Source: Flavobacterium sp. N502540
GTDB lineage: Bacteria; Bacteroidota; Bacteroidia; Flavobacteriales; Flavobacteriaceae
Reading direction: 5' to 3'
Assembly (NCBI RefSeq): GCF_025947365.1
Contig: NZ_CP110012.1
Coordinates: 1,302,001-1,366,000 of the forward strand
DNA length: 64,000 nucleotides
In this document: in pieces, positions 1 through 64,000 of the stretch
Layout: every line of letters begins with the position of its first letter
Position numbering within the stretch: the stretch's first letter is position 1
Program-made: the position numbers and the translations under genes
The notes under the pieces: model-generated
Told to the model about the DNA's origin: nothing
Databases searched by the model: none
What the model saw: the letters and a program-made list of their open reading frames with translations, nothing else

Positions 1-42
1 AACACTGAAAGCCAGCATAATAAACAGTAAAATTCTTTTCAT
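1..42 (-). CDS. Secreted protein, N-terminal fragment only
   Basis: An ATG on the minus strand at 40-42 opens a frame that runs off the left edge of the window. The 14 visible residues (MKRILLFIMLAFSV) are a typical start of a Bacteroidota signal peptide: two basic residues followed by a hydrophobic run. A near-consensus -7 element on the minus strand (TATTTTCG, 83-90, one mismatch to TAnnTTTG) could serve it, and the sdhB terminator at 95-130 separates it from the genes upstream. The product cannot be identified from this fragment. Confidence 0.55.
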   Translation of the reverse strand, partial: MKRILLFIMLAFSV

Positions 43-94
43 TTAATGATTTTGTTGTAAGTATTATAATATTAATATGATGCGAAAATAGCAC

Positions 95-130
95 AAAAAA
101 AAGCATCCGCCATATAGCGGATGCTTTTTT
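95..130 (-). terminator. Rho-independent terminator after sdhB (bidirectional)
   Basis: Perfect 8-bp stem GCATCCGC (103-110) / GCGGATGC (117-124) with a 6-base loop, an A-tract on the left and a T-tract on the right, so it can act on either strand. It sits 27 bases past the sdhB stop codon. Confidence 0.9.
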
Positions 131-156
131 ATATCACTAAAAAGATACGTTTTAAA

Positions 157-903
157 TTATCCTTTCAAGCTTGCTGCTAAATACTCACGGTTCATACGTG
201 CAATATTTTCAAGAGAAATTCCTTTAGGACATTCTACCTCACAAGCTCCGGTATTTGTACAGTTACCAAAACCTTCAGCATCCATTTGGTGAACCATATT
301 TAAAACACGGTCAACTGCTTCAACTTTACCTTGTGGTAATAAAGCGTATTGAGATACTTTTGCAGAAACGAACAACATTGCTGATGAGTTTTTACAAGTT
401 GCAACACAAGCTCCACAACCAATACAAGCTGCAGCATCAAAAGATTTATCTGCATCGTCTTTGTTGATTGGAATTGTATTTGCATCGATTGTATTTCCTG
501 AAGTATTTACAGAGATAAATCCTCCTGCATGTTGAATTCTGTCAAAAGAACTTCTGTCAACTACTAAATCTTTAATTACCGGGAAAGCTTTTGCTCTAAA
601 TGGCTCGATAAAAATCGTATCACCATCTTTGAACATACGCATGTGCAACTGACAAGTAGTAACACCTCTGTCTGGTCCATGTGCTTCTCCGTTGATAAAC
701 AATGAACACATTCCGCAAATTCCTTCGCGACAATCGTGGTCAAATGCTACCGGTTCGTCTCCTTTATTGATCAATTGTTCGTTAAGAACGTCAAGCATTT
801 CAAGGAAAGACATATCCGGTTCAATTCCGTCAATAGGATATTCTACAATCCCTCCTTTATCTTGGGCGTTTTTCTGACGCCATATTTTTAATGTAAGTTT
901 CAT
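157..903 (-). CDS. sdhB: Succinate dehydrogenase/fumarate reductase iron-sulfur subunit
   Basis: Carries electrons from the flavoprotein SdhA to the quinone site of complex II at the cytoplasmic face of the inner membrane. The 248-residue protein shows all three cluster motifs: the plant-type [2Fe-2S] cysteines C58, C63, C66 and C84; the ferredoxin-type group C160, C163, C166 and C170; and the last group C215, C221 and C225. Length is normal for the family. It is the last gene of sdhC-sdhA-sdhB, separated from sdhA by a 98-base palindromic spacer and followed by a strong terminator. As in other Bacteroidota with a single cytochrome b subunit, menaquinone is the expected electron acceptor (inference from family). 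Confidence 0.95.
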
Positions 904-910
904 TTTCTAT

Positions 911-1000
911 AAGTTTAAAAGTCTTAAAGTCTAAAGTCATAAAGTCAAAAATCGAAAGCTTAATACTTTAAGACTTTGGACTTAGGACTTTGGACTAAAC
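911..1000. repeat. Palindromic AAAGTCT-rich spacer between sdhA and sdhB
   Basis: Low-complexity spacer made of variants of AAAGTCTTAAAGT and GACTTTGGACTTAG. A perfect 13-bp inverted repeat joins 918-930 (AAAGTCTTAAAGT) and 965-977 (ACTTTAAGACTTT). In the sdh transcript it would fold into a hairpin between the two coding regions. No coding sequence is visible. Confidence 0.75.
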
Positions 1001-1001
1001 C

Positions 1002-3002
1002 CTATTTATAACTACGTTGTACTAATTTGATGTTTTCGTAAACCAGAGGCTCTTTGTGTAATACGGCGTCACTTGGTTTTCCTTTGTATTCCCAAGCTGC
1101 AACGTATGCAAAGTTCTCATCATCACGAAGTGCTTCACCTTCTTCTGTTTGATATTCTTCACGGAAGTGACCTCCACAAGATTCGTTACGGTGTAAAGCA
1201 TCTTTTGCAAACAACTCTCCCAATTCTAAGAAATCCGCAACACGAGTTGCTTTTTCTAATTCCTGGTTAAATTCGTTAGCACTTCCAGGTACTTTTACGT
1301 CTTTATAAAACTCCTCACGTAAAGCAGCAATTTCTTCGATAGCTTCGGCTAAACCTTTAGCATTACGAGCCATACCTACTTTATCCCACATGATTTTTCC
1401 TAATTTCTTATGGAAATAATCTACAGAATGAGTTCCTTTATTATTGATAAATCTCTCGATTTGATCTTTTACTCCTTTTTCTGCTTCTACGAATTCTGGT
1501 AAATCTGTAGAAATAGGTCCCATTTTAATATCCGGAGCCAAATAATCCCCGATAGTATAGGGTAATACGAAATAACCATCTGCTAAACCTTGCATTAAGG
1601 CAGAAGCTCCAAGTCTGTTTGCTCCGTGATCAGAGAAGTTAGATTCTCCGATTGAGAAACATCCCGGAATGGTAGTCATTAAGTTATAATCAACCCAGGT
1701 ACCACCCATAGTGTAGTGAACCGCAGGGTAAATCATCATTGGCGTTACATAAGGATCTTCGTCAACAATTTTTAAGTACATCTGGAATAAGTTTCCGTAC
1801 TTGCTTTTTACAATATCCGTTCCTAATTTAGTAACTAACGCACTGTCATTTTCATTCAATCCTTTTACGTGAGCAGCCTCAGCACCGTAGCGTTTAATAG
1901 CAGCAGCGAAATCTAAGTAAACCGCTTCTCCTGTTTTGTTCACACCAAAACCGGCATCACATCTTTCCTTTGCAGCACGAGACGCAACGTCACGAGGTAC
2001 TAAGTTACCAAAAGCAGGATATCTTCTTTCTAAGAAATAATCTCTTTCGTCTTCAGATAAATCAGTTGCTTTTTTCTTTCCTTCACGAATTGCTTTTGCA
2101 TCTTCTAATTTTGCAGGAACCCAAATACGACCGTCATTACGTAACGATTCAGACATCAAAGTCAATTTTGACTGGTGATCTCCTGAAACCGGAATACAAG
2201 TTGGGTGAATTTGTGTGTAACAAGGATTTGCAAAAAACGCTCCTTTTTTATGTATTTTCCAAGCTGCTGTTGCGTTACTTCCCATAGCATTTGTAGATAA
2301 GAAAAATACGTTTCCGTATCCTCCTGAACCTACTACTACCGCGTGAGCAGAGTGTCTTTCAATTTCTCCTGTGATAAGATTACGAGCGATAATACCTCTC
2401 GCTTTTCCGTCAACGATTACAATGTCAAGCATTTCGTGACGGTTGTACATTTTCACTTTTCCACGACCAATCTGACGGTTCATTGCAGAATAAGCTCCTA
2501 ACAATAATTGTTGTCCGGTTTGTCCTTGTGCGTAAAAAGTACGGGAAACCAAAGTTCCTCCAAAAGAACGGTTATCCAATAATCCACCATATTCACGAGC
2601 CAATGGTACCCCTTGAGCCACACACTGGTCAATAATATTAGCAGAAACTTCAGCCAAACGGTGAACGTTTGCCTCACGTGCACGGTAGTCACCTCCTTTT
2701 ACAGTATCATAAAATAATCTGTAAACAGAGTCACCGTCACCTTTATAATTTTTTGCAGCATTGATACCCCCTTGTGCAGCAATAGAGTGCGCACGACGTG
2801 GTGAATCCTGAAAACAGAAAGCTTTTACGTTATATCCTAACTCAGCCAAAGTAGCCGCAGCAGAACCTCCAGCCAAACCTGTTCCAACTATAATAATATC
2901 TAAATTACGTTTGTTAGCAGGGTTTACTAAATTAATATGATCTTTATAATTTGTCCATTTGTCCGATATTGGACCATTTGGAATTTTTGAATCTAATGCC
3001 AT
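1002..3002 (-). CDS. sdhA: Succinate dehydrogenase/fumarate reductase flavoprotein subunit
   Basis: Oxidises succinate to fumarate (or the reverse) on a covalently bound FAD, linking the TCA cycle to the respiratory chain. The 666-residue protein has the dinucleotide-binding motif [11 protein letters not shown] (about 40-50), the flavinylation segment [11 protein letters not shown] with H72 as the expected FAD-linking histidine, a HPTCIPV segment in the substrate domain, and the [14 protein letters not shown] region of the family. The insertion pattern and length match the B-type enzymes of Bacteroidota. It lies 11 bases downstream of sdhC and upstream of sdhB, so the three are transcribed together. 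Confidence 0.96.
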
Positions 3003-3013
3003 TATAATTGATA

Positions 3014-3679
3014 TTAATTATTGAAATGATGAAATAATGCGATGATAACGAAAAGTGCCGGTACTACAACCGCAAATCCATAACCAACTTTACTTAAGAA
3101 TCGGGAATACTTATTGTGCATCCCAACTGATTGAAGAGATGAACTGAATCCGTGCCAAAGGTGGAATCCTAATAACACAAATGAGATACAGTAAATACCT
3201 GTGCGGATTGGATCATGAAACTTATGCACTAGCTCTCCATAATATCTTGTCGCGTCTGGTGCTGTACCTGCAATATATTTGTAAGTAACTTCAGGAAACC
3301 AAAAATCATAGAAATGCAATCCTAAGAAAGCCAAAATAACTAAGCCTGAGATAATCATGTTTCTCGAAGTCCAAGAAGCATTAGCAGCTCCGTTGTATTT
3401 TGCATAAGCAATTGGTCTTGCTGCGCTATTTTGAGCAGTCAATACAAATCCCATTACGAAATGGAAAATTACTCCGATTGCCAAAACAGGTTGCATTACA
3501 TATTGAATCAGCGGATTGTATCCCATAAAGTGAGAAGCTTCGTTAAAAACATCTTCACTAATAATAGAAATAAAATTTAAGGAAACATGCAGCGCTAAAA
3601 ACGTGATTAAGAATATTCCCGAAAGAGCCATAGCCACTTTCTTTAAGATGGAAGCATTCAATAGTGCAGATTGTGCCAT
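3014..3679 (-). CDS. sdhC: Succinate dehydrogenase cytochrome b subunit
   Basis: Membrane anchor and haem b subunit of complex II. The 221 residues hold about five hydrophobic helices with histidines inside or near them (for example [32 protein letters not shown]), as in single-subunit diheme anchors of B-type enzymes. The open frame extends to 3715, but the extra 12 residues overlap the promoter at 3713-3744, whose predicted transcription start lies near 3706. The ATG at 3677-3679 ([10 protein letters not shown]) is therefore the better start. First gene of the sdhCAB operon. Confidence 0.92.
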
Positions 3680-3712
3680 AAGTGTTAAAGTAGTTTGTTT
3701 TAAAAAATTAGA

Positions 3713-3744
3713 CAAAAATAAAGCAATTAGACATGAACTACAAC
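3713..3744 (-). promoter_or_regulatory. Promoter of sdhCAB
   Basis: On the minus strand: TTG (3742-3744), 21 bases, then TATTTTTG (3713-3720). This matches the Bacteroidota primary-sigma consensus (TAnnTTTG at -7, TTG around -33). Predicted transcription start about 3706, giving a leader of roughly 27 bases to the ATG at 3679. Confidence 0.65.
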
Positions 3745-3994
3745 CATTTCGTTGTTATTTATAATGATTTTAAAGAGCTTTCGGTGATATTATTGCAAAT
3801 TATTTAAAAACAATAAAATAGAAATTTTTCGCAAGTGATTTTAACGAATTCCTAGTTTTTATATAATTACCAAATTGTTATTTTTCACCCCTTTTTGCTC
3901 TGTTTTCCTCAAAAGTAAAGCGAGCCCGAATTTTATTGAATGAAAACAAGGGAATTTTAAGACCATAATTTTACCTTTATCGGCTTCAAAAAAA

Positions 3995-5362
3995 ATGACA
4001 ATGAAAACAGGAATTGACGCTATTTCTTTTGATGTAGCCAACATACATTTACCCATAAAAACTTTGGCGACTGCCAGAAATATCGAACCCGAAAAATTAG
4101 AAAAAGGCCTTGGACTAATTAAAATGACTTTACCCGATGTACATCAGGATCCGGTAGTTTTTGGCGCCAATGCTTTAACCAAACTTATTTTGGACCACAA
4201 TATCAACCTAAACGAAATTAGCAGGATCTATGTTGGAACTGAAAGTGGTATCGACAGCTCTAAACCGATCAGTTCTTTTTTAATTAGTTTGATGGAACAA
4301 AAATTTGGCGAAGATACTTTGGCGGAATGTGATGTAGTCGATTTTACTTTTGCCTGTATCGGTGGTGTTGACGCTTTGCAAAATTGTATTGATTTTGTAA
4401 AACTGAATCCAGCCAAAAAAGCAATTGTCGTAACAACCGATTTTGCCAAATACGATTTAAACTCTACCGGAGAATATACCCAGGGTGCCGGAGCCGTTGC
4501 AATGTTAGTAACTTCGAGCCCCAGAATTATCGCTTTTGACGAAAACTGGGCAACGAGCACAAAAGGAGTTTTCGACTTCTTTAAACCGTACCGAACCCTT
4601 TCTAAAGAAGAAATCACTAAAAATACCAACAACGATCTTTGGTTTGATAATTTAGAAGCCGAAATAGAAATCCATAAAGACCAGCCGGTTTTCGACGGCC
4701 AGTATTCAAATCAGTGTTATATGGATCGTACCCGTGATGCTTATTTCACCTTCAAAAAACTAAAAAATACTACGGAAACTTTATACAATACCTGGAACAG
4801 TATTATCATGCATCTTCCGTACTCTTTTCAGGGACGACGCATGTTATCTGAAATTTACGCTTTAGACAGTGCCGAAAAAATCATTGCAGAAAATATTGAT
4901 ACAGCAGATTATCAGACTAAAATTAAGGAAGTCGCAAAATCGGATGCATACAAAGAATTCGTTACCAAAAAATTACAACCTGCAGAATTAGCTTCTTCTT
5001 TAATCGGAAACCTTTACACGGGGTCAATTTTCATGGGATTGTTATCGACTTTGGCTCATTTTTATGACACCAATAAAGAAATCGTGGGAACTCAATTTGG
5101 ATTTTTAGCTTACGGAAGCGGATCGAAATCAAAAGTTTTTGAAGGAACAATTCAACCGCAATGGAAATCAGCTTTAGAAAATGTAAAGCTTTTTGAAAAC
5201 CTAAAAGAAAGCACAGAAATTGATTTCAACACTTACGAAAGTCTTCATAAAAAAGAACAAAAACAAAGCGTCAGAACTCCAAAAAACGAATGGATTCTAG
5301 ATAGAATTGAGAAAGAGATCCCTGTTTTGATTGGGGCGAGATATTATAAGTGGGTTGATTAA
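3995..5362 (+). CDS. mvaS: Hydroxymethylglutaryl-CoA synthase
   Basis: Condenses acetyl-CoA and acetoacetyl-CoA to HMG-CoA, the entry reaction of the mevalonate route to isoprenoids. The 455-residue thiolase-fold protein has the catalytic glutamate in YVGTESGIDSSKP (E83), the nucleophilic cysteine in FACIGGVDAL (C121), and an MHLPY segment carrying the expected active-site histidine. Length is that of the family. ATGs at 3995 and 4001 are both usable. A near-consensus -7 element (TACCTTTA, 3972-3979) sits just upstream and a terminator follows at 5381. It stands alone; no other mevalonate gene is in the window. Confidence 0.9.
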   Translation: MTMKTGIDAISFDVANIHLPIKTLATARNIEPEKLEKGLGLIKMTLPDVHQDPVVFGANALTKLILDHNINLNEISRIYVGTESGIDSSKPISSFLISLMEQKFGEDTLAECDVVDFTFACIGGVDALQNCIDFVKLNPAKKAIVVTTDFAKYDLNSTGEYTQGAGAVAMLVTSSPRIIAFDENWATSTKGVFDFFKPYRTLSKEEITKNTNNDLWFDNLEAEIEIHKDQPVFDGQYSNQCYMDRTRDAYFTFKKLKNTTETLYNTWNSIIMHLPYSFQGRRMLSEIYALDSAEKIIAENIDTADYQTKIKEVAKSDAYKEFVTKKLQPAELASSLIGNLYTGSIFMGLLSTLAHFYDTNKEIVGTQFGFLAYGSGSKSKVFEGTIQPQWKSALENVKLFENLKESTEIDFNTYESLHKKEQKQSVRTPKNEWILDRIEKEIPVLIGARYYKWVD

Positions 5363-5380
5363 GAAATTCCAATAAATAGA

Positions 5381-5410
5381 AAACCGAGGCAAATTGCTTC
5401 GGTTTTTTTT
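5381..5410 (+). terminator. Terminator after HMG-CoA synthase
   Basis: Hairpin AAACCGAGGC / GCTTCGGTTT with a short AT loop and eight T residues (5403-5410), 19 bases after the stop codon. Confidence 0.85.
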
Positions 5411-5430
5411 TAAACTTAACTTTTAGATTC

Positions 5431-5556
5431 AACCGCAAAGAGCACTAAGATTTACACAATGTCCACTAAGTTTTGTACGACCTATAAACACAAAGCTTTG
5501 CGAACATTGCGTTTTTAAAACATTAAATAAACAAAATCTTTGCGCGCTTTGCGGTT
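5431..5556. repeat. AACCGCAAAG intergenic palindromic element
   Basis: Begins AACCGCAAAG (5431-5440) and ends with its complement CTTTGCGGTT (5547-5556). The interior holds related words such as CAAAGCTTTGCG. The same vocabulary (TTTGCGGTT, CTTTGCGAA) recurs at 12550-12625. It has no open frame and looks like a dispersed flavobacterial intergenic repeat. Confidence 0.6.
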
Positions 5557-5566
5557 AAGTAACAAA

Positions 5567-5743
5567 TCAATCCTTCTTATGCTGTTCCGTATAGTTTTGA
5601 TTTCCTTTAAGAGCTTCGTCATGCACATTCATTCCGTGTGACATTCCGAGCATGAAAGCCGTTAGTATTACTATTAATTTTCTTTTTATCCAATGAAGTG
5701 GTCGCTTAGATTCCTCTAAACGTGTTTTATTAGGTTTATACAT
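5567..5743 (-). CDS. Small hypothetical membrane or exported protein (58 aa)
   Basis: A 58-codon frame from ATG at 5741-5743 to TGA at 5567-5569. The protein has a basic, proline-containing N-terminus (MYKPNKTRLEESKRPLHW), one hydrophobic segment (about residues 24-37, LIVILTAFMLGMSH) and a hydrophilic, histidine- and lysine-containing tail. It lies 75 bases downstream of the 123-residue gene on the same strand, so the two may be co-transcribed. I do not recognise the family. The frame looks real because of its position, its strand and its well-defined hydrophobic segment, but no homologue could be searched. Confidence 0.5.
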   Translation of the reverse strand: MYKPNKTRLEESKRPLHWIKRKLIVILTAFMLGMSHGMNVHDEALKGNQNYTEQHKKD

Positions 5744-5818
5744 TTGGTAAATGATAAATGATTAGACATTATATTTTATGCCCTGAAACGGCAAAAAAAA
5801 AATTGGAAAATAAATTCC

Positions 5819-6190
5819 TTAAACAATGTCTAAACCTCCTCTGAAGTTGCCCGAAGTCACCATTTCATTTACAAAAACGGACTGTCTAATAAATGAAGCT
5901 AGATTTTGATGAAGCTTTTGCTGCAATATGAAAACGATCTTATTTTGAAAACTAACAACATTTTCAACGCTCAAAAAAATCAAAACAATCGAAAAAACCG
6001 ATTTAACACGTGAAGTAATTTGTCCAAATAGGTAGGAACGAGAACTTTTTAGATCCGAACCTGCTTTTACAACTACAAAGGAAGACTGGTAATACTCGGC
6101 CGATTTTGATGGTGCATATAAAGTACCGTCACCTGCAATCACGACAAAAGTCAGAAAGAGTGCGATTAGGTATTTTAGATGTTTTTTCAA
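5819..6190 (-). CDS. Hypothetical exported protein (123 aa)
   Basis: Starts with a clear signal peptide (basic KKH followed by LKYLIALFLTFVVIAGDG) and continues with about 100 residues rich in Ser, Val and Phe, without cysteines or a recognisable catalytic motif. A second hydrophobic stretch (VKSVFSIVLIFLSVENVV) could be a membrane helix. It is followed on the same strand by the 58-residue membrane protein. I do not recognise the family and cannot assign a function. Confidence 0.6.
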   Translation of the reverse strand: MKKHLKYLIALFLTFVVIAGDGTLYAPSKSAEYYQSSFVVVKAGSDLKSSRSYLFGQITSRVKSVFSIVLIFLSVENVVSFQNKIVFILQQKLHQNLASFIRQSVFVNEMVTSGNFRGGLDIV

Positions 6191-6261
6191 TTGATTTAAA
6201 TTTGGATTCCGAATTAGCGCTCAAAAATACAAATTAACACCGAAGTTTCGATTTTGAACTA

Positions 6262-6825
6262 CTATTCTTCCTCTGTAAAATCTTTATTTTCATTCTGAAA
6301 AAGCAGCAACCCCAATCCTAAAACAAAAACCAAACAACTCAAAAGCATCAAAACTCCATTTTTCAAAGCAAAAAAAGAAAATCCCACAGCAGCCGAACCA
6401 ACAATTACCATAGAAGATTTTACGGTTTCCGTTTTTATAAAAGTAAATGCATGAACTGCCAAACCAACAAAAAGCAAAGAGGGGCCAACAATTACAAAAG
6501 GATAAAAAACAGACGGCGTATCGCTAATCTGTTTGCCTAGCGTTTCTCTGGCGAGATCGTTATTCCCGAAACTCCACATTATAAAATCAATTGTACAAAG
6601 GCCAATGTGGGCAATAACACCAAAAGTGGTTAATACTGATGCCATCGAATTTAGCTTGCTTTTCGGAAACACATCATTAAATGACAACAACAAACAAGCC
6701 CCTACTAAATTAAACCAATGCGCAAAATCGATTGGCTTTTGAAAGTTCGGCAGAATCTTAGAAAAGAAAAGATAACTGATCAAAAAAAATAGCAATCCAA
6801 GCAGACAAATGTGTTTTGTTTTCAT
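6262..6825 (-). CDS. Hypothetical six-helix membrane protein (187 aa)
   Basis: Nearly the whole protein is hydrophobic, with about six predicted transmembrane helices: ICLLGLLFFLISYLFF; FNLVGACLLLSF; VLTTFGVIAHIGLCTIDFIM; FVIVGPSLLFVGLAVHAFTFI; MVIVGSAAVGFSFFAL; VLMLLSCLVFVLGLGLLLF. The C-terminus is short and acidic. No transporter or enzyme motif is visible. It lies 101 bases downstream of the membrane-anchored LytTR regulator on the same strand, so it may belong to that regulator's output or to the same transcript (inference). Confidence 0.7.
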   Translation of the reverse strand: MKTKHICLLGLLFFLISYLFFSKILPNFQKPIDFAHWFNLVGACLLLSFNDVFPKSKLNSMASVLTTFGVIAHIGLCTIDFIMWSFGNNDLARETLGKQISDTPSVFYPFVIVGPSLLFVGLAVHAFTFIKTETVKSSMVIVGSAAVGFSFFALKNGVLMLLSCLVFVLGLGLLLFQNENKDFTEEE

Positions 6826-6926
6826 AATTTATTTTTAAAATTGATGAAGCAAAACTATTTTTTAAAATCCGCTCAAATGCCAATTTTATTGGCTTTGGTA
6901 CAAAACTTACTGTTTTAGGTACGAAA

Positions 6927-7667
6927 TTACAAAGTCAAAAGACTTGCTTTATAATTTTTGGATACCGGAAGTTCTATTTGAGTAAGAAGGATCGTATTTG
7001 AATTCCTCCAGGATTTAAAATGCGTTGGATTTATCAAATGCGAACGATGAATTTGAAGCAAAAAATCAAAATCTTCCTGCACTTTTTTGAGTGAAGAACG
7101 AATCAGTTTTGCCCGAAGCTGATTATTTTCCAAATAAAATATCTCGACATAATTTTGCGCATTCGAAACACAAACCAAATCTGCTTTTTTGATTTTTAAA
7201 AAATCTAATTTGTTTTCTCCTTTAATAACCAAAAAATCCTCTTTTACCGGAATCAGTTTAAGCAAATATCTCCTCGCCAAAACAATTACAGGAGTTAAAA
7301 TCAGCACTACTTTGATAAAGATAATCGAGAAAAATGCAGTAAAACTATATCCTCCGTTCAAAATTGGACTTTTATAATAGGTGTAAGTTCCAAAAAGATA
7401 AATCAAATAAAAGAAAACTATAGTTGCGATTTCTAAACTGATATTCCATTTTGATCTCTTCGCGTAAATATTCTTTTGAACAAATCCGACAATTGAATAA
7501 CATAAAAATGCCAAAACACTAAAACCTAAACTAATTAAAAGCCAGGCTTTAAAATTTATCGTTCCGTCGTCAAAAGGTCTTATGATGAAAGCAAAAACAA
7601 ATAGCCAAACACTAATTAGCGCGCCAACTATTAAATGATGCTTTATCGACGTATTTAATTGCTGCAT
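6927..7667 (-). CDS. Membrane-anchored LytTR family transcriptional regulator
   Basis: The N-terminal 140 residues form four hydrophobic helices (for example LIVGALISVWLFVFAFII and AFFSIIFIKVVLILTPVIV). The C-terminal 100 residues match the LytTR DNA-binding domain: a beta-rich stretch (LVCVSNAQNYVEIFY), the helix RAKLIRSSLKKVQEDF, and the signature segment LLQIHRSHLINPTHF with the usual IHRSHLIN-like motif, ending in LPVSKNYKASLLTL. It has no receiver domain, so it probably senses a membrane or envelope signal directly rather than through a kinase (inference). The acetyltransferase gene lies one base upstream, so the two are probably one transcript. Confidence 0.88.
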   Translation of the reverse strand: MQQLNTSIKHHLIVGALISVWLFVFAFIIRPFDDGTINFKAWLLISLGFSVLAFLCYSIVGFVQKNIYAKRSKWNISLEIATIVFFYLIYLFGTYTYYKSPILNGGYSFTAFFSIIFIKVVLILTPVIVLARRYLLKLIPVKEDFLVIKGENKLDFLKIKKADLVCVSNAQNYVEIFYLENNQLRAKLIRSSLKKVQEDFDFLLQIHRSHLINPTHFKSWRNSNTILLTQIELPVSKNYKASLLTL

Positions 7668-7668
7668 C

Positions 7669-8106
7669 TTATCGGTAGATCGTAAACTTATTATGACTTA
7701 AAGTAAACCCAAGATTTTCGTAAATCGCGACATTCTCTGCTCGTCTTTTATTTGTGGTCACCTCAATACTTTTTAAATTATGCTGTTCTGCAAAATCTAC
7801 AACCTCATTTATCAATAACCTGCCAACCCCTTTCCCGCGATATTTCAGATGAATAAAAAACTCCTGAATCTCCCCCACCAATCCACAATGATGCAAAAGA
7901 TTTTGGGTATGAAAACTAATAAAACCTAAACCTTCTGTTTCGCTTTCGGCAATCAGATAGAGATTTTTCGGGTTTGAAATATTCTCACTGAAGATCGTTT
8001 CGAAAATTTCAAAATCTAAAACTTCATTTTCGAGTTCGCAGATGGCTTTGTAAACGAAGTCCAGATCTTGTTTTTCTATTTTTCTAATTTTAATATTTGA
8101 TTTCAT
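7669..8106 (-). CDS. GNAT family N-acetyltransferase
   Basis: A 145-residue single-domain acetyltransferase. The acetyl-CoA pyrophosphate-binding motif A is clear (HLKYRGKGVGRLLINEV, around residues 87-103), preceded by the beta-strand EIQEFFI. The C-terminal KSIEVTTNKRRAENVAIYENLGF is motif B, with the typical A-x-x-x-Y-E-x-x-G-F ending. The substrate cannot be deduced. It is one base from the LytTR gene and in the same direction. Confidence 0.88.
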   Translation of the reverse strand: MKSNIKIRKIEKQDLDFVYKAICELENEVLDFEIFETIFSENISNPKNLYLIAESETEGLGFISFHTQNLLHHCGLVGEIQEFFIHLKYRGKGVGRLLINEVVDFAEQHNLKSIEVTTNKRRAENVAIYENLGFTLSHNKFTIYR

Positions 8107-8134
8107 AATCTAATAAATTACCAAACAACATTCG

Positions 8135-8782
8135 TTAATACATTGGCGGAAGCTTTCCACCATTGTTAAAGATCTTTTTTAACTCTTCAGAATCTGCTAA
8201 CCATTCAATCGTTATAAATCTTGAACAATCATTTTTTAATTCATTAGACCAATCTATTAAAATAGCTGCATTATCCTTTTTAATTTCGTCTTTAGCAAAT
8301 TGATATGTTTTGTTAAAATATGCTGCTCCTTCTCCTCTCAGATCAAAAGAAACATACTTTGTTTTTGAAAAAACTGCACATAAGGAAAGTCGTTTTCTCT
8401 CACTGGTATCAAGTTTTTTTATTTTGTCTTTATCAGTAAAACTATCGACTTCAAAAATTCTCGGTACTGAGTTTTTTAGATCCGCATTTCTTTTTAAATA
8501 CCCGCCCACACTCATCGGATTAAATATTCTTTTTAATGATGATTCTTCGATTGGTGCTGCAAAAGTCAGTGCTTTTATTACTTTCACATTCTCATGATGT
8601 GCTTTTCCCGCAAAAATAGCAACCAACTGCTCCTTTAAATCATTAAAATGAGTTCCTCCTCCTAAATAAATAATAACCAATTCTCCTTCTCTTAACTCAA
8701 AAGGCGGTATAAAATAATGATCGGTTTTAATTCCTTTACTATCAATTATAAGCTCATTCATTTTATCAGAATAAATATTCAT
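8135..8782 (-). CDS. Degenerate ABC-ATPase-like protein, probably catalytically dead
   Basis: No family name is obvious, but the 215-residue sequence follows an ABC nucleotide-binding domain from end to end with its catalytic residues replaced. ELREGELVIIYLGGGTHFND (residues 29-48) lies where GEIVGLLGPNGAGKST is expected, without the GKS/T of Walker A. TSERKRLSL (126-134) replaces SGGQRQRLSL. YVSFDLRG (143-150) sits at Walker B without the glutamate. AAILIDWSNELKNDCSRFITIE (172-193) lies at the H-loop, without the histidine. The start at 8782 overlaps the upstream gene by 17 bases; a second ATG at 8761 would leave a 4-base gap. Translational coupling suggests the two products act together. 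The fold is my inference from motif order and spacing; remote homology search was not possible. Confidence 0.7.
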   Translation of the reverse strand: MNIYSDKMNELIIDSKGIKTDHYFIPPFELREGELVIIYLGGGTHFNDLKEQLVAIFAGKAHHENVKVIKALTFAAPIEESSLKRIFNPMSVGGYLKRNADLKNSVPRIFEVDSFTDKDKIKKLDTSERKRLSLCAVFSKTKYVSFDLRGEGAAYFNKTYQFAKDEIKKDNAAILIDWSNELKNDCSRFITIEWLADSEELKKIFNNGGKLPPMY

Positions 8783-10115
8783 TCAAACCAAGACGCTCAA
8801 ATTTAACCTTGTATTTTTGAACGTAGTTGTTCCACTCCTCTTGATTTTTATAAACAGAAAAAGCATATTCAACTGTCTCCTTACTAAAATGATTCCCAAA
8901 AATATTCTCTAAATATTGAATTCCTGAATCAATCACTTCTTTTAAAACCATTCCTTTATCAATTCCGCTTTGTTTACAGGCTTTGTCAAGCCAAAGACCT
9001 TTTCCAATTTTCACATATTCTATCAGAAGACTAGCTGTAATAAATAGAGAAGGAACATCATTAATATCTGGTTCGTGTTTTCCATTTTTAAAAACCAATA
9101 CGATCAATTCTTCTGAATAATATTCTTCCGGAATAAATCGCAGCATTGTACCGCTTTGGGCAGCTTTAAAGGAAAGTTCTTTTGTGATCCGTTCATCAGG
9201 AATGACCTGAAGCGCAAAACCATCTTTAGTTACTAATTTTTCGCAGCGTTCAGCTGTTACTAAATCCTGGTGAACAAACGGCAGAGCATGAAATGTACTA
9301 TTCAACGCCAGAGTACAGAGCTCTTCCGTTTTAAATTCCATCGGAACCAATTTAAGATCTCTATAATTTGCCAAAACACGTTCACGCCAGTATTCATAAG
9401 TTTTTACAGGAGGATTATTTTGTTGGAGCACTAATTCTCCTCTTGCCAAATCCCGTTCTAATTCTTCAAATGTTTCAATCAGCGGATTATCCAATAATTT
9501 CCGAAGTTCTTTCGACATAATTTCCTCATCGGTTTCGTCGTCATATTCACATTCATTCTGGGGCTCCGTATCATCAGCTCTGTCATTATAGTAAAACAGC
9601 TTACTTTTTCTTTCTGAAAATGTTGTATTGTGATCTGTCACTATAAAAACAGGCGCTTCTATTAAACCTGAACAATTAAAACTGCCATGATTGTAAAAAG
9701 TCATAACCACTTCTTTAGCCACGACATTTCCATTTATCTGAACATTAGCCCCGCCTAATAACAAACTTTGACAATTCACATTTCCGCTTACGAAAACATA
9801 CGGTCCATAATCACCTTCGGCATTGATAATAGATCCGGTTGTAAAGAGATCACCATCGATCAATACACCTTCAATTCTTATTTCCTCAATCCTTTTTATT
9901 GGAAGATTCAACAAACCAGCGAGTCCTTTTTTCTCTTTATCTTCGTACAGATCCAGATAAAAATTCCCTTCAAAATTTACTTCGCCATTGGCAACTACAA
10001 AATAATCGCTGTCTTCCCAATCCTCAAAATAATCGAACTTTTCATCTTCTGTTAAAAAGGGATAATTCTTTTTTATTTCTGCTATGGTAATAAGTTTAAA
10101 ATTGGGAGTCTGCAT
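8766..10115 (-). CDS. Beta-helix (polymer-forming-like) protein with degenerate 23-residue repeats
   Basis: A 449-residue cytoplasmic protein (no signal peptide). The middle N-terminal part (about 85-165) has the short-period pattern of bactofilin-like right-handed beta-helices, with recurrent V-x-G-N-V and V-x-I-N-G-x-V steps (VFVSGNVNCQSLLLGGANVQINGNVVAKEV). An acidic linker follows. Residues about 265-385 hold roughly five degenerate helical repeats of 23-25 residues of the type TEELCTLALNS, TAERCEKLVTKDGFALQVIP, TKELSFKAAQSGTMLRFIP, SEELIVLVFKNG, resembling DUF4116-style repeats. I do not know a function. It is translated just ahead of the pseudo-ABC protein, with overlapping ends. Confidence 0.75.
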   Translation of the reverse strand: MQTPNFKLITIAEIKKNYPFLTEDEKFDYFEDWEDSDYFVVANGEVNFEGNFYLDLYEDKEKKGLAGLLNLPIKRIEEIRIEGVLIDGDLFTTGSIINAEGDYGPYVFVSGNVNCQSLLLGGANVQINGNVVAKEVVMTFYNHGSFNCSGLIEAPVFIVTDHNTTFSERKSKLFYYNDRADDTEPQNECEYDDETDEEIMSKELRKLLDNPLIETFEELERDLARGELVLQQNNPPVKTYEYWRERVLANYRDLKLVPMEFKTEELCTLALNSTFHALPFVHQDLVTAERCEKLVTKDGFALQVIPDERITKELSFKAAQSGTMLRFIPEEYYSEELIVLVFKNGKHEPDINDVPSLFITASLLIEYVKIGKGLWLDKACKQSGIDKGMVLKEVIDSGIQYLENIFGNHFSKETVEYAFSVYKNQEEWNNYVQKYKVKFERLGLNEYLF

Positions 10116-10292
10116 TGCTACTTTTAATTAATCGAAGTTGATTTTTTGAATACCAAGATTACACAATTCTGCCATCAAAATCAAAAATAGTCAGAAAAAT
10201 TGTATTTTTACCTGTGATGATAGTTCACAAATTGTAACGCACAAACTTCTATTTGTTTTCTACCTAAACCAAAAATGTAAAAGAATTTTAAA

Positions 10293-10300
10293 TATCTTTG
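10293..10300 (+). promoter_or_regulatory. -7 element directly upstream of the XRE regulator
   Basis: TATCTTTG fits the Bacteroidota -7 consensus TAnnTTTG and ends only four bases before the ATG at 10305. No good -33 element is seen. If it is used, transcription would start at or next to the start codon, giving a leaderless mRNA. Confidence 0.5.
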
Positions 10301-10304
10301 AATT

Positions 10305-10700
10305 ATGAGCACAGCAAAACCAAAACATATCGGCCGAAACATAAGCCGAATACGAGAATTGAGAGATATGAAGCAGGAAGCTCTTGCACAGGCAATCGGT
10401 ACAACCCAACAATCTATCTCTATTATTGAAGGAAGCGAAAGCGTTGACGACGAAAAACTTAAAAAAATCGCCGAAGCTTTAGGCGTACCTGCCGAAGTAA
10501 TCAGGAATTTTTCGGAAGAAGCTGTTTTTAATATTATTGGGAATACTGCAGACAATACTTCTTCAGTAGTTAGTTTTGGATGTACCTTTAATCCCTTCGA
10601 TAAACTTCTTGAAGTTGTCGAAAAGAATGAAAAACTTTACGAAAGATTAGTTGAAGCTGAAAGGGAAAAAGTAGTTCTTTTGGAGAAACTATTGAAATAG
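10305..10700 (+). CDS. XRE family helix-turn-helix regulator
   Basis: A 131-residue regulator. The Cro/C1-type HTH spans about residues 8-65 (IGRNISRIRELRDMKQEALAQAIGTTQQSISIIEG, with the QxxLAxxxGxxQxxIS pattern). The C-terminal 35 residues form a likely coiled coil (LLEVVEKNEKLYERLVEAEREKVVLLEKLL) suited to dimerisation. The start at 10305 is required to keep the first HTH helix. It stands alone between the divergently read beta-helix gene and the convergent RelA/SpoT gene, and is followed by a bidirectional terminator. Proteins of this shape are common in Flavobacterium, often as orphan regulators. Confidence 0.9.
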   Translation: MSTAKPKHIGRNISRIRELRDMKQEALAQAIGTTQQSISIIEGSESVDDEKLKKIAEALGVPAEVIRNFSEEAVFNIIGNTADNTSSVVSFGCTFNPFDKLLEVVEKNEKLYERLVEAEREKVVLLEKLLK

Positions 10701-10716
10701 AAATTTATTTATAAAT

Positions 10717-10756
10717 AAAAAAACCGAAGCTTTTTTGAATTGCTTCGGTTTTTTTT
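10717..10756. terminator. Bidirectional terminator between XRE gene and RelA/SpoT gene
   Basis: Stem AAACCGAAGC (10721-10730) / GCTTCGGTTT with a short loop, an A-tract on the left and a run of T to 10756 on the right. It lies just after the XRE stop codon and can also end minus-strand transcription of the RelA/SpoT gene. Confidence 0.85.
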
Positions 10757-10861
10757 GTACTGTGAATTAATAACTATTGAGCTTTCTCATAGATATCTTT
10801 ACGAACTAGATTAAAAAAAAACTACAAAACGCCTCTTAAGTTCTATCTAAATCTTGATTCA

Positions 10862-11917
10862 CTATAATAATTTTACTTTCTGGTAAATCTCAATAAACCT
10901 TTCTGGTTTACCAGCTATTGAAATCTCGCCATAGTTCTGATATTCAGTAATTTTTAAAACATCTTCCGTCTTACCAGCTAAGAAATGTTGGTAATAAAAT
11001 AATACAATTGTTGAACCTATCTCAGAGTATTTGAAATCCTTTGTAAATTCACTTAAATATTTAAAAAAAACTTCATTATTATCTTTCAAAGAATCCTCAA
11101 TATCTTTTATAGTTTTCATGCCAAACAATTCAAATCTCTCAGTAATTCCATGTAAAGTATCTAGGTCTTTATTATATGTCCAACCAGTTACTTTGGACAT
11201 CAAACTACGGGCCTCATTCAAGATATTATTTTCTAAATTAAATTGCTGTAATGATGCTTGGTCAATTTTCACATCTTGTGGGGATGTTTTAATTAAATCT
11301 ACTACCGCTAGCTCATATTTTGACAAATCACGTTTTAATCGATCAAACTCTAAATCAGCAGTCTCCAATAGTGCTGCCAGTCTATTAAAACTTCTTTTAT
11401 ACTGATCTGGAATTGCATATTTACCTTTATAACCTAAATCATGTTCAATTTCTGCCCATGCATGTTGCAAAATTGATCTTATCTGAATTTCACACTTAAA
11501 ATCTTTATAATTTCGATATTCAGGTAGAGTAGCTCTTGTACTATTTAAATTCACAACCAAATGTAAAGATTTGTATCCAAATTGATCTGTATTGAGCTCT
11601 CTTTTATCAATTGAATTTTCAGGATCAATTAGAAATTCTTTTGAGATTTTTTCAGCTATCAAATCAACATCACTTTCGAGATAAGAAATGATTCGAATAC
11701 CCACTAAATCTGTAATATCTTTTAATGAATTGTATTTATTTGACCTATTGTCAATTTTTTTTGAAAGACTTTCAGAATCTTTTGTTCTTGAACTAATATG
11801 ATGAATAATAACATTCTCTTGTTTCAACAAATCAAATAACAAACTTTCCATTTTTTGTCGGTACAAATCAAAACTACTTTTTTCAGAAGAGAAATCTGAG
11901 AGAATTACATCTTTCAT
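10862..11917 (-). CDS. RelA/SpoT-domain (p)ppGpp synthetase-like protein with long C-terminal extension
   Basis: A 351-residue protein with an N-terminal RelA/SpoT nucleotidyltransferase domain and no HD hydrolase, TGS or ACT domain. The synthetase residues are present: NSLKDITDLVGIRII with D70, the G-loop-like DQFGYKSLHLVV with Y115, and FKCEIQIRSILQHAWAEIEHDLGYK with E143, Q145, R147 and H152. The last 150 residues (from about 200) are of unknown fold. Housekeeping small alarmone synthetases are near 210 residues, so this belongs to a longer family; the length is similar to that of toxic-SAS/CapRel-type fusions, but assignment to those is only a possibility. An upstream ATG at 11989 exists; the one at 11917 better fits the domain. 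It is flanked by repeat DNA and stands alone. Confidence 0.85.
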   Translation of the reverse strand: MKDVILSDFSSEKSSFDLYRQKMESLLFDLLKQENVIIHHISSRTKDSESLSKKIDNRSNKYNSLKDITDLVGIRIISYLESDVDLIAEKISKEFLIDPENSIDKRELNTDQFGYKSLHLVVNLNSTRATLPEYRNYKDFKCEIQIRSILQHAWAEIEHDLGYKGKYAIPDQYKRSFNRLAALLETADLEFDRLKRDLSKYELAVVDLIKTSPQDVKIDQASLQQFNLENNILNEARSLMSKVTGWTYNKDLDTLHGITERFELFGMKTIKDIEDSLKDNNEVFFKYLSEFTKDFKYSEIGSTIVLFYYQHFLAGKTEDVLKITEYQNYGEISIAGKPERFIEIYQKVKLL

Positions 11918-12173
11918 TACTACTATATATTTATTGAAAATGAAACTTAAATTAAACATTTCACCAATTAGTAATGCTAAAATAAGCATTTTAAGAGAAT
12001 CTTTTTTAACCCTTAAACTGTTTTAGTTAAAAACTTAAAGAGAGAGATTGACGAAGTTTTTTTTTATAAAACAAAGCAGAAAAATATGTAACCAAAAAAC
12101 TAACCCTAAGGTACACACATTATTAAGGTTTTATATTGCTACGATTATCTCAATGTTGTCATTTCGACGAAGC

Positions 12174-12543
12174 TTATGCCTGTTAATCTTTGTCGAGTTA
12201 CTTGTGAAGATCTCTCCTTCGTCGAGATGACAAGATTGTGGTTAAGGCAAACTGTAAAAAGAAAAAATCTGCAAAATCTGCAAAATCTGCGTGAAACAAA
12301 ATCGCCAATCTTTGTCGAGTTCCGTGTGTGATTCTTCGTTCCTCAGAATGACAAAGCTTATGCCTGTCAATCATTGTCGAGCTACTTGCGAAGATCTCTC
12401 CTTCGTCCAGATGACAAGACTGTGGTTAAGGCTAATCGCAAAAAGAAAAAAAATCTGCAAAATCTGCAGAATCTGCGTGAAACAAAACCGCCAATCTTTG
12501 TCGCGTTCCGTGTGTGATTCTTCGTTCCTCAGAATGACAAGAT
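12174..12543. repeat. Imperfect tandem duplication (about 185 bp x 2) in a gene-free stretch
   Basis: Copy 1 (12174-12357) and copy 2 (12358-12543) both begin TTATGCCTGT and share the order of words: TCTCTCCTTCGTC, ATGACAAGA, GTGGTTAAGGC, AATCTGCAAAATCTGC, GTGAAACAAAA, CCGTGTGTGATTCTTCG, CCTCAGAATGACAA. Each copy is itself built of two related half-units that end in GATGACAA or GAATGACAA. The whole gene-free stretch runs from 11918 to 12731 and, apart from this element and the TTTGCGG element after it, I see nothing in it. Open frames here are by-products of the repeat. Confidence 0.8.
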
Positions 12544-12549
12544 TGTGGT

Positions 12550-12625
12550 TACTTTGCAACTTTGCGAAAAAAAACTAGCGTACTTCGCGTATACCTTAGC
12601 GCCCTTTGCGGTTATCCTTCAACTT
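12550..12625. repeat. TTTGCGG-type intergenic element
   Basis: Words ACTTTGCAACTTTGCG, CTTCGCGTA, CCTTAGCG and CCCTTTGCGGTT follow each other, the same vocabulary as the element at 5431-5556. Non-coding. Confidence 0.45.
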
Positions 12626-12731
12626 CGCTCAGGAGAGCACAAAACAAATAATAAAACTTTAAGAAATCAATTTCATGCTGTTTGCTGAAAAAACGTAATT
12701 TTGAAATTCGAAGTTCAAAAACCGAATTATT

Positions 12732-14024
12732 ATGAAATATCACCAAATAAACAGCGCTCTTTTTGTAAAAAACCGCAAAAAATTCACGGCAGAAATGAAA
12801 CCTAATTCAGTTGCCGTTTTTAATTCTAATGACATTTACCCGGTTAGTGCCGACAGTACTTTACCGTTTGCACAACACCGAGATATTTTTTATCTGAGTG
12901 GTGTAGATCAGGAAGAAAGTGTTTTGCTTTTGTTTCCGGATGCGCCTTACGAGCACCAAAAAGAAATTCTTTTCCTAAAAGAAACCAGCGAACACATTGC
13001 GATCTGGGAAGGTGAAAAACTGACTAAAGAACGTGCTTTTCAGGTTTCAGGAATCAGAACAGTATATTGGTTACAGGATTTTCATAAGATTTTGAACGAA
13101 ATGATGACGTATGCCGATACGATGTACATCAACACCAACGAACATTACCGTGCTACAGTGGAGACAGAAACCCGTGAAGCTCGTTTTGTAAAATGGTGGA
13201 AAGAGCGTTATCCGGCACACAATGTGGCAAAAAGTAACCCGATTTTACAACGTCTTCGTTCTGTAAAAGAAAGCGAAGAGCTTGATTTGATTCAACAAGC
13301 CTGTGACATTACCGAAAAAGGTTTCCGCAGATTACTTTCGTTTGTAAAACCAAATGTTACCGAATATGAAATCGAAGCGGAATTGATTCATGAATTTATC
13401 CGTAACCGTTCTAAAGGTTTTGCGTACACGCCAATTATTGCTTCGGGAAATAATGCCAATGTTTTGCATTACATCGAAAACAACCAGCAATGTAAAGAAG
13501 GAGATTTAATTTTATTGGATGTTGCTGCCGAATATGCGAACTACTCGAGCGATTTATCCCGAACTATTCCGGTTTCTGGAAGATATAACGAAAGACAAAA
13601 AGCAGTTTACAATGCCGTTTTAAGAGTGAAAAACGAAGCTACAAAAATGCTGACTCCGGGAACACTTTGGAAACAATACCACATAGAAGTAGGAAAAGTG
13701 ATGACGTCTGAATTATTAGGTTTAGGTTTGATCGACAAAGCCGATGTTCAAAACGAAAATCCGGAATGGCCAGCCTACAAAAAATATTTCATGCACGGAA
13801 CCTCCCACCATATGGGACTTGACACGCACGACTACGGATTACTTCACGAACCCATGAAAGCCAATATGGTTTTTACCGTTGAACCGGGAATCTACATCCC
13901 GGCAGAAGGTTTCGGAATTCGTTTAGAAGACAATGTAGTGATTCAGGAAAAAGGAGAACCTTTTAACCTAATGCGTAACATTCCAATTGAAGCTGACGAG
14001 ATTGAGAGTTTGATGAATGAATAG
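12732..14024 (+). CDS. pepP: Aminopeptidase P family Xaa-Pro aminopeptidase
   Basis: Cytoplasmic dimetal peptidase that releases the N-terminal residue before proline. The 430 residues contain an N-terminal AMP_N domain (1-about 170) and the pita-bread M24B catalytic domain. The metal ligands are in order: D263 (LLDVAAEY), D274 (SSDLSRT), the histidine of HGTSHHMGLDTHD (H360), E384 (VEPGIY) and E399 (RLEDNV). Length is typical. A -7 element TAATTTTG at 12696-12703 lies 28 bases upstream of the ATG. It is a single-gene unit closed by the terminator at 14031-14065. Confidence 0.95.
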   Translation: MKYHQINSALFVKNRKKFTAEMKPNSVAVFNSNDIYPVSADSTLPFAQHRDIFYLSGVDQEESVLLLFPDAPYEHQKEILFLKETSEHIAIWEGEKLTKERAFQVSGIRTVYWLQDFHKILNEMMTYADTMYINTNEHYRATVETETREARFVKWWKERYPAHNVAKSNPILQRLRSVKESEELDLIQQACDITEKGFRRLLSFVKPNVTEYEIEAELIHEFIRNRSKGFAYTPIIASGNNANVLHYIENNQQCKEGDLILLDVAAEYANYSSDLSRTIPVSGRYNERQKAVYNAVLRVKNEATKMLTPGTLWKQYHIEVGKVMTSELLGLGLIDKADVQNENPEWPAYKKYFMHGTSHHMGLDTHDYGLLHEPMKANMVFTVEPGIYIPAEGFGIRLEDNVVIQEKGEPFNLMRNIPIEADEIESLMNE

Positions 14025-14030
14025 ATAAGA

Positions 14031-14065
14031 AAAAAGCCCTTAATAAATTTTATTAAGGGCTTTTT
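14031..14065. terminator. Bidirectional terminator between pepP and ferritin
   Basis: Long hairpin AAAAAGCCCTTAATA (14031-14045) / TATTAAGGGCTTTTT (14051-14065), serving the two convergent genes. Confidence 0.92.
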
Positions 14066-14084
14066 CAATTTTATAAATCAACTA

Positions 14085-14603
14085 TTATGCGATTTTTGCG
14101 ATTTGCACATCCAACTGGAATTTGCCGGCAGCTTCGCTTTCATCAATCAACTCAAAAAGCTCTAAAGCTCTTCTTGCGTTTTTCTCTTCTTCTCTCTGCT
14201 CAGCAACATACCACATCATAAAATCTTCTGTAGCATAGTCATTTTCAGCTCTACATTTCGCAATTACTTTATTCACTGCTTGTGTAACTGCAATTTCATT
14301 CTGCAAAGCAATTTCAAATACTTCTCTCAAAGAAGCAAATTCCTGCTGTACTTCTGGAATAGATGGCGTAATCGCAATCCCTCCCATATCTGTAATATAT
14401 TTGAAAACTTTTAGGAAATGCTCTCTTTCTTCTTCGGCTTGTTTGTACAAATAAGATGCTGTATTAGCATAACCATTTCTATCTAACCATGCAGCCATAG
14501 CTAAATATTTGTTAGAAGCGTCACTTTCTAATTTTGCTTGTAAGTTTAATATATTTTCTACACTTTCAACTAATGAAGTACGTGTTCTTAATAAATCTTT
14601 CAT
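14085..14603 (-). CDS. ftnA: Ferritin
   Basis: Iron-storage protein of 172 residues forming a four-helix bundle. Ferroxidase-site features are visible: E27 region in LESDASNKYLAMAAWLDRNGY, the EEEREHFLKVFKYI helix (with E and H ligands), and the QNEIAVTQAVNKV helix. The C-terminal helix contains WYVAEQREEEKNAR. Length and helix order match prokaryotic non-haem ferritins rather than bacterioferritin. It is a single gene with its own terminator. Confidence 0.92.
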   Translation of the reverse strand: MKDLLRTRTSLVESVENILNLQAKLESDASNKYLAMAAWLDRNGYANTASYLYKQAEEEREHFLKVFKYITDMGGIAITPSIPEVQQEFASLREVFEIALQNEIAVTQAVNKVIAKCRAENDYATEDFMMWYVAEQREEEKNARRALELFELIDESEAAGKFQLDVQIAKIA

Positions 14604-14692
14604 ATCCTCTAATTTTTATATGTGTAAAATTACAAAAATTAAAGAAGGCTCCTCCAACTGCTTGAAAATTTGGATTTGATCTAAGTAAGAAT

Positions 14693-15049
14693 CTAAATAA
14701 GCTCTACGTTTACAATGTTACAAAGCATAGAATGTAAAGTGAGGGTAAATTTAGTTCCGTTTAATAAATCTCTTAACTGCACTATTTCACAGATAGTAAG
14801 ATTTCTGGAAAAATTTCTTTTAGTGGTTTCAATCAATTGTGCGTCTGACTGATCAGATAAGTCATAAAGCATATTAAGAATGTCAACGCTATTGACCTTT
14901 CTTTGAAAAATCAAAAAATCATGAATTTTGTAACTTGACACCGTATCAACAAAATTGATAATAATACTATTGGTCAAATCACATTGATAACTATATCCTT
15001 TTTCCGTTTCAAATAAAACTTTGGTGGTCAAATCACTAACTAATGCCAT
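14693..15049 (-). CDS. Hypothetical protein (118 aa)
   Basis: Starting from the ATG at 15047-15049 the protein has 118 residues (MALVSDLTTKVLF...). A TTG-initiated extension to 15073 is possible but less likely. It is a soluble, mixed alpha/beta sequence without signal peptide, membrane helix or known motif; three cysteines are scattered. The segment SYKIHDFLIFQRKVNSVDILNML resembles small Flavobacterium-restricted proteins that I cannot name. It lies alone upstream of the ferritin gene, reading in the same direction. Confidence 0.65.
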   Translation of the reverse strand: MALVSDLTTKVLFETEKGYSYQCDLTNSIIINFVDTVSSYKIHDFLIFQRKVNSVDILNMLYDLSDQSDAQLIETTKRNFSRNLTICEIVQLRDLLNGTKFTLTLHSMLCNIVNVELI

Positions 15050-15229
15050 TCTGATAAAATATAATAACGTCACAAAAATATAAAATTCAAAACAATAAAA
15101 AACATAATTAAGACTAATTTAAAATAACAAAATCATTTAATGTTCTTAAAAACAACGGTAACTCACTAAAGAGTGTAACATTCTTCGGCATTATTAGTCT
15201 AATTTTAAAAACAAATAAATTAAGAAATT

Positions 15230-16033
15230 ATGCAAGCACACGAAATAGATTATCAGATTTTTGGTGAAGAAATGCAATATGTTGAAATAGAACTGGACCC
15301 GCAGGAAATTGTAATTGCCGAAGCTGGCAGTTTCATGATGATGGAAAACAATATCCAGATGGAAACGATATTTGGAGACGGTTCTCAACAACAAGGCTCA
15401 GGTTTGTTTGGCAAACTTTTAAACGCAGGTAAAAGAGTTCTTACTGGCGAAAGTTTATTTATGACAGCATTTTTAAACCAAGGCAATAGCAAAAGCAAAG
15501 TTTCATTTGCGTCGCCCTATCCCGGAAAAATTCTTCCAATTGATTTAACAGAATTTCAAGGCAAATTTATCTGCCAAAAAAGCTCGTTTTTATGCGCTGC
15601 TAAAGGTGTTTCTGTCGGAATAGAATTTTCTCAGAAACTTGGACGTGGTTTATTTGGCGGTGAAGGCTTTATTATGCAGAAAATCGAAGGAGATGGAATG
15701 GCATTTGTACATTCGGGCGGAACAATGGCTAAAAAAGTATTGGGGCCAGGCGAAGTCCTAAAAGTAGATACCGGATGCATCATTGGTTTTACCAAAGACG
15801 TAGATTATGATATTGAATTTATTGGTGGAATTAAGAATTCTATTTTTGGTGGCGAAGGATTATTTTATGCCACATTAAAAGGCCCCGGAACGGTTTACAT
15901 ACAATCGTTGCCTTTCTCGAGACTGGCTGACCGCATTATTGCATCGGCACCAAAATCTGGCGGAAACAGCCGTGACGAAGGAAGCCTGCTAGGCGGATTA
16001 GGAAATCTTTTAGATGGTGATAACCGATTTTAA
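15230..16033 (+). CDS. AIM24/TIGR00266 family protein
   Basis: A 267-residue soluble protein of the AIM24 family, named from a mitochondrial homologue; bacterial members have no settled function. The sequence shows the beta-rich family pattern: YVEIELDPQEIVIAEAGSFMMMENNIQMET at the start, then GLFGKLLNAGKRVLTGESLFMTAFLNQG, and KKVLGPGEVLKVDTGCIIGFT. The C-terminus is rich in Gly, Ser and Asp. Length is normal. It is followed by a terminator, so it forms a unit of its own. Confidence 0.9.
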   Translation: MQAHEIDYQIFGEEMQYVEIELDPQEIVIAEAGSFMMMENNIQMETIFGDGSQQQGSGLFGKLLNAGKRVLTGESLFMTAFLNQGNSKSKVSFASPYPGKILPIDLTEFQGKFICQKSSFLCAAKGVSVGIEFSQKLGRGLFGGEGFIMQKIEGDGMAFVHSGGTMAKKVLGPGEVLKVDTGCIIGFTKDVDYDIEFIGGIKNSIFGGEGLFYATLKGPGTVYIQSLPFSRLADRIIASAPKSGGNSRDEGSLLGGLGNLLDGDNRF

Positions 16034-16038
16034 TTTAT

Positions 16039-16068
16039 AATGGCTTTCAGAAATGGGAGCCATTTTTT
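16039..16068 (+). terminator. Terminator after the AIM24-family gene
   Basis: Hairpin AATGGCT (16039-16045) / AGCCATT (16058-16064 approximately) with a T-tract, a few bases after the stop codon. Confidence 0.75.
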
Positions 16069-16092
16069 TATAAATTTACAAAAACTGAAAGA

Positions 16093-16644
16093 ATGAAAAA
16101 AACACTATCCACTCTGATATTACTTGTAAGTTTGATAAGTTTTGGTCAAAATACAGAAGAAAACACACAACTTTTTAAAACCAAGATCAAAGCGAATGTT
16201 ACCTTACACGACAGTATCAATCTTGACAACTTCAAAGAATTAGTAATTATTCCCGGAGGTCACTTAAAAAAAGAACTTGAAAAAATAAACTATTTTTCTA
16301 AAATCATGACCCATGATGAATTAACTAAACAGATTAAAAAAGCTGGACTAGACCACTTAAAATACAATTTCAAAACTAAAGAGGGAGCAAAAAGCATCTA
16401 TACAGATTATAAAAAATTTATTTATGTAGCACAAGCTCTTTCAAATGCAGATAAAAACATCCATCAAATCATTATAATTGATCCAACAACTGGAGAAAAA
16501 GTATTTGAAGTAGAAGGAAGATCGAAAACCAATGTGATTGGTATTTCTGCTGGAACAAAATATTTACCACAAGACATGAATAATGCTATGTTAAACGAAC
16601 TGGTAAATTATATTAGAGCAAATTCTAAAACCTATAAACAATAA
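16093..16644 (+). CDS. Hypothetical secreted protein (183 aa)
   Basis: Begins with a signal peptide (MKKTLSTLILLVSLISFGQ) that ends in the Bacteroidota-typical G-Q junction, with no lipobox cysteine. The mature part is about 165 residues, lysine-rich, mixed alpha/beta, with the segment KKFIYVAQALSNADKNIHQIIIIDPTTGEKVFEVEG near the middle. I do not recognise a family. It is a single gene closed by the terminator at 16667-16708 and convergent with the long T9SS cargo gene. Confidence 0.75.
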   Translation: MKKTLSTLILLVSLISFGQNTEENTQLFKTKIKANVTLHDSINLDNFKELVIIPGGHLKKELEKINYFSKIMTHDELTKQIKKAGLDHLKYNFKTKEGAKSIYTDYKKFIYVAQALSNADKNIHQIIIIDPTTGEKVFEVEGRSKTNVIGISAGTKYLPQDMNNAMLNELVNYIRANSKTYKQ

Positions 16645-16666
16645 GCTTTTACCCGCTTTCTCACAA

Positions 16667-16708
16667 AAAACAAAAACGGCTTTCAAAAATGAAAGCCGTT
16701 TTTGTTTT
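16667..16708. terminator. Bidirectional terminator between convergent genes
   Basis: AAAACAAAAACGGCTTTCA (16667-16685) pairs perfectly with TGAAAGCCGTTTTTGTTTT (16690-16708). The stem is GC-rich at its tip and flanked by A and T tracts. Confidence 0.92.
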
Positions 16709-16766
16709 CCAGAGTTAACTTAAAAAATTATATTCCTATTCTTTATTTAAAATTAGGTTTAGACTT

Positions 16767-19700
16767 TTAGTTTTTTAGCACCTTAAATGTTTGTATGCTT
16801 TCGCCTGCTTTAACTTTTACAAAATACAATCCCTGACTCCCATTAATTGTCAAGTCTAATTTTGTTAGATTAGAAGCTTGTTCTTCTTTTAGTTTTTTTC
16901 CATTACTATCATATAGCTGCACCGTTACATCACTGCTGTAATTTTTCAAATCTATATAGATTTTCCCTGATGTTGGGTTAGGATAAATCGTTGTATTTGA
17001 TGTTTTGGTAAAGTCATCTGTTGACAAAGTACTTTCATACTTCACAATTCCACAGTTTTCATCAAAATGCGAAACAATTCCGTCAACACCATTTGTACTT
17101 ATTATACTGCCAAAACTGGTATAATTATTCACCTTCATATTGGCGCATAAATAAAATGTACCATCTGCTGCTTTAAAAAAATCATACATATGTATTAAAG
17201 GCACTGTAGCATGATTACGATTATCTCCGTTAGCCGTTATTTTCTTTAAATTACCCGATAGATCATAAGTCGCCAGAAAGAAATCATATTCACTAATTGT
17301 TAAGTCATAATTCTGCAAGTCACTAGTAATAAAAGTGCTAGTGCTAGCGCTAGCGCTAGTTGCAGAACCACCACCAATAATATGCAATTTATCATTATCT
17401 TTTATAATTTTTCTTCCTCCACTACTTCCATATTTATTTCCGTTTATCCATTCGCACGTACCAGCCGAGTTAACTTTTGCTACGAAAAAAGTACCAATAC
17501 TTTTTTGAGTAATCGTTCCATTGGCATTTTCAAAAGAATGGACAGCCTTTTCATTATCACAAGAATTACTTCCTGTAATATAATTGCTACCTGCATCATC
17601 GGTAATCATTGCACCAAATAATACATTATTACCTCTCCCATTTACTGTACTACTTCTTGTTTTCCATTGCAAAATACCATCTTTATTGTATTTAACTAAA
17701 AACATTCTAGGACCATAACCTTCAAAACGTTTTAGTATCTGTGGCGTAGTGGTATTACCTGCAGAATAGAAATTCGAATCGAATTCATAATTTCCTCCAA
17801 GATAAATATTGTTTGAGCTATCAAAACCAAGATCCACAATTCCTGCATTATTTACGTAATTAAGAGTAATTCCTGCATACCACATAACGGCTCCCAAAGG
17901 TGATATTTTTAACAATGTTAAATTGTCTGCTTGTGAAGTCTGCATTGTTTGATTAATCACTGTTGATTTAATACCGTTAAAATAGAGTTGGTGTTTATTC
18001 GAATAAATATAATTTAAGCTAATCGTTGTAACCAGGTTATTTTCTTTATCGATATAAAGTTTTTTTGCTAAAGGTCCCGAAATTTCAGCATTTAAAATCC
18101 AAATAAGTTTTCCCTGCTTATTCAATTTCATAATATAACCGTAATTTTGATTTGAATCAAAGGGGATTGCTTTTATTCTATCACCTTTGTTGTCAATGAA
18201 CGTCCCGTTGTGTGTACCACATATATAAATGTTCCCATCATGATCAATTACAGACGAAAATATGATATCTCTATCACGATTTACTGGATTATGTTCTGTA
18301 CTTACGATCCATTTTAAAGCTCCTTTTCTGTCATATTTTGTTAGAAAACTTCCTATTTTATTTTTAAAATCAGATTTCAATCCAATTTTTGAATCAAATA
18401 TCTGATCATTAAATCCTCCTGACACCAAAAATCCATCGTCTGTTGGAGTTAATCCATAATTACCTTCATATTCATGACCATTCCATTGAGAATCTACCCC
18501 ATTGTTAACTAATGTCCAACAATTATTTGAATTTTCAGATTCATTATAAATATATGGCCCCTCTCCTTCAATTTGATCGTGGCATCCATTATCTGACCAG
18601 ACTTCGAGATTGGTGATTGTTGCCCCTTGTTTAGAATAAGCAGTTTCTACTTTTTCATCGATAGAATTATTTGTTGAAGCATTAGAACTAAAATTCCATT
18701 TATAATGTTGTGCATCAATTGATTTCTGATAAAATGACACCTTTTCATTAGGTAGAGCATTTATTAAATCTTTATGAAACACTGCTTTTGTTTGTTCGAC
18801 TTCAATGTGAAATCTATCCGTTAAACTAACTGTACAATTAGCATTTACATTTTTAGCTTCCAAATAAAAATCTCCAGATTCACTGATTAAATTGCTTGTA
18901 AAAGTAAGAGTCTGTCCATTCCCTACCTCACTGGTTCCATATTTTAAAAAATCTTTTTTCAAAGTATAGACAACATCAATCTCCGAATTTTGAATTTGAA
19001 TTGTCACTGGTTCACTCTTACAAAGAATCTTATCATTTACGATAACCGGTAAATTAATCTTCGGAATTGGGCTGACATAAATACTTTTAGAATCTGTAGA
19101 CTCAACCCCAAAACTATTTCTAACTGTATATTTAATTTCATAGTTCCCCGCTTTTTCAAAATTGTAGGTTAAATCTCCACACACAGAACGAACCTCCACA
19201 TTATTTACAAACCATTTACAACTTGTAATCCAGCCCACGATAGGTTTTAAGGCTACAGTACTTCCTACACAGCCGCCTTCCAATCCTGAAACATTTACAT
19301 ATGGAACCCTTGTCCCACCTCCATTAGTCGTTTTCAATATAATACCAGAATTTCCACAGGCATAAAAAGTTGTATTTGCCATTTGCTTCCAAAAACAATT
19401 AATATCGTAATTCAAAGATGTTGACTGCTTCTCTAATGCCTTACCACTGGCAACAAAGTAAACACCATGATCAGTTCCCACATATTCACCTAATGAGTTA
19501 GCAGAGATGCATTTTGCATTTAAAGGGCCGTCATAAAAATTAACGTGATTACTATACAACGAATTATCGTTACTATAGGCTGCAAATCTATTTCCGGCAC
19601 AAAAAGTTAAACCGTTATTCATTGCTGACTCCCCATAGGTTATAGCCTTAATATCTGACCCCGGAGTTAATACAGATATAAAATTATACTTTGAATCAAA

Positions 19701-20294
19701 ATACTCAAAATAAAGTATCTTACCCGTAGCTGCAATTTTACATTTATTTTGATAAAAAGCAACAGAAGAAAAATTATCGGTACCAAGATTTTTAGTCCTA
19801 ACTACGCCTTGCGCTTTAAAAGTAACCATTAGTCCATTGTCTCCTACTGCAGAATATGATCCAGAATAACTTGAATATCCAATCTGATTTAGATTTGAGT
19901 TTTCCACGCCTTTATATATAATTTGATAACTAAGTGATGGTAGTTCAATTTTCATTATAATGGCCTGTTTTGTCAATACATTCTGTCCACAAGCAAAAAC
20001 AACTCCTGAAGAAGCTGAACCTGTCATATCTGAATAACAATGGCTAAAAGCCGTATTGTTGTAAATATTAGCATCCTCACTTCCATCAGTTATTTCAAAT
20101 CTCTTCCAACTTGAAGCTCCTTCACCTCCATTTGAAGTATAGTAAAGTCCTTTTTTTCCGGAAACAAAACCATTATTCCCCAGAAAAACAACTCCTGTTA
20201 AATCATCACTTAAACCTGTATTTAGATTTACCCACTGACAAAAAGCAAATTGAACATTAATTAAAAAGAAAATACAGAGTAAAGTTGACCTCAT
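16767..20294 (-). CDS. Large T9SS type A sorting-domain protein with PKD-like and beta-propeller-like repeats
   Basis: A 1175-residue secreted protein starting at MRSTLLCIFFLINVQFAFCQ, a normal signal peptide (a longer frame to 20339 is possible but would bury it). The first 330 residues contain propeller-like units (LNTGLSDDLTGVVFLGNNGFVSG, YACGNSGIILKTTNGG). A PKD-like region follows (YNFEKAGNYEIKYTVRNSFGVES). The second half repeats units of the type LLKISPLGAVMWYAG / VKYNKDGILQWK, as in SBBP or delta-60 repeats. The last 80 residues (TTIYPNPTSGKIYIDLKN to the terminal FKVLKN) are a type A sorting domain. Export through the outer membrane by T9SS follows from that domain; the biological role is unknown. 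Confidence 0.9.
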   Translation of the reverse strand: MRSTLLCIFFLINVQFAFCQWVNLNTGLSDDLTGVVFLGNNGFVSGKKGLYYTSNGGEGASSWKRFEITDGSEDANIYNNTAFSHCYSDMTGSASSGVVFACGQNVLTKQAIIMKIELPSLSYQIIYKGVENSNLNQIGYSSYSGSYSAVGDNGLMVTFKAQGVVRTKNLGTDNFSSVAFYQNKCKIAATGKILYFEYFDSKYNFISVLTPGSDIKAITYGESAMNNGLTFCAGNRFAAYSNDNSLYSNHVNFYDGPLNAKCISANSLGEYVGTDHGVYFVASGKALEKQSTSLNYDINCFWKQMANTTFYACGNSGIILKTTNGGGTRVPYVNVSGLEGGCVGSTVALKPIVGWITSCKWFVNNVEVRSVCGDLTYNFEKAGNYEIKYTVRNSFGVESTDSKSIYVSPIPKINLPVIVNDKILCKSEPVTIQIQNSEIDVVYTLKKDFLKYGTSEVGNGQTLTFTSNLISESGDFYLEAKNVNANCTVSLTDRFHIEVEQTKAVFHKDLINALPNEKVSFYQKSIDAQHYKWNFSSNASTNNSIDEKVETAYSKQGATITNLEVWSDNGCHDQIEGEGPYIYNESENSNNCWTLVNNGVDSQWNGHEYEGNYGLTPTDDGFLVSGGFNDQIFDSKIGLKSDFKNKIGSFLTKYDRKGALKWIVSTEHNPVNRDRDIIFSSVIDHDGNIYICGTHNGTFIDNKGDRIKAIPFDSNQNYGYIMKLNKQGKLIWILNAEISGPLAKKLYIDKENNLVTTISLNYIYSNKHQLYFNGIKSTVINQTMQTSQADNLTLLKISPLGAVMWYAGITLNYVNNAGIVDLGFDSSNNIYLGGNYEFDSNFYSAGNTTTPQILKRFEGYGPRMFLVKYNKDGILQWKTRSSTVNGRGNNVLFGAMITDDAGSNYITGSNSCDNEKAVHSFENANGTITQKSIGTFFVAKVNSAGTCEWINGNKYGSSGGRKIIKDNDKLHIIGGGSATSASASTSTFITSDLQNYDLTISEYDFFLATYDLSGNLKKITANGDNRNHATVPLIHMYDFFKAADGTFYLCANMKVNNYTSFGSIISTNGVDGIVSHFDENCGIVKYESTLSTDDFTKTSNTTIYPNPTSGKIYIDLKNYSSDVTVQLYDSNGKKLKEEQASNLTKLDLTINGSQGLYFVKVKAGESIQTFKVLKN

Positions 20295-20499
20295 ATAATT
20301 TAGTAATTTTATTATTAAAAAAGAAGTAAAACTAGTCATTTTTTAACACTTTACAAGACACTACAATTGATTTGTTAAAAATATGAGAAATAATCTCCTT
20401 AAGATCTTTTGCACATTTAAAATTCAAAAAATAGAAACTCTTTTTACTTTTATTCAATAGCTGCTAAGTATAATATTCGTCTGTTAATATTCAAAAGAT

Positions 20500-20507
20500 T
20501 ATTTTTG
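20500..20507 (+). promoter_or_regulatory. -7 element of the alpha/beta hydrolase gene
   Basis: TATTTTTG, a full match to TAnnTTTG, 11 bases before the ATG at 20519. The predicted start is about 20514, so the leader is very short. No clear -33 element. Confidence 0.5.
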
Positions 20508-20518
20508 CAAAAATTATC

Positions 20519-21298
20519 ATGATGAAGAGCATTCTATATAAAAATACCAAAATATCATACTCAGATTCGGGAACTGGAAATGCAATTGTATTCCTTCACG
20601 GCTTTCTGGAAAATAAAAAAATGTGGAAAAACTATGTTGATTTTTTCTCCGAAAAACATCGCATCATTACGATCGATTTACTGGGACACGGCGAGTCGGA
20701 TTCTTTGGGATATGTGCACACGATGGAAGACAATGCCAATGCTGTTCAGAAAGTCCTGAATCATTTAAAAATTGAAAAAGCTACTGTTGTCGGACATTCG
20801 ATGGGCGGTTATGTCGGTCTGGCTTTCGCCGAATTGTTTCCAAAAAATATTCAGAAACTGGTTTTACTCAATTCTACTTCAAGGGAGGATAGTCCGGAAA
20901 GGAAACTTAACCGAACACGGGCTATCAAAGCAGTCAAACAAAATTATGTAACTTTTGTGAGTCTGGCTATTGGTAATTTGTTTAGCGAGAACAACCGAAT
21001 CCGATTAACAGACGAAATTGAAAAAGTAAAAACACAGGCTCTCCAAACACCTTTGCAGGGAATTATAGCTTCACTCGAAGGAATGAAAATCAGAAAAGAC
21101 AGAGAAGCACTTTTACAACAAAACCTTTTTCCGGTTTTATTGATTCTAGGAAAAAAAGATCCTGTTTTAGATTACGAAGACTCCCGCACCCAGATAGACG
21201 ATACTACGGCAGAACTTATTTCTTTTGAAGACGGACATATGAGTCATATTGAAAACAAAGAGGAATTAAAAACCGTTTTGTCCCAATTTTTCTCTTAG
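20519..21298 (+). CDS. Alpha/beta-fold hydrolase
   Basis: A 259-residue cytoplasmic hydrolase with the classical fold: oxyanion-region HGFLENKKMW (about 27-36), nucleophile elbow GHSMGGYVG with the catalytic serine near residue 97, acid in LGKKDPVLDYEDS, and the catalytic histidine in DGHMSHIEN near the C-terminus. Substrate cannot be told from the sequence; members of this size include esterases, C-C hydrolases and thioesterases. A second ATG at 20522 would give the same protein minus one residue. It is a single gene. Confidence 0.9.
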   Translation: MMKSILYKNTKISYSDSGTGNAIVFLHGFLENKKMWKNYVDFFSEKHRIITIDLLGHGESDSLGYVHTMEDNANAVQKVLNHLKIEKATVVGHSMGGYVGLAFAELFPKNIQKLVLLNSTSREDSPERKLNRTRAIKAVKQNYVTFVSLAIGNLFSENNRIRLTDEIEKVKTQALQTPLQGIIASLEGMKIRKDREALLQQNLFPVLLILGKKDPVLDYEDSRTQIDDTTAELISFEDGHMSHIENKEELKTVLSQFFS

Positions 21299-21316
21299 AT
21301 CACAGCCTTCAACATA

Positions 21317-21356
21317 AAAAAAGACCGTTCCGAAAAATTATCGAAACAGCCTTTTC
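21317..21356 (+). terminator. Probable terminator after the hydrolase
   Basis: Imperfect hairpin AAAAAGACCGTTCCGA ... TCGAAACAGCCTTTTC with G-U pairs, followed by T-rich sequence. Confidence 0.5.
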
Positions 21357-21662
21357 TTCTTTTTGTTGGGGGCAAAAATTTATACTTTTTTAAAAATTTC
21401 TTTTTAAAAATTTTGGCAAAGTTATTCCTTTTATGCACTAATTCTAACCCCTTGAATCACTTTTGTTTATAGTTTATGCTTTGCTTGTTTAAAGAGTGAA
21501 ATTTGTAGATAAATTCATCAAAAAGAAATATACTCCATAAAAATTATAACATTTTACTTCATAAAATTCATTTAAAAAAAGCCGCTTTTTGATATAATTC
21601 CAGAAATGAGATCGCTTTTTTCATCAGGAAACCATAAAAAATGATATTCTGAATAAAGACGA
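21357..21662. other. Gene-free AT-rich stretch
   Basis: About 300 bases between the hydrolase and the AddB-like gene end. Very AT-rich, with one small AAAAAGCCGCTTTTT palindrome near 21575. I see no open frame above 20 codons, no RNA gene and no repeat family here. Confidence 0.5.
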
Positions 21663-24428
21663 TTAATCCATTTTCTCTTCAAAAGAAATTGTCGGGTCAA
21701 AAATCTCTTTTAACAGTAATACGATTTCCTCTAAATAATTACTCAAAATTTCTCTGGAAACTGTAGTAGTAATCTCTTTATCTTCTTTGAATGTAAAAGG
21801 CAAAAAACCTGATTTAAGATTTTTAAAAGAAATTATACCCGCTTCTATCGGGATTTCTTTCGCTTTGGTTTCAAACATAAAGGCATAAGCCAAAACCTGA
21901 ATAATTTTATCATTTTTAAGCTCCTGAGTCAATCCATTCCATGATTTCAGGATAACATTCGTCTTTTCAACTTTTCCTGTCTTATAATCAATAATTCGGA
22001 TTTTCCCGTTGCGCAATTCAATACGATCCACGTTTCCTTTAATCAAAACAGGAAACGGCAAATCCGGATGATTTAATTCGCGTTCAAATGTTTCCTCCAA
22101 AGCTATGATCTGAACCGCATCTCCATTTTTAAGAGATTCTAATTCCATTTTCAAAAAATTAGAGACATTTCGTTTCGCTACTTCAAAGGCTAAAAGATTA
22201 CGCCCTTTTTTTATCTCACCTTCTTTATAAACCAATTTAAACTGATTTAAAACTTCAGCATCCAGTAACTTGAAACAATTTTCGAGATCTGTTTCCGAAA
22301 TGAACTTTCCAATAAAGGGTTCATAAAGCGTTTTCAACGTTTCATGAATAATAGTCCCAAGAGTATTCAATGCTATATTCTCCTCAACTTCTTCTACTTC
22401 TCTAATTCTCAATATTTTTTGGAAATAAAAGTCTATCGGATTTCGGATGTAACTCGTCAAAGCAGAAGGAGAAAAACCGGCAAGTGCGATTTCTTTTAAA
22501 CGATCTATCACAGCCTCAGACTTGGGAACCACCATAGGCTGATAAGCCGTTGTTGGTAAAACGGGATTATAAATGTCAAACGTTAAGTTGTGCTTCTTTT
22601 GTTTCTCTACCTCCAATTGCGTGATGAAACGGCTTCGTTCTCCTGCATCCAATCCATCATTTTCTGTATTGTAAATCAGATAGATGTTTTGAGCTCTTTG
22701 CAATAAATGATAAAAATGATAGGTATAAATGGCATCTTTCTCTTTAAAAGTAGGCAATCCCAGTTCGTTTTTAACATCATAGGGAATAAATGAATTTTGA
22801 GATTTTCCAGCCGGAAACTTCCCTTCATTCATCGATGTTACAATTACGGTATCAAAATCAAGCACACGACTTTCCAGAACCCCCATAATTTGCAGTCCGC
22901 GTAAAGGCTCCCCTTCAAACGAAACTTCAGCAACATCAATAATCTGTTTATAGATCGCATGCAAAGTGTCTATGTTATCAATGTGATTGTGTTTTGTGTA
23001 ATAATTGATCAGCTTATTAATTACTTTAAAAACGGCATAAACAAAAGCTTTCGCAATTTTTTCCTCCTCATTGTCATTGCTGAAATTTTCTTTTATCAAA
23101 AGTAAAAGTGCCGAAACATTTTCAAGAACAGCAATCGACCCATTCTCCCACTTTTGAAAAAGCAGATCAAACAATGGCGTTGGATTCAAATTGAGTTCTA
23201 AAACCCGATTATGTGTAATAAAAGTGTAATTATTTTCCTTGATAATCCGAACCAAATTACTGGCATTGGCATAAGGTTCAACCAAAGGATGTGTAAGAAT
23301 ATCAAGTATATCTTTATAATAAAAAACATAACTTTCTCCTTTACGCGAAAGCGCATTGGTATGCATTCTAAACAATTTCGCAACTAATATCTGCGACGGG
23401 TTGTTCTTTCCCGAATAACCCATTGTAATATTCAGACTTCCAACGGAAGAAGGCAGGGAATATAAAACCGGCATCAGTAAATTTTCCTCACCCAGTACAA
23501 TAGCCACTTTATCTAAAGCAGTAGTTGGGTTTTCTGTGATAATATTTTCGATAATACTACCCGCCAGTTTTGCCTGACCAATAGTTTTGGGTGTCCCTAT
23601 AATCTGAATGTTTTTAGTCTGCGAAAAATCATCTACTATCCATTCAAACGGATGAGCTTTATAGTGTTTCCAATTTTCTTTAAACCGTCTTACAAAAAGT
23701 CCTGCATCATGATACGGATCATTTAAGAAAGTCTGATCAACATCCCAATAAATCCTGGCCTGATCTAAAGCCAAAAGATGCTGCACAATTTTTTCTTCCG
23801 CTGCATTCAAAGCATTAAATCCTGCAAAAATGAAACTACGATTTGAAACGGTATTCGAAAAGTGATTGAGATTGTTTACAGCTTCACGATAAATTAGTCC
23901 CTGATATCCAATTGATTTATTCAGTAAATGATTGTATAGGGAATCATAATACAATGGAAGAAGTTTCCAGAAATCAATATAATTCTCTAAAAGCTTGGTT
24001 TTGTTCTCGACTTCAATCCCCCATTTTTTGATGTCTTCAATATCATTCAAATAGGACAAGACGTGTGAAGGGTCTAACAGATAGCGATCGATTTCATTAA
24101 AATCCTGCAGAAGCGTTTTTGCCCAATTGGCAAATAATTCAAAAGACTGCTGATATTGTTTCTCGGTTACGGAAAGATACACTTCATAGAACTCAAACAA
24201 AAGCTCAATTGAATCAACGGATCGGATCGAGGCTACGTCCTGTACAAAATCTTCAATACTAATAATTTCAGGCGAAAGTATTGTTTTCTTAGTCTCATTT
24301 TTCAGGGCTTCAATTAAAAAAACTTTCGCTCTTTTATTAGGCAAAATAACAGTTGTCTCAGCAAGTTTATCTGAATAGTCCTGAATTATAACCGTCGCTA
24401 TTTTCCCGAGAAAAGAAGTATTTATCAT
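21663..24428 (-). CDS. addB: AddB-like PD-(D/E)XK nuclease subunit of a RecB-type recombination complex
   Basis: Partner of the AddA-like helicase at 27344-30502 in processing double-strand ends for homologous recombination (inferred from family). The 921 residues start at MINTSFLGKIATVI; the nine-residue extension to 24455 is read from the upstream terminator and is rejected. The N-terminal part is the inactivated helicase-like region (LPNKRAKVFLIEAL without Walker A). The C-terminal nuclease has GNVDRIEL followed by IRIIDYKTGK (catalytic D and K near residue 814). The cysteines that hold the Fe-S staple of many AddB proteins are absent: the usual CP before the nuclease is N-P here (YIRNPIDFYF), and the C-terminus lacks a cysteine cluster. 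Confidence 0.85.
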   Translation of the reverse strand: MINTSFLGKIATVIIQDYSDKLAETTVILPNKRAKVFLIEALKNETKKTILSPEIISIEDFVQDVASIRSVDSIELLFEFYEVYLSVTEKQYQQSFELFANWAKTLLQDFNEIDRYLLDPSHVLSYLNDIEDIKKWGIEVENKTKLLENYIDFWKLLPLYYDSLYNHLLNKSIGYQGLIYREAVNNLNHFSNTVSNRSFIFAGFNALNAAEEKIVQHLLALDQARIYWDVDQTFLNDPYHDAGLFVRRFKENWKHYKAHPFEWIVDDFSQTKNIQIIGTPKTIGQAKLAGSIIENIITENPTTALDKVAIVLGEENLLMPVLYSLPSSVGSLNITMGYSGKNNPSQILVAKLFRMHTNALSRKGESYVFYYKDILDILTHPLVEPYANASNLVRIIKENNYTFITHNRVLELNLNPTPLFDLLFQKWENGSIAVLENVSALLLLIKENFSNDNEEEKIAKAFVYAVFKVINKLINYYTKHNHIDNIDTLHAIYKQIIDVAEVSFEGEPLRGLQIMGVLESRVLDFDTVIVTSMNEGKFPAGKSQNSFIPYDVKNELGLPTFKEKDAIYTYHFYHLLQRAQNIYLIYNTENDGLDAGERSRFITQLEVEKQKKHNLTFDIYNPVLPTTAYQPMVVPKSEAVIDRLKEIALAGFSPSALTSYIRNPIDFYFQKILRIREVEEVEENIALNTLGTIIHETLKTLYEPFIGKFISETDLENCFKLLDAEVLNQFKLVYKEGEIKKGRNLLAFEVAKRNVSNFLKMELESLKNGDAVQIIALEETFERELNHPDLPFPVLIKGNVDRIELRNGKIRIIDYKTGKVEKTNVILKSWNGLTQELKNDKIIQVLAYAFMFETKAKEIPIEAGIISFKNLKSGFLPFTFKEDKEITTTVSREILSNYLEEIVLLLKEIFDPTISFEEKMD

Positions 24429-24440
24429 GTGATAAAAATA

Positions 24441-24470
24441 AAAAAAGCCATTCAATTAAGAATGGCTTTT
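24441..24470 (-). terminator. Terminator after the OmpA gene
   Basis: Perfect stem AAAAGCCATTC (24443-24453) / GAATGGCTTTT (24460-24470), 6-base loop, with a T-rich tail on the minus strand. It lies immediately before the addB start codon at 24428, so addB needs its own promoter or readthrough. Confidence 0.88.
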
Positions 24471-24491
24471 AGTATTTATTTAAACAGTAAA

Positions 24492-25955
24492 TTAGATTTT
24501 ACCTTGGTATTTAGAACCAATGTGTTTAATTTCTGTTCTTCTGTTTTGTGCTTTACCTGCAGCAGTTTTGTTGCTTGCAACTGGTTGAGAAGATCCGAAT
24601 CCTTTAGACTCTAAGTTCTCAGCATTTACACCTCTTTCGATTAATGCATTTTTCACAGCGTCAGCTCTTTCTTGAGAAAGTTTGTCGTTGATTTTTGCAG
24701 AACCTGTACTATCTGTGTGTCCTTCAATAGAGAATTTCGCGTTTGGATAGTTTTTAAGGATTTCTTTAATAGCATCTAATCTAGCTGGAGTTTCTTTGTC
24801 ACCAGTTTTGAAAGTAGCTTTTCCTGAGTTAAAGTAAACCGCTCTAGCTTGAACTTTAAGATCTTCTAAAGCTTCAGTAGTTACTTCAGGACAACCTCTG
24901 TTAGAAGCAGGACCAGCAACTGTAGGACAATCGTCATCTTTATCAGCTACACCGTCTTTGTCAGCGTCTAAGAAAGGACAACCACCATTTTCTCTAGGAC
25001 CAGCAACTGTAGGACATTTGTCATCTTTGTCAGCGATACCATCACCGTCAGTATCAGGACAACCTTTTAAAGCAGCTAAACCAGCAACATCTGGACAAGC
25101 GTCATCTTTATCAGCAATTCCGTCTCCGTCAGTATCAGGACATCCGTTTAATGCAGCTAAACCAAATACATCTGGACAAGCGTCAGAAGCGTCAACGATT
25201 CCGTCTCCGTCAGTATCAGGACATCCGTTGAATTGTTTTAAACCAGCAACATCTGGACAAGCATCATCTTTATCGTAGATTCCGTCTCCGTCAGTATCTT
25301 TACCTCCGAATTTGAAAACTAGACCTGCAGTGTGTTGAAAGTGAGATGGAGCATCTGGAGCTCCAGATTTATCTAATCTATCCCCACTAACTGACCATTT
25401 GTATCTTGTAGCAAGCTCAAGACCGATAGCATCAGTAAACCAAAAAGTAACACCAGCACCTGGGTTAACAGTTCCGTAGCTGCTATCTCCAAAGAAAGTG
25501 TAACCTCCACCAACAGATAACGAAGGATCGATTACTTTAGATTTGATTAATTCCTGGAAGCTATATTTAATAGTAGCATCAATTCCGTAATACATCAAGT
25601 CACCAGGATTAGTTACAAGATTACCTCTACCATCATGGCCCGCAGCAGTCTTGTTAAAAACAACAAATTTATCAATCTTGTTCACAGATCCTTGTAAACC
25701 AACAGAAAAACCGCTACCTACATATCTATTTACACCAATGTAAGATAAAGAAGGAAGAATATTCCAGTTGTCTTTTACAGCGAATGGCTGAGAAAAGTGT
25801 TGATCGAAAAAACCATTTCCTGATCCAGAACTTGTTCTAGTATCAACGGCATTAACTCCAAAAGAGATAGCCCATGGATTGTTGCTGTCTTGTGCGTGAG
25901 AACTTAAACCCATCACCATCATCACAGCAACTAAAAGTTTGTTAAGATGTTTCAT
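24492..25955 (-). CDS. OmpA family outer-membrane protein with thrombospondin type-3 repeats
   Basis: Abundant-type porin-like anchor linking the outer membrane to peptidoglycan. The 487 residues comprise a signal peptide ([21 protein letters not shown]), an N-terminal beta-barrel (about 22-215, aromatic alternating strands such as [14 protein letters not shown] and a final [10 protein letters not shown]), five calcium-binding TSP3 repeats of the type DTDGDGI-D--D-CP (about 218-355), and a C-terminal OmpA peptidoglycan-binding domain (about 360-475) with [11 protein letters not shown] and [12 protein letters not shown]. It has its own canonical promoter and terminator, consistent with strong single-gene expression. 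Confidence 0.95.
24892..25300. repeat. 81-bp tandem repeats encoding TSP3 units of OmpA
   Basis: The word CGTCTCCGTCAGTATCAGGA recurs with an 81-bp spacing (for example 25121 and 25202), matching 27-residue units in the protein. Three central units are nearly identical at the DNA level, while the units at 24900-25010 are diverged and shorter. Confidence 0.8.
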
Positions 25956-25993
25956 ACTTAATTTTTTTTAATTACAATTTAGTTAATTACAAG

Positions 25994-26024
25994 CAAAAGT
26001 AACACCAAAATTTTTAAATACAAA
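25994..26024 (-). promoter_or_regulatory. Canonical promoter of the ompA-like gene
   Basis: On the minus strand TTTG (26021-26024), exactly 19 bases, then TACTTTTG (25994-26001): a full match to the Bacteroidota -33/-7 consensus. The predicted start is near 25987, giving a leader of about 32 bases. Confidence 0.8.
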
Positions 26025-26069
26025 ATGAAATGTTAAAAAAAACCTACAAAAATTCGACCAAAGTGGGAA

Positions 26070-27263
26070 TTATATAACTTTTAACATTTGTCCGACAACT
26101 GTAAAAGCATCTATAGCCCTGTCTAAGTGCTCTTTTGTATGCGCAGCCGATAATTGCACTCTAATCCTCGCTTTTTCTTTAGGCACTACAGGGAAGAAGA
26201 ATCCGATTACATAAATGCCTTGTTTCAATAATTCATTTGCCATAGTCTGCGACAATTTCGCATCGTATAACATCACCGGAACGATTGCTGAATCTCCATC
26301 AATGATATCAAAACCGGCTTTTTTCATTCCTTCTTTAAAGTAATTTGTATTCCATTCTAATTTATCTCTCAACGTAGTGTCTTTTTCCAATAATTCAAAC
26401 ACCTTAATTGAGGCCCCAACAATCGCCGGTGCTAGTGAGTTTGAGAATAAATATGGTCTTGAACGCTGACGCAATAACTCAATAATTTCTTTTTTAGCAG
26501 TCGTATAACCTCCCATTGCTCCACCTAAAGCTTTACCTAGAGTTCCGGTAATAATATCAACTCTTCCCATAACTCCTTTTGCTTCGAGAGTTCCTTTTCC
26601 GGTTGCCCCGATAAATCCTGCAGCATGGCACTCATCTACCATCACCATCGCATCATACTTATCTGCCAGGTCACAAATTTTATCAAGAGGCGCTACCAGT
26701 CCGTCCATTGAGAAAACCCCATCAGTAACAATTAATTTGAAACGTGCTCCAGCTTCATTTGCTTTAATTAATTGCTGCTCCAAATCTTCCATATTACTGT
26801 TCTCATAACGATAACGCGCTGCTTTACACAAACGAACTCCGTCAATAATAGACGCATGATTCAGACTGTCTGAAATAATAGCGTCATTCTCTCCTAACAA
26901 AGGTTCGAAAACACCACCATTAGCATCAAAAGCTGCTGCATAAAGAATAGTATCTTCTGTACCATAAAAATCTGCAATCTTCTTCTCTAAAGTTTTATGA
27001 ATATCCTGCGTTCCGCAAATGAAACGTACTGACGACATCCCAAAACCGTGTGTATCCATAGCATCTTTTGCTGCTTTTACTACTTCTGGGTGTGATGAAA
27101 GCCCTAAATAATTGTTGGCACAAAAATTCAAAACTTTTTCTCCTGTAGAAATCGTTATCTCAGCATCTTGTGCCGAAGTTATAATGCGTTCTTTCTTGAA
27201 AATTCCGTTTTCTTCAATTGTTTGCAACTCATTTTGCAAATGTTCTTTTATTTTACCGTACAT
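26070..27263 (-). CDS. kbl: Glycine C-acetyltransferase (2-amino-3-ketobutyrate CoA ligase)
   Basis: PLP enzyme that cleaves 2-amino-3-oxobutyrate with CoA to glycine and acetyl-CoA in threonine breakdown. The 397 residues show the alpha-oxoamine synthase pattern: [29 protein letters not shown], the aspartate of [12 protein letters not shown], and the PLP lysine in [15 protein letters not shown]. Length agrees with Kbl. Related oxoamine synthases (BioF, ALAS, SPT) differ in the substrate segment, and the GTQDIH word favours Kbl. The usual partner threonine dehydrogenase is not in the window. Confidence 0.93.
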
Positions 27264-27343
27264 TTCTATTTATTTAAAACGTTAAAAATTAACAACTTAA
27301 GACAAAAACACCTAGTCAAACCTTTAACATCTGATTAATTTTT

Positions 27344-30300
27344 TCACAAATTTACTACATCGATTTCTGATCCGATGTATACCAACGCTTTTTTTAACAC
27401 TTTATACCCCAAATCCTCTATAGCCTCCTCATACTCCTGAATTTGCTTTGCATACTTCGAATTTATCACTCCTGTTTTATAATCTAACAAATAGGCTTCT
27501 TTATTTGAAGTCAGAACAATACGATCGGGTTTTAAAATCCTGCCTTCTTTCTGAACAATTGTCTGTTCATTCAAAACAGTTGCATTTCCATCAAAACAAA
27601 TACTCAGCTCCGGATGATTCACAATCTCCTGAAGTGTCTTTAAAACCATATCAACCTGATCATTTGTAATAAGCCCATTTTCAATTCCTTTTGTAATTGC
27701 CAGATCCACATCCGACCGATCCTTAACAAAAGCCAGAATTTCGTGAACTATATTACCATAAGCGATTGCTTCCTGCTGATGCGTTCCCCACATTAAAGCC
27801 TCCCGTTGTGCAATCTTGATGTTTTTTGGATTTAAAACTTCCGAAACAACAGGAATTGTCTTCACCAAATCAACTGATTTTACAGCATTCGAAAGCCTGC
27901 TCTTACTACCAAACTCATACTCTGATCGTTCCGTGTCGTAACCCCCTTTATGCATTAAATACCGAATAAAAAAGGAAGCCATATTGTTAGGCAATTCACC
28001 ATCTTTCCGTTCTTTCATTCCTTGCGATATTACATACAATTGTTCCTCTGCACGTGTCAAAGCCACATACAAAACGTTTATATTATCCAGCAGTTCTTCT
28101 TGTTTCTTCAAATTAAAAACTGCCGAAGCATTCTCACCGAAACCTTCAACCGCACTGCTGTTATCAATTAAAGCTTTCGGAACATCCAAATTCGCATCTT
28201 CGGTATCCAGCCATAATTTATCTTTTGGCTTTCGATTGTAGTCTTCTTCTGCAAATGGCATAATAACGATCGGAAATTCTAATCCTTTTGATTTATGAAT
28301 TGTCATGATGCGAACCGCATTGTTTCCTTCAGGAGACGGAATGCTAAATTTCTCTGCATTTTTATCCCAATAACTTAAAAAATCAGCTATTCCTGCCTGA
28401 TTTCTCATGTCTCGTTCTAAAACGATATCCAAAAAGAACTGAACATATGCATTTCCTTCATCAGGAAGAATAAATTTCGCAATTATAATTTCAACCGCCT
28501 CATACAAGGATTTTTTACGAACATCTTCAAAAGAAAGTGAGACATCAAAAGTTAAAAGCCATTTTTCAAAATCACCTTCCTTTTTTTGAGACATCCCTAA
28601 GGCAATAAAATCATGAATCGGCATCTTAACTTCTTTATTTGATCCCAAAAAATGAAGAAAATTAGCTTTCGACTCTAAATCAGCACTATTGTTTAAATAT
28701 TTCAGCAGACAAACAATCAAACGCACCTCTGTTGCATTTTGAATCATTAGGGTTTCAGATGACAAAAGTGGAATATTTTGCTCCGTTAAATAGTTCGCAA
28801 TTGCGATTCCCTGATCTCTTTTTCGGGTTAAGATTACAATGTCCTTGTATTCAAAACCTTCCCGAACAACTTTTTGAATGGTATTTAAAGTCGCCAAAAC
28901 ATACAAATCTGATTTCTCAACCACTTCTTCTTCGTCTGCATAATCTGATTTCTCGATTACAGGAAGAAAAGAGATATTGACATACCCTCCTTTCTTTGAA
29001 TTTATGTTCTGAAAACTATGATTTTCATACAAATCTTTGTAATCTTCATTGGTAAATTCGGCCGAAATTAATTTAAAAAAATCATTATTGAATTCAATTA
29101 CCTCACTATAACTGCGGTAATTTGTATCTAAATGCTTAACCTCTTTTTTATGGTTAAAAAAAGAATTTTCTTCTTTTCCTAATTCTATAAACTGCTCTGC
29201 TTTTCCCCCTCTCCATCGGTAAATAGACTGTTTCGGATCTCCCACTATCATCAGTGTCCCTTTATTTCCAAAATCGTCTTCTCCGGAAAGGGAATTATGA
29301 ATCAGCGGAATCAGATTCTGCCACTGCATTTCAGAGGTATCCTGAAATTCATCGATAAAAAAATGACGGTATTTCTCTCCCAAACGCTCATAAATAAAAG
29401 GTGCGGGCTGGTTCTGAATTTCACGGTGAATAATGGCGTTGAATTCAGAAATCGACAGCACATTTTGTTCGGATTGAATTTTAGCCAATTCATTACTAAC
29501 GGTATTCAATAGCGAAAGCGGTGTAATATTTTTCAGAAAGGCTTTATAGAAATCTCTTTTTTCGAAATTCTTATAGATTTTTACCAGAATCTGAAGCAGT
29601 TCAGGGATTATATTTTCTATTAACGCACGGTCCTTTGCCGTTTTATTAATAGCAATATCATCGAATTCGTGAAAAGTTTTATTTCGGGGATTAAATTTCC
29701 CGTCACGAATACTTTCTAAATGGTTTGGAAAAGTTCCGCGAGAGAATGACTTCAAATCGATTCCGTTTTTTTCGATTAAAGCAAGTGCCTCAATCGCAAA
29801 ATTTTCATTTTCAGACTCGAGTTCTTTACACAAAGCGAGCATTTTTTTCTTGATCTCAATAAACTCTTCAATAGATTTATCCTGAAAATGAGAAATTTCA
29901 TTCCGATTGTTTTCATTCAGAACCAGTCTACCCGTTTCTAAGATTTCTCGAGAAACATCCCAACTTTTATCGTCGTCGGTTTTTTCCATCGTGAAATCAA
30001 CGAGCAGCTTAGTCAATGTTTCGTCCTGACCGGCTTGTGCAATTATAGCATCAACTGCCTCAATCAATAAATTCTCGGTATCCAAAGTGACTTCAAAAGT
30101 CATTGGCAGATTAAGATCATGTGCAAAAGCACGAATTACTTTATGTGTAAATTTATCGATGGTAGAAATATCAAAAGCAGCATAATTATGAATTAAGTGC
30201 TTGATAATATTCTGGGATTTTGTTTTAATTTTAATAATAGAAAGTCCGGTATCCCGAGACAAATCCTCCATCAAATCGACTGCTTTTGCAGATGGCTCCT

Positions 30301-30502
30301 CTTTTGCAAACTCAGACAAACTCCCAACAATACGGCTTTTCATTTCATGAACTGCTTTATTGGTGAATGTAATTGCCAAAATGTTGCGATAAGCATCGTT
30401 CCGTGGAGAAGAAAGAATAATTTTAAGATACTCTTTTACCAAAGTATAGGTCTTTCCGGAGCCTGCAGATGCATCATAGATAGAGAAAGACGGACTTTGC
30501 AT
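27344..30502 (-). CDS. addA: AddA/RecB-like UvrD-type helicase-nuclease
   Basis: Helicase and nuclease subunit for double-strand end resection. The 1052 residues contain Walker A at 11-18 (ASAGSGKT), motif Ia (TFTNKAVHEMKSR), Walker B D384-E385 in FFIDEFQDTS, motif III GDPKQSIYRWRGG (421-433), motif V (TIHKSKGLEFPIVIMPF) and motif VI (NVLYVALTRAEEQLYV). At the C-terminus is an intact PD-(D/E)XK nuclease: D993 and D1007-Y-K1009 (DYKTG). It is separated from its AddB-like partner by the OmpA and kbl genes, all on the same strand. Confidence 0.92.
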   Translation of the reverse strand: MQSPSFSIYDASAGSGKTYTLVKEYLKIILSSPRNDAYRNILAITFTNKAVHEMKSRIVGSLSEFAKEEPSAKAVDLMEDLSRDTGLSIIKIKTKSQNIIKHLIHNYAAFDISTIDKFTHKVIRAFAHDLNLPMTFEVTLDTENLLIEAVDAIIAQAGQDETLTKLLVDFTMEKTDDDKSWDVSREILETGRLVLNENNRNEISHFQDKSIEEFIEIKKKMLALCKELESENENFAIEALALIEKNGIDLKSFSRGTFPNHLESIRDGKFNPRNKTFHEFDDIAINKTAKDRALIENIIPELLQILVKIYKNFEKRDFYKAFLKNITPLSLLNTVSNELAKIQSEQNVLSISEFNAIIHREIQNQPAPFIYERLGEKYRHFFIDEFQDTSEMQWQNLIPLIHNSLSGEDDFGNKGTLMIVGDPKQSIYRWRGGKAEQFIELGKEENSFFNHKKEVKHLDTNYRSYSEVIEFNNDFFKLISAEFTNEDYKDLYENHSFQNINSKKGGYVNISFLPVIEKSDYADEEEVVEKSDLYVLATLNTIQKVVREGFEYKDIVILTRKRDQGIAIANYLTEQNIPLLSSETLMIQNATEVRLIVCLLKYLNNSADLESKANFLHFLGSNKEVKMPIHDFIALGMSQKKEGDFEKWLLTFDVSLSFEDVRKKSLYEAVEIIIAKFILPDEGNAYVQFFLDIVLERDMRNQAGIADFLSYWDKNAEKFSIPSPEGNNAVRIMTIHKSKGLEFPIVIMPFAEEDYNRKPKDKLWLDTEDANLDVPKALIDNSSAVEGFGENASAVFNLKKQEELLDNINVLYVALTRAEEQLYVISQGMKERKDGELPNNMASFFIRYLMHKGGYDTERSEYEFGSKSRLSNAVKSVDLVKTIPVVSEVLNPKNIKIAQREALMWGTHQQEAIAYGNIVHEILAFVKDRSDVDLAITKGIENGLITNDQVDMVLKTLQEIVNHPELSICFDGNATVLNEQTIVQKEGRILKPDRIVLTSNKEAYLLDYKTGVINSKYAKQIQEYEEAIEDLGYKVLKKALVYIGSEIDVVNL

Positions 30503-30573
30503 AAGTTTGGTTTTTCGTAGGGTAAAAATAACACATTAATTTTAAACAGGCTCTAAATCGCAATAATGCAAAA

Positions 30574-30627
30574 TTCCAAATTCCAATATCTGATGCATTT
30601 ATCACATGCAGTTATTGGAATTTGGAA
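30574..30627. repeat. TTCCAAATTCCAATA inverted repeat
   Basis: 15-bp perfect inverted repeat (30574-30588 / 30613-30627) in the gap between lspA and addA, with a second small palindrome (TGATGCA / TGCAGT) in the loop. The sequence words recur in the terminator at 46506-46552. It could terminate lspA transcription, but no T-tract follows closely. Confidence 0.65.
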
Positions 30628-30655
30628 ATTAAATATTTTAGACTTTTTACAAAAA

Positions 30656-31255
30656 TTATGCTGTTTTAGGAAATGCTCTTTTATTAAAAACCAACAATAT
30701 ACCTACTCCTGTAGAAATTGCCACATCGGCAACATTAAAGATCGCATTAAAAAAAGAAACTTCTTCACCACCCCATAGAGGAAACCAGCCAGGCAAAGTA
30801 CCTCTCCAGATCGGAAAGTAAAACATGTCTACAACCAAACCATGAAACCATGTTCCATAAGGTTCCGGTGAGAAAAGCGTTGCCAAATTACCCTGACTCG
30901 CGTCAAAAATAACTCCGTAAAATACTGAATCGATTATATTACCGGCAGCTCCGGCAAAAATTAAAGCAATGGCAACAATTAAATAATTAGAATAACGCTT
31001 CTTAACCGAATCGGCTAACCAATATCCAATTCCGAATACAGCAAAGATTCTGAAAACAGTCAAAATCAATTTACCATATTCTCCGGGAATTTTAGTTCCC
31101 CAGGCCATTCCCTCATTTTCAATAAAATGAATTCTAAACCAGTCAAAAACTACCACTTCATCTCCCAGAACAAAGTTTGTTTTTACATAGATTTTTGAAA
31201 GCTGATCAACAATTAAAACTAAGAATATAAGCAAATACGCTTTTCGTAATGACAT
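30656..31255 (-). CDS. lspA: Lipoprotein signal peptidase (signal peptidase II)
   Basis: Inner-membrane aspartyl protease that removes the signal peptide from diacylated prolipoproteins. The 199 residues form four hydrophobic helices. The two catalytic aspartates are in AGAAGNIIDSVFYG and FNVADVAIS, with the conserved N-x-x-D spacing. An ENEGMAWG segment stands where ENxGAAF is usual. Length is at the upper end, as in Flavobacteriia. A -7 element TATTTTTG (31276-31283, minus strand) precedes it by about 20 bases. Confidence 0.94.
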   Translation of the reverse strand: MSLRKAYLLIFLVLIVDQLSKIYVKTNFVLGDEVVVFDWFRIHFIENEGMAWGTKIPGEYGKLILTVFRIFAVFGIGYWLADSVKKRYSNYLIVAIALIFAGAAGNIIDSVFYGVIFDASQGNLATLFSPEPYGTWFHGLVVDMFYFPIWRGTLPGWFPLWGGEEVSFFNAIFNVADVAISTGVGILLVFNKRAFPKTA

Positions 31256-31292
31256 TTTATTAAATTTTGATGCGGCAAAAATAACAATTTAA

Positions 31293-31320
31293 TCAAAAAA
31301 AACGCTCCCAATGGAGCGTT
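31293..31320 (-). terminator. Terminator after the small hypothetical gene
   Basis: Stem AACGCTCC (31301-31308) / GGAGCGTT (31313-31320), loop CAAT, followed on the minus strand by a run of eight T. Confidence 0.88.
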
Positions 31321-31379
31321 AATTGTTTTTAAGGACAAACGAGCAGGTATTACATCAACTCATCAACTATATGGAGAAT

Positions 31380-31595
31380 CTATTTTCTAACATTTGACTG
31401 CGCTGACTTTTTAGGAGGATCAGCGAAGAATTCTGAAATCGACTTAAAGAGTCCTTTCCCCTCTTTTCCTGCTGCTGCGTTCTTAGCCTCCGTTTTCTTG
31501 ACCTGAGTCTTAAACTGAATACGAATCTTTTCAAACTCTTTCATTCTGTGCTCCACATCAGAGCTTACCTCTTTAAATTTCAACACTTTAGCCAT
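31380..31595 (-). CDS. Hypothetical small basic protein (71 aa)
   Basis: From the ATG at 31595 (MAKVLKFKEVSSDVEHRMKE). It is soluble, very lysine-rich (with AAAGKEGKG), and mostly helical and charged. An upstream frame to 31634 is also open, but its N-terminus does not look coding. I do not recognise a family; small proteins of this shape occur next to housekeeping genes in Flavobacteriia. It has its own terminator. Confidence 0.6.
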   Translation of the reverse strand: MAKVLKFKEVSSDVEHRMKEFEKIRIQFKTQVKKTEAKNAAAGKEGKGLFKSISEFFADPPKKSAQSNVRK

Positions 31596-31774
31596 TTTAC
31601 AAGATTTTAATGTTAAATAAATAAAATTATTCACGATTTGGTATTACAATGATACATAATTTAATTTATATTTGTTAATAAAAATTAACACTTGTTTAGA
31701 TTAAAAGATCATATTTACCCTTTATACGGTATTAAAACGAAAAGAATTTAACAACTTTCTTAAATCCTACAAAT

Positions 31775-32131
31775 ATGAATGAAATCACAACTACTCTAAA
31801 CGATTTTCTGCTTCATACCAAATCTTCCGCAGCATTAATTATCAATGGAAAAGGAAAACTAATCACATCACTTCACTTAGACTATGCAGACAGTATTGCC
31901 GCAATGAGCTCTGCCATAGTATCGATGAGCGACAAATTATTATTAGATCTTGAAAAAGGCTCATTAAAACAACTCTTTTTAAAAACCTCAGAAGGAGTTA
32001 TTATCGGAAACAAAATAAGCGGCACAAATTTCATTATTACATTTTCAAAAGACGGAAGCAATCTGGGTTTATTATTACGATCGACCGAGGAAACTGCTGC
32101 TGAGTTAAGCAAAAATTCACTGTTAAAATAA
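31775..32131 (+). CDS. Roadblock/LC7-like protein 1
   Basis: A 118-residue protein fitting the roadblock/LC7 (MglB-like) pattern: an N-terminal helix (TTLNDFLLHTKSSA), a beta-strand ALIINGKGKLIT, the long central helix YADSIAAMSSAIVSMSDKLLLDLEKG, strands QLFLKTSEGVIIGNKI and NFIITFSKDGSNLGLLL, and a C-terminal helix. Such domains dimerise and bind small Ras-like GTPases. No MglA-type GTPase is seen in the window. The gene is 32 bases upstream of a second protein of the same size and pattern, so they probably form an operon. A -7 element TATATTTG lies at 31667-31674. Confidence 0.72.
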   Translation: MNEITTTLNDFLLHTKSSAALIINGKGKLITSLHLDYADSIAAMSSAIVSMSDKLLLDLEKGSLKQLFLKTSEGVIIGNKISGTNFIITFSKDGSNLGLLLRSTEETAAELSKNSLLK

Positions 32132-32163
32132 CATATTTCTATTAACACCAAACCCCGAAAACT

Positions 32164-32544
32164 ATGAGTAATGACTTTTTAAACGTTTTTTTGAATGAAA
32201 TGAAAACTAACGTAAACGGCTTTATTGCAGTAGCTGTAACAGAAATCGAATCAGGATTAAGCTTTGGAAACCTGACAACAGATCCGGCATTTGATCCTGA
32301 ACTTGCAGCAGCTTACAACCTCGAAGTGGTAAAAGCAAAATTAAGTGCTGTAAAAGCTTTAAATTTAAACCAGGAGATCGAAGACATTTTGATTACACTT
32401 TCGAATCAAATTCACATCATCGACATTTCTCCCAACAAAAAATTCATGATCTATCTTGCTGCTGATTCTACTAAAGCAAATTTAGGAATGACAAGAGCTG
32501 TTTTAAGAAAACACAAATTAGAACTGGAAAAAAATCTGGCTTAA
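32164..32544 (+). CDS. Roadblock/LC7-like protein 2
   Basis: A 126-residue protein with the same layout as its upstream neighbour: helix (FLNVFLNEMKTNV), strand GFIAVAVTEIESGLSFG, helix PELAAAYNLEVVKAKLSAVKAL, strands EDILITLSNQIHIIDIS and KKFMIYLAADS, helix TRAVLRKHKLEL. The assignment rests on pattern, and is weaker than for the first. A duplicated pair suggests a heterodimer, or a paralogue pair with different partners (inference). Followed by a terminator at 32563-32598. Confidence 0.6.
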   Translation: MSNDFLNVFLNEMKTNVNGFIAVAVTEIESGLSFGNLTTDPAFDPELAAAYNLEVVKAKLSAVKALNLNQEIEDILITLSNQIHIIDISPNKKFMIYLAADSTKANLGMTRAVLRKHKLELEKNLA

Positions 32545-32562
32545 TCACAAGCCTTCTTTTTT

Positions 32563-32598
32563 AATTAGAACTGCCTTCCAAACTTGGCAGTTCTAATT
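32563..32598 (+). terminator. Terminator of the roadblock pair
   Basis: 13-bp perfect stem AATTAGAACTGCC (32563-32575) / GGCAGTTCTAATT (32586-32598) with a T-rich tail. Confidence 0.88.
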
Positions 32599-32750
32599 AT
32601 TTTTACTCCTTTTGAGGCTTCAAATTATCGCTTCAAAAATTCCTACAAAAGCAAACTGTATTTTTTTTACAACATTTAAATAATTTGTAATACAATTCCT
32701 TTTTTACGATCCTGTCACTCCTTAAACAAAACGATTTAAACATTAAACAA

Positions 32751-32776
32751 AAAAAAACGCCCCTGGTAAGGAGCGT
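32751..32776 (-). terminator. Terminator after the DksA/TraR-like gene
   Basis: Stem ACGCCCCT / AGGAGCGT with one mismatch, loop GGTA, followed on the minus strand by a T-tract. It closes the ileS to DksA-like unit. Confidence 0.8.
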
Positions 32777-32804
32777 CTATTTTATGGAGTATTAAAATTG
32801 AAAA

Positions 32805-33185
32805 TTATCTCTGCAAGTTTTTAGCTTCGATACTCATTGTAGCATGAGGAACGATTTTAAGCCTTTCTTTGCTGATTAATTTACCTGTTACTTTACAAAT
32901 ACCATAGGTTTTATTTTCAACACGGAATAATGCGTTTTTTAGATCGCGTATAAACTTTTCCTGTCTGATTGCCAACTGTGAGTTTGCTTCTTTAGACATT
33001 GTTTCGCTTCCTTCTTCAAATGCTTTAAAAGTTGGAGAAGTATCATCTGTTCCGTTATTCAAATCGTTCATATAAGCACTCTTTATCAAATCCAGATCAG
33101 CTTGTGCTTTTTGTATTTTGCTTTGAATTATTTCTTTGAACTCTGCTAAATCAGCATCAGAGTATCTTGTAATTTCATCTATCAT
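32805..33185 (-). CDS. DksA/TraR family protein with eroded zinc finger
   Basis: A 126-residue protein of the TraR/DksA type that normally acts in the secondary channel of RNA polymerase. The N-terminal coiled coil (about 10-85, with DLAEFKEIIQSKIQKAQADLDLIKSAY) and the C-terminal globule (YGICKVTGKLISKERLKIVPHATMSIEAK) are present. The four zinc cysteines of the family are reduced to one (GICKVT): the CxxC pairs have been replaced by C-K-V-T and by residues around PHATMS. It lies 6 bases from ileS on the same strand, so they are co-transcribed. Confidence 0.85.
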   Translation of the reverse strand: MIDEITRYSDADLAEFKEIIQSKIQKAQADLDLIKSAYMNDLNNGTDDTSPTFKAFEEGSETMSKEANSQLAIRQEKFIRDLKNALFRVENKTYGICKVTGKLISKERLKIVPHATMSIEAKNLQR

Positions 33186-33191
33186 CTTATA

Positions 33192-36100
33192 TTATTTTGA
33201 AATTAATATCATTGTTTTAATGTCATCAAATTCAATTTCTGTGCCGTTTTCCAAAGCGTCAACAAAAACCAAATCATCAGTCAATGTCTCAGACTTAATA
33301 TAGTCTTCATTTTTTAGAATTGCCTCTTCTAAAAGGCCGCTTCTTTTTATTTGAACTTTAATTTTATCGGTAACTTCAAATCCTGAATCTTTACGAATAT
33401 TTTGAATTCTGTTTACCAATTCTCTCGCGATTCCTTCGTTTTTCAATTCTTCCGAAATTGTAATATCAAGTGCAACCGTAATTCCGTTTGAATTTGCAAC
33501 CAGCCAGCCTTCAATATCCTGAGATGTTATTTCGACATCTTCTAATGATAAAGTTACGGTATTTCCTGCAATTACAATATCCAATGCTCCCTGCTTGTCC
33601 AACTGATTGATCTGATCTGCCGAAAAAGACTGTATCTCTTTGGAAATCAATCCCATATCTTTTCCAAAACGTGGCCCAAGAGCTTTAAAATTAGGCTTAA
33701 TCTGTTTCACCAAAATACCTGAATCATCGTCTAAAAGCACAATCTCTTTAACGTTAACTTCTGCTTTTACAAGTTCAGAAATTGCTTCAATTTCAGCCCT
33801 CTGATTCTCGTCAAGTACCGGAATCATTACCTTTTGCAAAGGCTGACGCACTTTAATCATTTCCTTTTTACGCAGTGACAAAACCAAAGACGATATAGTT
33901 TGCGCCTTCTGCATTTTGCTTTCTAACGTTTTATTAACAAAGTTTTCGACAAATTTCGGGAACTCTGCCAAGTGAACACTGGCAAATTGCTCTGTTTGCG
34001 TAGAACCTGTTAAATCGCGGTATAATTTATCCATGAAAAAAGGAGCGATCGGAGCACTTAATTTGCTTATCGTTAATAAACAAGTGTAAAGTGTTTGATA
34101 GGCTGCGATTTTATCATGGGCGTATTCTCCTTTCCAGAAACGACGACGGCACAAACGAACGTACCAGTTACTTAAGTTTTCCTGAACGAAGTCTGAAATC
34201 GCCCTTGCTGCTTTCGTAGGCTCATAATCTTCGTAACATTCGTCAACAAATTTTATTAAAGTATGTAATTCCGACATGATCCACTGATCGATTTCCGGTC
34301 TTTCGTTTAACGGAATTTCAGCTTCTGCATATTTAAATCCATCAATATTGGCATATAACGAGAAGAATGAATACGTATTATACAGGGTTCCGAAGAATTT
34401 TCGGCGAACCTCAGCAATTCCTTCAATATCAAACTTTAAGTTATCCCATGGATTTGCATTAGAGATCATGTACCAACGTGTGGCATCAGGACCGTACTCC
34501 TTAATTGTTTCAAAAGGATCCGTTGCATTTCCTAAACGTTTCGACATTTTTTGTCCATTTTTATCCAGAACTAAACCATTCGAAACGACATTTTTGTACG
34601 CAATTTTATCGAAAACCAAAGTCCCGATTGCGTGCAGTGTATAAAACCATCCACGAGTCTGATCGACACCTTCTGCGATGAAATTCGCAGGGAAATCTTT
34701 ATTCTCATCGATTTTATCTTTATTCTCAAAAGGGTAATGCCATTGTGCATACGGCATCGCTCCCGAATCAAACCAAACGTCAATCAAATCGCTTTCACGT
34801 TTCATTGGCTGGCCTGAAGCTGAAACCAAAGTAATTCCGTCAACTACATTTTTATGCAGGTCAACTAAATCATAGTTTGATTCAGACATATTTCCGATTT
34901 CGAAACCTTTGAATGGGTTTTCTTTTTGAAAACCTGCTTCGATAGATTTTTCAATCGCATTATACAATTCTTCAACAGAACCAATAAGAACTTCTTCTTT
35001 TTTGTCTTCAGTTCTCCAAATTGGCAATGGAATCCCCCAATATCTAGAACGAGATAAGTTCCAGTCGTTAGCATTTTTCAGCCAGTTTCCAAAACGTCCT
35101 TCACCAGTAGACTTAGGCTTCCAATTGATAGTTTCGTTCAGGTCGAACATTCTATCTTTGACATCGGTTACTTTAATAAACCATGAGTCTAGCGGATAAT
35201 ATAATAACGGCTCATCAGTTCTCCAACTGTGTGGATAACTATGTACGTATTTTTCAACCTTAAAGGCTTTATTTTCTTCTTTTAATCGAATAGCAATTTC
35301 AACATCTACAGAACGCTCTGGCGCCTGACCTGCATCATAATATTCATTTTTCACATATTTTCCTGCCAAATCACCTACATGAGAAGTAAATTTCCCTTGT
35401 AAATCTACTAAAGGGACTGCAGTACCATTTTCATCTAAAACCAACATTGGCGGTACTTCCGGTTTTGCTTCTTTTGCTACTTTAGCATCATCAGCACCAA
35501 AAGTAGGCGCAGTATGCACTACTCCCGTTCCATCTTCTGTGGTCACAAAATCTCCTGTGATTACTCTGAATGCATTTTCAGGATTCTGATAAGGCAGCAC
35601 GTATGGCAATAATTGCTCATAACGAATTTCTGCTAAATCAGCTCCTTTTGCTTCTGCTACAATTTTATACGGAAGCTGCTTGTCGCCATTTTTCACTTTA
35701 TCAAAATCAGCATCGTCTTCGCTGGCAAAAAATCCTTTTCCGAATTGTTTCCCTACCAAGTTTTTTGCTAGAACCACATTGATTGGCTCAAAAGTATACT
35801 GATTGAACGTTTTCACTAAAACATAATCAATTTTTGGCCCAACTGTCAAAGCGGTATTCGATGGTAATGTCCATGGCGTAGTCGTCCAGGCCAGGATGTG
35901 AATATCTCCAAAACCTTTCAAGAAGGAAGGCAGTGTTTCTGGTATTGTTTTAAATTGTGCTACGATGGTAGTATCGGTAACATCACGATAAGCTCCGGGC
36001 TGATTTACTTCGTGAGAAGACAATCCTGTTCCGGCTTTAGGTGAGTAAGGCTGAATGGTGTATCCTTTGTATAGCAAACCTTTATCGTAGATTTGTTTCA

Positions 36101-36593
36101 AAAGCCACCAAACCGATTCCATATATTTTGGTTTATAAGTTACATACGGATCTTCCATATCTACCCAATATCCCATTTTTTCGGTCAAATCATTCCATAC
36201 ATCGGTATAACGCATTACGGTTTTTTTACACGCTTCGTTATATTCTTCGATAGAAATGGTTTTCCCAATATCTTCTTTTGTAATTCCAAGTTCTTTTTCG
36301 GTACCTAATTCTACAGGCAACCCGTGAGTATCCCAACCGGCTTTTCTTTTTACCTGAAAACCTTTTTGAGTTTTGTAACGACAAAAAATATCTTTAATTG
36401 CACGAGCCATCACGTGGTGAATTCCCGGTAATCCGTTTGCTGAAGGCGGACCTTCAAAAAACACATAAGGCTCAGCACCTTCACGGGTACTTACACTCTT
36501 TTCAAATATATTTTCTTTCTTCCAAAAATCAAGTACTTCTGACGCTACTGTTGGTAAGTCAAGTCCTTTGTATTCAGTAAATTTTGTGCTCAT
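33192..36593 (-). CDS. ileS: Isoleucyl-tRNA synthetase, type 2 (IleRS2), altered HIGH motif
   Basis: Charges tRNA-Ile. The 1133 residues include the class I catalytic core, the editing (CP1) domain (AWTTTPWTLPSNTALTVG, VHTAPTFGADD), KMSKR at 682-686 and a long anticodon-binding C-terminus. WDTHGLPVE, rather than WDCHGLPIE, marks the eukaryote-like type 2 group, which resists mupirocin. The HxGH signature is replaced by GIHH at residues 57-60 (codons 36414-36425, checked at the DNA level). A GXHH signature in type 2 enzymes is known to be linked with very high mupirocin resistance. It is upstream of the DksA-like gene, with which it is co-transcribed. Confidence 0.96.
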   Translation of the reverse strand: MSTKFTEYKGLDLPTVASEVLDFWKKENIFEKSVSTREGAEPYVFFEGPPSANGLPGIHHVMARAIKDIFCRYKTQKGFQVKRKAGWDTHGLPVELGTEKELGITKEDIGKTISIEEYNEACKKTVMRYTDVWNDLTEKMGYWVDMEDPYVTYKPKYMESVWWLLKQIYDKGLLYKGYTIQPYSPKAGTGLSSHEVNQPGAYRDVTDTTIVAQFKTIPETLPSFLKGFGDIHILAWTTTPWTLPSNTALTVGPKIDYVLVKTFNQYTFEPINVVLAKNLVGKQFGKGFFASEDDADFDKVKNGDKQLPYKIVAEAKGADLAEIRYEQLLPYVLPYQNPENAFRVITGDFVTTEDGTGVVHTAPTFGADDAKVAKEAKPEVPPMLVLDENGTAVPLVDLQGKFTSHVGDLAGKYVKNEYYDAGQAPERSVDVEIAIRLKEENKAFKVEKYVHSYPHSWRTDEPLLYYPLDSWFIKVTDVKDRMFDLNETINWKPKSTGEGRFGNWLKNANDWNLSRSRYWGIPLPIWRTEDKKEEVLIGSVEELYNAIEKSIEAGFQKENPFKGFEIGNMSESNYDLVDLHKNVVDGITLVSASGQPMKRESDLIDVWFDSGAMPYAQWHYPFENKDKIDENKDFPANFIAEGVDQTRGWFYTLHAIGTLVFDKIAYKNVVSNGLVLDKNGQKMSKRLGNATDPFETIKEYGPDATRWYMISNANPWDNLKFDIEGIAEVRRKFFGTLYNTYSFFSLYANIDGFKYAEAEIPLNERPEIDQWIMSELHTLIKFVDECYEDYEPTKAARAISDFVQENLSNWYVRLCRRRFWKGEYAHDKIAAYQTLYTCLLTISKLSAPIAPFFMDKLYRDLTGSTQTEQFASVHLAEFPKFVENFVNKTLESKMQKAQTISSLVLSLRKKEMIKVRQPLQKVMIPVLDENQRAEIEAISELVKAEVNVKEIVLLDDDSGILVKQIKPNFKALGPRFGKDMGLISKEIQSFSADQINQLDKQGALDIVIAGNTVTLSLEDVEITSQDIEGWLVANSNGITVALDITISEELKNEGIARELVNRIQNIRKDSGFEVTDKIKVQIKRSGLLEEAILKNEDYIKSETLTDDLVFVDALENGTEIEFDDIKTMILISK

Positions 36594-36701
36594 TTTATAC
36601 TTTTCTTAAACGAGGTGCGAAAGTAAGGAATTTTGGATTATTGACCATCAATTTCTTTAAATTTCACAAACTTTTGTTGAGATAATACGCCCTAAAACAA
36701 A

Positions 36702-36768
36702 AGAATTGATTAATTTCCGGCATCCAACTCAGAAAACCGAGTCTATAAACCAAAAACTAATCAATTCT
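36702..36768 (-). terminator. Two-level hairpin between ileS and the secreted 639-aa protein gene
   Basis: Outer arms AGAATTGATTA (36702-36712) / TAATCAATTCT (36758-36768) and an inner hairpin ACTCAG (36727-36732) / CCGAGT (36737-36742) with G-U pairing. On the minus strand it is followed by TTTTGTTTTA. Probably ends the minus-strand gene that stops at 36799. Confidence 0.6.
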
Positions 36769-36798
36769 GATTATTCTTTTTCAAAAAGACAACAAAGA

Positions 36799-38718
36799 CT
36801 ATTTAAAGCCTCCGAAATACACTTCTTTCATAAAAATTCGATTTCCAAAAACGGGATTAACCTCTACTTTTTCGCGTATTTCCTGATAAAGGGTTTCTCC
36901 GTTAAAATCTTCGATTTCATAATTAATCTTATGTGGAATTTTTCCGGAATTTAATGTTGCAACGGGGCGGTAATCGCCAAAAAGTTTTCGTTCGAAAAAA
37001 CTTTTGTTACCGTTATCGAATTCTGTTTTTTCGGTAGAAACGATATTAAAATTCTCTTTATCAATAAAAACATGATAATCTGTTTTAGGAATTGTTCTAT
37101 TTCCTGAACTTAATGTTTTCTCAAAATAATTCAAATGATAGCATACTCTTCCTTCATACATTTCATCTTGCAAAACTTCAAAATTATTCCATAAATCAAG
37201 TCTTAAATCGGTTAAAAAATTTACCGGATCTAAATTTTTAGATAAATTACTGTAATCGTATGCGGTGAGTTTTGCCCATTTTGCATTTACGCCACTTTCG
37301 CGATCATCATGACTCCAGGCTTCGGCTCCATTAACAATCTCATAGTAACTTTCAGGCATTTTTTTTCTTAAAAGATAATTCGAGTTAGTTGCCCATCTTT
37401 CTTCCGTTTGAGATACTTTATTCCCCTCTATAGAAAGCTTAGAATACAAATGTGCTTTTTCGATTTTTTTTAAAGCCTGACTTCCTCCTAAATTATCAAT
37501 TACTTTGGCCAGCAAATTAGCATTGAGCTGATAAGGTATAGAATCAAGCAAATTAGATCTTTGCATTTTAGCTTTTTCTAAGTTGGCCTCACGATTCGAT
37601 TTTTCGATTTCCCACTCTGCATCCTGCTGCTCTATTTTCTCAAAGAAAGCTAATCTTTTTTCTTCTTTTTCTTCAGCGATTTTCAGTCCTAATTTTTTAA
37701 GATCAGCAAAACGTGTTGTATGGCTTCTGACTTTTTTGTCAACAAAATTGGCACTATTTACTCTTTTAACAATAGCCGAGCCCCGTGAATCCTGCTTGTC
37801 ATTTTCGATCAGTAAATTTGCATACTGCAATGCTTTTTCTTTATTTTCCAATAGAAAATACGTTTCGGCTAAATTGTTTGTTACAATAAACCGGATATTT
37901 TCGTTTGCAGGTGAAGGCGGATATTTGACCAATAAACTTTCTAAATATTGTAAATGCGGCGCCAGTAATTTCTCGTCTAACCCCTTTTCAAGTGTTATTT
38001 TTTCTATTTGAGCCGTAATTTCATTCTCAAAATCCAGCATCTGTTTGTATTCTGAATGCCCTTTTGAAGTTACAAATTCAAACTTTTCTTTGGATTCATC
38101 AATTGTATAAGCAAATTTGTAATTAAGATAATTCTGAATCTTTTCTACAGATTGATAAATTACCCTATCCATACCCAATTCTTCTGCAGTGTAATCATTA
38201 TCTTTTTCTGCTTGTTCGACTCTTTGATTACTTAAAGCTATCGCGGCTTTTACATTTTCTTTTTGATAAGAACCTCCAATTACATACGATTCTGTATTAT
38301 TAAAATCTTCAGATAATAAAAGTTTATCTCCACATTTAGCTTCTACTTTTATTTTCACACTATAATTAGAATAGACCATAAATTGCCAGCTATTCTTTTT
38401 CTTATCGAATGTGCTATCGACTTTTGTCGCATTGTACTTAGGAAGTGCAATGGTTAAATAAATTTTCAACTTACCATTTGCAGGATCCTTTATAAAACCT
38501 TCTATATCAAAATATTTTTTCTTTAAGACAAGCTCTTCCTGCACCAATTCTTTATCCATTTGATAAAACGTGGTTTGTGTTAAGGCATTATCAAGAATAG
38601 GGAATGAAGAATATTTAATTACTGGTATAAAAAATTTCTTCTTTTTTGAGCTTATCTTTTCTTGTGCCTGAATTGAACCAATTACAAGCAAAGCAATTAA
38701 GAGTAATGTTTTTTTCAT
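36799..38718 (-). CDS. Secreted protein with LolA-like C-terminal domain (639 aa)
   Basis: Starts at MKKTLLLIALLVIGSIQAQEK, a signal peptide ending in the usual A-Q; the six-residue extension to 38736 is read from the terminator hairpin at 38723-38760. The first 250 residues are beta-rich. The middle (about 255-320) resembles TPR-like helices (NENIRFIVTNNLAETYFLLENKEKALQYANLLIEN). Residues about 400-630 follow the outer-membrane lipoprotein-sorting/LolA-like pattern (IDNLGGSQALKKIEKAHLYSKLSIEG, VNGAEAWSH, YHVFIDKENFNIVSTEK). A periplasmic lipid- or lipoprotein-binding role is inferred, not shown. Downstream of the propeller gene in the same direction. Confidence 0.7.
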   Translation of the reverse strand: MKKTLLLIALLVIGSIQAQEKISSKKKKFFIPVIKYSSFPILDNALTQTTFYQMDKELVQEELVLKKKYFDIEGFIKDPANGKLKIYLTIALPKYNATKVDSTFDKKKNSWQFMVYSNYSVKIKVEAKCGDKLLLSEDFNNTESYVIGGSYQKENVKAAIALSNQRVEQAEKDNDYTAEELGMDRVIYQSVEKIQNYLNYKFAYTIDESKEKFEFVTSKGHSEYKQMLDFENEITAQIEKITLEKGLDEKLLAPHLQYLESLLVKYPPSPANENIRFIVTNNLAETYFLLENKEKALQYANLLIENDKQDSRGSAIVKRVNSANFVDKKVRSHTTRFADLKKLGLKIAEEKEEKRLAFFEKIEQQDAEWEIEKSNREANLEKAKMQRSNLLDSIPYQLNANLLAKVIDNLGGSQALKKIEKAHLYSKLSIEGNKVSQTEERWATNSNYLLRKKMPESYYEIVNGAEAWSHDDRESGVNAKWAKLTAYDYSNLSKNLDPVNFLTDLRLDLWNNFEVLQDEMYEGRVCYHLNYFEKTLSSGNRTIPKTDYHVFIDKENFNIVSTEKTEFDNGNKSFFERKLFGDYRPVATLNSGKIPHKINYEIEDFNGETLYQEIREKVEVNPVFGNRIFMKEVYFGGFK

Positions 38719-38722
38719 AGGC

Positions 38723-38760
38723 AAAAAAAAAGCCACCAGAAATAAATTCTGATGGCTTTA
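38723..38760 (-). terminator. Terminator after the PQQ-propeller gene
   Basis: Stem AAGCCA-C-CAGAA / TTCTG-A-TGGCTT with a T-tract on the minus strand, at the stop of the 38775 gene. Confidence 0.82.
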
Positions 38761-38774
38761 GGTTTTTATTTGGT

Positions 38775-40673
38775 TTATTTTTTATTGAAAATTTGAATAG
38801 ATTTGTCAGACACATAAAAAATGTTTTGCGTCGCAGGATCTACCTCATAAATAGGTTTTGTGTTATTGAAGATAATTTTATCCACTTCAGTCCCTTCAGC
38901 TTTACTAACTTTCACTAAAACTTTTTCTCCACTATCTGCTTTTGCAAAAATGTAAGAGTAGTCTCTGTTTTGTTTCATCGCATTAAAACGAGAATTAAAT
39001 TTAGCAGCTACAATACCAAGAGCTGCTGAAGCCATAGCCATATTCTTAGCCTGGTTCTTTTTTGATTTATCCTCTTCTTTAATAACAGTAGACCTCATAT
39101 TTCCGCTGGAATCACGATACGTCATTGTTAACTCAGCACCTTGTGCAGCACTTACTGCTGATCCAACTCCTAAACCAATACTTCCAGCAATTGCAGCACT
39201 TTTAAGCAAACGTCTGGTTCCTTCACCTGGTTGTGTATAAGTAAGGTGATATTTTATTGTTCCATCCATATTAACTCCCATTACCTCAACTGGTCCTGAA
39301 AGCACTACACCCCAAGGAAATAATTCGATACTGTTTAGTTCTTTTTCCTTTTTGATGTTTACTTTAGCAAAAGGCTCTGGTTTGTCCTTAATACTTGGAT
39401 CGAATTTGTATAATTTCTCATCATTATATACCAAGTACGAATTTGTAGCTTCGTCATAAGTTGGTAAAACCGGACGACTTTTATCAAAACCGATGTTACG
39501 CTTCCAAAGTTTAATTCCAGTTTTATAATCAACCATATTTCCGTAAGTTCCGGTAAGGTACATTACTTTTTCACCTACTTTTCCTAAGTAGTAAATTGGA
39601 TCTTCTTTGTCGTCTGAAATTTCGATGAATTTTTTCCAAAGTTTTTCTCCGTCTTTATTGATCAGCATCATTTCATTTTCTGCAACATATAAGAAATCCT
39701 CGTCGATAGGAATTACTCTTTTTAATCCATCTCCGCGAGCATCTTTTTTCCAAACTTTTTCGCCTGTATTTAGATCAAAAAAGTTAAATCCGCCATAATG
39801 AGCAATTAATAATTTTGTACCCCAATCTTCTAAATAAACAACACGTTTTGTTTTAATAGATTCTTTCCAGATACTTTTTCCGTTTTCTGTATTCAAAACA
39901 TTTAAATATTCTTTGGCCGCAAACAAACCTTTACTGTTCACTACTACAATATTTTTATCATTCTGAGTCAAAAAGAATCTTGAGTACTCTTCTTCAGCTT
40001 TCCAGTTTAATTTTCCTGAATTTCTGTCGAATGAATATAATTTCCCGTACAATAAATAATAAATTACTGATCCATGTACTGTAGCTTTATTTGTAAATGC
40101 AGATTCTTTTACTGATAGTGAAAAACTAAACAATGATTTTGCTTTATCTACAGTAGTGTTCCATTTTAACTCTCCTGTTTTCATATCTAATAAGGCAATT
40201 GCCATATCTCCGTCTTTTTTCATAGTAAGCAAATACTCATCTGTTTCAGGAATAAAATCTGACTGCATTACCCAGAAAGATTCTTTAGATGAATTATAAA
40301 CCACTTTACCTGTATCAGTATTAATAATAATATATTTACTATTGATATAGGCCTCTACATAAGGGCTTCCGGCAACACTTGACAAGTCACTTTTTTCTTT
40401 AAAAAGTTTCCCAAAATCTGGATCAGTCAAAATATCACCTGCAGAGGTTGATCCAAAATCATCTTTTGTTAAAGTCCAAACAATTTTTTTTGTCTCAGGA
40501 TCTAAACCTTTTACAGTTCCTCCTTCTTTAAAAACAACAATTCCTGTTATTTCGTTTTGAACCATGTCTTTTACACTGTTCTCTGTAGTGATGATTTCAT
40601 CATATTTTCTTTGAGCTGTAACCGAAAGGCTAACCAGAAAAAGTAAAATAATAGAAAAAGTAATTTTCTTCAT
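38775..40673 (-). CDS. Secreted PQQ-like beta-propeller repeat protein (632 aa)
   Basis: Signal peptide (MKKITFSIILLFLVSLSVTAQ) followed by a long series of WD/PQQ-like units: VKGLDPETKKIVWTLTKDD, AIALLDMKTGELKWNTTVD, SFDRNSGKLNWKAEEE, VLNTENGKSIWKESIK, FFDLNTGEKVWKKDA, VDYKTGIKLWKRNIG. These are 40-residue blades of an eight-bladed-type propeller, as in PQQ dehydrogenases or BamB, but the cofactor residues are not obvious. A small-residue helix (AAIAGSIGLGVGSAVSAAQGA) follows at about 500-520, perhaps membrane-associated. Upstream of and co-directional with the LolA-like protein gene, though a terminator separates them. Confidence 0.85.
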   Translation of the reverse strand: MKKITFSIILLFLVSLSVTAQRKYDEIITTENSVKDMVQNEITGIVVFKEGGTVKGLDPETKKIVWTLTKDDFGSTSAGDILTDPDFGKLFKEKSDLSSVAGSPYVEAYINSKYIIINTDTGKVVYNSSKESFWVMQSDFIPETDEYLLTMKKDGDMAIALLDMKTGELKWNTTVDKAKSLFSFSLSVKESAFTNKATVHGSVIYYLLYGKLYSFDRNSGKLNWKAEEEYSRFFLTQNDKNIVVVNSKGLFAAKEYLNVLNTENGKSIWKESIKTKRVVYLEDWGTKLLIAHYGGFNFFDLNTGEKVWKKDARGDGLKRVIPIDEDFLYVAENEMMLINKDGEKLWKKFIEISDDKEDPIYYLGKVGEKVMYLTGTYGNMVDYKTGIKLWKRNIGFDKSRPVLPTYDEATNSYLVYNDEKLYKFDPSIKDKPEPFAKVNIKKEKELNSIELFPWGVVLSGPVEVMGVNMDGTIKYHLTYTQPGEGTRRLLKSAAIAGSIGLGVGSAVSAAQGAELTMTYRDSSGNMRSTVIKEEDKSKKNQAKNMAMASAALGIVAAKFNSRFNAMKQNRDYSYIFAKADSGEKVLVKVSKAEGTEVDKIIFNNTKPIYEVDPATQNIFYVSDKSIQIFNKK

Positions 40674-40800
40674 GCTTTTTTTCTTTAAAAAATTTAATAA
40701 TTAGGCTGGAAATTTCATTATCGAATTGACATAATAAAAAATATTTACCAAAACTTTAATAAAAATTCCCTGCACAAATATATAAAAATAGCATTCCGTT

Positions 40801-41514
40801 TTAAGAAAATATCTCTTTCAAAACATCAAGTGATTTTGGTCTTTTAAAACCCTCCAGATGAAAACCATAATAATCAATTAAAACCTTCAGCAACACTTGT
40901 CTTTCAGCTACGTGAAAAACCTTCTGATCGTTTTCGAATTTAAGATCTATCAGTTTCTTAAAAAGATTGGTTTCGTGTTCTGTTAGTGTATTTGCTCCGT
41001 GAAACAAAGTAAAAACGCCATCGATCATTTCAAAGTAAGGGAGTTCTGCTTCTGAGAAATCAGGGTAAAAACCAAAATACTTTGTAGCTTCTAAAAGCAG
41101 AATCAAATGAAAATTCGAGATATCATCATGATGATCCAGCCAGCTTAATGCCGTTTCTAAAAACACAAAAAAGGCTTCATTTTTTTCTTCCTCCTGAATG
41201 GAGTAATGGAGCATTTCGGACAAAAACATAACCATAGTACTTTTTACCAGATCGGTATGGATACTTTGAAAAGGTACTGCTGTTTTTATCTCTTTAAAAG
41301 TTTCTAAAGTTCCTTTGTTTTTATGTACCGCCTCAATCTCAAGAATAGACAATGGCTGAAAATAAGCAATTTTCTGACTTGCTTTCCGACTCGAAAAGGC
41401 ATCACGTACAAAATAGGATTTCAGTCCGTGTGAAAGTGTAAAGCATTTTACAATCAGGCTTTTCTCCTGAAATTTTAACGATGAGATTACTATTGCTTTG
41501 GTTTTAATTAGCAA
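40801..41514 (-). CDS. recO: DNA repair protein RecO
   Basis: Loads RecA on single-stranded DNA in the RecFOR pathway. The 237 residues begin with the RecO OB-fold (TKAIVISSLKFQEKSLIVKCFTLSHGLKSYFVRDA, about 4-38), followed by the helical domain (MVMFLSEMLHYSIQEEEKNEAFFVFLETALSWLD). Length is usual. The zinc-finger cysteines of some RecO proteins are absent. It is adjacent to porZ, an arrangement seen in Flavobacteriia (from general knowledge). Confidence 0.9.
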   Translation of the reverse strand: MLIKTKAIVISSLKFQEKSLIVKCFTLSHGLKSYFVRDAFSSRKASQKIAYFQPLSILEIEAVHKNKGTLETFKEIKTAVPFQSIHTDLVKSTMVMFLSEMLHYSIQEEEKNEAFFVFLETALSWLDHHDDISNFHLILLLEATKYFGFYPDFSEAELPYFEMIDGVFTLFHGANTLTEHETNLFKKLIDLKFENDQKVFHVAERQVLLKVLIDYYGFHLEGFKRPKSLDVLKEIFS

Positions 41515-41520
41515 GATTGG

Positions 41521-41651
41521 ATTATTAGATTGTTAGACTGCTTAGAGGTTAGACTGCTTAAATTGTTGGATTTTTAGATTATTGGACTGCTTAGAGGTTA
41601 AATTTTAATTCTTTCTAATGATCTAGCAATCTAATTATCTCAATTAGCAAA
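41521..41651. repeat. TTAGATTGTTAGACT-family intergenic element (copy 1)
   Basis: Contains TTAGATTGTTAGACT (41525-41539), a direct repeat GGACTGCTTAGAGGTTA-like (around 41534 and 41585), and near its right end the complement of the same word (GATCTAGCAATCTAATTATC, 41621-41640), so the two ends are inverted. Non-coding; fills the gap between recO and porZ. Confidence 0.65.
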
Positions 41652-43934
41652 TTATCTAATTATCATCACCTTTTTCACTTTAGTTTCACTTCCATCTTCG
41701 GCTGAAATAAAAACCATATAGACCCCGGAAGCTACTTTATACTTTCCGAAAGCAGTGGTATCCCATTCGATTGTTCCACCTGATGAAGTAGTTTCGTATA
41801 CTAAATTGCCTTCGATGTCTGTAATTTTAATATTGGCTTTATCAATAAGCCCGGCAACTTTTACGGTTCCTGCATAATTAGGACGCACGGGATTTGGATA
41901 AACGTAAACATTATTCAAATCTTCGTTTGCTCCTGTTGCAATTCCTTTAAACGAAATCATTCCTTTGTTGGTCGCAATAAAAACCTCACCGGTAACACTA
42001 TTAATTTTGACATCGTTAATAACATTACTTGGCAAAGGTGAATTGTTTATTGTAAAATGATATTTTGTTTCCTGACCATTTGGCGACACCATAAAAATCC
42101 CGGAATCAATTGTACCAATCCATTTATTATTTGCTCCGTCTACTGCGATCGATGTGATAAATTGCTCATAAAGCAGCTCCTGAGCCAAATTATCTTCCAT
42201 AATTATAATTGGATTTGCCTTTAGCTGGCTTTCGGTCTGAAAACCTCCAACATTAGATAAAACTCTCAGTCCTTTTGTGGTACCAATCCAAAGTTGATTT
42301 TTCGTATCAAGTGCTACAGCTCTCACATCTTCAATTGGCAAATTCCCTAAATCAGCACCGGAAGTAATCTTTTTAAAAGTATTGTTACTTTCATTAAAAG
42401 CAATTACTCCGTCATTACTCGTTGCCATCCATTTGGTATTGTTTTTGTCGATCACTATCCCGGCATAATTGGTTGTTTCAGCATCTTTAAGAATTGAACT
42501 TGTCGCATAACTTTGCCATTTTCCATCGGTTTTCAAAACTTTTAATCCGTTCTTAATCCTGCTATTGGTTACCCACAAATTCCCCGTTTTATCAAAAGCA
42601 GTCCCATTAATACGAACATCTATATAGTTAGGCCCTGCGAACGAAATCGATTCTAATCCGCTATTTTTTTCATTGTACAATAGAACCGGGGTATCGTTTT
42701 CTATTTTTAACAATCCGGAAAAAAAGGAACTTACAAAAACCTGTTTTTCATTACTGGGATTTATAATCACCCGTGTTATTGACTTAGCATCAAAAACTTG
42801 CGAGTAAGGAATATTCAGCCAGCCCGAAGTGCTATATTTACTCACTCCATAACTGTCTAAACTATACGGATTATAAAAGGTGTCATAATCTCCATATACA
42901 GCCCAAAGCTCGCCAGGACCTGCATCTAAAGAAAAAATATTATTCCGAATCGGTCCTGATGGTGTATTTTCTTGAAAAGCGGAAGTCCCTGAAAGTGTTG
43001 ATGAAAACAGCCCTTGTTCTTTTGTTCCTATATATATCTGATCTCCTGTAAGGCTCGAACAGGTAAAATTCAGAGTATTATTCAAAACCTGTGTATTGGT
43101 AATCTGACGCATCAACACCATTTGGTTGTTGTACACATAAACGATATCCGGCGTTGTGATTATTAAATTATGGTTTACAGCACGCATGTCAACTGAAGGT
43201 CGCGGGAGCTGTAAAAACCCAACGAATGAATTGGAGTTGTATCGATGTATAAATCCTGCCGAACTTATCGCAATCAGTTCAGAATCCAAAGACTCGATAC
43301 TATTCCAGTCGCCAGCAGCTACCAGACTCCATTGATTAAAATCAATAAGATTGGCATTTGTACTATTGGCTTTTTTGATTCCGTTTGAAGTTGCCGCGTA
43401 GAAGAATCCATTAAAATAGGCCGTTTGTCTTACTCTTACTTCGGCCCCATTATCTCCTATAAAATAAGTATCTCCAAATTTGAGACTCGTTAAATTGAAC
43501 TGTACAATTCCGAAATCGCACGAAACATAAATCACACCATTATACTCCATAAAATGGTTAATTCTTTTCAGGTTGGCCGGCAATTGTTTGTTTATGATAT
43601 CAATAACTCTCAGTATACTGCCATCGGTTTCATTTACTACAATCATTAGTCCGTTTTCGTATCCAATTATGGTTTTCTTAAACCCTTCGCTATGGTATAA
43701 AGCCGAAATGGTCTGCCCCGAAAGTCCATCGACTGTTGTGGTTATTTTGGTCGTGTTCTGAGCTGTATTTTTAGAGAAAAGAGCATTCTCTGAGGCTGTA
43801 AAAACGGTTGTTGAAGATTGCGAGATATCTTTTATTTCGTTGAACGAAAAATACCCCTGCCAGGACAATTTATTCTGAGAGAAACAAAATTGTACTACCA
43901 ACAAAAGCAAAACATACAAAAACTTTCTTTTCAT
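41652..43934 (-). CDS. porZ: Type IX secretion system protein PorZ
   Basis: PorZ is a surface protein of the T9SS attachment complex that works with the sortase PorU. The 760 residues show the family architecture: signal peptide (MKRKFLYVLLLLVVQFCFSQ), an N-terminal two-component-regulator-like propeller (NKLSWQGYFSFNEIKDISQSSTTVFTASENALF, ISALYHSEG, IYVSCDFGIVQFNL), a second propeller in the middle (NLWVTNSRIKNGLKVL, KWMATSNDGVIAFN, QLWIGTTKGLRVLSNVGG, KWIGTIDSGIFMV), and a T9SS C-terminal sorting-like domain (VYVYPNPVRPNYAGTVKV to KKVMIIR). The role is inferred from family; the rest of the secretion system is outside the window. A -7 element TATATTTG is at 43956-43963. Confidence 0.88.
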   Translation of the reverse strand: MKRKFLYVLLLLVVQFCFSQNKLSWQGYFSFNEIKDISQSSTTVFTASENALFSKNTAQNTTKITTTVDGLSGQTISALYHSEGFKKTIIGYENGLMIVVNETDGSILRVIDIINKQLPANLKRINHFMEYNGVIYVSCDFGIVQFNLTSLKFGDTYFIGDNGAEVRVRQTAYFNGFFYAATSNGIKKANSTNANLIDFNQWSLVAAGDWNSIESLDSELIAISSAGFIHRYNSNSFVGFLQLPRPSVDMRAVNHNLIITTPDIVYVYNNQMVLMRQITNTQVLNNTLNFTCSSLTGDQIYIGTKEQGLFSSTLSGTSAFQENTPSGPIRNNIFSLDAGPGELWAVYGDYDTFYNPYSLDSYGVSKYSTSGWLNIPYSQVFDAKSITRVIINPSNEKQVFVSSFFSGLLKIENDTPVLLYNEKNSGLESISFAGPNYIDVRINGTAFDKTGNLWVTNSRIKNGLKVLKTDGKWQSYATSSILKDAETTNYAGIVIDKNNTKWMATSNDGVIAFNESNNTFKKITSGADLGNLPIEDVRAVALDTKNQLWIGTTKGLRVLSNVGGFQTESQLKANPIIIMEDNLAQELLYEQFITSIAVDGANNKWIGTIDSGIFMVSPNGQETKYHFTINNSPLPSNVINDVKINSVTGEVFIATNKGMISFKGIATGANEDLNNVYVYPNPVRPNYAGTVKVAGLIDKANIKITDIEGNLVYETTSSGGTIEWDTTAFGKYKVASGVYMVFISAEDGSETKVKKVMIIR

Positions 43935-43955
43935 TATTTGATAAATTCAGATAGA

Positions 43956-43963
43956 CAAATATA
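43956..43963 (-). promoter_or_regulatory. -7 element of porZ
   Basis: TATATTTG on the minus strand, 22 bases before the ATG; consensus match to TAnnTTTG. No clear -33 element. Confidence 0.5.
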
Positions 43964-44003
43964 CTACAAACGAAAGTATTTGATTTTTGTTCTCTCCTGT
44001 AAA

Positions 44004-44049
44004 TAAAAAAATGCCTCCGATTTATCTTTAAAAAAGACAAATGGAGGCA
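44004..44049 (-). terminator. Terminator after gdhA
   Basis: Stem TGCCTCC (44012-44018) / GGAGGCA (44043-44049), extended by an inner ATTTATCTTT / AAAGACAAAT-like pairing, with a T-tract on the minus strand. Confidence 0.85.
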
Positions 44050-44071
44050 CTAAAAAACTATAACTAAAAAA

Positions 44072-45415
44072 TTATACTACGCCCTGAGCAAGCATAGCAT
44101 CGGCAACTTTAACAAATCCTGCAATGTTAGCTCCTTTTACGTAGTCAACATAACCTGATTTATCCGAACCGTATTTTACACATGAAGCATGAATTGCTAA
44201 CATGATTCCTTTTAATTTTTCGTCAACTTCTTCAGAAGACCAGCTTAAACGCAATGAGTTTTGCGACATTTCAAGACCTGAAGTTGCAACGCCACCGGCA
44301 TTAGAAGCTTTTCCAGGAGCGAATAAAATTTTAGCATCAAGGAAAACAGTAACTGCCTCTGGTGTAGATGGCATGTTTGCTCCTTCTGCAACAGCAATAC
44401 AACCGTTAGCAACTAAAACCTTAGCTTCATCACCATTCAATTCGTTTTGAGTTGCACATGGTAATGCTACATCACATTTAACTTCCCATGGACGTTTTCC
44501 TTCTACATATTTCGCATTTGGATATTTTGCTACATATTCACTGATTCTTCCTCTAAGCTCATTTTTCAACTCCATTACGAAAGCTAATTTTTCAGCATCG
44601 ATTCCGTCTGCATCATAGATATATCCTGCAGAATCTGACAATGTAACTACTTTTGCTCCCAATTGAGTTGCTTTTTCAGTGGCGTACTGCGCTACGTTTC
44701 CAGAACCTGAAACTGCAACAGTTTTCCCTTTAAAGTCATCTCCTTTAGTTGCCAGCATACTTTGAGCAAAATAAACTGCTCCGTAACCTGTAGCCTCCGG
44801 ACGAATTAATGATCCTCCGAAAGAAATTCCTTTTCCGGTTAAAACTCCCGTAAATTCATTTCTTAACCTTTTGTATTGACCAAACATATATCCTACTTCT
44901 CTACCACCTACTCCGATATCTCCGGCAGGAACGTCAGTATCAGCTCCGATATGTTTTGAAAGTTCCGTCATAAAACTTTGACAGAATTTCATGATTTCAT
45001 TATCTGATTTTCCTTTTGGATCAAAATCAGATCCTCCTTTACCACCACCCATTGGCAGTGTTGTTAAGCTGTTTTTGAAAGTCTGCTCGAAAGCCAAAAA
45101 CTTCAAAATACTTAAGTTAACAGAAGGATGAAAACGCAAACCACCTTTGTAAGGTCCGATTGCTGAGTTCATCTGGATACGATATCCTTTATTAACCTGG
45201 ATTTCTCCTTTGTCATTTAACCAGTTCACTCTGAACAAGATAACTCGTTCAGGTTCTACCATACGCTCTAAAAGCATTTTGTTCTGGTATTTTTTATTTT
45301 CTTCAATAAAAGGAATTACCGTTTCGGCAACTTCTAAAACTGCTTGTAAAAACTCTGATTCATTCGGGTTTTTTTGACTAACCGAATCCATAAAAGCGGT
45401 AATACTTTGTGACAT
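44072..45415 (-). CDS. gdhA: NADP-type glutamate dehydrogenase
   Basis: Links glutamate and 2-oxoglutarate plus ammonia. The 447 residues start at MSQSITAFMDSVSQKN. A longer frame to 45484 would begin inside the promoter and is rejected. Signature segments are PMGGGKGGSDFDPKGKSDNE (catalytic lysine), DVPAGDIGVGGREVGYMFGQYKRL, and the Rossmann motif VAVSGSGNVAQYATEKA. The hexameric class of this size (about 447-450 residues) is normally NADP-dependent and biosynthetic. A single gene with its own promoter and terminator. Confidence 0.95.
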   Translation of the reverse strand: MSQSITAFMDSVSQKNPNESEFLQAVLEVAETVIPFIEENKKYQNKMLLERMVEPERVILFRVNWLNDKGEIQVNKGYRIQMNSAIGPYKGGLRFHPSVNLSILKFLAFEQTFKNSLTTLPMGGGKGGSDFDPKGKSDNEIMKFCQSFMTELSKHIGADTDVPAGDIGVGGREVGYMFGQYKRLRNEFTGVLTGKGISFGGSLIRPEATGYGAVYFAQSMLATKGDDFKGKTVAVSGSGNVAQYATEKATQLGAKVVTLSDSAGYIYDADGIDAEKLAFVMELKNELRGRISEYVAKYPNAKYVEGKRPWEVKCDVALPCATQNELNGDEAKVLVANGCIAVAEGANMPSTPEAVTVFLDAKILFAPGKASNAGGVATSGLEMSQNSLRLSWSSEEVDEKLKGIMLAIHASCVKYGSDKSGYVDYVKGANIAGFVKVADAMLAQGVV

Positions 45416-45462
45416 GATTATTAGATTATTAACATTTAAGAAAACGTTTTCGTTATTTATGA

Positions 45463-45470
45463 CAAAGGTA
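45463..45470 (-). promoter_or_regulatory. -7 element of gdhA
   Basis: TACCTTTG on the minus strand, a full consensus match. Predicted start near 45456, leader about 41 bases to the ATG at 45415; this supports the shorter gdhA start. Confidence 0.6.
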
Positions 45471-45665
45471 ATCGAAAATGACATTTATTGAATATTTTTT
45501 TATGATTCTCTTAAACTTTTATTCATTATACAGTAAATCAAGAAAAAAGATATTTTAGGTTTTGCGTTTTACAGTAAATTACTACCGATATATTTAATAT
45601 TTTAATATTTTTAATAAATATTCATCAATACAGCTCTTTATACTTCTTAGTTGCTCCTCTTTTTA

Positions 45666-45673
45666 TATATTTG
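45666..45673 (+). promoter_or_regulatory. -7 element of the outer-membrane protein gene
   Basis: TATATTTG, consensus match, 31 bases before the ATG at 45705. It argues against the in-frame TTG at 45651, which lies upstream of it. Confidence 0.6.
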
Positions 45674-45704
45674 CCGAGATTTGAAAGCCCAAACCAAATA
45701 CCAC

Positions 45705-46487
45705 ATGCTTAAACCTATAGTACTCACGTTATTTGCCTTTCTGGGCATCTCAACAATATCGACTGCACAATCACTCGCACACGAAGTTGGAATAATATTC
45801 GGCCCCGTTCTTTTTCAATCTGATTTTGGGGAAAGAAATAATCTCGACACTACTCTTGGAAATACCGGATTTGGAGTTGGATTGGTTCATTTTGTCAACT
45901 TTTCGAGCAACAGCAATAGAGAACGATTCTTCTCAGAACATTTCAAAGTCAGATCAGAACTTTCATTCAACAGAACAAAACTGAATAATTTTGGAGAGTG
46001 GACGGAGAAAAAACCTGAAACATTAGGCGTTCGACAACTCAAAGCCATGCAAGGAAAATCGACTGTCATAAGTCTTGGATCCCAATTGGAATTTTCTCCT
46101 ATGAAGATACATTATTATGAAACTTCAGTAGGCGCATTCAGTCCCTATGTAAGTTTAGGTTTTTTGGTAAGTTATTATACTACAGAAGTTAGCTCCAGCC
46201 TTGGTCAACTTGGGACTCCTGAAGCTACATTTCCTAAATACCTGACTCCTTCAGATGGTCGACAATTTGGATTTTCAAGTGAAAATGGTATTGTGTTATC
46301 GGGTACTGCCGGAATAGGTGTTCATTATAAATTAAATCAAATGAGCGATTTAATGTTTGAAACGCGTTTTCAAGCTTTTAGCTCCGACTGGGTAGACGGT
46401 CTAAATCCGAATAAGAAAATTTATAAAGAAAATAAATCAAACGACGCTCAGATTTGGTTTAATATAGGATATATTCAATACTTATAA
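45705..46487 (+). CDS. Outer-membrane beta-barrel protein, THC0290_0291 family
   Basis: Begins MLKPIVLTLFAFLGISTISTAQ, a signal peptide ending in A-Q, and continues with about 240 residues of amphipathic strands (SLAHEVGIIFGPVLFQSDFGERNN, GVGLVHFVNFSS, FKVRSELSFNRTKL, FSPYVSLGFLVSYYTTE, SDLMFETRFQAFSSDWVDGLN, DAQIWFNIGYIQYL) ending in an aromatic-rich last strand, as in outer-membrane barrels. This matches the uncharacterised THC0290_0291 family of Bacteroidota in my recollection. Function unknown. Divergent from gdhA and convergent with the cystathionine gamma-synthase gene. Confidence 0.8.
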   Translation: MLKPIVLTLFAFLGISTISTAQSLAHEVGIIFGPVLFQSDFGERNNLDTTLGNTGFGVGLVHFVNFSSNSNRERFFSEHFKVRSELSFNRTKLNNFGEWTEKKPETLGVRQLKAMQGKSTVISLGSQLEFSPMKIHYYETSVGAFSPYVSLGFLVSYYTTEVSSSLGQLGTPEATFPKYLTPSDGRQFGFSSENGIVLSGTAGIGVHYKLNQMSDLMFETRFQAFSSDWVDGLNPNKKIYKENKSNDAQIWFNIGYIQYL

Positions 46488-46505
46488 TTTGAAAAATCCC
46501 AAATA

Positions 46506-46552
46506 AAAAATCCCAAATTCCAAAATAATTCAAATTGGAATTTGGGATTTTT
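46506..46552. terminator. Bidirectional terminator between barrel protein and metB
   Basis: Perfect 18-bp stem AAAAATCCCAAATTCCAA (46506-46523) / TTGGAATTTGGGATTTTT (46535-46552), with a partial extra copy of the left arm at 46493-46503. Confidence 0.92.
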
Positions 46553-46564
46553 TTATTCTTTTTT

Positions 46565-47707
46565 TTATGCTAAAGCCTGTTCTAAGTCGGCAATTAAGTC
46601 TTCGGCATCTTCAATACCAACGCTCAATCGAACTAAGTCATCAGTAATACCCACTTCGGCTCTTTTATCTGCCGGGATCGATGCGTGTGTCATCAAAGCC
46701 GGATGATTGGCCAAAGATTCCACTCCACCTAAAGACTCCGCCAGAGTAAAAACTTTCAGCTTCTCTAAAAAAGCAATCGAGTCTTCTTTTTTCCCTGATT
46801 TAAAAGTAAAAGATACCATTCCTCCAAAAGCTTTCATTTGCTTTTTGGCAATTTCATGAAAAGGATGGCTTTCTAATCCTGGATAATAAACCGTATCGAT
46901 CTTCGGGTGCTTGCTTAAATATTCAACCACTTTCTCTCCGTTTTCACAATGCCTCTGTACTCTTAACGAAAGTGTTTTGATTCCTCTTAAAACCAAGAAA
47001 CTATCCATTGGCCCTAATGTCGCTCCGGTCGCAAATTGCTGAAAATGCAGCTGATCTCCTAAAGCTTCATCTTTTACAATTAAAGCACCCGCAATTACAT
47101 CTGAGTGTCCTCCTAAATATTTTGTTGCAGAGTGCATTACGATATCAGCACCCAAATCAAGAGGTTTTTGCAAATAAGGAGTCGCAAATGTATTATCGAC
47201 AGCAAATAAAATATTATTGGCTTTAGTAATTTTGGCTACTTCCTGAATGTCTGCTAATTTCATCAACGGATTAGTTGGCGTCTCCACCCAGATCAGTTTC
47301 GTATTTTCATTGATTAATGATTTCAGTTTTTCGATATCTGTCATATCAACAAAGTGAAACTTAATTCCTGAATCTTTATATATTCTGGAGAACATTCTGT
47401 AAGTTCCTCCATACAAGTCATCCATTGCGATAATCTCATCACCGGCTTTAAACGATCTCAGAATACAATCCGTTGCTGCCAAGCCTGATGAAAAAGCCAA
47501 TCCACGAGTACCATTTTCAATACTGGCCAAAGCATTTTCTAAAGCTGTACGCGTTGGATTTGAAGCACGACTATACTCATAATCCGCCAAAGGCTTACCC
47601 GGACTGGTTTGTATAAAAGTTGAAGTTTGATACACCGGAGGCATAACTGCTCCTGTAGCCGGATCATGATGCTGACCCCCATGTATTACTTTAGTATTGA
47701 ATTTCAT
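46565..47707 (-). CDS. metB: Cystathionine gamma-synthase-family PLP enzyme
   Basis: Joins a homoserine ester to cysteine to give cystathionine (or catalyses a related gamma-elimination). The 380 residues carry the family words: YEYSRASNPTR, SSGLAATDCIL, WVETPTNP, FAVDNTFATPYLQKPLDLGADIVMHSATKYLGGHSDVIAGAL (PLP lysine in SATK), and the C-terminal SLGGVESLANHPA. Cystathionine gamma-lyase and O-acetylhomoserine sulfhydrylase are close relatives, and sequence reading alone does not fully separate synthase from lyase. -7 element TAAATTTG at 47741-47748 on the minus strand. Confidence 0.9.
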   Translation of the reverse strand: MKFNTKVIHGGQHHDPATGAVMPPVYQTSTFIQTSPGKPLADYEYSRASNPTRTALENALASIENGTRGLAFSSGLAATDCILRSFKAGDEIIAMDDLYGGTYRMFSRIYKDSGIKFHFVDMTDIEKLKSLINENTKLIWVETPTNPLMKLADIQEVAKITKANNILFAVDNTFATPYLQKPLDLGADIVMHSATKYLGGHSDVIAGALIVKDEALGDQLHFQQFATGATLGPMDSFLVLRGIKTLSLRVQRHCENGEKVVEYLSKHPKIDTVYYPGLESHPFHEIAKKQMKAFGGMVSFTFKSGKKEDSIAFLEKLKVFTLAESLGGVESLANHPALMTHASIPADKRAEVGITDDLVRLSVGIEDAEDLIADLEQALA

Positions 47708-47740
47708 ATGGTTATAAATTTTAAATCCTTAATTCTGGCA

Positions 47741-47748
47741 CAAATTTA
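47741..47748 (-). promoter_or_regulatory. -7 element of metB
   Basis: TAAATTTG on the minus strand, 34 bases before the ATG; consensus match. Divergent from the promoter at 47783-47790. Confidence 0.5.
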
Positions 47749-47782
47749 CCGTTTAATTTATTTTAATCCTGATACAACTTCT

Positions 47783-47790
47783 TACCTTTG
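47783..47790 (+). promoter_or_regulatory. -7 element of the DUF3298 lipoprotein gene
   Basis: TACCTTTG, 23 bases before the ATG at 47813; consensus match. Confidence 0.55.
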
Positions 47791-47812
47791 TATATAATTA
47801 ACACTTTTTGAC

Positions 47813-48556
47813 ATGAAACATTATCCTTTTATACTCTTTTTGCTTTTAACGTTTGTAAGCTGCAGTAAAGAACTTTCATTTGAAAATGAGTCATTTGAAA
47901 AAGAATCTACTATCCCTTGCGAAAAGGACTGCCCGAAAATAACAATCGACGTTCCTGTTGCAAAAAATATTCCTGTTGTTGCCGACAGTATTAATAAAAA
48001 GGTTTTCTCCGTGATAAAAGAGATCGTCTATTTTGAAGAAGATCCCAAAAAAGCTAACGACTACAAATCTTTGGCAGCCTCTTTTATAGCTTCTTATGAA
48101 GAAATGCACAAAAAATTCCCAACAGAAACTTTCGGATGGGAAGCGACCGTAAAAGGGAATGTCGAATTTGAATCTGATGAGATTATCAATATCAAAATTG
48201 ATCACTATACGTTTACCGGAGGAGCACACGGATATCAAGGATATCGCTCTTTATTGTTTCATTCTCAAACCGGAAAAACTATTTTTACCGATCAGATTTT
48301 TAAAAACGAAAAAGAATTTATGGCTTATGCCGAAAAAGAATTCCGCAAAAAATATAAAATCCCTGAAAAATCAAATATCAATGCAACTGGGCTAATGTTT
48401 GAAAATGACAAATTCCACCTGCCTCAGAACATTTTTTATACGAAAGAAGGATTGCTCTTATATTACAACTCCTACGAAGCCGCTTCTTATGCCGACGGGC
48501 CAAAAGAGCTGTTATTCCCCTATGATGAAATCAGTAAATATTTAAAATACCAATAA
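47813..48556 (+). CDS. DUF3298/RsiV-like lipoprotein
   Basis: A 247-residue lipoprotein: signal peptide MKHYPFILFLLLTFVSC with the lipobox cysteine at position 17. The body follows the DUF4163-DUF3298 pattern (ESTIPCEKDCPKITIDVPVAKN in the first half; HYTFTGGAHGYQGYRSLLFHSQTGKTIFTDQIFKN, the typical GGAHG-type motif, in the second). In firmicutes this domain belongs to anti-sigma factor RsiV and binds peptidoglycan-type ligands or lysozyme; in Bacteroidota the role is unknown. Single gene, convergent with the AlbA_2 gene. Confidence 0.87.
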   Translation: MKHYPFILFLLLTFVSCSKELSFENESFEKESTIPCEKDCPKITIDVPVAKNIPVVADSINKKVFSVIKEIVYFEEDPKKANDYKSLAASFIASYEEMHKKFPTETFGWEATVKGNVEFESDEIINIKIDHYTFTGGAHGYQGYRSLLFHSQTGKTIFTDQIFKNEKEFMAYAEKEFRKKYKIPEKSNINATGLMFENDKFHLPQNIFYTKEGLLLYYNSYEAASYADGPKELLFPYDEISKYLKYQ

Positions 48557-48569
48557 CTTCAAGCCAAAG

Positions 48570-48640
48570 CTTCGTACCTAAAAAAAACCTTTGTCGCTTT
48601 GAACCTTTGCACCTTTACTCAGATCCTTAGCAACTCAGAA
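48570..48640. repeat. CCTTTGTCGCTTTGAACC-type intergenic element
   Basis: Runs CCTTTGTCGCTTTGAACC, CTTTGCACCTTTACTCAGATCC and TTAGCAACTCAG, with related short steps. Non-coding; it fills the gap between two convergent genes, where no clear terminator hairpin is seen. Confidence 0.45.
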
Positions 48641-48643
48641 CCT

Positions 48644-49795
48644 CTATTTAGCCCCTTCCTGAACATCATATTTCATCTTACGCAAAACTCGAAGCGCCTC
48701 TTTAAATGACAGGTAAATAGTCCCAAAAGGTTTTAAAAGCAGTTTGGCATCAATCAATTTTTGTTTGGCATCCTCAAAGCCATTCAGATGACAGATCATA
48801 AAAGTAGAAGGCAGATTCTCCAGATCTTTTAATTCGCGCTCTGATAAAGCGATTCCTTTCTGAAGTTTTTGGAGTAGAGCGATATTTGAATTGTAAATAT
48901 GATACAACATTTTCCGATTGAATTCAGGGGGCTGAAAAAGCATTTCACTTTTAATTTTATAATAACCGTTGTCAAAAAAATGAATGGTTTGCTTTTCCAA
49001 CGGATAATAACTGGTCTTGTCATTTAACCCCAGCGGAACATATTCTGTTATGGTAAAACTATCTTCATCATAAACAATCGTAACCACATCCTGAGCAGAA
49101 TAAAAAAGCTTAATCTGTTCGTTTATCAACTCAATATCAACGCGGGACAAGAATGTTTTATCTCTGGATTTTTTAGGAACTCCCGCCCAGCAGATCACAA
49201 ATAATTCTTTAAAAACATGGTACTTTGGCGACATGTCCTTGTGTCTGAAATTCATAAAATCAATTACCCCGTCAAGTGTGTACTGGATACTGTTTCTTGA
49301 GCTGTTTTCGATCCCGATGACCGTTTCTGTATTTTGATAGTTCTTTTCGACCTCGCCTTCAACAGGAACAGAATTACTTCCGCGCCGCATAAAAACACTA
49401 TTGGCAAGAATGGTATGAATTCCTTTTTTAAAATAAGAGACCTTACTTTTGGGTTTAATGGTCACCAATCCGATTACTTTATCTTTTGGAAGATTGGGAA
49501 ACGGTACATTCTCGTATTGAATTTTAGGCGGATTTTCTAAAAAGGCGTTCACGAGATTCTGGATTCGGCTGTCATCAAAAAAATCATCCCCAACGATTTC
49601 GTTGTCATGATCTTCCACCCCCACCACGATATAAGAATTATTGGTCGGGTTTGAATTGGATAAGGCACAAATATGTTTCAGAAATTTCCCTTTCCCTTCC
49701 CGCGAATGCAGATTCAATTGCCTTTTCTTATCATAAAAACTGCTCTCATCGTTATGAGCGAGCAGGTTTTTTATTAAAAGGCGTTTGTTGATCAT
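48644..49795 (-). CDS. AlbA_2 (Schlafen-type)-domain protein
   Basis: A 383-residue cytoplasmic protein. The N-terminal 150 residues fit the AlbA_2 (Schlafen-like divergent AAA-4) domain: an acidic-aromatic ESSFYDKK segment, GKFLKHICALSNSNPTNNSYIVVGVEDHDNEIVGDD with the conserved N-x-x-x-x-x-x-I/V-G-V core, and a last strand IHTILANSVFMRRGSNSVP. The C-terminal 230 residues (IDFMNFRHKDMSPKYHVFKELFVICWAG and onwards) are of unknown fold. Single-gene unit preceded by a palindromic element. Related proteins are annotated as DNA- or ATP-binding; a defence role has been suggested for some but is not shown here. Confidence 0.8.
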   Translation of the reverse strand: MINKRLLIKNLLAHNDESSFYDKKRQLNLHSREGKGKFLKHICALSNSNPTNNSYIVVGVEDHDNEIVGDDFFDDSRIQNLVNAFLENPPKIQYENVPFPNLPKDKVIGLVTIKPKSKVSYFKKGIHTILANSVFMRRGSNSVPVEGEVEKNYQNTETVIGIENSSRNSIQYTLDGVIDFMNFRHKDMSPKYHVFKELFVICWAGVPKKSRDKTFLSRVDIELINEQIKLFYSAQDVVTIVYDEDSFTITEYVPLGLNDKTSYYPLEKQTIHFFDNGYYKIKSEMLFQPPEFNRKMLYHIYNSNIALLQKLQKGIALSERELKDLENLPSTFMICHLNGFEDAKQKLIDAKLLLKPFGTIYLSFKEALRVLRKMKYDVQEGAK

Positions 49796-49800
49796 TTTTT

Positions 49801-50025
49801 TTAGATTATTAGACTGGCTTAGACTTCTTAGACTAGCTTAGATCTTTAGACATTCTTAGAATGTTAAATTATTGAGTTGGAAAAAAAACACCAAACTTCT
49901 CAGACACCTAAATTAATCTAAAAATTTAAGAAGTCCGTCAACTCTATTTTAAGATTACTGCCTAAGTGTTTAAAAAACCTGCGAAGTCTAAGTTAATCTA
50001 AAGATCTAAAATCTAAGAAGTCTAA
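49801..50025. repeat. TTAGATTATTAGACT-family intergenic element (copy 2) with inverted ends
   Basis: Starts TTAGATTATTAGACT (49801-49815). TTAGACTTCTTAGA (49819-49832) pairs perfectly with TCTAAGAAGTCTAA (50012-50025) at the far end, immediately before the stop codon of the SDR gene at 50026. Length about 225 bp. Non-coding. The same word is found in the elements at 41521 and 53963. Confidence 0.7.
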
Positions 50026-50778
50026 TTAATCTCTCTTAACAATTGTCGACGAGGCTTGTGCCGTACTCATGACAACTAAATCAGCAATATTAACGTGATA
50101 CGGTCTTGAAACTACAAAATGAATAATATCTGCAATATCTTCTGCCTGTAGCGGATCGAAACCTTTGTATACATTTGAAGCTCTCTCAGTATCTCCTTTA
50201 AAACGCACTTCACTAAATTCGGTTGCCACCATACCAGGATGAATCCCTCCAACTCTAATTCCGAAAGGATTTAAGTCGATTCGCATTCCGGCTGTAATCG
50301 CATCAACGGCATGTTTACTTCCGCAATACACATTTCCGTTCGGATATACTTCTTTTGCGGCTGTTGAACCAATGTTTATAATATGACCTGATTTTTTGGC
50401 TGTCATTTTCGGAATCACCGCTTTTGAAACGTACAAAAGTCCCTTGACATTGATATCAATCATAGCATCCCAATCGTCTAAATCACCGGTCTGAATCGGG
50501 TCTAAACCATGAGCATTTCCGGCATTATTAATCAAAACATCAATATCTGAAAAGGAGGCAGGAAGAGAAGCAATTTTTTCAAGAACATCCTTTTTATCCC
50601 GAACATCAAATGCCAAAGAATGTACAGCTGTAAACTCCGAAAGTTCTTTTTCAAGTTCGTTTAAGCGATCCATACGTCTTCCGCAAAGGATCACTTTAAA
50701 ATTGTTTTTGGCCAGTATTTGTGCAGTTGCTTTTCCAATTCCGCTTGTGGCTCCAGTAATTAAAACTGTTTTTTTCAT
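50026..50778 (-). CDS. Short-chain dehydrogenase/reductase
   Basis: A 250-residue classical SDR: cofactor motif TGATSGIGKATA (7-18), NNAGNAHG, catalytic serine in NIGSTAA (about 142) and the Y-x-x-x-K motif in VYCGSKHA (about 155-160). The C-terminus TAQASSTIVKRD is short. Substrate cannot be told; the NNAG and the first-strand arginine-rich loop (CGRRMDRL) favour NADP. Co-directional with the aldo-keto reductase gene upstream. Confidence 0.92.
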   Translation of the reverse strand: MKKTVLITGATSGIGKATAQILAKNNFKVILCGRRMDRLNELEKELSEFTAVHSLAFDVRDKKDVLEKIASLPASFSDIDVLINNAGNAHGLDPIQTGDLDDWDAMIDINVKGLLYVSKAVIPKMTAKKSGHIINIGSTAAKEVYPNGNVYCGSKHAVDAITAGMRIDLNPFGIRVGGIHPGMVATEFSEVRFKGDTERASNVYKGFDPLQAEDIADIIHFVVSRPYHVNIADLVVMSTAQASSTIVKRD

Positions 50779-50794
50779 TGTATATTTTTATTTT

Positions 50795-50862
50795 TTTTGC
50801 CACAGATTAAAAGATTTTCACAGATTAATCAATCATCTTTAATCCGTTAATCTGTGGCAAAA
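50795..50862. repeat. 16-bp perfect inverted repeat, TTTTGCCACAGATTAA type
   Basis: TTTTGCCACAGATTAA (50795-50810) / TTAATCTGTGGCAAAA (50847-50862), with a second AAAGAT / ATCTTT pairing in the loop. In the gap between the two reductase genes. Confidence 0.75.
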
Positions 50863-50916
50863 TATTTTTAGCATTTTCCCTGAACACTCAAAACTGCGAC
50901 TGAAAACTTAAAAAAA

Positions 50917-51789
50917 TTAAGCAACATCGTCGCCCATACTTTCCGTCCAGATCGCAAACCAGTCTTCCTTATCCATTTCCAATTCTACTGCTTTCATCAG
51001 CGACTGAATTCTGGCAATATTAACAGTTCCCGCAATAGGAATTACCTTAGCAGGATGTTTTAAAATCCAAGCCAATAAAAGAGTATCCGAACCAAATCCG
51101 TATTTCTTCACTAAATCTGAAAACAGCTTTTTCAAACGACGTGTTTTTTTAGTGTCTTCTCTAAAAACCGTTCCAAGCGGATTCCATGACAAAGGACGAA
51201 TCCCGTGAGTTTGCATATAATCGAAACTTCCGTCAACCATCGGTTCGAAATTCGTTGCTGAAAATTGCACCTGATTATAGCTCACTTCAGTTTTCTGACG
51301 AATCAATTCGGTTTGAGAACTTGTAAAATTCGAAAGTCCGAAATCAATAATTTTCCCTTCTGATTTTAACTTTTCAACGGCTTCCGCAATTTCATCGGCC
51401 TGCATCAACGGACTAGGTCTGTGCAGTAAAAAAACATCCACATAATCTGTCTTTAGTTTCTTTAGTGACTCTTCAACAGACCACACAATATATTCTTTAG
51501 AGTAGTCGTAATGTTTGATTGTATTTTTACGGCTTTCGGCAATCATCTGAATACCGCATTTGGTGATTAATTGTAATTTTTCACGTGAAATTTTACTGGC
51601 CTGAAATGCTTTTCCAAAATCCGCTTCAGTAGTATAAGCTCCGTAAATATCAGCGTGATCAAAAGTAGTAATTTTGTTTTCGATACAGATCTGTATCATG
51701 TTTTCCATTTCTTTAAGCGTTAGGTTTTTATCCCATACACCCCAATTCATAGTGCCCGAAATAATAGGCGATAATGCTGTTTTACTCAT
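50917..51789 (-). CDS. Aldo/keto reductase
   Basis: A 290-residue AKR-fold NADPH-dependent reductase. Catalytic tetrad segments are D44/Y49-like in TTFDHADIYGAYTTEADFG, the lysine in LQLITKCGI and the histidine in DVFLLHRPSP. The SLKKLKTDYVDVF helix and the SFDYMQTHGIRPLSWNPLG segment are typical. It resembles the YdhF/oxidoreductase group of E. coli; the substrate is unknown. Upstream of the SDR gene. Confidence 0.9.
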   Translation of the reverse strand: MSKTALSPIISGTMNWGVWDKNLTLKEMENMIQICIENKITTFDHADIYGAYTTEADFGKAFQASKISREKLQLITKCGIQMIAESRKNTIKHYDYSKEYIVWSVEESLKKLKTDYVDVFLLHRPSPLMQADEIAEAVEKLKSEGKIIDFGLSNFTSSQTELIRQKTEVSYNQVQFSATNFEPMVDGSFDYMQTHGIRPLSWNPLGTVFREDTKKTRRLKKLFSDLVKKYGFGSDTLLLAWILKHPAKVIPIAGTVNIARIQSLMKAVELEMDKEDWFAIWTESMGDDVA

Positions 51790-52012
51790 GGTTTTATTGC
51801 GTTATTTTTGGTAATAAATATGCTTTTCTGAAGCATAATCACCAAAGTTCTTAAAAATATAAAAATAGATTCCCAATTCGTCCTTAAAATTAGGTCTTTG
51901 GTCGAAGTTTTAACCATTTTTTAACATCTTACTTCTCAAAAAATATTCAATTTGCACTCTCAAAAGTTAGGCATAAAAATCAACGTTTTAAAAAGGTTTT
52001 AAAAATATTTAT

Positions 52013-53017
52013 ATGGAAGAAAATACAACGACTTTAGACATTAGAGCGATAAATGAAAAAATTGAAAGAGAAAGTGCTTTTATAGACCTTCTTACAATGG
52101 AAATGAACAAAGTTATTGTGGGCCAGAAACATATGGTCGAGCGTTTACTAATCGGACTTTTGGGACAAGGGCACATTTTGCTTGAAGGTGTTCCGGGATT
52201 AGCCAAAACTTTAGCGATTAATACTTTGTCGCAAGCAGTTCAGGGATCATTCAGCCGTATTCAGTTTACACCTGACTTATTACCTGCCGATGTTATCGGA
52301 ACAATGATTTACAACATCAAAGCCAACGAATTCTCCATTAAAAAAGGGCCAATTTTCGCTAATTTCGTTCTTGCCGATGAGATCAACCGTGCTCCCGCAA
52401 AAGTACAATCGGCACTTTTAGAGGCGATGCAGGAAAAGCAGGTTACCATTGGCGATACCACTTTCAAATTAGATCGTCCGTTTTTAGTTCTTGCTACTCA
52501 AAACCCGGTGGAACAGGAAGGAACTTATCAGCTTCCTGAAGCCCAGGTCGATCGTTTTATGCTTAAAACTGTAATTGATTATCCAAAAATTGACGAAGAG
52601 CGTTTCGTTATTCGTCAAAACTTAAAAGGAAGTTACGAAAAAGTAAATCCTGTAGTTTCTGTAGAGCAAATCTTGCGTGCGCAAGAAGCTGTTCGTGAAG
52701 TTTACATGGACGAAAAAATAGAAAAATACATCTTAGATATCATCTTTGCTACCCGTTATCCGGAAAAATACAAGCTTGCCGACTTAAAACCTCTTATCAG
52801 CTTTGGAGCATCACCACGTGGAAGTATCAATTTAGCTAACGCAGCAAAATGTTATGCTTTCATCAAACGTCGTGGTTATGTAATTCCTGAAGATGTTCGT
52901 GCAGTAGTACATGATGTTCTGCGTCACAGAGTTGGTATCACTTATGAGGCTGAAGCCGAAAACATTACTTCTGTAGACATTATCAACAAAATCGTAAACG
53001 AGATTGAGGTACCTTAA
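52013..53017 (+). CDS. MoxR family AAA+ ATPase
   Basis: A 334-residue MoxR-type chaperone ATPase. Walker A GVPGLAKT is at 59-66, Walker B D122-E123 in FVLADEINRAPAK, and sensor 1 in VLATQNPVEQEGTYQLPEAQ. The C-terminal lid has ISFGASPRGSINLANAAK. It opens the Bat operon and is expected to work with the DUF58 and von Willebrand A (VWA) proteins encoded downstream. The spacer before the DUF58 gene contains a small inverted repeat. Confidence 0.95.
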   Translation: MEENTTTLDIRAINEKIERESAFIDLLTMEMNKVIVGQKHMVERLLIGLLGQGHILLEGVPGLAKTLAINTLSQAVQGSFSRIQFTPDLLPADVIGTMIYNIKANEFSIKKGPIFANFVLADEINRAPAKVQSALLEAMQEKQVTIGDTTFKLDRPFLVLATQNPVEQEGTYQLPEAQVDRFMLKTVIDYPKIDEERFVIRQNLKGSYEKVNPVVSVEQILRAQEAVREVYMDEKIEKYILDIIFATRYPEKYKLADLKPLISFGASPRGSINLANAAKCYAFIKRRGYVIPEDVRAVVHDVLRHRVGITYEAEAENITSVDIINKIVNEIEVP

Positions 53018-53037
53018 AAATTTGTTTCAAGTTTCAG

Positions 53038-53068
53038 GTTTCAAGTTGTTGCAAGACTAACTTGAAAC
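53038..53068. repeat. GTTTCAAGTT inverted repeat in the bat operon
   Basis: GTTTCAAGTT (53038-53047) / AACTTGAAAC (53059-53068), in the gap between moxR and the DUF58 gene. Confidence 0.65.
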
Positions 53069-53097
53069 TTTTAAACTTTAAACTTTAAACAAATAAA

Positions 53098-53961
53098 ATG
53101 GATACAAAAGAGCTTTTAAAAAAAGTACGGAAAATAGAAATCAAAACCAAAAGACTGAGTAATCATATCTTTTCGGGAGAATATCACTCTTCCTTTAAAG
53201 GACGAGGAATGACTTTTAGTGAAGTACGTCAATACCAATATGGCGATGATATTCGTAACATCGATTGGAATGTAACGGCGCGCTACAATGAAGCTCACGT
53301 AAAAGTTTTTGAAGAAGAGCGTGAGCTAACCATGGTTTTAATGGTAGACATCTCGGGCTCTGAAGGTTTTGGCTCAAAAAGTCAGTTTAAAAAAGACATC
53401 GTCACCGAAATTGCGGCAACGATGGCTTTTTCGGCTACACAAAATAATGATAAAATTGGTTTAATATTATTCTCTGACAATGTAGAGTTGTATATTCCCC
53501 CAAAAAAAGGCCGTTCTCATGTACTCCGAATCATTCGCGAGTTAATTGAATTTGAACCAAAGAGTCACAAAACCGATATTTCGCAAGCTTTGAAATTCCT
53601 GTCCGGAACACAAAAAAAGAAAGCGATCGTTTTTATGATTTCCGATTTCATGGCCGAAAATTATGAGCAGACTTTAAAAATTGCTTCTAAAAAACATGAT
53701 ATCACCGGTGTTCGTGTGTACGATATCCGTGAGGAAAAAATTCCGAATTTAGGAATGGTAAGTATGCTTGATGCCGAAACAGGAAAAATTCAATTGGTGA
53801 ATACCGGCTCAAAAACAGTACGACTGAATTACGAAAAACACTATCAGGACAGAGTGAATTATTTCAAGGATATTTTTAGTAAATCCGGAGCTGGTGTCGT
53901 AAATACAAGAGTCGACGAAAATTACGTGACCAAATTATTAGGTTATTTCAAGTCAAGATAA
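53098..53961 (+). CDS. DUF58 domain protein of the Bat operon
   Basis: A 287-residue cytoplasmic protein. The N-terminal DUF58 core is GMTFSEVRQYQYGDDIRNIDWNVTARYNE (about 37-64) and a VWA-like region follows, with the MIDAS-like D84-x-S86-x-S88 in MVDISGSEGFG. DUF58 and MoxR are typical partners. Downstream of moxR and upstream of a DUF4381-like gene in the same operon. Molecular role unknown. Confidence 0.93.
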   Translation: MDTKELLKKVRKIEIKTKRLSNHIFSGEYHSSFKGRGMTFSEVRQYQYGDDIRNIDWNVTARYNEAHVKVFEEERELTMVLMVDISGSEGFGSKSQFKKDIVTEIAATMAFSATQNNDKIGLILFSDNVELYIPPKKGRSHVLRIIRELIEFEPKSHKTDISQALKFLSGTQKKKAIVFMISDFMAENYEQTLKIASKKHDITGVRVYDIREEKIPNLGMVSMLDAETGKIQLVNTGSKTVRLNYEKHYQDRVNYFKDIFSKSGAGVVNTRVDENYVTKLLGYFKSR

Positions 53962-53962
53962 T

Positions 53963-54012
53963 TTAGATTGTTAGACTTCTTAGATTGTCAGACTGTTAGA
54001 TTATACGAATTA
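53963..54012. repeat. TTAGATTGTTAGACT-family intergenic element (copy 3)
   Basis: The word TTAGATTGTTAGACT (53963-53977) is identical to 41525-41539 and differs by one base from 49801-49815. It is followed by CTTAGATTGTCAGACTGTTAGATTATA and then an AATCTGTGTCATCCGTGTTCC segment near 54035. Non-coding; gap between the DUF58 and DUF4381-like genes. Confidence 0.65.
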
Positions 54013-54107
54013 TAGAATCTTTAGATAAAAAATCCGTTTAAATCTGTGTCATCCGTGTTCCATTTTTAAGCATTCATTTTAGACCAAAATCTGAAATCAA
54101 AAATCAA

Positions 54108-55742
54108 ATGAAATTAAAATTTTACATATTTTTATTTTTACTTTCCTCAGCTGTTTTTGCGCAACAAAAACAAGTTGAGACAAGCATTGATACTACAAAA
54201 AATAAAATTGGTGCCGAATTTAAACTAACTCTTAAAACAGTTGTAAGTTCAAAATCTAAGGTTGTTTTTCCTAAACTAAAAAACATTGGTCCGTTAGAGG
54301 TTATTCAATCCTATCCTATCGACACTGTTAAGAAAAATGACACTTACGAACTGATTAAAAAATACGGATTAACCCAATTTGATTCCGGAAAATATACTAT
54401 TCCGTCTATTAAAATTTTAATTGACAAGAAACCATACGCAACAGATTCTATTCGCGTTGAAGTGGCCAATGTAAAAGTCGATACCTTACAGCAAAAAATG
54501 TATGACATCAAAGACATTACTCCCGCAGACAATGGGATTGGTGACTGGTGGATTTATGTTTTAATTCTGATTGTAATTCTTGCCATCGGGGCTTTTGTTT
54601 ATTGGTATCTTAAGAAACATCAAAAGAAAAAGATAGAAGAGGAAGTTTACAAAACTCCTATAGAAAAAGCGACAAGTTTATTGAACAATCTGGAGCAAAA
54701 AGAACTGGTACAAAAAGGAGAAATTAAAGAATACTACAGTGAATTGACGGATATCGCCCGAAACTACATCGAGGAGGCAATTCATATTCCGGCAATGGAA
54801 AGCACCACTTCTGAATTGATTCAGGCCATCAGAACTGCTTCTACCAAAAAGAAGATGACTTTAACACCGGAAACCGTTGAAAACTTAGAACGTGTTTTAC
54901 GCCAGGCGGATTTGGTAAAATTTGCAAAATCCAAACCTTTAGAGTTCGAAATTACAGAAGACCGAAATAAAATTCAGAAAGTAATCCTGACACTTGATAA
55001 TGCTATTCCAACCGAAGTACCGGTAGAAGAAGAAGATCAATTGTTGAACGAAGCACAAAAACAAAAACAGATAAAACTTCAGTTGTTGAAGAAACGCAAC
55101 AAACGTATTGCGATCTCAGTAGGATCTGTTTTATTTTTACTGATTGCCACTACCGCCTTCTTTATCGTTACAAAAGGTTTTAACTATGTAAAAGATAATG
55201 TAATCGGTCATCCTTCAAAAGAATTACTAGAAGGGGAATGGGTAAAAAGTGAGTACGGAAACCCGGGCATCCTGATTGAAACCCCAAAGGTTTTAAAACG
55301 TATGGATACTCAAAAAGTCCTTCCGAAAGAAACCATGGCCCTAATCAAAGAAATGCAGCTTTTCGCTTACGGAAGCATGGTTGGAAACTTCTACGTAACC
55401 GTTTCTACCAGTAAGTTTAAGAATCCTGTAGAGCTTGACTTAGCCAAAGCATTAGAAGGTTCTTTAAAAGTTATTGAAGCTCAGGGCGGACAAAATATTA
55501 TTGTGAAACAAGAAGATTTTCAAACCAATGAAGGCGTTCAGGGACTAAAAGGATACGGAACCATGACCGTTTTCAATCCGATTGACAAAACAAGTACGAA
55601 AGCATATTATGAACTTTTACTTTTTAAACAAGATCAGGGATTACAACAGATCTTGATTTTACACGAAGAAGGAGACACCTATGCCAATGATATTACAACC
55701 AGAATATTAAATTCTGTAGAACTTAGAAAAGCGAGTAACTAA
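54108..55742 (+). CDS. DUF4381-like Bat-operon protein fused to a second C-terminal domain (544 aa)
   Basis: Signal peptide (MKLKFYIFLFLLSSAVFA) and an Ig-like N-terminal part (about 20-125, similar in position to the first BatD domain), a transmembrane helix (148-168, IYVLILIVILAIGAFVYWYL), a cytoplasmic helical segment (175-325) with TDIARNYIEEAIHIPAMESTTSELIQAI, a second helix (333-354), and about 190 outer residues (GEWVKSEYGNPGILIETPKVLKRMD) of unidentified fold. The helical part matches DUF4381, normal in Bat operons. The C-terminal domain is additional to what I expect. One base overlaps with batA. Confidence 0.85.
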   Translation: MKLKFYIFLFLLSSAVFAQQKQVETSIDTTKNKIGAEFKLTLKTVVSSKSKVVFPKLKNIGPLEVIQSYPIDTVKKNDTYELIKKYGLTQFDSGKYTIPSIKILIDKKPYATDSIRVEVANVKVDTLQQKMYDIKDITPADNGIGDWWIYVLILIVILAIGAFVYWYLKKHQKKKIEEEVYKTPIEKATSLLNNLEQKELVQKGEIKEYYSELTDIARNYIEEAIHIPAMESTTSELIQAIRTASTKKKMTLTPETVENLERVLRQADLVKFAKSKPLEFEITEDRNKIQKVILTLDNAIPTEVPVEEEDQLLNEAQKQKQIKLQLLKKRNKRIAISVGSVLFLLIATTAFFIVTKGFNYVKDNVIGHPSKELLEGEWVKSEYGNPGILIETPKVLKRMDTQKVLPKETMALIKEMQLFAYGSMVGNFYVTVSTSKFKNPVELDLAKALEGSLKVIEAQGGQNIIVKQEDFQTNEGVQGLKGYGTMTVFNPIDKTSTKAYYELLLFKQDQGLQQILILHEEGDTYANDITTRILNSVELRKASN

Positions 55743-56743
55743 TGGATAAGATAACTTTTTTAAATCCGGAATTTTTTTGGTTGTTTCTGTTAATCCCAAT
55801 TGCGATCGCTTGGTTTTTCTGGAAACGCAACCAGCAATCGGCGACTTTAAAAATGAGTTCAACTCAGGGTTTCAAAAACAGCGAATCGCTATTGACCAAA
55901 TTAAAACCTTGTTTATATGTTTTCAGGATTATCGCTTTAAGCGCTTTAATTATTGCCTTAGCGAGACCAAGAACAGTAGACATCAGTAATCAGACCAAGA
56001 CCACAAAAGGGATTGATATCGTAATGGCAATTGACGTTTCGGGAAGTATGCTCGCCAAAGATTTAAAGCCAAATCGTATGGAAGCTTTAAAAAGAGTAGC
56101 GGCAGATTTTGTTGAGGAAAGACCTAACGACAGAATTGGATTGGTTTTATATGCCTCAGAAGCTTATACCAAAACTCCTGTTACAAGCGATAAAGCTATT
56201 ATCCTAGAAGCTATCAAAGGAATCAAATACGATACGGTGCTGCAAGACGGAACGGGAATTGGAATGGGATTGGCAACCGCTGTAAATCGTTTAAAAGACA
56301 GTAAAGCAAAAAGCCGTGTGATTATTTTGATGACTGATGGAGTAAACAATGCCGGTTTTATCGAGCCAGAAACTGCTTCTGACATTGCGAAACAATACGG
56401 AATAAAGGTGTACACGATCGGAATTGGTACCAACGGAATGGCTCCGTCCCCATACGCATACGCACCAAACGGAGGTTTCCTTTTTAAAATGCAAAAAGTA
56501 GAAATCGACGAACAATTGATGAAAAGTATTGCCCGTAAAACAGACGGAACCTACTTTAGAGCTACGAGCAACGATCGATTAGCCGAAATATACAGTGCCA
56601 TCAATAAACTCGAAACTACCGAAATACAGGAACTAAAATTCTACGATTACGACGAAAAGTACCGAGTATTTGTTTTACTTGCCGCCTTTTTGTTAGTATT
56701 GGAAGTAGGATTAAGAAATACAGTTTACAGAAGCTTTATATAA
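55742..56743 (+). CDS. batA: VWA-domain protein BatA
   Basis: A 333-residue membrane protein: two N-terminal helices (FFWLFLLIPIAIAWFF and LYVFRIIALSALIIALA), then a von Willebrand A domain with the MIDAS motif DVSGS (D98, S100, S102), the threonine in DGTGIGMGLA and the aspartate in MTDGVNN, and a C-terminal helix (VFVLLAAFLLVLEVGL). Its ATG shares one base with the stop codon of the upstream gene (TAATG), so translation is coupled. Bat proteins were first linked to aerotolerance in Bacteroides fragilis; the exact function is unknown. Confidence 0.95.
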   Translation: MDKITFLNPEFFWLFLLIPIAIAWFFWKRNQQSATLKMSSTQGFKNSESLLTKLKPCLYVFRIIALSALIIALARPRTVDISNQTKTTKGIDIVMAIDVSGSMLAKDLKPNRMEALKRVAADFVEERPNDRIGLVLYASEAYTKTPVTSDKAIILEAIKGIKYDTVLQDGTGIGMGLATAVNRLKDSKAKSRVIILMTDGVNNAGFIEPETASDIAKQYGIKVYTIGIGTNGMAPSPYAYAPNGGFLFKMQKVEIDEQLMKSIARKTDGTYFRATSNDRLAEIYSAINKLETTEIQELKFYDYDEKYRVFVLLAAFLLVLEVGLRNTVYRSFI

Positions 56744-56750
56744 TATTTTA

Positions 56751-56797
56751 GTCGCAGTCACAGTTTTCAGTTTACAGCTGAAAACTGTGACTGCGAC
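56751..56797. repeat. 20-bp perfect inverted repeat between batA and batB
   Basis: GTCGCAGTCACAGTTTTCAG (56751-56770) and its exact complement CTGAAAACTGTGACTGCGAC (56778-56797) with a 7-base loop. A strong hairpin in the mRNA between the two genes, without a T-tract, so not a typical terminator. A piece of the same sequence (AACTGCGACTGAAAAC) recurs near 50892. Confidence 0.85.
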
Positions 56798-56816
56798 TGA
56801 GAACTAGAATCAAAAA

Positions 56817-57851
56817 ATGGAATTAGACGAAAAAAAATATTTATACCTTTTATTCTTACTCCCGATTGTGGCGTGCATTTTTCTTTTTAATATGTATTGG
56901 AAAAAGAAAAAACAACGCGAATTTGGTGATCTTGAAATGGTAAAAAGGCTTAGCCCGGAGCGCTCTGTTTTTAAACCTGTCCTAAAATTATCGGTATTGC
57001 TTTTGGCACTTGCCTGTTTGATTATCGGATTGGTAAATCCAAAGATTGGGACTAAAATGGAAACCGTAAAACGGGAAGGAATCGATATTGTTTTTGCCGT
57101 TGACGTTTCAAAAAGTATGCTTGCCGAAGATGTGGCACCAAACCGTTTAGAGAAAAGTAAACAGCTGGTTTCTCAAATCATCAACAATTTAGGAAGTGAC
57201 CGAATCGGGATCGTAGCCTATGCCGGAAGTGCCTTTCCGGTTTTACCGATTACTTCCGATTATAGTGTTGCCAAAATGTTCCTGCAAAGCATGACTCCTG
57301 ATATGGTTTCTTCACAAGGAACTTCTTTGGATGAAGCCATCAGATTATCTTCCACTTATTTTGACGAAAAAAGCAAAACCAGTAAATTACTGATTCTGAT
57401 TTCTGACGGAGAAGACCACTCTGAAGGTGCTACAGCTGCTGCAGAGGAAGCCAATAAAATGGGAATGAAAATTATTACCATCGGTGTTGGAACTGAAAAA
57501 GGAGGTACCATTCCATTAAAAGAAAATGGCGTAGTCAGAGGTTATCAAAAAGACCAAAATGGACAAACCGTTACCACAAAATTAAATCAGGAAGATTTAA
57601 AAAATATTGCAAAAGCGACCAAAGGTGGTTATGTTTACGGCGGAAATACCAAAGAAGTTCTGGAATACATCAAGAATGCCTTAAATAATATTCAGAAAAC
57701 AGAATTCGAAGCGACTCAAATGGCCGATTTTCAATCGCAATTCCAGTGGTTCATCGGATTTGCTTTTCTGTTGTTGTTTTTAGACATTTTCCTTTTGGAA
57801 AGAAAAACAAACTGGATTAAAGAGTTGAATTTATTTAACGAAAAGAAATAA
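56817..57851 (+). CDS. batB: VWA-domain protein BatB
   Basis: A 344-residue relative of BatA: two N-terminal helices (YLYLLFLLPIVACIFLFNMY, LKLSVLLLALACLIIGL), a VWA domain with the MIDAS motif DVSKS (D96, S98, S100), the SQGTSLDEAIRL and ISDGEDH segments, and a C-terminal helix (FIGFAFLLLFLDIFLL). Batch-like pair of BatA; together they are thought to form a periplasmic assembly with BatC-E. Stop codon lies 42 bases before the batC ATG. Confidence 0.95.
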   Translation: MELDEKKYLYLLFLLPIVACIFLFNMYWKKKKQREFGDLEMVKRLSPERSVFKPVLKLSVLLLALACLIIGLVNPKIGTKMETVKREGIDIVFAVDVSKSMLAEDVAPNRLEKSKQLVSQIINNLGSDRIGIVAYAGSAFPVLPITSDYSVAKMFLQSMTPDMVSSQGTSLDEAIRLSSTYFDEKSKTSKLLILISDGEDHSEGATAAAEEANKMGMKIITIGVGTEKGGTIPLKENGVVRGYQKDQNGQTVTTKLNQEDLKNIAKATKGGYVYGGNTKEVLEYIKNALNNIQKTEFEATQMADFQSQFQWFIGFAFLLLFLDIFLLERKTNWIKELNLFNEKK

Positions 57852-57893
57852 TTGTTTCCCATAAAACCGGAAACAAAACATAAAAAAATTAGA

Positions 57894-58667
57894 ATGAAAA
57901 ATTTACTTCTTTATATTTTACTCACATTTTCTTTAGCAGTTTCTGCTCAGGAGAAAGACAAGACATTGCCTGAGGCCAATGAAGAATATAAGCAGAATAA
58001 ATTTACGGACGCAGAAGCCAATTACAGAATTTCAGAATCAAAATTCCCAAAACGCACTGCTGCTCCTTATAATCTGGGAAACACTATATACAAACAGAAT
58101 CAGGTTTCTGAGGCTAAGTTTGCTTACGCTAAAGCGATAAAAAATGCGAAAGCAAGACCTGATAAACACAAAGCATTTCACAATTTAGGGAATGTTTTTA
58201 TGAAAGAGAAAAATTATACACAGGCCGTTGAAGCTTACAAAGAAGCTTTGCGTAACGATCCTACCGATGATGAGACCCGTTACAATTATGCTTTGGCAAA
58301 ACAGAAACTAAAAGAAAATCCTCCGAAAAACGACAAAAACAAGGACAAGGATAAAGATAAAAAGAACGACAAAAAAGACGATCAGAAAAAAGACGGCGAC
58401 AACAAAGACAAAAAGGACGGAAAAGACGATCAGAAAAAAGACGACAAAGGCGATAAAGACAAGGATAAAAAAGACGGTAAAAATGACCCTAAGAAAGATG
58501 ACAAATCAGACAACAAAGGGGAGCCAAAACCAATGCCTGGAGGTATATCTAAAGAAAGAGTTCAGAATTTGCTGGATGCCGTGAACAACGAAGAAAAGAA
58601 AATTCAGGACAAAGTCAACGCTCAAAAAGTAAAAGGTAACCCGAAAAAAACAGAAAAAGACTGGTAG
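57894..58667 (+). CDS. batC: TPR protein BatC with K/D-rich tail
   Basis: Starts at the ATG at 57894 (MKNLLLYILLTFSLAVSAQ, signal peptide); the open frame further upstream begins at a TTG and is not used. Residues about 25-140 form TPR repeats (YKQNKFTDAEANYRISE; YNLGNTIYKQNQVSEAKFAYAKAI; HNLGNVFMKEKNYTQAVEAYKEALRNDP). Next comes a 65-residue block almost wholly of Lys, Asp and Asn (about 145-210), then a short GGISKERVQNLLDAVNNEEKKIQ tail. Part of the Bat operon. Confidence 0.92.
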   Translation: MKNLLLYILLTFSLAVSAQEKDKTLPEANEEYKQNKFTDAEANYRISESKFPKRTAAPYNLGNTIYKQNQVSEAKFAYAKAIKNAKARPDKHKAFHNLGNVFMKEKNYTQAVEAYKEALRNDPTDDETRYNYALAKQKLKENPPKNDKNKDKDKDKKNDKKDDQKKDGDNKDKKDGKDDQKKDDKGDKDKDKKDGKNDPKKDDKSDNKGEPKPMPGGISKERVQNLLDAVNNEEKKIQDKVNAQKVKGNPKKTEKDW

Positions 58668-58690
58668 GATTTTGAGGTTAACCGTTTATT

Positions 58691-58759
58691 CGTTTAACTG
58701 TTAATTCGGACAAAAAGCAAAACTGTAGAAAAACGATTCAACAAATTACCAATTAAACG
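58691..58759. repeat. CGTTTAACTGTTAATT imperfect inverted repeat
   Basis: CGTTTAACTGTTAATTC (58691-58707) pairs, with two to three mismatches, with AAATTACCAATTAAACG (58743-58759). A direct repeat AACGATTCAAC is also present twice (58732 and 58756 region). Gap between batC and batD. Confidence 0.6.
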
Positions 58760-58788
58760 ATTCAACATAAAAAAAGATTAAACAAGTA

Positions 58789-60543
58789 ATGAAAAGATAT
58801 TTAATTCTATTACTATTCACTTTTCAGGGGCTTATGGCTCAAGTTCAATTTGAAGCCAAAGTAAGCAAGAATACGCTTGGAGTAAACGAAAGGCTTCGTA
58901 TTGACTTCATCATGAATGTTGATGGGGACAACTTTGACCAGCCTTCTTTTGATGGTTTTAAAGTTGTAGCCGGACCAAGCCAGCAAATAAGTCAGTCCTG
59001 GATTAATGGAAGAAGTTCTTTTCAAAAAATCTATTCTTATATCTTACAGCCCGACCACAAAGGGACGGTAACAATCAAACAAGCCGCTATTGAATACAAT
59101 GGTCAGATCTACAAAACGGCACCTTTAAAAATTGTGGTAACCAATGCCGTTGCACAGGAAAGAGACCCGAATGACAGACCTCAAGGATCAAGTACAGGTG
59201 ATGAAATGCTGCATCTTGTAGCCGAAATTTCAAAAACAAATCCGTATTTGAACGAACCGATAACTGTTGTTTACAAACTGTATTTCAACTATATCAATGT
59301 AACCGGGTTCAAAGAGTTGGCTAAACCTAAATACAACGACTTCTGGAATCAGAATATCGATATCAAACAACTTGCAGTTGAACAGGGAAGTTATCAAGGG
59401 CAAAGATGTTATTATGTAGTCTTGAAAAAGACCATTTTGTATCCTCAAAAATCAGGCAGACTTACTATTGAACCACTTTCACTGGACATAGGCGTGCAAT
59501 TGCCTACCAACCGTCGTGATATGTTTGGCCAGATGATTGTAAGCGACGACAACAAAGTGGTTTCGGCCGGAGCCAAAACAATCAACGTTCGACCTTTACC
59601 GGAAGCTACCAAACCTGAAGGTTTTGGCGGCGCTGTAGGTAAATTTAATTTTACGGTTACCCCTTCTAAAACAACCTTAAAGAGCGGAGAAAGTCTTGAT
59701 TTGTTTGTGAGCGCAGCCGGAAACGGAAATATGAAATTGTTTACTTTACCAAAACCTGTCGTTCCTAATGCCTTAGAGATGTACGATCCGGTTCACGATG
59801 AAAAAGTAACCACATCACTTTCGGGAATGTCCGGAAAAATAAGCGACAAGTACACCATTATTCCGCAGTACAAAGGAAAATACGCAATCAAACCCATGCA
59901 GTTTTCTTATTTTGATTTGAGCACAGGTTCGTACAAAACGATCACTTCACAGGAAATCATGATTGACGTTTTAGACGGTCCAATGCCATCTGCGGCAAAT
60001 GCCCCTGCTCATGCAGCTACAAATACAATTGCAAAAGCAGAACAGTTTAAGTACATCAAACCTAAAACCACTTTAGTTTCGATCGCTAAAAATGATTTTT
60101 ACGGCTCTAATTTATATTACGCCCTATTGTATCTGCCTTTCGTAATTCTGCCAATCATTATTCTGGCTAAGAAAAGAAAAGAAGCAATTGACGGTGACGT
60201 TACCGGAAACCGTATTAAAATGAACAATAAGCTGGCGAAGAAATATCTATCGGAAGCTAAAAAACAACTTAACAACAAAGAACCGTTTTATATTGCTCTG
60301 GAAAAAGCGATGCACAATTTCCTAAAAGCGAAACTGCATATCGAAACTTCAGAAATGAGTAAAGATAATATTAGCGACTTACTGCTGTCCAGAAATGCCA
60401 ACCCGGAATCGGTTCAAAGTTTTATTAATCTGACTGAAAACTGTGAATTTGCGAGATATGCTCCGGCATCGAGTACATCAATCCAACAGGATTTTGATAA
60501 AGCTGTTCTGATCATTTCGGACTTAGAGAAACAAATCGTTTAA
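58789..60543 (+). CDS. batD: Oxygen-tolerance protein BatD
   Basis: A 584-residue periplasmic protein with signal peptide (MKRYLILLLFTFQGLMAQ), Ig-like domains (VQFEAKVSKNTLGVNERLRIDFIMNVDGDNFDQPSF, then EISKTNPYLNEPITVVYKLYFNY, then FNFTVTPSKTTLKSGESLDLFVSAAGNGNMKLF), one transmembrane helix near 443-462 (LYYALLYLPFVILPIIIL), and a cytoplasmic helical tail (AKKYLSEAKKQLNNKEPFYIALEKAMHNFLKAKL). This is the normal BatD layout and length. Confidence 0.93.
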   Translation: MKRYLILLLFTFQGLMAQVQFEAKVSKNTLGVNERLRIDFIMNVDGDNFDQPSFDGFKVVAGPSQQISQSWINGRSSFQKIYSYILQPDHKGTVTIKQAAIEYNGQIYKTAPLKIVVTNAVAQERDPNDRPQGSSTGDEMLHLVAEISKTNPYLNEPITVVYKLYFNYINVTGFKELAKPKYNDFWNQNIDIKQLAVEQGSYQGQRCYYVVLKKTILYPQKSGRLTIEPLSLDIGVQLPTNRRDMFGQMIVSDDNKVVSAGAKTINVRPLPEATKPEGFGGAVGKFNFTVTPSKTTLKSGESLDLFVSAAGNGNMKLFTLPKPVVPNALEMYDPVHDEKVTTSLSGMSGKISDKYTIIPQYKGKYAIKPMQFSYFDLSTGSYKTITSQEIMIDVLDGPMPSAANAPAHAATNTIAKAEQFKYIKPKTTLVSIAKNDFYGSNLYYALLYLPFVILPIIILAKKRKEAIDGDVTGNRIKMNNKLAKKYLSEAKKQLNNKEPFYIALEKAMHNFLKAKLHIETSEMSKDNISDLLLSRNANPESVQSFINLTENCEFARYAPASSTSIQQDFDKAVLIISDLEKQIV

Positions 60544-60555
60544 ACTTAAAAAATC

Positions 60556-60588
60556 AAACCCGACAGGTTTTAAAAATCTGTCGGGTTT
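60556..60588. repeat. AAACCCGACAG inverted repeat between batD and batE
   Basis: AAACCCGACAG (60556-60566) / CTGTCGGGTTT (60578-60588), 11-base AT-rich loop. A conspicuous GC-rich hairpin in the bat mRNA. A word of this type (AACCCGACAGG with complementary ACCTGTCGGG) is a familiar dispersed element in Bacteroidota genomes as I recall, so it is unlikely to be unique here. Confidence 0.8.
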
Positions 60589-60600
60589 ACCGACAATAAG

Positions 60601-61347
60601 ATGAAAAACATAGTATATCTTTTCTTACTAATCACTCAGATTTTCTTTGCTCAAAGCAGCTTTGAAAAAGGAAATGCGCTATATCAAAAAGGGCAATATC
60701 AGCAAGCGGTTGATGTTTATGAAAGTATTATCAAAGAAGACAAACAGCAATCGGCAGAATTGTATTTTAATTTAGGGAACAGTTACTATAAATTAAACAA
60801 AGTAGCTCCTTCGATATATAATTACGAAAAGGCACTGGTTTTAAAACCACATGATTCGGAGACCTTAAACAACTTAAAATTTGCAAAAAAACTAACCATC
60901 GATGAAATTAAAGAAGTCCCAAAAGTAGGTTTTGCAAAACTGATTCAGAATTTTACCGGAATCTTCGATTACAACACCTGGGCAATAATTTCTATCGCAA
61001 TCGCATTTGCTTTTTTACTGACTTTTATCGGATATTATTTCTCACAGCTTACTCTTTCGAAAAGAATTTATTTCATTGGAATGTTTGTTCTTTTGATTGC
61101 TTTGCTTTTAAGTGTTTCAGCGGGAATGTCTGAAAAAAATCATTTTGATAACGACCGTCCTGCAATTGTTTTTGCCGAATTAAGTGAAGTTCGCAGCGAA
61201 CCTCAAAAAGCAGGTTCTGCAATTATTTTACTGCACGAAGGAGCCAAAGTATATGTTTTGGAAACTGTTGGAGGCTGGAAAAAAATAGAATTAACCGATG
61301 GAACAGAAGGCTGGATTGATGCCTCGACCATTCGGGAAGTAAAATAA
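60601..61347 (+). CDS. batE: TPR and SH3-domain protein BatE
   Basis: The last Bat gene. A 248-residue protein: signal peptide (MKNIVYLFLLITQIFFAQ), three TPR units (FEKGNALYQKGQYQQAVDVYESII; AELYFNLGNSYYKLNKVAPSIYNYEKALVLKPHDSETL), two transmembrane helices (WAIISIAIAFAFLLTFIGYYF and IYFIGMFVLLIALLLSVSAG), and a C-terminal bacterial SH3 domain (residues about 190-245, VRSEPQKAGSAIILLHEGAKVYVLETVGGWKKIELTDGTEGWIDASTI). Followed by the operon terminator. Confidence 0.93.
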   Translation: MKNIVYLFLLITQIFFAQSSFEKGNALYQKGQYQQAVDVYESIIKEDKQQSAELYFNLGNSYYKLNKVAPSIYNYEKALVLKPHDSETLNNLKFAKKLTIDEIKEVPKVGFAKLIQNFTGIFDYNTWAIISIAIAFAFLLTFIGYYFSQLTLSKRIYFIGMFVLLIALLLSVSAGMSEKNHFDNDRPAIVFAELSEVRSEPQKAGSAIILLHEGAKVYVLETVGGWKKIELTDGTEGWIDASTIREVK

Positions 61348-61366
61348 ATCTTCGAAAAATCAAATA

Positions 61367-61412
61367 AAAAAATCCCAAATACCAATCTTAAAATGGCGTT
61401 TGGGATTTTTTT
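61367..61412. terminator. Terminator of the bat operon (bidirectional)
   Basis: Stem AAAAATCCCAAA / TTTGGGATTTTT (arms about 61367-61379 and 61399-61412), with the same AATCCCAAAT word as in the terminator at 46506-46552. It serves convergent transcription with the cyclo-ligase gene. Confidence 0.85.
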
Positions 61413-61516
61413 GTATGGGTATCAATCACTTCGAAATTACATCCATGACATAAGTAAACTTGAGTTTAAGACTACCCGAATCTTACGTTTGCTTATATCA
61501 AATTCTTCATTTACAA

Positions 61517-62086
61517 TTAAAAAGTGTAGATTTTTAAAGGCGTCACACAGTAATCCAGCTTCACATCTGATTCAAAGACATCCCCGATCTGATTTTCAGC
61601 TTCAAAGAAAGAAAGTCCAATCTTAATTATTTCGGGTTTACATTCTGACAGGAACTTATCGTAAAACCCTTTTCCGTATCCTACCCGATTTCCGAAGACA
61701 TCAAAAGCTAAAAGCGGTACAAAAACGACCTCTATAGTTTCAGAAGGAACTTGCAAACCATTTACCGGTTCAGGAATATTGTATTCATTCTTTCTGATTT
61801 TAGTATTATCGGTCAACAAAAAATGCGTCATACCACGAGTCTCAAAATCACTTTTTGAAACTACTATTTCTTTATCTTTTCCGGAAAGCAAATGTAATAC
61901 GTATTCTGTATTTACTTCCCGCTGTTCTTCAATCGGAAGAAAAACATGATAATAGGTTTTATCCCAAATGGGCAATTGGATTAAATTATTGGCAATAGCC
62001 AGACTTTTCTCTTCGAGATCATTTTCTGAAAGTTCTTTGCGAAGATTTTTATAGTGTAATCGTAATTCTTTTTTATTCGTCGGCAT
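61517..62086 (-). CDS. 5-formyltetrahydrofolate cyclo-ligase
   Basis: Converts 5-formyl-THF with ATP to 5,10-methenyl-THF, recycling a folate storage form. The 189 residues start at MPTNKKELRLHYKNLRKELS (62086); the longer frame to 62155 would overlap the next gene by 83 bases. Signature is GYGKGFYDKFLSE (about 123-135), with R-x-x-x-R-x-x-L-S at the N-terminus and VFVPLLAFD before it. It overlaps the end of the desuccinylase-family gene by 14 bases, so the two are coupled. Confidence 0.92.
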   Translation of the reverse strand: MPTNKKELRLHYKNLRKELSENDLEEKSLAIANNLIQLPIWDKTYYHVFLPIEEQREVNTEYVLHLLSGKDKEIVVSKSDFETRGMTHFLLTDNTKIRKNEYNIPEPVNGLQVPSETIEVVFVPLLAFDVFGNRVGYGKGFYDKFLSECKPEIIKIGLSFFEAENQIGDVFESDVKLDYCVTPLKIYTF

Positions 62087-63053
62087 ACTCGTCTCTGTTT
62101 TTAGACATGTGGTAAATCGCATCTCCTTCATACACGATGGGTGAGTGATTGGCATTGATCACAAATCCGTCGTGCGGCGCTTTTACTTTTTGTTCAAATT
62201 TACCAAACGGATCGGTAATAATGGCTAAGATAGTCCCTTTCGTTACAAAACGTCCAATCCTGTTATAATCATGCAGCAGACCCGAGCATTTCGCACGCAG
62301 CCAAACTGAATTTTTAATGTAGATCGAGGGATCTTCTGCGGTTTCTACAAGATGTTTAGAATCCAGCATATTCAAATAATTCAACAAACGCTTCACCCCC
62401 ATTACCCCTTCATTCGCCACTGAATCATTAATATCCAGAGATTTTCCGCCCTCAAAAAGCAGCATTTTTATATTAGCCTTTTCACAGGTAGTGCGAAATG
62501 AACCGCTAATATTTTTAGAATACAAGGTAAAAGGCGCATTGAAGACATCGGCAAGTTCTTTCAGTTCCGGGTTGTTCTCCGTAATCCTGATTTGCGGAAC
62601 ATTAAATCGGCTCGCTCCCCCGGCATGAAAATCAACCGCATAATCAATAATCGGCAAAATTTCTGCTACGATATGATAAGCGAAACGGCTTGCCAAAGAT
62701 CCTTTTTTGCTCCCCGGGAAAACGCGGTTTAAGTCACGCCCGTCCGGAAATTCTCTGGATTTATTTACAAAACCGTAAATATTGATAATGGGAATGCAAA
62801 TAATGGTTCCTTTAGCGGGACGGTTGATTTTTTTGCTGATCAGCTGTCGGACTATTTCAACTCCATTGATCTCGTCACCGTGGATTCCTGCCGAAAATAA
62901 AACGACCGGACCTTCAATTTTTGAACGGCGTACGATAATCGGAATATTCAATTTTGTAGTGGTATGCAGACGTGCAATTTCAACGTTTATTGTTTTACTC
63001 TCTCCCGGCAGAACTGCTTCGCCAAAAATAATCAGGGGTTTGCTATTTTTCAT
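62073..63053 (-). CDS. Succinylglutamate desuccinylase/aspartoacylase family protein
   Basis: A 326-residue zinc-dependent amidohydrolase of the AstE/AspA (M14-like) family. The zinc motif is clear: GIHGDEINGVEIVRQL (H and E ligands, about 57-72), and a second histidine in YAVDFHAGGASRFNVP. DLNRVFPGSKKGSLASRFAY is the substrate-binding segment. A C-terminal beta-barrel-like extension follows (YIKNSVWLRAKCSGLLHDYNRIGRFVTKGTILAIITDPFG). The real substrate of this branch in Flavobacteriia is unknown; homologues are often next to ATP-grasp genes, but none is here. Divergent from uvrC. Confidence 0.88.
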   Translation of the reverse strand: MKNSKPLIIFGEAVLPGESKTINVEIARLHTTTKLNIPIIVRRSKIEGPVVLFSAGIHGDEINGVEIVRQLISKKINRPAKGTIICIPIINIYGFVNKSREFPDGRDLNRVFPGSKKGSLASRFAYHIVAEILPIIDYAVDFHAGGASRFNVPQIRITENNPELKELADVFNAPFTLYSKNISGSFRTTCEKANIKMLLFEGGKSLDINDSVANEGVMGVKRLLNYLNMLDSKHLVETAEDPSIYIKNSVWLRAKCSGLLHDYNRIGRFVTKGTILAIITDPFGKFEQKVKAPHDGFVINANHSPIVYEGDAIYHMSKNRDEYADE

Positions 63054-63098
63054 GTAGAATTATAAAATCTAAATATAGAAATTATTCTTTTGATTTTG

Positions 63099-63106
63099 TA
63101 AATTTG
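63099..63106 (+). promoter_or_regulatory. -7 element of uvrC
   Basis: TAAATTTG, consensus match; predicted start near 63113. It lies 11 bases before the in-frame ATG at 63118 and 60 before the ATG at 63166. Confidence 0.5.
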
Positions 63107-63165
63107 AAACTAAATCAATGTTAAGCTTTTTAAAGCACAACACCTATCTTCAGAAACAAAACAGA

Positions 63166-64000
63166 ATGCACAAACCATCATCCTTAGATCTTCAAATCCT
63201 AACCTTGCCTGACAATCCGGGTGTGTATCAATATTATGACAAAGACGGGAAGATTTTATATGTTGGAAAAGCTAAGAACCTAAAAAAAAGAGTCTCCTCT
63301 TATTTCAATAAAATACACGATACTGCCAAGACCAACGTTTTGGTGAAGAAAATTGTAACCATAAAACACATCGTAGTTCCCACAGAAACTGATGCGCTTT
63401 TATTAGAGAATAATTTAATTAAAACACTGCAACCCCGTTATAATGTTTTGCTGCGCGACGACAAAAGCTATCCGTGGCTCTGCATAAAAAAAGAACCTTT
63501 TTCGAGAATATTCCATACGCGAAAAATGGTCAAAGACGGTTCTGAATATTTTGGTCCTTACACCAGTTTCAAAACGGTACATACTATTTTAGATCTAATT
63601 AAAGAATTGTACCCTTTGAGGACTTGTAATTTTGATTTAAGTCCATCCAATATTGATTCCGGAAAATTTAAAGTCTGTCTGGAATATCACATCGGTAACT
63701 GCAAAGGACCTTGTGAAGGACTTGAATCTCTGGAAGACTACCAAAGACAGGTGGATGCGATCCGTGAAATTCTAAAAGGGAATTTCAAAGAAAGCATGAA
63801 AGACTTCAAACGACTGATGACCCAGTATGCGAAAGATTTGCGTTTTGAAGAAGCTCAGAAAATAAAAGAAAAAATCGAAATTCTGGAGAATTACCAGTCG
63901 CGATCCACCATTGTTAATCCGAAGATTACAAACATTGATGTTTTCTCGATTGTTTCCGATGAAACGGCAGCTTATGTTAACTTCCTTCAAATCTCACACG
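63166..64000 (+). CDS. uvrC: Excinuclease ABC subunit C, N-terminal part
   Basis: Subunit of the nucleotide-excision-repair nuclease. The frame is open to the right edge of the window, so about 278 residues of a protein that is normally near 600 are visible. The GIY-YIG nuclease is clear (PDNPGVYQYYDKDGKILYVGKAKNLKKRVSSYF, about 12-46), followed by ALLLENNLIKTLQPRYNVLLRDDKSYPWL, the Cys segment CLEYHIGNCKGPCEG, and a UVR-like helix pair (RFEEAQKIKEKIEILENYQSRSTI). I start at 63166 (MHKPSSLDLQ) because it fits the family; the in-frame ATG at 63118 would add 16 residues. Confidence 0.93.
   Translation, partial: MHKPSSLDLQILTLPDNPGVYQYYDKDGKILYVGKAKNLKKRVSSYFNKIHDTAKTNVLVKKIVTIKHIVVPTETDALLLENNLIKTLQPRYNVLLRDDKSYPWLCIKKEPFSRIFHTRKMVKDGSEYFGPYTSFKTVHTILDLIKELYPLRTCNFDLSPSNIDSGKFKVCLEYHIGNCKGPCEGLESLEDYQRQVDAIREILKGNFKESMKDFKRLMTQYAKDLRFEEAQKIKEKIEILENYQSRSTIVNPKITNIDVFSIVSDETAAYVNFLQISH

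Follow-up and report, generated by a model that had tools for sequence, protein, structure and literature searches.

A predicted ABC-type domain devoid of its catalytic motifs and a bactofilin-like repeat protein at a variable locus of Flavobacterium

The gene pair and its surroundings

The window, i.e., the whole stretch of 64,000 nucleotides from Flavobacterium sp. N502540 that was analysed, contains two adjoining genes which a previous sequence-only reading had picked out as an overlapping pair encoding a degenerate ABC-type ATPase (referred to as A in the following) and a beta-helix/repeat protein (B). Both ORFs are indeed present on the minus strand, B running from 10115 to 8766 and A from 8782 to 8135 (Table 1). 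Downstream of A, the GNAT acetyltransferase gene is followed by a 246-aa gene, whose C-terminal end we take to be LytTR-like, and by more small genes on the same strand. On the other side, B is flanked by a divergent gene for an XRE/Cro-CI regulator, beyond which lies a RelA/SpoT-domain gene. The latter gave a candidate match with PADLOC (PDC-S33, 8.8e-17) and could code for an alarmone-type effector.

Table 1. Positions of the genes, domains and motif remnants discussed in the text, numbered along the window.
Feature	Position	Strand	Remarks
Gene A	8135..8782	-	ORF of 215 aa, or 208 aa when read from the start codon favoured by the family (8761)
Former Walker A strand, loop and helix of A	8606..8686	-	residues 33-59, GELVIIYLGGGTHFNDLKEQLVAIFAG; no G-K-S/T
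Former signature helix of A	8381..8413	-	residues 124-134, LDTSERKRLSL
Former Walker B of A	8333..8356	-	residues 143-150, YVSFDLRG; Asp147 kept, Glu-Pro missing
Former H-loop of A	8249..8263	-	residues 174-178, ILIDW
B/A junction	8759..8782	-	ORF start at 8782 (17-nt overlap); family-supported ATG at 8761-8759
Gene B	8766..10115	-	ORF of 449 aa; bactofilin-like beta-helix and helical repeats
Bactofilin-like beta-helix of B	9639..10004	-	residues 38-159
Helical part of B	8769..9398	-	residues 240-449; 24-residue period in the first half; DUF4116-like
GNAT acetyltransferase	7669..8106	-	follows A on the same strand at a distance of 28 nt; variable-locus cargo
246-aa gene	6927..7667	-	same-strand cargo
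XRE/Cro-CI regulator	10305..10700	+	divergent from B; HTH_3 2.3e-10
RelA/SpoT-domain gene	10862..11989		375 aa; beyond the XRE gene

The 17-base overlap described for the two genes holds if A is read from its first ATG, but not from the start favoured by the family. No residues are found ahead of the second methionine (M8) in 31 of the 39 aligned A rows, window row included, and from this codon (base 8761) A begins 4 nt after the stop codon of B.

Fold, kinship and motif loss

Structure prediction agrees with the description of B as a bactofilin-like beta-helix joined to helical repeats (AF2 model with a pLDDT of 78.1 and a pTM of 0.57). The beta-helix core typical of bactofilins is present, and many of the named B homologues carry the title "polymer-forming cytoskeletal protein," but the Pfam bactofilin profile gave no match in B up to an E value of 1. 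The repeat length of 23 residues proposed earlier has to be corrected, as residues 239-360 show their strongest autocorrelation at a lag of 24, with 23 in second place, and the predicted helices start at residues 240, 264, 288, 312, and 335. DUF4116 (PF13475) is precomputed for many B homologues and scores 28.6 bits in the fused homologue P0130, which is above the cut-off of 24.9 bits, while the window protein remains below it with 18.5 bits. A contact-based model of DUF4116 is described as an alpha-solenoid (PMC8078820).

The AlphaFold model of A (AF2, pLDDT 87.1, pTM 0.84) is of the ABC type, and all 50 PDB fold matches listed for it are ABC-type structures, an unrelated fold not being found among them. 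As judged from this model, A adopts the fold of an ABC nucleotide-binding domain (NBD). At the level of sequence, the kinship to ABC proteins appears to be visible to profiles only. PDB sequence searches returned no ABC match for A, none of the Pfam families hit in 39 A members was ABC_tran, and scans with Pfam, NCBIfam, PADLOC, and PHROG yielded no model naming A at threshold. The weak Pfam matches observed in A (DUF3369, RTX, and others) were taken as chance, the two of the window protein being below cut-off, and the named A homologues are annotated as "hypothetical" or "uncharacterized" proteins.

A local HH-suite alignment of the A family with 31 ABC domains (30 from the genome of the window plus one from locus L054) reached a score of 38.6 and a probability of 70%, with 161 columns in order, compared to 22.6 for the best of 22 unrelated families encoded at the same loci, 20.3 for the best of 30 column shuffles and 19.3 for the reversed profile; forced global alignment by hhalign was weaker (score 23.9, probability 24.9%). 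The best-scoring ABC domains of this set are those of L020, in a frame of 300 aa, and of L024, in one of 314 aa. Derivation of A from the short Bacteroidota ABC family of L054 was considered as well and dropped, since this family (5 rows) scored only 11.0 against the A profile. With a wider A profile of 28 rows, a search of 299 genomes of the bacterial family recovered members in two genomes and gave weak matches in a further 27 (E values from 3e-6 to 9e-4), 25 of which lie in frames of 299-338 aa. Six of these 27 loci (L099-L104) were read more closely. All six match the A profile with the HMMER filters switched off (20.9-27.7 bits) and three of them (L100-L102) with the filters on; Walker A, a signature-like motif and the Walker B Asp-Glu are present together in five, the motif pattern detecting Walker B only in L104. 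An NCBIfam scan identifies L099-L102 as ABC ATPases, and the best NCBIfam models for three of the ATPases, of 299-300 aa, are those for lantibiotic protection, DrrA and GldA, all below cut-off. A search of the phylum matched 11 of 296 genomes, comprising members, G328 and G317 again, an intact ABC ATPase (L110) and a 41-residue match with internal stops (G541). Neither of the two profile tests draws on the structural model. They show A to be homologous to ABC ATPases, those reached being mostly of the exporter type, and because of these matches its ancestor was probably an exporter-type NBD.

The remnants of Walker A, signature, Walker B, and H-loop quoted in the sequence-only reading are all found in A, and the fold model, the PDB matches and the motif counts together bear out its call of an ABC-type NBD with inactive motifs. 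The counts refer to 107 distinct A sequences, including the A parts of fused proteins, the second copy from the window's genome (L002) and the diverged relative L109. None of them carries GxxxxGK[ST] at Walker A, with which hhalign aligns residues 33-59, and none carries an LSGG signature, LDTSERKRLSL aligning on LSGGQxQR. Residue 147 corresponds to the Walker B aspartate (D in 99 sequences, E in 8), a glutamate at residue 148 does not occur in any of the 107, and the Glu-Pro of ABC ATPases corresponds to a two-residue gap in the A alignments. At position 177 of the H-loop, 94 sequences contain D, six H, five E, one T, and one Q, the window protein having Asp. The window protein accordingly lacks Walker A, LSGGQ, the Walker B Asp-Glu and the H-loop His of active ABC ATPases, and a search among the 107 sequences for members whose Walker motifs are still intact found none. 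The spacing of the motifs, which had been regarded as kept, is retained only in part: A spans 167 profile columns compared to 186 in real NBDs, with about four extra residues at the P-loop and the gap at the Glu-Pro of Walker B.

Distribution, junctions and neighbours

The A relatives with names, which are a minority of the rows in sets of 56 and 78 proteins, belong to Flavobacterium and once to an unplaced Flavobacteriaceae bacterium. Among 199 Flavobacterium genomes, A is present in 23 and B in 18 at E < 1e-100 (21 at 1e-5). The two are adjacent in only seven of the 199, with A before B in G103, and a widely conserved adjacency, named as support in the earlier reading, is therefore not borne out. 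Conserved pairing is not seen either at the 36 A loci from named genomes, B being found in 11 of 27 loci of the main type and in none of nine loci of a second type. Both flanking genes of the main type, pepP and a putative HMG-CoA synthase gene (the assignment of this second flank as HMG-CoA synthase is our assumption), were seen in 22 of the 27 loci, and one of them before the end of the contig or stretch in the other five. A changing set of same-strand cargo genes lies between these flanks, and the XRE regulator often adjoins pepP.

Relatives of the XRE regulator occur near A-type genes at both types of loci. The regulator family (window 10305-10700 and paralogues) is expanded in large-genome Flavobacterium and may mark accessory loci. 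A special link between XRE and A was considered, but with at least 21 matches of the XRE family in each of three genomes this neighbourhood is weak evidence. The window's genome contains a second, diverged A gene of about 35% identity (L002:1498-2106; C1:3414759-3415349), which has kept a D-loop-like GLDPQG and is preceded, at a distance of 63 nt, by a 154-aa gene; the C-terminal part of the latter matches a Type ISP restriction specificity domain (1.4e-8). Strongly diverged lone relatives of A occur in other settings (L087:4209-4790, L088:4252-4827, and L109:1492-2070, the last from another genus with an E value of 2e-17), which suggests a pseudo-ABC family extending beyond the close homologues.

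Where A and B touch, their junctions are mostly tight, ranging from -8 to +4 nt with the family-supported start. Junctions were read in the window and at 13 loci; one more locus, L081, has the two genes in reverse order and gave none. The junctions have the form -17/+4 in the window, L034, and L035, -20/+1 in L048, -8 in L047, and -4 in L050, L052, L053, L057, L058, L064, and L083, while L049 and L082, a single region seen twice, contain an in-frame fusion of B and A. Such fusions are present in at least three different sequences, the fused proteins being P0130 (654 aa), P0132 (652 aa), and the L049 protein (662 aa), and their A parts form one clade (support 96/86), which fits a single fusion event. 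Two genes of 160 and 230 aa directly precede the fusion in L049 (L049:2264-3398); they show no Pfam match above cut-off and give the impression of immunity or accessory proteins. In one strain, the consecutive locus tags C8C83_2258, 2257, and 2256 correspond to B, A, and a second A. The tight junctions and the fusion suggest that A and B cooperate in some strains. We tentatively prefer, as somewhat short of an even chance, the reading that A is a non-ATPase binding module able to dock on a scaffold formed by B, and that both belong to the optional cargo carried by a variable operon.

It is also conceivable, if rather less likely, that A acts by itself or together with partners other than B and that B is an incidental neighbour, the two being independent cargo of one accessory hot spot, where close packing makes the coupling or fusion of genes an easy step. 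B is missing from 16 of the 27 main-type and all nine second-type loci, the second A copy in the window's genome follows the unrelated 154-aa gene, and in six of the ten second-type loci read it is the XRE regulator that lies before A, at a distance of 67-68 nt. The co-occurrence of A and B at their common hot spot is, moreover, not above chance. Among 21 "address" genomes, defined as those genomes of the genus in which an XRE match scores 187 bits or more, seven have both genes, one A alone, nine B alone, and four neither (one-sided p = 0.34), and inclusion of five further genomes with main-type A or B and no such XRE changes these numbers to 7, 5, 10, and 4 (p = 0.87); main-type A was assigned to the 12 genomes in which a main-type gene matched A with 253 bits or more, and synteny was read only within the retrieved stretches. 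Over all 199 genomes, the p value is 5.5e-6 if kinship is ignored and the off-site B of G072 excluded. A shared address, and not mutual need, is enough to account for the co-occurrence. In a tree built from 42 A rows, 30 of which are labelled and which do not include the broken copies of L035 and L057, the state of A as being beside B or not changes at least eight times. The two are optional neighbours. However, the fusion in at least three sequences and the four other forms of tight junctions are hard to explain by an incidental neighbourhood.

Defence genes were found at three of the nine named second-type loci (proteins scanned from four). Drt2 reverse transcriptases (E values near 1e-136) lie beside A in L060:3326-4876 and L065:2709-4259, while in L066:3413-5825 the neighbours of A are a TIR-TM protein and a Thoeris-like pair of ThsA and ThsB. 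This context, together with the variable cargo between fixed flanks and the patchy presence of A, would be consistent with a conflict module for immunity or anti-phage defence, with the pseudo-NBD in the role of sensing or blocking an invader and B as the assembly platform. We consider this improbable, since neither A nor B matched any family among the PADLOC models, no toxin was recognized among the few neighbours scanned, and A relatives are absent from the phage, plasmid, and viral collections and from PHROG. Since phages, plasmids, and viral contigs gave no hit for A, its origin from mobile elements was discarded.

Proposed role and relation to known systems

A further alternative, to which we assign a still smaller probability, is that the altered pocket of A still accommodates a nucleotide or some other small ligand and that A acts as a sensor and not as a passive binder. 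It would be in line with the Walker B aspartate retained in 99 of the 107 sequences and with a lysine in 67 of them at the hhalign column of the Walker A lysine, but GxxxxGK[ST] is lost in all 107, the lysine column contains glutamate in 25 (second-type members included), and the modelled loop is short, with the helix beginning at residue 44, ahead of the lysine. Broken copies of A do exist, namely that of F. tructae in L035 (a 147-aa frame), that of L057, where the match is split over two frames, and matches with internal stops, e.g., in G015, G053, G159, and G191, and A is therefore dispensable in some strains; the idea of a decaying, functionless remnant of an ABC transporter is nevertheless barely credible in view of a median dN/dS of 0.26 among the intact copies (0.15 for B, both from a simple pairwise count over non-independent pairs), which indicates purifying selection on either gene, and of the family-specific letters KGI[KR]T, Cys186, and Trp194 conserved in 92, 88, and 92 of 107 sequences, respectively.

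Returning to the preferred reading of A as a module docking on B, we infer that A would be a stand-alone ABC NBD without canonical ATP binding or hydrolysis, which has been retained as a protein-binding module. B would be a cytoplasmic scaffold, whose bactofilin-like beta-helix is expected to self-assemble and to be continued by a DUF4116-like alpha-solenoid. In strains possessing both genes, presumably co-transcribed, A would be made directly behind B and then dock on it, the site probably being close to where the solenoid ends, as suggested by the position of the join in the fused proteins. Since ABC domains pair, the pseudo-NBDs carried by the B scaffold may perhaps be dimeric. Both genes would be carried as optional cargo by the variable operon that adjoins the XRE regulator. 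The more general proposition that a family of ATP-free ABC domains serves as docking module on bactofilin-type scaffolds as optional cargo of Flavobacterium hot spots, one of them also with Drt2 and Thoeris genes, possibly acting as sensor or decoy in conflicts, seems rather doubtful to us.

ABC domains are among the commonest ATPases, and their degenerate forms are known mainly as halves of working transporters. The A family would represent a free-standing ABC pseudoenzyme outside transport, which has lost the motifs and kept the fold under purifying selection, and the B-A fusion points to a physical partner open to immediate testing. That no described system is known to contain such a pair, as had been stated earlier, is in accordance with a literature search, which found no title or abstract start on the pair or on the A family among the matches listed.

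Among the known systems, bactofilins (Thermus thermophilus, 6ria and 6rib) resemble B in the beta-helix of residues 38-159, whereas B differs by its long helical part and the missing Pfam bactofilin match. The helical repeats resemble DUF4116, from which the window protein differs in staying under the curated cut-off (18.5 vs. 24.9 bits). The closest counterparts of A in fold and order of elements are the NBDs of ABC exporters (TIGR03740 for lantibiotic protection, DrrA TIGR01188, and GldA TIGR03522), but A is devoid of Walker A, signature and catalytic Glu, and no cognate permease was recognized among the neighbours scanned. ABC transporters with one degenerate nucleotide site are represented by heterodimeric exporters, CFTR, and TAP. 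They share with A the retention of an NBD after the loss of catalytic residues, but in their case the transporter is attached and one site is degenerate, whereas A is a single domain with all motifs gone. The A family is one of catalytically dead, free-standing ABC domains with a testable scaffold partner.
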